A stretch of DNA of 13,822 nt. Origin: Candidatus Delongbacteria bacterium. Its GTDB lineage: Bacteria > UBA4055. Position numbers and translations under genes: made by a program. Below are positions 1-13,822 of this stretch, piece after piece; positions within the stretch are counted from its first letter, which is position 1, and each line of letters begins with the position of its first letter. The DNA lies in the NCBI GenBank assembly GCA_016937995.1, contig JAFGVM010000049.1, positions 1 through 13,822 of the forward strand, given 5' to 3'. A model generated the notes under the pieces. It did not search any database. It was not told where the DNA came from and saw only the letters and a list, made by a program, of their open reading frames with translations.

Positions 1-195
1 GCTGTTATCCAGATTTATTTTTGCTTCTGTTGTGCTGATCACCATTAGAGTATCACCAAGATTGAAAACTCTTAACCCGTCATCAGAAATTGAAAATACC
101 GGATTATTACTATTATCTTTTATCTCGAAAAGAGTTGCCGAATAAAGTGATGAAAGTACAATGATCATGGTTGCAAATACATATAATTTTTTCAT
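1..195 (-). CDS. Secreted fibre/adhesin-like paralogue, 5' part only (cut by window edge)
   Basis: The first 65 codons of a fourth member of the tandem family are visible; the rest lies beyond the left edge. The ATG is at 195, with AAGGA (202-206) six bases upstream on the minus strand. The product starts with a signal peptide (MKKLYVFATMIIVLSSLYSA) and runs straight into the family module LFEIKDNSNNPVFSISDDG, then GLRVFNLGDTLMVIS. This matches the N-termini of the three complete paralogues to its right closely. Its gene body, repeat number and C-terminal type cannot be seen. Only 27 bases separate it from the stop of the preceding gene, so it is probably in the same transcript. Family assignment is secure; function is inferred from the complete copies. 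Confidence 0.85.
   Translation of the reverse strand, partial: MKKLYVFATMIIVLSSLYSATLFEIKDNSNNPVFSISDDGLRVFNLGDTLMVISTTEAKINLDNS
77..137 (-). repeat. 61-base direct repeat shared with the next paralogue (copy 1)
   Basis: This segment of the partial paralogue matches 1682-1742 in the neighbouring gene at 59 of 61 bases. Both differences are third-position and silent (GAT/GAC and AGT/AGC). It encodes the start of the mature N-terminal module. Confidence 0.85.
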
Positions 196-222
196 TCAGG
201 ATCCTTATCTAGTTTAACATTC

Positions 223-1794
223 TTATTTTAATGACTTTGCTGTAAGAGTTTTTAATATTCTTTCAATTTCATTAAGTTTATATTTTAAGGTTTCATTTTC
301 TTTTTTTAGTAATTCAATTTCTTTCCTGTTTATTTCGCTCTCAACATACTTTGATGCAACACAAAGCACTCCTAACGAATCAACATAAAGACTTTTCATA
401 GCATTTAATGAAGTTGTTGTATACAAATTTGGTATAACACAATTTCCTGCAACGTTAAGATTTCCGTTTATTTTAAGAGAATCGCTGTCAAACTCACCGT
501 AAATTAATGGAGATGAAGTAGTGGAATTGTCTATATATAATTTGTCAGATCCTGGCTCATTATATCCAGCCTTGTATCCTAAAAATACATTGCCTGACCC
601 GGCAGTACTGCTGTATCCGGACTGGTAACCTATGTGAGTGTTCTGAATACCTGTAACATTAGTGAAACCTGTACGATAACCTATCATTACATTTCCACCG
701 CTTGAATCCAGTACATTTCCTGCTCCGGATCCTATAAGTATACTACCTCCGCCTGTTGTATTTTTATTTCCTGCAAAAGCACCTATGAAAATATTGTTTC
801 CACCAGTTGATGTATATTCCCCTGAACGGGCACCCATCATAACATTCATAAAACCCGTAGTAAGTCCAAAACCTGAATTATACCCGAAAATACTGTTATT
901 GCTAAATGACGATCCTGTTGTTCCATATCCTGCCTGAAATCCGAATATTGTGTTATTATCTCCACCACTGTTTTGATGTCCGGCCGCAACTCCAAAATAA
1001 CTGTTGTAATCACCATCTCCATTTTCGTGCCCCGACTCATATCCATAAAATGAGTTCATGTAGCCTGTCGTACTGTTGTATCCGCTGGCTTTACCTACAA
1101 AAGTATTGTAACCACTTAAAGAGCTGTAACCCGAATGTGTGCCAACAAAAATATTATAATCGCCCGATATATTACTATATCCCGACATTCCGCCGATGAA
1201 TGTATTTAACTCTCCATCCACATTTTTCCAGCCTGATGAATTACCTATAAAAGTGTTCCTTGTACCTGTAGTATTATCAAGTCCGCTTCTGTTTCCTAAA
1301 AAAATATTGAAATATCCCGAAGTATTTGCAACTCCAGAATAATTTCCTATGAAAACATTATCAATGCCTGACTGAGGAAGAGGATCTCCTACAGTAACAT
1401 TCTGACCGGAAGACAGACCTAGAAATATATTTTCAGGACTGAAATATGAAAATCTGGGACCTTTTGCAGTGTTTGACATTGTTGCATTCTCACCTGTAAC
1501 ATCTAACGAGTGCATATGAGCATCTGTGGCTGTTACTTCTAAAGCATTTGTTCCTTTTGATGCTGAAGTAGTAACACTGAATGATCTTGACAAACCTCTG
1601 TCTTTGCTATTCGCAATGTACGCTTTTATGTCAGTCGCGGTTATTACCATTAACGTATCATCCAAATTAAAAACCCTGAGTCCGTCGTCAGAAATTGAAA
1701 ATACCGGATTATTGCTATTATCTTTTATCTCGAAAAGAGTTGTGGCATTAATTGAAAATAACATAAGTAATATTATTGGCAGTGAATTCTTCAT
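223..1794 (-). CDS. Secreted YadA-head-like repeat protein without S74 chaperone
   Basis: The 523-residue product is predicted to be exported. It has a signal peptide (residues 1-17, ending SINA), the conserved N-terminal module (about 19-80, ending SFSVTTSASKG), a FSPENIFLG segment (118-126) and then a long run of 17-residue repeats (to about 418). After that come the family 'SPLIYGEFD' module (428-436) and a C-terminal coiled coil (about 484-517). The repeat pattern N-x-h-h-G-x-x-[SA]-G resembles the left-handed beta-roll heads of YadA-type trimeric adhesins. Unlike both complete neighbours it has no S74 autochaperone: the linker around residues 465-488 leads directly into the coiled coil. 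No membrane anchor or C-terminal sorting domain is visible, so its final location is unknown. The ATG at 1794 has AAAAGGAAC upstream, overlapping the end of the preceding gene 12 bases away. A structural or adhesive role is inference. Confidence 0.8.
   Translation of the reverse strand: MKNSLPIILLMLFSINATTLFEIKDNSNNPVFSISDDGLRVFNLDDTLMVITATDIKAYIANSKDRGLSRSFSVTTSASKGTNALEVTATDAHMHSLDVTGENATMSNTAKGPRFSYFSPENIFLGLSSGQNVTVGDPLPQSGIDNVFIGNYSGVANTSGYFNIFLGNRSGLDNTTGTRNTFIGNSSGWKNVDGELNTFIGGMSGYSNISGDYNIFVGTHSGYSSLSGYNTFVGKASGYNSTTGYMNSFYGYESGHENGDGDYNSYFGVAAGHQNSGGDNNTIFGFQAGYGTTGSSFSNNSIFGYNSGFGLTTGFMNVMMGARSGEYTSTGGNNIFIGAFAGNKNTTGGGSILIGSGAGNVLDSSGGNVMIGYRTGFTNVTGIQNTHIGYQSGYSSTAGSGNVFLGYKAGYNEPGSDKLYIDNSTTSSPLIYGEFDSDSLKINGNLNVAGNCVIPNLYTTTSLNAMKSLYVDSLGVLCVASKYVESEINRKEIELLKKENETLKYKLNEIERILKTLTAKSLK
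541..1359 (-). repeat. Array of sixteen 17-residue (51-base) coding repeats
   Basis: Residues 146-418 hold units starting with Asn (or Ser) at 146, 163, 180, 197, 214, 230, 247, 264, 281, 300, 317, 334, 351, 368, 385 and 402. Spacing is 17 almost throughout, with one of 16 and one of 19. The pattern is N-x-h-h-G-x-x-[SAT]-G, a five- to six-residue loop, then G. A further diverged unit begins at residue 122. Units are conserved in protein pattern but diverged in DNA. Confidence 0.9.
1682..1742 (-). repeat. 61-base direct repeat shared with the partial paralogue (copy 2)
   Basis: This is the partner of 77-137, in the same orientation and at the same position within the gene, with 59 of 61 bases identical. 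The third and fourth paralogues are clearly more diverged over the same stretch. Confidence 0.85.
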
Positions 1795-1806
1795 ATTTTG
1801 TTCCTT

Positions 1807-3207
1807 TTATTTCTCATTCTGTATCTCTTCTATTATCCGTTCTATCTTTTTCAATCTTTCTTTCAGCTCTTCGTTTTCGTGCCTTAGTTCTTTTATCGCT
1901 TGAATCGCTATTACACTTAAACCTGCATAATCCATAGTATATATTTCACTTTCTTCATTGTACTGAACAAATTCAGGGAACAGTTTTTCGACTTCCTGAG
2001 CTATAAGTCCGGTGTGTTTAATATCTTTATCTCCCTGTGATATAAAGTTGTATCTCTTTGGCTGAAGTAACATGACCTTGTCAAGAATGTTTGCAAGATC
2101 CTCTATGTTCTTCTTAAATCTTATGTCCGAAATTGAAGAATACACACCTGTAGCATAATTAAATGTTCCCCTCTGATCCGAACCGTGAAAAAGATAGAGA
2201 TTATGTGTTGTGGAGTGGTATAAATGCCAGTCACTCGTTGCGCTGGTATTTTTTATAAACAGACCGTTATCCACTCCTGAAGGATGCCAGGCATATGTAT
2301 AATTTGAATTGAATTTCAAAGTATTAGTATCGAATTCACCATAGATCAATGGTGAAGATGTGTCTGAATTATCAATATAAAGCCTGTTTGACCCCAATTC
2401 ATTATGTCCAGAATAATATCCAATAAACACATTTCCAGAGCCAGTTTCATTCTGATATCCGGATCTTGAACCGATGTATACATTCTGATCTCCGTTACAT
2501 TGAACACCTGCAAAATAACCGAAAAGGCAACTGTTCGAACCTGAACTGTTCATTGAACCTGCATTCTGTCCAAAAAAGGAGTTATAGCTTCCATCATTAG
2601 AGTAGCCACTTGAGTAACCGAAAAAAGCGTTTTGATCACCTGTAGAAGAAAATCCGGCGGAACATCCCACATAAGTATTTGTGGCTGCTGTAGTGTTACT
2701 TTTACCTGCATCGAGCCCTATGAAAACGTTAGCACTACCGCTAATGTTTGAATATCCTGAATTTGCACCTACAAAGACATTTGACCATCCTTCAGAATCA
2801 TTAAGTCCTGCATCATTACCTACAAATACGTTCTGCATACCTTCATTTTGAGATCCAGCGTTCAAACCAAGGAAAATATTCTCCGGGCTAAAATTAGCAT
2901 ATTCACCCGAACTGCTTCCCATAGTATTTTTTTTCGAAGTTACCTCTAATGCTTTTGCCCCTTTTGAGGCAGATGTTGTTACACTGAATGATCTGGACAA
3001 TCCTCTATCTTTACTGTTACTGAGGTTCGCTTTAATTTCAGACGCACTGATCACCATAAGTGTATCACCCATATTAAACACTCTTAACCCGTCATCTGAT
3101 ATCGAAAATACAGGTTCACCACTATTATCCAGTATCTCAAAAAGTGTTTCAGCATTTAAGGTGAATAAGGTTATCAGCAAACTAAGGATTATATATGTCT
3201 TTTTCAT
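1807..3207 (-). CDS. Secreted repeat fibre with S74 intramolecular chaperone domain
   Basis: The open frame extends to a TTG at 3228, but the ATG at 3207 is chosen because it starts a proper signal peptide (MKKTYIILSLLITLFTLNA) and has GAGG about ten bases upstream; the product is then 466 residues. Domains in order are the N-terminal module (21-83), ten glycine/asparagine repeats (110-275), the SPLIYGEFD module (285-293), a spacer like those in phage tail fibres (about 300-358) and a Peptidase_S74/endosialidase chaperone (360-440), with a terminal coiled coil (about 440-464). The chaperone opens with SDIRFK, giving the Ser360-Lys365 dyad (spacing i, i+5) known to drive autocleavage in that family, and GLIAQEVEKLFPE follows as expected. 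In the family this domain trimerises the fibre and is then released. What the fibre binds is unknown. Confidence 0.85.
   Translation of the reverse strand: MKKTYIILSLLITLFTLNAETLFEILDNSGEPVFSISDDGLRVFNMGDTLMVISASEIKANLSNSKDRGLSRSFSVTTSASKGAKALEVTSKKNTMGSSSGEYANFSPENIFLGLNAGSQNEGMQNVFVGNDAGLNDSEGWSNVFVGANSGYSNISGSANVFIGLDAGKSNTTAATNTYVGCSAGFSSTGDQNAFFGYSSGYSNDGSYNSFFGQNAGSMNSSGSNSCLFGYFAGVQCNGDQNVYIGSRSGYQNETGSGNVFIGYYSGHNELGSNRLYIDNSDTSSPLIYGEFDTNTLKFNSNYTYAWHPSGVDNGLFIKNTSATSDWHLYHSTTHNLYLFHGSDQRGTFNYATGVYSSISDIRFKKNIEDLANILDKVMLLQPKRYNFISQGDKDIKHTGLIAQEVEKLFPEFVQYNEESEIYTMDYAGLSVIAIQAIKELRHENEELKERLKKIERIIEEIQNEK
2383..2880 (-). repeat. Array of ten 16-17-residue coding repeats
   Basis: Units start at residues 110, 126, 143, 160, 177, 193, 209, 226, 242 and 259, with the same N-x-h-h-G-x-x-[SA]-G pattern as in the neighbouring paralogue. 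Spacing is 16 or 17. The copy at 226 starts with Ser rather than Asn. Confidence 0.9.
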
Positions 3208-3239
3208 AATCGATCGTACCTCAAACAATTCAATTTTCT

Positions 3240-4910
3240 TTAATTTGATAATTTCGACTTAAGCATTTCTAATTTTTCAATTCTGTCATTCTGTATTTTC
3301 ATTTCTTTTTTCATTAACTCGATCTCTTCTTTTTGATCTTGAATAGCCTTGATCAAAATCGGTGTTAATTCAGAATAATTAAGCCCTAAAGTGTGTTCTT
3401 CATCTTCGCCCACATCAACAATTTCAGGTACTATCTCAAGTAATTCCTGAGCAATTAACCCAACTTTGCGTCCACGTTCAGGTTTGTCTTTCCAAAAGTA
3501 TGTAACAGGTCTCATTTTTAAGACCGTGTTTAAACCATACTCAATATCCTTAATATCAGACTTCTGTCTTTTATCCGAAGTTTGAATTACTCCATTTGTT
3601 GCGAATACATCATCCCAGCGTAATGTTGATGCACCAAGATCAAAAACATTATCCGATATTGGTCGTAGAAAACCGCTAGATAAGTAGGGAATCCCTCCAG
3701 AAGTATTATAGGATAAATACATTAAAGGCCCATAAGAGATTGCATTACCTTCTGCCCACCATTCAAGTCTGTTTAAACCTCCATCGTATTTCATTGACAT
3801 ATTATAAGTTCCGTCATTATCTTCAGCTAGAACTATTTCAGCATCATCACCACTTGTTGCTTCTGATGGGGCGATCATTAAAGAACCAAGAGTAGGACTT
3901 CCAACTACATTAAGCTCACCATTTATAGTAACAAAATCATTATCAAACTCTCCATATATCAATGGAGTCGAACTATCTGAATTTTCGATGTATAATTTAT
4001 TAGAACCTGTTTCATTACTACCTGAAGAATATCCAAGACATATATTTCCTTCACCTGCAATATTCCTACCACTATTTGCTCCGATCAACACATTGTTATT
4101 GTTATCAAATCCGGTCATATAAAGACCGCTAAAAGCACCTAAGCATACATTATCGTTGCCATATGGGCTTGTGTAACCTGATCTATGTCCAATATAAATA
4201 TTCGAATGCCCTTCAATGTTATTATATCCCGACTCTTTTCCGATCATTATGTTAGTAGTTCCAACAACATTTTCATAACCTGCAAGATTCCCAAGGAATA
4301 CATTAGCGGATCCACCCCAGTTATTTTCTCCGGACGAATTTCCTAAAAATACATTATCAATTCCACTCATACCATTAACGACATTAACTTTACCTGTGTT
4401 TAAACCCAAAAAAACATTCTCCGGGCTAAAGTCTGAATAATGTTCTCCAACCGCACCCTCTCTCATTTTCGTTTCATCAGAGTTAACTTCTAATACATCG
4501 GTCTCCAACTTCCCAGCACCTGTGGAAGTAACGTTAAATGAGTATGAAGTGTCAATGTAGGCTGTAATATTCCCGGTCGTAATGTCCATCAGATTTGTGT
4601 TATCACTATAAACTCTTAAACCGTCACCAGCTATATTTACAACATCACCCTGACCTTTAGAAGCTGAAGTTGTTACACTGAATGATCTAGATAATCCTCT
4701 ATCTTTGCTATTCTCAATAAAAGCTTTTATCTCAGATGAACTTATCACCATCAGAGTATCTCCCTGATTAAATACTCTAAGACCATCCGTGGTTACCTCA
4801 AGTACGGTGTAATTACTTTCATCTTTTATTTCAAATAGAGGTGTCGCTTTCACTTGTATAGAAAACAAGATAACGACTAAAATAAAAACAATATGTTTTT
4901 GGTATATCAT
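3240..4910 (-). CDS. Secreted repeat fibre with S74 chaperone; first gene of the array
   Basis: The 556-residue product has a signal peptide (about 1-22), the family N-terminal module (25-86), a diverged second copy of that module (about 90-134), a FSPENVFLG segment (161-169), eight repeats (165-305) and SPLIYGEFD-like STPLIYGEFD (314-323). A region typical of phage tail fibres follows (DLGASTLRW, 424-432), then an S74 chaperone starting at SDKRQK with Ser445 and Lys450 as the expected dyad, GLIAQELLEIVPE, and a C-terminal coiled coil (about 525-553). The ATG at 4910 is preceded by a strong AGGAGG (4918-4923, spacing 7). It is transcribed first, downstream of a CRP-like site and a -10 box in the 79-base gap after the cyclase gene. 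Export and autoprocessing follow from the family; ligand and location are unknown. Confidence 0.85.
   Translation of the reverse strand: MIYQKHIVFILVVILFSIQVKATPLFEIKDESNYTVLEVTTDGLRVFNQGDTLMVISSSEIKAFIENSKDRGLSRSFSVTTSASKGQGDVVNIAGDGLRVYSDNTNLMDITTGNITAYIDTSYSFNVTSTGAGKLETDVLEVNSDETKMREGAVGEHYSDFSPENVFLGLNTGKVNVVNGMSGIDNVFLGNSSGENNWGGSANVFLGNLAGYENVVGTTNIMIGKESGYNNIEGHSNIYIGHRSGYTSPYGNDNVCLGAFSGLYMTGFDNNNNVLIGANSGRNIAGEGNICLGYSSGSNETGSNKLYIENSDSSTPLIYGEFDNDFVTINGELNVVGSPTLGSLMIAPSEATSGDDAEIVLAEDNDGTYNMSMKYDGGLNRLEWWAEGNAISYGPLMYLSYNTSGGIPYLSSGFLRPISDNVFDLGASTLRWDDVFATNGVIQTSDKRQKSDIKDIEYGLNTVLKMRPVTYFWKDKPERGRKVGLIAQELLEIVPEIVDVGEDEEHTLGLNYSELTPILIKAIQDQKEEIELMKKEMKIQNDRIEKLEMLKSKLSN
3996..4418 (-). 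repeat. Array of eight coding repeats
   Basis: Units begin at residues 165, 186, 203, 220, 237, 254, 273 and 289 with the same N-x-h-h-G-x-x-[SA]-G pattern. The first interval is 21 residues and one is 19; the rest are 16 or 17. This is the shortest of the three complete arrays. Confidence 0.88.
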
Positions 4911-4936
4911 TATGAATCCTCCTCAAAATTCAAACC

Positions 4937-4942
4937 AATATA
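4937..4942 (-). promoter_or_regulatory. Predicted -10 box of the fibre-array promoter
   Basis: On the minus strand this reads TATATT, five of six matches to TATAAT. It predicts transcription starting near 4930, giving a 20-base leader that contains AGGAGG (4918-4923). The -35 region (CAGACT, 4960-4965) is poor and overlaps the CRP-like site, as in class II activated promoters. Other AT-rich -10 candidates lie within a few bases (for example TATTAT), so the exact start is uncertain. Confidence 0.5.
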
Positions 4943-4963
4943 ATAATATTAATAGATAAAGTC

Positions 4964-4979
4964 TGTGACCTACCTCACG
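4964..4979. promoter_or_regulatory. CRP (cAMP receptor protein)-like operator
   Basis: The plus strand reads TGTGA-CCTACC-TCACG, matching nine of ten conserved positions of the CRP consensus TGTGA-N6-TCACA. The centre (4971.5) is 41.5 bases upstream of the start predicted from the TATATT box, which is the class II activation position. It sits between an adenylyl cyclase-like gene and the first fibre gene. No CRP gene is in the window. FNR sites (TTGAT-N4-ATCAA) fit less well. Confidence 0.55.
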
Positions 4980-4989
4980 AAAAGGTGTG

Positions 4990-7900
4990 CTATTTCATGT
5001 TTTCCTGAATAGACTTTCCTTTTTCGATGTATTCAGCATATCCGATCTCATTTGAAATATTAACACCTTTATTGATATATTCCTCCGCTCTTTTTAATTC
5101 ACCTGTGTTTAAAAATATTTCACCAAGTTCAATTAATGCTTCCGCTATATGATGTTTTATGCCATACTTTTCTGCAATTTCCAGACCTTTGATCATTTCT
5201 GTTACTGCTTTATCGTATTTTTTCTGCAGCTTATATACATGTCCCAAATTTATAAGTGCATTGGACATTGTTGAATAATCAGACAATTCTTTACTTATTC
5301 TAAAACTCTCTTTGTGATGAGATATTGCTTTTTTAAACATTCCAAGATCCTTGTATAAAAAGCCTATGTTATTTAAACTCTGAGCAAGTTCATTTCGTTT
5401 TCCGAGTTCTTCACTCAGTTTAAGTTTCTTTTCGTAAAACTCTCTGGCTTTTTCCAGTTCACCTTTCAAATGATAAACAACTCCGATATTTCCTATTGCA
5501 CTGGCTGTTTCCATCTTAAAATTCATTTTTTCGGTTATTTCAAGTTGTTTATAATAGTTTTCAAGAGCTTTATTAAACTGCCCTGTATAATCGTAAACAA
5601 TCCCTATACTTCCAAAAAGCTTAGCACTGTTTTTATCCCGGATGTTTTTATCTATGATTTTTTCAGAGGTTTCCAGTCCAAGTTTAAAACATTCGAGAGC
5701 TTTGTCCATCTTTCCAGTTGTAAGATAATTTTTACCCAGGCTCTCATATACCAGACATAACCTATCATTGTTATTATGTTTTTCGAATATGACTTTTGCT
5801 TGTTCAAGTTCACTGTTGGATTCTTCAATTTTTCCACTGTGTGCCGATAATTGACTTAGATCTAGATTCGTAAAAGCGATCAGCATTTCGTCCTTTACTT
5901 TTTTTGCAAGGTTAACAGTAGTATTGATAATATTTTTACTTAACTCAACATTCTGAAATATACCAAAGTAGAAATAAAACCTTTGTTGATTGATTATGAT
6001 TAATTCTTTTACGATATCAATGTTGGATTTGTTTATTTTAAGATCATCCCAATCGCCTGTACTAATACCTGTTTTTTTAGATGCGTATTCTACCCACTTA
6101 TCAAAGTGTTTTACTGAAAGATCGTTCTGGTAGTCATTTTTAGCTTTAAAACCCGCTTTCTTCAGATATTCCATTGCCTTGTCAACATTTTCAGCCAGAT
6201 CATAATGATATGCAAGTATATTATAATGCGAATCTAATTTATTTTTATTTATTTCCTCAATTGCTTCTGCAGCGATTTCATGAATATCTCTGATGATTTT
6301 TCGAAGTTGCATATCATAAATTGCATCTCTGATCACGGCATACTTGAACAAATAATTTACTTCAGAAACAAGTATGAGAATATCTTCACTCTCAAGATCG
6401 GTCAGGTGCTTTCCAAGATTATCGTATTTATCTCTTAGTATGTGTGAGAGTACTTCTACAGAAAAATCGTTTCCTAATACTGATGCTGTTTTTAAAATAT
6501 CTTTAAGGTGTTGTTTAAGCTTATCTATCCTGGCTATAACTATCTTGTTTAATCCGTCAGGGATATCATCTTCATTCGTTAGTATATTCTTTTTTGTGAT
6601 CAAACGGTTATCAACCAGATAGTGTATCATCTGTTCCAAAAATAAAGGATTACTGTGACTTTTTTTCTGAAGCACTGTTAATGTTTTTTGAGGGATCCTT
6701 TTAGTTTTCAGTCTATTTTTAGTAAGCTCTTTAAAATCGGTACTATTGAGTCTTCCAAGCTTTATCCTTTTCTGACTGCTGAACCCGAAATCATATTTAT
6801 CGCCATTGTACTTGAATCTGCAATTTAGTATCATCCCGAAGGAATATTTTTTTAGTTCGTGGGATAATCTTTTAAAAAATTTCATTGAATCATTATCAAG
6901 AAATCCTGCATTGTCTATCTCAAATACCATTGTAATGTCTTGATTAAAGCATTTAAACAATGTTATCAGAGTAAGTAGGATATTGTTCTGCCTTTCATCC
7001 GGTTCTTCTGCGTAAATATCAGTATTTGTTAGTTGAAGATTCAGAAAATAACAAATATAGTCTCTATTGTTGTCGAGATCAGTCTTTGATTTATCACACT
7101 CAATTGTTTCAATCAATTGATCCAGTTTTTTATTAAACCTGAAAGTATTTCTTTCCTGGGTATCATCTTCTGCCAAATCAAAGTGTCTGTTAAAAAAGTA
7201 TTTCAAAGGATTATATGGACTTTTTATGATCTCATCGCATGAAAAATAAAACCAGTTTATTTGCTTTCCAAGCTTTTTGTATTCTAATACAGTCTCTGAT
7301 CTTACTTTGTTTGCAAGTCTTGATTTACCGATACCTGCCTCTCCATCGAGATATATTGAACCGATATATTTGTTCTTACTCAGTGGGCTAAGAAGCTTTT
7401 TAAGTCTGCTCTTTTCTTTCTCTCTACCTATAAAATCACCTTTGAAGAATATATCCTTGATCTCCGCTTTACCAGCCAGATTATATGTGGGTATCAATTT
7501 TTCAATACCTTTATATTTTAAATCCCCGATATGATCGAAAATAAAATTTTCATTCGAAATAAATTCTTTTCCAAGTAAAACTTGTTCCCAATTTGCCTGC
7601 ATCATAAATCTTGCACTTTGATTTACAGTATTACCTAGACAGGTAAACTCTTGTCTGATATCAGCACCACTGAAGCCACAATAAACTATACCTTTTGCTA
7701 AACCAGCTCTAATATGAATTTTATCTAATCTTGCTTCAGCTAACCTGAAAATAAAATTTAAAGCACGCTGGATATTATTTTCATAGGATATTGGTGCACC
7801 GAAAAACAATAGAATATTTCCACCTTTATCACCAAAATCCAAAACAGGATGAGATGCTCCGTAAGTAATTTTAAGCTCATAAAGTCTTTCCATTAATTCC

Positions 7901-8670
7901 TGCAGGTCAACATCACCCGAAAATGATATGAACACAGATATAATATCCCTGAACTCTCCTATCGGAAATTCAGCTTCAAGCTTTCCCGTTAAATGGTTAA
8001 TATCTTCTTTCTTAGCTTTTACTCTCTGGTATTTAACTTTAGTAACGGTAAATCCTTCTGTTGAGATCACTTGATAAAATTTCTCATTGTGAAGTTCCGC
8101 TTTCTTAGTTTTTACAACAACATCTTCTACAAATTTATAGAAAGAACTGTGTGCCCATATATCTCCTTTTTCTGCATTATGCTCCGCCATGGCACAAAGA
8201 TCCACAGCACTTCCGCTGAAATAGTATGTTCTCTCTGTTGAAGATCCTACAATCCCACAGGTACAATTACCAAATGACAATCCTACCTTTACACCAAACT
8301 CAAAATCCCCGAATTTGGATTTATATATTTTATTGTCTTCAAAAAATTGATTTGTTATTATCGCGGCTTTCAAAGTTCTTAATGCAGTGGTTTTCTTTAC
8401 ATCTTTAACCTCAAATATCGCAGTAAATGCATCTCCTGCATACTTTGTTACATAACCGCCATGATCATAAACAGCAGAAACAGTGGTATTAAAAAGATAC
8501 TTCAGTATGTCTGAAAGTATCTCAGCTCCTTCCTGCCCATGCTTCATTAACGCTTCAGTAGTACTTGTAAATCCTGAAATATCAACGAACATTGCAAAGC
8601 ATTCGAATTTATCTGTGAATTTATTGTCAATAAAATTTTGGACTATTCTGTCAGGTACTAAATTGTGCAT
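4990..8670 (-). CDS. Soluble-adenylyl-cyclase-like protein: two cyclase domains, NTPase, TPR
   Basis: The 1226-residue protein has no signal peptide or membrane segment, so it is cytoplasmic. Cyclase domain 1 (about 20-190) holds FVDISGFT (metal Asp30) and KYAGD (Lys76, Asp80). Domain 2 (about 240-400) has lost both metal positions (Ser249, Asn285) but keeps Lys282, Thr343 and TVNQSAR (Asn350, Arg354). That split, with metals from domain 1 and base and transition-state residues from domain 2, fits a single active site as in mammalian sAC (Asp47/Asp99 with Lys334/Thr405/Asn412/Arg416, from memory), so ATP to cAMP is the likely reaction. A P-loop NTPase follows (GEAGIGKS 443-450; weak Walker B MVFEIDNA 581-588). 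At least six TPRs fill about 975-1220. The ATG at 8670 has GGAG (8677-8680) seven bases upstream. The sAC bicarbonate-binding Arg176 position appears to be Ala160 or Met161. The signal it senses is unknown; the NTPase and TPRs suggest a partner-controlled switch. Confidence 0.85.
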   Translation of the reverse strand: MHNLVPDRIVQNFIDNKFTDKFECFAMFVDISGFTSTTEALMKHGQEGAEILSDILKYLFNTTVSAVYDHGGYVTKYAGDAFTAIFEVKDVKKTTALRTLKAAIITNQFFEDNKIYKSKFGDFEFGVKVGLSFGNCTCGIVGSSTERTYYFSGSAVDLCAMAEHNAEKGDIWAHSSFYKFVEDVVVKTKKAELHNEKFYQVISTEGFTVTKVKYQRVKAKKEDINHLTGKLEAEFPIGEFRDIISVFISFSGDVDLQELMERLYELKITYGASHPVLDFGDKGGNILLFFGAPISYENNIQRALNFIFRLAEARLDKIHIRAGLAKGIVYCGFSGADIRQEFTCLGNTVNQSARFMMQANWEQVLLGKEFISNENFIFDHIGDLKYKGIEKLIPTYNLAGKAEIKDIFFKGDFIGREKEKSRLKKLLSPLSKNKYIGSIYLDGEAGIGKSRLANKVRSETVLEYKKLGKQINWFYFSCDEIIKSPYNPLKYFFNRHFDLAEDDTQERNTFRFNKKLDQLIETIECDKSKTDLDNNRDYICYFLNLQLTNTDIYAEEPDERQNNILLTLITLFKCFNQDITMVFEIDNAGFLDNDSMKFFKRLSHELKKYSFGMILNCRFKYNGDKYDFGFSSQKRIKLGRLNSTDFKELTKNRLKTKRIPQKTLTVLQKKSHSNPLFLEQMIHYLVDNRLITKKNILTNEDDIPDGLNKIVIARIDKLKQHLKDILKTASVLGNDFSVEVLSHILRDKYDNLGKHLTDLESEDILILVSEVNYLFKYAVIRDAIYDMQLRKIIRDIHEIAAEAIEEINKNKLDSHYNILAYHYDLAENVDKAMEYLKKAGFKAKNDYQNDLSVKHFDKWVEYASKKTGISTGDWDDLKINKSNIDIVKELIIINQQRFYFYFGIFQNVELSKNIINTTVNLAKKVKDEMLIAFTNLDLSQLSAHSGKIEESNSELEQAKVIFEKHNNNDRLCLVYESLGKNYLTTGKMDKALECFKLGLETSEKIIDKNIRDKNSAKLFGSIGIVYDYTGQFNKALENYYKQLEITEKMNFKMETASAIGNIGVVYHLKGELEKAREFYEKKLKLSEELGKRNELAQSLNNIGFLYKDLGMFKKAISHHKESFRISKELSDYSTMSNALINLGHVYKLQKKYDKAVTEMIKGLEIAEKYGIKHHIAEALIELGEIFLNTGELKRAEEYINKGVNISNEIGYAEYIEKGKSIQENMK

Positions 8671-8681
8671 TTACAACTCCG

Positions 8682-8698
8682 GAATAAAATATTTATTC
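8682..8698. repeat. AT-rich inverted repeat upstream of the cyclase gene
   Basis: GAATAAA and TTTATTC form perfect 7-base arms around ATA, directly upstream of the cyclase ribosome binding site. A TATACT -10-like box on the minus strand (8719-8724) lies further upstream, which would put the dyad in the leader or initial transcribed region. It could be an operator or chance in AT-rich DNA. The rest of the 207-base gap (8671-8877) shows nothing firm. Confidence 0.3.
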
Positions 8699-8837
8699 AA
8701 CACTGGACGCTTTCTGTCAGTATAGGAAGTGAATTAAATTGAAATACCAACATAAGACCACAGTACTTATATCAAGATTAATAATATAACGCACATGATA
8801 CAAATAATAAATAAAAATAAAAAAAATATATTTGTGT

Positions 8838-8853
8838 TCGGGGACGGCAGATC
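8838..8853. other. GGGGAC-containing intergenic motif (possible REP-like remnant)
   Basis: TCGGGGACGGCAGATC stands out as GC-rich in an AT-rich gap just downstream of the 120-residue hypothetical gene. It resembles half of the GGGGAC...GTCCCC palindromes I associate with REP/RAYT-type repeats. The matching arm is absent, so this would be a remnant at best. A GGGGAC core also occurs on the other strand at 13759-13764. Confidence 0.2.
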
Positions 8854-8877
8854 ATTTTGAACTAAGATCTATTAAAT

Positions 8878-9240
8878 TTAATGAAAATCCAACCCGCCTA
8901 TCAATTTTCTCAAAACTACTAAAAATTCTTCATAATTATCGGGAAATTCTCCAGACCCATAAGTATGAAGTTTTAATTTACCTACTTTAATATTCACACT
9001 CCAATTCTGCCCGTCTGATGTACTTTTATCAACATATGATCTGTTCCATAGCCATATCTTAAGATTAACCGTTTCTTTCCAGAATTTATCCCAGTCATCA
9101 TCTGATGGATCTCTTACAAGTTTTTCCTCAGGTCTTGTTGCATGATAGATAAGTTTATTATCCCTGAGTAGTATTGTGAAAGATCTTCCGTAAAAAGAAC
9201 TTAAAGTGATCCTCATTTCTTCAGGTGTTGATGAGTGCAT
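8878..9240 (-). CDS. Conserved hypothetical protein, 120 residues
   Basis: I do not recognise a named family. The protein is soluble-looking, with no signal peptide or membrane segment. It is rich in Trp in its middle (WDKFWKETVNLKIWLWNRSY, 50-69), followed by DGQNWSVNI (76-84) and a C-terminal YGSGEFPDNYEEF (94-106) then VLRKLIGG. The combination of 'DG..W...I' with 'GS..FPDNY.EF...L..L.GG' looks like a widespread small domain of unknown function. The ATG at 9240 has no clear ribosome binding site; ATG at 9216 (MRITLSSFYGRSF) is an alternative with a weak GAAG before it. It is co-oriented with the cyclase gene 207 bases downstream, probably as a separate unit. Confidence 0.65.
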   Translation of the reverse strand: MHSSTPEEMRITLSSFYGRSFTILLRDNKLIYHATRPEEKLVRDPSDDDWDKFWKETVNLKIWLWNRSYVDKSTSDGQNWSVNIKVGKLKLHTYGSGEFPDNYEEFLVVLRKLIGGLDFH

Positions 9241-9467
9241 ATTAAAAACCGTATCTTAGTTATTGCTTATTTGATCAGTAAATTTGCTTTATAGCTTACA
9301 AAATGTCAAGAATAGAAAAATTAAAGTTTCGGTTTTCGTTGTTACGGTGTTATATTTATATTCCATTTAAGGCAAATAATGTAAGATAATTGTTGTGGAA
9401 GTACGGCTTTAAATTTACTTTTTTATCAAATGTGTGATTTTTAAAATAAAATCGCTTAAATTTCGTT

Positions 9468-9473
9468 TACTAT
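9468..9473 (+). promoter_or_regulatory. Weak -10-like box before the secreted-protein/ABC unit
   Basis: TACTAT lies 19 bases before the preferred start at 9492 and would give a leader of about 12 bases, like that of the ferredoxin operon. No good -35 box is present at the right spacing. The divergent gap 9241-9491 otherwise holds only AT-rich sequence. Confidence 0.3.
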
Positions 9474-9491
9474 AGAAAAATGGAGTTTATA

Positions 9492-10172
9492 ATGACCAGA
9501 TACTATTTTATCGTCTTGATGATCTTATTGCTTGGAGTGACTTACACAGTAAGAGCAGAAAGTGGGGATGATATAAAACATTTTGGAAGTGATACCGATC
9601 AAATGCTATTAGCAGAAAATAACTTAGATGATATTACAGCTATGCCAGATGATGACAGGGATTTTGAATTTGATCCTCCCGGTGAAAAAAGGTTCGAGCA
9701 TGGGAAAAAAGGTAGAGGTATGCGCGATAAAAACATATCTCCTGAGCTTGAAACGAAGATCAGTAACACTTTGAAAGAACATTTTCCAGAACTTTATAAC
9801 AAATCTCTCGATCTGAAAAAAAATCATCCGTTGATATATCGAAAACTTTTGAAAAAACTGAGAAAACACATCAGAAGAACAAAAGAACCTAAGGAAGAAA
9901 AGAAAAATTTGATCGCAATGATCTTCGAAGAATCAGAAGTGGATATTTTAATTCAAAAATTCAAGAACACTGAAAACGAGAAAGAAAAAGCAGAATTAAA
10001 AGATATCATCAGGAAAAAATTATCAGACGGATTTGACAAGAGAGAAAATATCGAAAAAAAGGTTATTAATAGAATTGAAAAGAACATTGAAAAGAAAAAG
10101 AAAAATCACGATGAACGAATAAAGAACAAAGAAAAATTAATTAATGAACATCTAGAAAAACTGTTGAAATAA
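9492..10172 (+). CDS. Secreted, highly charged helical protein of unknown function
   Basis: Two in-frame ATGs exist at 9480 and 9492. The second is preferred: GGAG (9482-9485) lies six bases before it, and it starts a clean signal peptide (MTRYYFIVLMILLLGVTYTVRA), giving 226 residues. The mature N-terminus is acidic and apparently disordered, with a GEKRFEHGKKGRG stretch. The rest is almost entirely Lys/Glu-rich amphipathic helix, including FPELYNKSLDLKKNHPLIY and a C-terminal run starting at DGFDKRENIEKK and ending EKLLK. The layout recalls small periplasmic helical proteins (Spy/CpxP-like in style), but no LTxxQ motif is seen, so no family is assigned. It ends 4 bases before an ABC ATPase gene, so the two are very likely co-translated and functionally linked. 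Confidence 0.75.
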   Translation: MTRYYFIVLMILLLGVTYTVRAESGDDIKHFGSDTDQMLLAENNLDDITAMPDDDRDFEFDPPGEKRFEHGKKGRGMRDKNISPELETKISNTLKEHFPELYNKSLDLKKNHPLIYRKLLKKLRKHIRRTKEPKEEKKNLIAMIFEESEVDILIQKFKNTENEKEKAELKDIIRKKLSDGFDKRENIEKKVINRIEKNIEKKKKNHDERIKNKEKLINEHLEKLLK

Positions 10173-10176
10173 ATCA

Positions 10177-10878
10177 ATGATAAAAGTAACTGACCTATCA
10201 TTTTCTATCTCCGGTAAAGAAATTTTAAATAATGTAAATTTTTCTGTTGATGATAATACCTCATTAATAATTTCAGGTCCAAGCGGTGCAGGAAAGACCA
10301 AACTGCTTGAGATCATAAGCGGTTTTGAAAGAAGTTATACCGGCAAGGTATCAATCGGAGGATCTCCTTTGGAAAATCTTGGAGATGATCTTTACGACAT
10401 GATTAGCTACGTCAGTAATTCCTGGCTAGAAAATACTCTGTCCGAAAAAGTGATGAGCGATCTTGTATTTCCTTTGGAGTTAAAAAATCTACCCGAACAT
10501 GTGATAAAAGAAAAACTGGATCGGATTATAAGTGTTTTTAATCTAGAAGATCTTATCGATGTTCCACCAATGAATTTATCAGGTGGAGAAAAACAATTTG
10601 TAAATATTTGCACTATGATAATAAAAGAACCTAAGATCCTAATGATCGATGATCAAATGACCATGATCGACAGAGGAAAAAGGGAGATAATATTCAAAGA
10701 AATAATCCGTTCAAAGAAACACACCGCTGTAGTGATCTCTAAAGATACCAATATCTACTCTGAGTTCGATAAGATACTTTTTCTGGACAAGGGAAGTGTT
10801 TACTATTTCGGTGATACGGTGACTTTTAACAAAGAACACCGTTCCAAGTTAATAGATACCGGATTGATCGAAAAATAA
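10177..10878 (+). CDS. ABC-type ATPase with altered catalytic motifs, no permease nearby
   Basis: The 233-residue protein is a stand-alone ABC nucleotide-binding domain. Walker A (GPSGAGKT, 34-41) and the signature (LSGGEKQ, 134-140) are intact. Three normally conserved residues are changed: Q-loop Gln to Asn81 (in SYVSNSW), catalytic Glu to Asp159 (Walker B ILMIDDQM, 154-161) and H-loop His to Lys189 (VISKD). This predicts ATP binding with slow or altered hydrolysis. By size and N-terminal sequence it resembles LolD/FtsE/MlaF-type subunits. It starts 4 bases after the secreted helical protein and has no strong ribosome binding site of its own, so coupling is likely. No transmembrane partner is encoded here; it is followed by the ferredoxin operon with its own promoter. 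The partner is unknown. Confidence 0.85.
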   Translation: MIKVTDLSFSISGKEILNNVNFSVDDNTSLIISGPSGAGKTKLLEIISGFERSYTGKVSIGGSPLENLGDDLYDMISYVSNSWLENTLSEKVMSDLVFPLELKNLPEHVIKEKLDRIISVFNLEDLIDVPPMNLSGGEKQFVNICTMIIKEPKILMIDDQMTMIDRGKREIIFKEIIRSKKHTAVVISKDTNIYSEFDKILFLDKGSVYYFGDTVTFNKEHRSKLIDTGLIEK

Positions 10879-10957
10879 TTCCCATATCGCTGTTTTAATC
10901 AAAACATCATAAAAAAACATCTTGATTTAGTTCATAAAAAACTTTAATATCAATTTC

Positions 10958-10987
10958 TTGATAGCAAGGTTTAATTAAAAATATAAT
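10958..10987 (+). promoter_or_regulatory. Sigma70-type promoter of the oxidoreductase operon
   Basis: TTGATA (10958-10963) and a perfect TATAAT (10982-10987) are separated by 18 bases. The predicted start near 10994 gives a leader of about 12 bases carrying GGAGG (10997-11001) before the ATG at 11006. This marks the operon as separate from the ABC gene upstream. Confidence 0.75.
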
Positions 10988-11005
10988 AAAAATTTTGGAG
11001 GAAAC

Positions 11006-11227
11006 ATGGAGATTAAAGGGTACATTGAAGTGGATATTCAAAAATGTAAAGGATGTCAGCTTTGCGCGACCGTTTGTCCAAAGGCTGTTATCGGCTATTC
11101 CGATAAAACAAATGACAAGGGATATTATTACGCAATTATGGTTAACGAAGATTGTATCGGTTGTGGAAATTGTGCAATAGTGTGTCCGGATAGTGTGATC
11201 ACTGCCTATAGAGCAGCAAAAAAATAA
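11006..11227 (+). CDS. 2[4Fe-4S] ferredoxin, delta subunit of 2-oxoacid:ferredoxin oxidoreductase
   Basis: The 73-residue protein has two complete CxxCxxCxxxCP motifs (Cys14/17/20/24 and Cys50/53/56/60), each expected to hold a [4Fe-4S] cluster. As first gene of a delta-alpha-beta-gamma operon it is the electron-transfer subunit (KorD/VorD type), passing electrons from the TPP-bearing catalytic subunit to an external ferredoxin. GGAGG lies five bases before the ATG. The next gene starts 30 bases downstream. Function as part of this complex is well supported by context. Confidence 0.93.
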   Translation: MEIKGYIEVDIQKCKGCQLCATVCPKAVIGYSDKTNDKGYYYAIMVNEDCIGCGNCAIVCPDSVITAYRAAKK

Positions 11228-11257
11228 TTATTTAATAAAATAGATTGGAGGTCAAAA

Positions 11258-12319
11258 TTGGCTGAAAAGTATTTAATGAAGGGTAATGAGGCTCTTGCTG
11301 AAGCGGCTATCAGAGCAGGCATTGATGGTTATTTCGGTTATCCTATAACTCCTCAAAGTGAAGTATTGGAATACTTCTCAAAATGGCTACCAAGAAAAGG
11401 TATTGCCTATGTTCAGGCAGAAAGTGAAGTTTCTGCGATAAATATGGTTTATGGTGCAGGTGCCTGTGGTAAAAGGGTTATGACCAGTACATCTTCTCCT
11501 GGATTTTCATTAATGCAGGAAGGTGTTTCTTACATAGCTTGTGCTCAGATACCATGTGTTCTTGTAAATGTTCAGAGAGGCGGTCCCGGTCTTGGAACAA
11601 TTCAACCTTCACAGGGTGATTATTTTCAAGCAGTGAAAGGTGGAGGTCACGGAGATTACAGACTTATCGTTCTGACTCCTAACTCAGTTCAGGAACAGGC
11701 TGATATGGTATATAAAGCATTCGATCTTTCCGAGAAATATCTTAACCCTGTTCTGATTTTGTCTGACGGTGCTTTGGGACAGATGATGGAAACAGTGGAA
11801 TTTAAGGAAGATTATGTAAGACCTGAATTTGATGACAGCTGGGCAACTACTGGAAAAATGACAAATAGAGGAATGAATACCATTACTTCTCTATATATTA
11901 AACCTGAGGATATGGAAAAGAAGAACTTCGAACTACAGGCAAAATACAAGATCATTGAAGAGAATGAAGTCGATTATGAACTTTGTCACATGGATGACGC
12001 TGAGATCGGATATATTGCTTACGGTCTATCTTCAAGAATAGTAAAAAAAGCTGTTGATATAGCAAGAGAACAGGGAATCAAAGTCGGCCTTATCAGACCA
12101 AAGACTGTATGGCCTTTCCCTAAAGATGTTATCAAAAAATACTCTGAGCAGGTAAAAGCTTATTTATCTATTGAGATGAGCGTTGGACAGATGATCGAAG
12201 ATGTAAAGCTTGCAATAGATTGCAAGATACCTGTTGAACATTATGGTAAGACAGGTGGTATCGTTCTTTCAACAGAAGAGATCATTGAAAAAACAAAAGA
12301 TATGTTAAACAAATATTAA
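11258..12319 (+). CDS. vorB: 2-oxoacid:ferredoxin oxidoreductase alpha subunit (VorB type), TTG start
   Basis: The 353-residue subunit belongs to a complex that oxidatively decarboxylates a 2-oxoacid with CoA to an acyl-CoA, CO2 and reduced ferredoxin. Family landmarks are MKGNEALAEAAIRAG (7-21), GYPITPQSE (27-35), the AESE segment contacting the TPP site (54-57), TSTSSPG (76-82) and RGGPGLGTIQPSQGD (107-121). The C-terminal third (about 240-353) is the domain II transketolase-C-like fold. The start is TTG at 11258, with TTGGAGG (11245-11251) six bases upstream and no better ATG. Length and sequence fit the short VorB/KorA class without fused gamma. Branched-chain 2-oxoacid (Vor) versus 2-oxoglutarate (Kor) specificity cannot be settled from sequence by eye. 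Confidence 0.92.
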   Translation: MAEKYLMKGNEALAEAAIRAGIDGYFGYPITPQSEVLEYFSKWLPRKGIAYVQAESEVSAINMVYGAGACGKRVMTSTSSPGFSLMQEGVSYIACAQIPCVLVNVQRGGPGLGTIQPSQGDYFQAVKGGGHGDYRLIVLTPNSVQEQADMVYKAFDLSEKYLNPVLILSDGALGQMMETVEFKEDYVRPEFDDSWATTGKMTNRGMNTITSLYIKPEDMEKKNFELQAKYKIIEENEVDYELCHMDDAEIGYIAYGLSSRIVKKAVDIAREQGIKVGLIRPKTVWPFPKDVIKKYSEQVKAYLSIEMSVGQMIEDVKLAIDCKIPVEHYGKTGGIVLSTEEIIEKTKDMLNKY

Positions 12320-12335
12320 ACAGGAGCAGTTAACT

Positions 12336-13112
12336 ATGGCTGAAACAATTACTAAGAACGGTCAGGAATTTGATGTAGTTTGGAAAAAACCAAACCTTCA
12401 GAAAAATGACATGCATTACTGCCCGGGTTGTGCTCATGGTACTCTTGAAAAGCTTCTTCAGGAAGTAATCGATGAAAAAGGTATTCAACATCAGATCATC
12501 GGAGTATCACCTGTGGGTTGTGCAGTATTTGCTTATGATTATATGAACTGTGATATGCAGGAAGCAGCTCACGGTAGAGCATGTGCTCTGGCTACTGGGA
12601 TTAAAAGAGTTATGCCGGAACATGCAGTATTTACAATTCAGGGTGACGGAGATCTTGCTTCTATTGGTCTGGCTGAAACTCTTCATGCATGTAACAGGGG
12701 TGAAAGCATTATAATTCTTTTCTATAACAACGCAATTTACGGTATGACAGGCGGACAGATGGCACCTACAACTTTACCTGGACAGATCACTTCTTCTTCA
12801 CCTGACGGTAGGGACCCGAAGCTTTCAGGAATGCCTTTAAAAGTTGCGAATATCGTAAAAGAATTTGACGGCACCTGCTATGTAACAAGACAGGCTGCTA
12901 ATAATGCTGTTAACGCAAGAAAACTTAAAAAAGCTATTGAAAAAGCTGTTGATAACTCTCTGAACAACAGAGGAACATCTTTCATAGAGCTTGTTGGAAA
13001 CTGTCCATCCGGATGGAAATTGACACCTGTTGAATCCTACAAATGGTGGGAGGAGAACATGTTGAAATATTATCCGCTTGGTGACCTAAAAACTGAAGGA
13101 GGGATAAAATAA
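12336..13112 (+). CDS. 2-oxoacid:ferredoxin oxidoreductase beta subunit, TPP-binding
   Basis: The 258-residue catalytic subunit binds thiamine pyrophosphate and, in this family, a [4Fe-4S] cluster. The TPP motif is GDGD (103-106) followed by NNAIYGMTGGQ (131-141). Likely cluster ligands are the CPGC pair Cys29/Cys32, Cys62 (in SPVGCAVF) and Cys181 (GTCYVTRQ). The start has AGGAG (12322-12326) nine bases upstream. The stop codon shares one base with the start of the gamma gene (TAATG), indicating translational coupling. It corresponds to KorB/VorA, depending on nomenclature; substrate as for the alpha subunit. Confidence 0.93.
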   Translation: MAETITKNGQEFDVVWKKPNLQKNDMHYCPGCAHGTLEKLLQEVIDEKGIQHQIIGVSPVGCAVFAYDYMNCDMQEAAHGRACALATGIKRVMPEHAVFTIQGDGDLASIGLAETLHACNRGESIIILFYNNAIYGMTGGQMAPTTLPGQITSSSPDGRDPKLSGMPLKVANIVKEFDGTCYVTRQAANNAVNARKLKKAIEKAVDNSLNNRGTSFIELVGNCPSGWKLTPVESYKWWEENMLKYYPLGDLKTEGGIK

Positions 13113-13663
13113 TGTTACAGGAAGTTATGTTTTCAGGATTTGGTGGACAGGGTGTTCTTACTATCGCAAAGAATTTATCTTACACAGCGATGCTGGAAGG
13201 TAAAGAGACATGCTGGATGCCAACTTACGGACCTGAGATGAGAGGTGGAACTTGTGGTTGTACTGTTTCTGTTAGTGATAAACCTGTAAGTTCTCCTATA
13301 TTAGAAAAATATACTACAGTAGTAGCTTTGAACCAGCCTTCACTTGACAAGTATCAACCAAAAGTGAAGGAAGGTGGACTGTTGATATGGGAATCTACTA
13401 ATATTCATAAAGCACCGACCAGAACGGATATTAATATAGTTCCTATTCCTGCTTACGAAGAATCAAACAAACTTGGAAATCCACTGATGATGGGTATGAT
13501 CCTTCTTGGAGCTTACATTCAAAAGACAGGTGCGATCACTATTGAGGGTGTTATCGATGCACTTAAGAAGACTTTACCTGAAAGAAGGCATGATCTTATT
13601 CCTCTGAATGAGCAAGCGCTCAAAAGAGGATTTGAACTGGCTGAAGCGATCAAATGCTGCTAA
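13112..13663 (+). CDS. 2-oxoacid:ferredoxin oxidoreductase gamma subunit
   Basis: The 183-residue protein has the gamma-subunit hallmarks GFGGQGVL (9-16) near the N-terminus and YGPEMRGG (39-46). It completes the CoA-binding/assembly part of the complex (KorC/VorC type). Its ATG overlaps the beta stop by one base, and AAGGAGGG (13096-13103) lies inside the beta coding end as its ribosome binding site. It is the last gene of the operon, ending 15 bases before a strong terminator. Confidence 0.92.
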   Translation: MLQEVMFSGFGGQGVLTIAKNLSYTAMLEGKETCWMPTYGPEMRGGTCGCTVSVSDKPVSSPILEKYTTVVALNQPSLDKYQPKVKEGGLLIWESTNIHKAPTRTDINIVPIPAYEESNKLGNPLMMGMILLGAYIQKTGAITIEGVIDALKKTLPERRHDLIPLNEQALKRGFELAEAIKCC

Positions 13664-13678
13664 GATTCATTAAATTCT

Positions 13679-13706
13679 AAACGGGACTGAATGTCCCGTT
13701 TTTTTT
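13679..13706 (+). terminator. Intrinsic terminator of the oxidoreductase operon
   Basis: ACGGGAC (13681-13687) pairs with GTCCCGT (13693-13699) around a TGAAT loop. Two flanking A-T pairs extend the stem, and eight T residues (13699-13706) follow. It lies directly after the gamma stop codon. The remaining 116 bases to the window end hold no supported gene. Confidence 0.93.
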
Positions 13707-13751
13707 GCTTCAAAAAATTAAATCGTATTTAATTATATTATTTACATTAGT

Positions 13752-13764
13752 GACATTTGTCCCC
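13752..13764. other. GGGGAC-containing motif downstream of the operon
   Basis: On the minus strand this reads GGGGACAAATGTC, with a GACA/TGTC dyad. It shares the GGGGAC core with 8840-8845 and could be a degraded REP-type repeat. Two short matches are weak evidence. Confidence 0.2.
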
Positions 13765-13822
13765 TGAGAAGTAACCAAGTGTTACGCGGTAGTAAATATT
13801 TCTTCATTTTATCACTTCCGGA

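What the first reader, a model, noticed from the sequence alone, without database searches (positions are those of the whole stretch)
4937..4979. CRP-like site at class II spacing between a cAMP-making enzyme and a surface-fibre array
Seen: TGTGA-N6-TCACG (4964-4979, nine of ten CRP consensus bases), centred 41.5 bases upstream of the start predicted from TATATT (4937-4942), with a poor -35 and a strong AGGAGG before the first fibre gene. Known: class II CRP promoters have this geometry. A 9-of-10 match is expected roughly 0.4 times by chance in a window this long at equal base composition, but far less often in the short intergenic DNA and at this exact spacing. Inferred: the adjacent adenylyl cyclase makes cAMP, which activates the fibre array through a CRP homologue, giving a local signalling-to-surface circuit.
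Basis: partly seen in the sequence, partly recalled or inferred. Interest (0 to 1): 0.75.

Follow-up and report, generated by a model that had tools for sequence, protein, structure and literature searches.

The report
CRP-type promoter before surface-fibre genes
In an uncultured bacterial phylum, the short gap between a cyclic-nucleotide enzyme gene and a row of surface-fibre genes holds a real, evolutionarily conserved switch of the classic CRP type, so the fibres are very probably turned on through a CRP-family regulator.

Summary
TGTGACCTACCTCACG lies at 4964-4979, exactly 21 bases from TATATT (4937-4942), in the 79-base gap between the cyclase-like gene and the fibre array. The motif alone is not significant in the window. 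Comparison makes it so. All seven genomes of the family with an assembled cyclase-to-fibre junction, whose cyclases are only 50-64% identical, carry a CRP-type dyad and a TATATT-like -10 at spacing 20 or 21. No internal fibre gene has this. Across 13 genomes, 23 of 42 promoters with a perfect non-Rex site have TAnnnT at exactly +21, against 4% expected. The genome encodes a CRP homologue with the R180/E181/R185 recognition residues and most of the cyclic-nucleotide pocket. So this is very probably a CRP-family class II promoter (centre -41.5) in a regulon rich in surface and secreted proteins. Not shown: that the neighbouring sAC-like enzyme supplies the signal. The genome has six cyclase genes, and this one lacks the substrate-lysine match. 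A known kind of switch, newly found in Candidatus Delongbacteria, with a conserved cyclase-fibre linkage worth testing.

The parts
4964..4979 (-). CRP-type operator, read CGTGAGGTAGGTCACA towards the fibre genes; 9 of 10 consensus bases; promoter-proximal half TCACA perfect
   Evidence: TCACA invariant in 7 of 7 junctions
4937..4942 (-). -10 hexamer TATATT, 21 bases after the operator
   Evidence: TATATT (TAAATT in G006) at +20 or +21 in all 7 junctions
4930..4930 (-). predicted transcript start (+1), inferred from the -10; puts the operator centre at -41.5
   Evidence: inference
4918..4923 (-). ribosome-binding site AGGAGG
3240..4910 (-). first fibre gene, 556 aa, signal-peptide-like start, glycine-rich FIG/SG repeats, C-terminal S74 chaperone domain
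1807..3228 (-). second fibre gene, S74 domain
223..1794 (-). third fibre gene (no Pfam hit, same N-terminal module and repeats)
1..195 (-). start of a fourth fibre gene, cut by the contig end (the window is the whole contig C93)
4990..8670 (-). class III cyclase-like protein, 1226 aa: two cyclase domains, AAA ATPase, TPR; nearest solved structure human soluble adenylyl cyclase
8878..9240 (-). 120-aa protein of unknown family, conserved upstream of the cyclase in relatives

Best explanation
A CRP-family class II promoter that activates the S74 fibre array. A dimer of the CRP homologue at G000:C64:39656-40363, probably when loaded with a cyclic nucleotide, binds the dyad at 4964-4979. There it covers the place of a missing -35 box, contacts RNA polymerase placed by TATATT, and starts transcription near 4930. 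Shown by computation: the element, its conserved position and spacing, its restriction to array-head and GLUG genes within the array loci, and a regulator with matching DNA-reading residues. Inferred: binding, cAMP as ligand, activation rather than repression, and the transcript start.
For: (1) All seven assembled cyclase-to-fibre junctions (G000 and G006-G011, four genera) keep a dyad with 8-9 of 10 consensus bases and TATATT/TAAATT at +20/21; the six relatives sum to 85 against 58.0, sd 2.06, maximum 65 in shuffles. Cyclase identity between the junctions compared is 50-64%. (2) Among 99 genes of the array loci the joint score is bimodal: 85 genes at 8-12, 14 genes at 14-15. The 14 are the seven heads and seven GLUG-type genes; no internal fibre gene is among them. 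(3) 68 perfect sites in 13 genomes against 17 for the reversed pattern; 58 intergenic. TAnnnT at +21 in 23 of 42 non-Rex promoters, background 0.04 per offset, p about 1e-21 before allowing for orthologous promoters; the class I offset +41 has 2. (4) CRP orthologue in 11 of 13 genomes, R180/E181/R185 in 11 of 11, G71/E72/R82 in 11 of 11; cNMP_binding E 1.5e-24. (5) No TTGACA-like -35 in any junction.
Against: No transcript, binding or expression data. In five relatives the left half-site overlaps the cyclase stop codon TAG, so two of its bases may be kept for coding. S83 and S128 of the cAMP pocket are N (S in G004) and D, and T127 is A in G007/G009, so the ligand could be another nucleotide or none. 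G008 has the site but no CRP orthologue, though the neighbouring gene is missing too, which suggests an assembly gap. Orthologous promoters are not independent, so the p value overstates the independent evidence.
Confidence: 0.87

Rival explanations
1. Dedicated local circuit: the adjacent sAC-like enzyme makes the cyclic nucleotide that activates the CRP homologue at this promoter, so its AAA/TPR sensor part decides fibre expression. This extends the best explanation.
For: Cyclase directly upstream of the fibre head in seven genomes of four genera. In the window's genome the genes beyond the 120-aa protein differ from those of the relatives while the cyclase-fibre pair is kept. Metal-binding Asp pair, T405, N412 and R416 equivalents kept.
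Against: Six cyclase genes in the genome; cAMP diffuses; K334 equivalent is Pro in all seven orthologues compared; bicarbonate-site R176 not kept; adjacency is no proof of signal flow.
Confidence: 0.35
2. General CRP regulon: the promoter responds to total cAMP from any cyclase; adjacency to this cyclase reflects co-inheritance or co-transcription. This also accepts the CRP promoter and differs only on the signal source.
For: Sites of the same geometry precede unrelated genes across the genome; six cyclase genes.
Against: The pair stays together across four genera.
Confidence: 0.5
3. The site is bound by the second CRP/FNR-family protein (G000:C64:21906-22601).
For: It keeps E181 and R185 and is present in most genomes of the family, including G003 and G008.
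Against: Ile at 180, the residue that reads the second base of TGTGA (own knowledge of CRP-DNA structures), and no phosphate-binding cassette in 8 of 8 compared; FNR-type TTGAT-like sites would be expected instead.
Confidence: 0.06
4. A Rex (NADH-sensing) operator: Rex sites TTGTGAA-N4-TTCACAA also fit TGTGA-N6-TCACA.
For: The family does have such sites before nuoE/F, hydG, hydA and rex, matching a published Rex regulon (PMC6391272).
Against: The window site and its orthologues lack the A/T pair next to the half-sites; Rex-like sites show no -10 peak at +21.
Confidence: 0.02
5. The dyad is an RNA hairpin or terminator of the cyclase transcript.
For: It lies just after the cyclase stop and is an inverted repeat.
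Against: Folding no better than shuffles (z -1.07 to +0.67) in six junctions; the same dyad also lies upstream of divergently arranged genes.
Confidence: 0.02
6. CRP represses rather than activates here.
For: The site overlaps the core promoter.
Against: No -35 box to support unaided initiation; spacing is exactly that of class II activation.
Confidence: 0.05

Closest known systems
Class II CRP (CAP)-dependent promoters, for example E. coli gal and CC(-41.5)
   Same: Dyad TGTGA-N6-TCACA centred at -41.5, over the place of the -35 box, with a sigma70-like -10 (PMC7192510, PMC12360894).
   Different: Different phylum, CRP homologue only distantly related, no detectable class I (-61.5) peak here, not tested experimentally.
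Human soluble adenylyl cyclase (ADCY10), PDB 4clf
   Same: Two cyclase domains at the start of a long protein; phmmer E 4.7e-26; D47, D99, T405, N412, R416 equivalents kept. The AAA/TPR remainder is from Pfam.
   Different: K334 equivalent is Pro, R176 not kept; enzymatic activity unknown.
Pseudomonas aeruginosa cAMP-Vfr control of type IV pili (PMC8787478)
   Same: cAMP-responsive CRP-family control of a surface appendage.
   Different: Here S74-domain fibres and GLUG proteins, with the cyclase gene next to the target array.
Predicted CRP regulon of cyanobacteria (PMC2633013)
   Same: CRP sites predicted by computation outside enterobacteria.
   Different: Only title and start of abstract seen here; nothing there on fibre arrays or an adjacent cyclase.

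Membership tests
Class II CRP-dependent promoter | Dyad close to TGTGA-N6-TCACA | tested here: met
   9 of 10; 8-9 of 10 in six relatives
Class II CRP-dependent promoter | Centre at -41.5 relative to the start | tested here: met
   Judged by the -10 position only: 21 bases here, +20/21 in all seven junctions; the transcript start itself is not mapped
Class II CRP-dependent promoter | Site replaces the -35 box | tested here: met
   CAGACT at the -35 place; none TTGACA-like in relatives
Class II CRP-dependent promoter | CRP protein with matching DNA-reading residues | tested here: met
   R180/E181/R185 in 11 of 11 orthologues
Class II CRP-dependent promoter | cAMP-binding pocket in the regulator | tested here: inconclusive
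   G71, E72, R82 kept; S83N in 10 of 11, S128D, T127A in two
Class II CRP-dependent promoter | Activating regions AR2/AR3 | tested here: inconclusive
   Basic residues at 19 and 21 (R, K), but N/E at 100/101 (alignment; AR2 residues as in PMC7192510)
Class II CRP-dependent promoter | CRP- and cAMP-dependent transcription | not testable with these tools
   needs experiment
Soluble adenylyl cyclase (ADCY10) type | Two class III cyclase domains, AAA, TPR | tested here: met
Soluble adenylyl cyclase (ADCY10) type | Metal Asp pair, T405, N412, R416 | tested here: met
Soluble adenylyl cyclase (ADCY10) type | Substrate lysine K334 | tested here: not met
   Pro in all seven orthologues
Soluble adenylyl cyclase (ADCY10) type | Bicarbonate-site arginine R176 | tested here: not met
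   alignment
Rex operator | TTGTGAA-N4-TTCACAA | tested here: not met
   Window site GTGAG...GTCAC (read on minus); no +21 peak for Rex-like sites

The most novel reading that the evidence does not exclude
A dedicated signalling-to-surface unit conserved in a family of Candidatus Delongbacteria: a bacterial relative of mammalian soluble adenylyl cyclase, with AAA/TPR sensor parts, is kept next to the CRP class II promoter of an S74 fibre array and controls it through a cyclic nucleotide, possibly not cAMP.
Probability: 0.33. Interest if true: 0.68.

Novelty: new member of a known kind. Interest (0 to 1): 0.52.

Why it matters
It gives the first testable CRP regulon that I know of for an uncultured phylum, built largely of surface and secreted proteins (14 papers in the held library mention Delongbacteria, none more than twice and none in title or abstract). 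It also ties a relative of mammalian soluble adenylyl cyclase to a fixed downstream target. The exact -41.5 spacing across 13 genomes shows that class II activation geometry can be read from sequence alone far from E. coli.

Tried and rejected
Window-wide motif statistics alone: not significant. A first junction test limited to the strict intergenic gap gave weak values for five relatives because the site overlaps or abuts the cyclase end there; repeated with a fixed 105 bases before the start codon. A first CRP alignment read some loci on the wrong strand, corrected. RNA hairpin: rejected. Rex: rejected for this site. G001's junction could not be read because its contig ends inside the cyclase gene. 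Structure models of the fibre (pLDDT 55) and the 120-aa protein (pLDDT 57) were too poor for fold searches.

Full report
What is there. The window is contig C93 of a 2.75 Mb, 99-contig genome. The nearest named records for one of its genes, at 85-90% identity, are Candidatus Delongbacteria / UBP11. On the minus strand lie a 120-aa protein, a 1226-aa cyclase-like protein (two cyclase domains, AAA, TPR) and an array of fibre genes, two of them with S74 domains, cut by the contig end. The 79-base gap 4911-4989 holds the reported dyad 4964-4979, TATATT 4937-4942 and AGGAGG. The geometry is as reported: 21 bases between dyad and -10, centre -41.5.

Chance. With one mismatch the window has two matches and 0.56 are expected, so the motif alone would not convince. 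The genome has nine perfect TGTGA-N6-TCACA sites against two for the reversed pattern; eight of the nine are intergenic. With one mismatch allowed the counts are 94 against 56.

Relatives. The order cyclase then fibre array recurs in G006-G011 (in G009 only the end of the cyclase gene is on the contig). At each junction the 105 bases before the first fibre gene hold a dyad with 8-9 of 10 consensus bases, always with a perfect promoter-proximal TCACA, and TATATT (TAAATT in G006) at +20 or +21. Each beats all 2000 shuffles. The six relatives sum to 85 against a shuffle mean of 58.0, sd 2.06, maximum 65. The cyclases compared are 50-64% identical, so unconstrained DNA would not be kept. In G007-G011 the left half-site overlaps the cyclase stop codon TAG, which may explain the A in its first position; TCACA and the -10 are free of that constraint.

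Specificity. Of 99 genes in the array loci, 85 score 8-12 and 14 score 14-15, with none at 13. The 14 are the seven array heads and seven genes of long GLUG-type proteins; no internal fibre gene is among them (GLUG motif by Pfam in the two scanned).

Regulon geometry. I fetched the 68 perfect sites of 13 genomes; 58 are intergenic. Oriented to the downstream gene, TAnnnT stands at +21 in 24 of 51, against about 4% at other offsets. Nine promoters carry the Rex form TGTGAA-N4-TTCACA and lack the peak; removing them leaves 23 of 42, and only 2 at the class I offset +41. Most non-Rex sites lie 48-62 bases before the start codon; the window's lies at 53. Recurrent targets are a family of about 480-aa secreted proteins (eight genomes), GLUG proteins (five genomes with a perfect site), a lipoprotein-like family and PAS/ArcB-like membrane proteins. 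The Rex-like sites precede nuoE/F, hydG, hydA and rex, as in a published Rex regulon (PMC6391272).

The regulator. The genome has two CRP/FNR-type transcription factors. S83 is N in 10 of 11 and S128 is D, so cAMP binding is likely but not certain. The other factor has I180 and no cassette. G008 lacks the orthologue and also its neighbour gene, which points to an assembly gap; G003 lacks the orthologue and has no fibre match.

The cyclase. Its best solved relative is human soluble adenylyl cyclase (E 4.7e-26). The metal Asp pair, T405, N412 and R416 equivalents are kept; K334 is Pro in all seven orthologues compared and R176 is not kept (the roles of these residues are from own knowledge). It may make a cyclic nucleotide, but which one is open. 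Six genes in the genome carry class III cyclase domains, so the nearby cyclase need not be the source.

Conclusion. A CRP-family class II promoter for the fibre array is very probable. A private cyclase-to-fibre circuit is an attractive but untested extension, supported by conserved adjacency only.

Noticed in passing
L198, L193, L203, L042, L211, L212, L220:5828: Rex-type operators before nuoE/F, hydG, hydA and a rex gene; a plain TGTGA-N6-TCACA scan mixes CRP and Rex sites in these genomes.
   Followed up: partly
8878-9240 (-): 120-aa protein without Pfam or NCBIfam match, conserved next to the cyclase in several relatives (55-82% identity), with a conserved DWxKFWKxTVxxKIWLW stretch.
   Followed up: partly
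L107:8199-8264 and L111, L113, L118, L119, L123, L126: GLUG-type surface-protein genes inside or at the end of fibre arrays have their own CRP-type class II element.
   Followed up: yes
L036, L191, L195, L200, L202, L205, L207, L216: A family of about 480-aa secreted proteins carries a perfect CRP-type site in eight genomes; the one member scanned has no Pfam match.
   Followed up: partly
4990-8670 (-): All seven orthologues compared carry SHPVLDFGDKGGN where soluble adenylyl cyclase has the substrate lysine K334, hinting at an altered substrate.
   Followed up: partly
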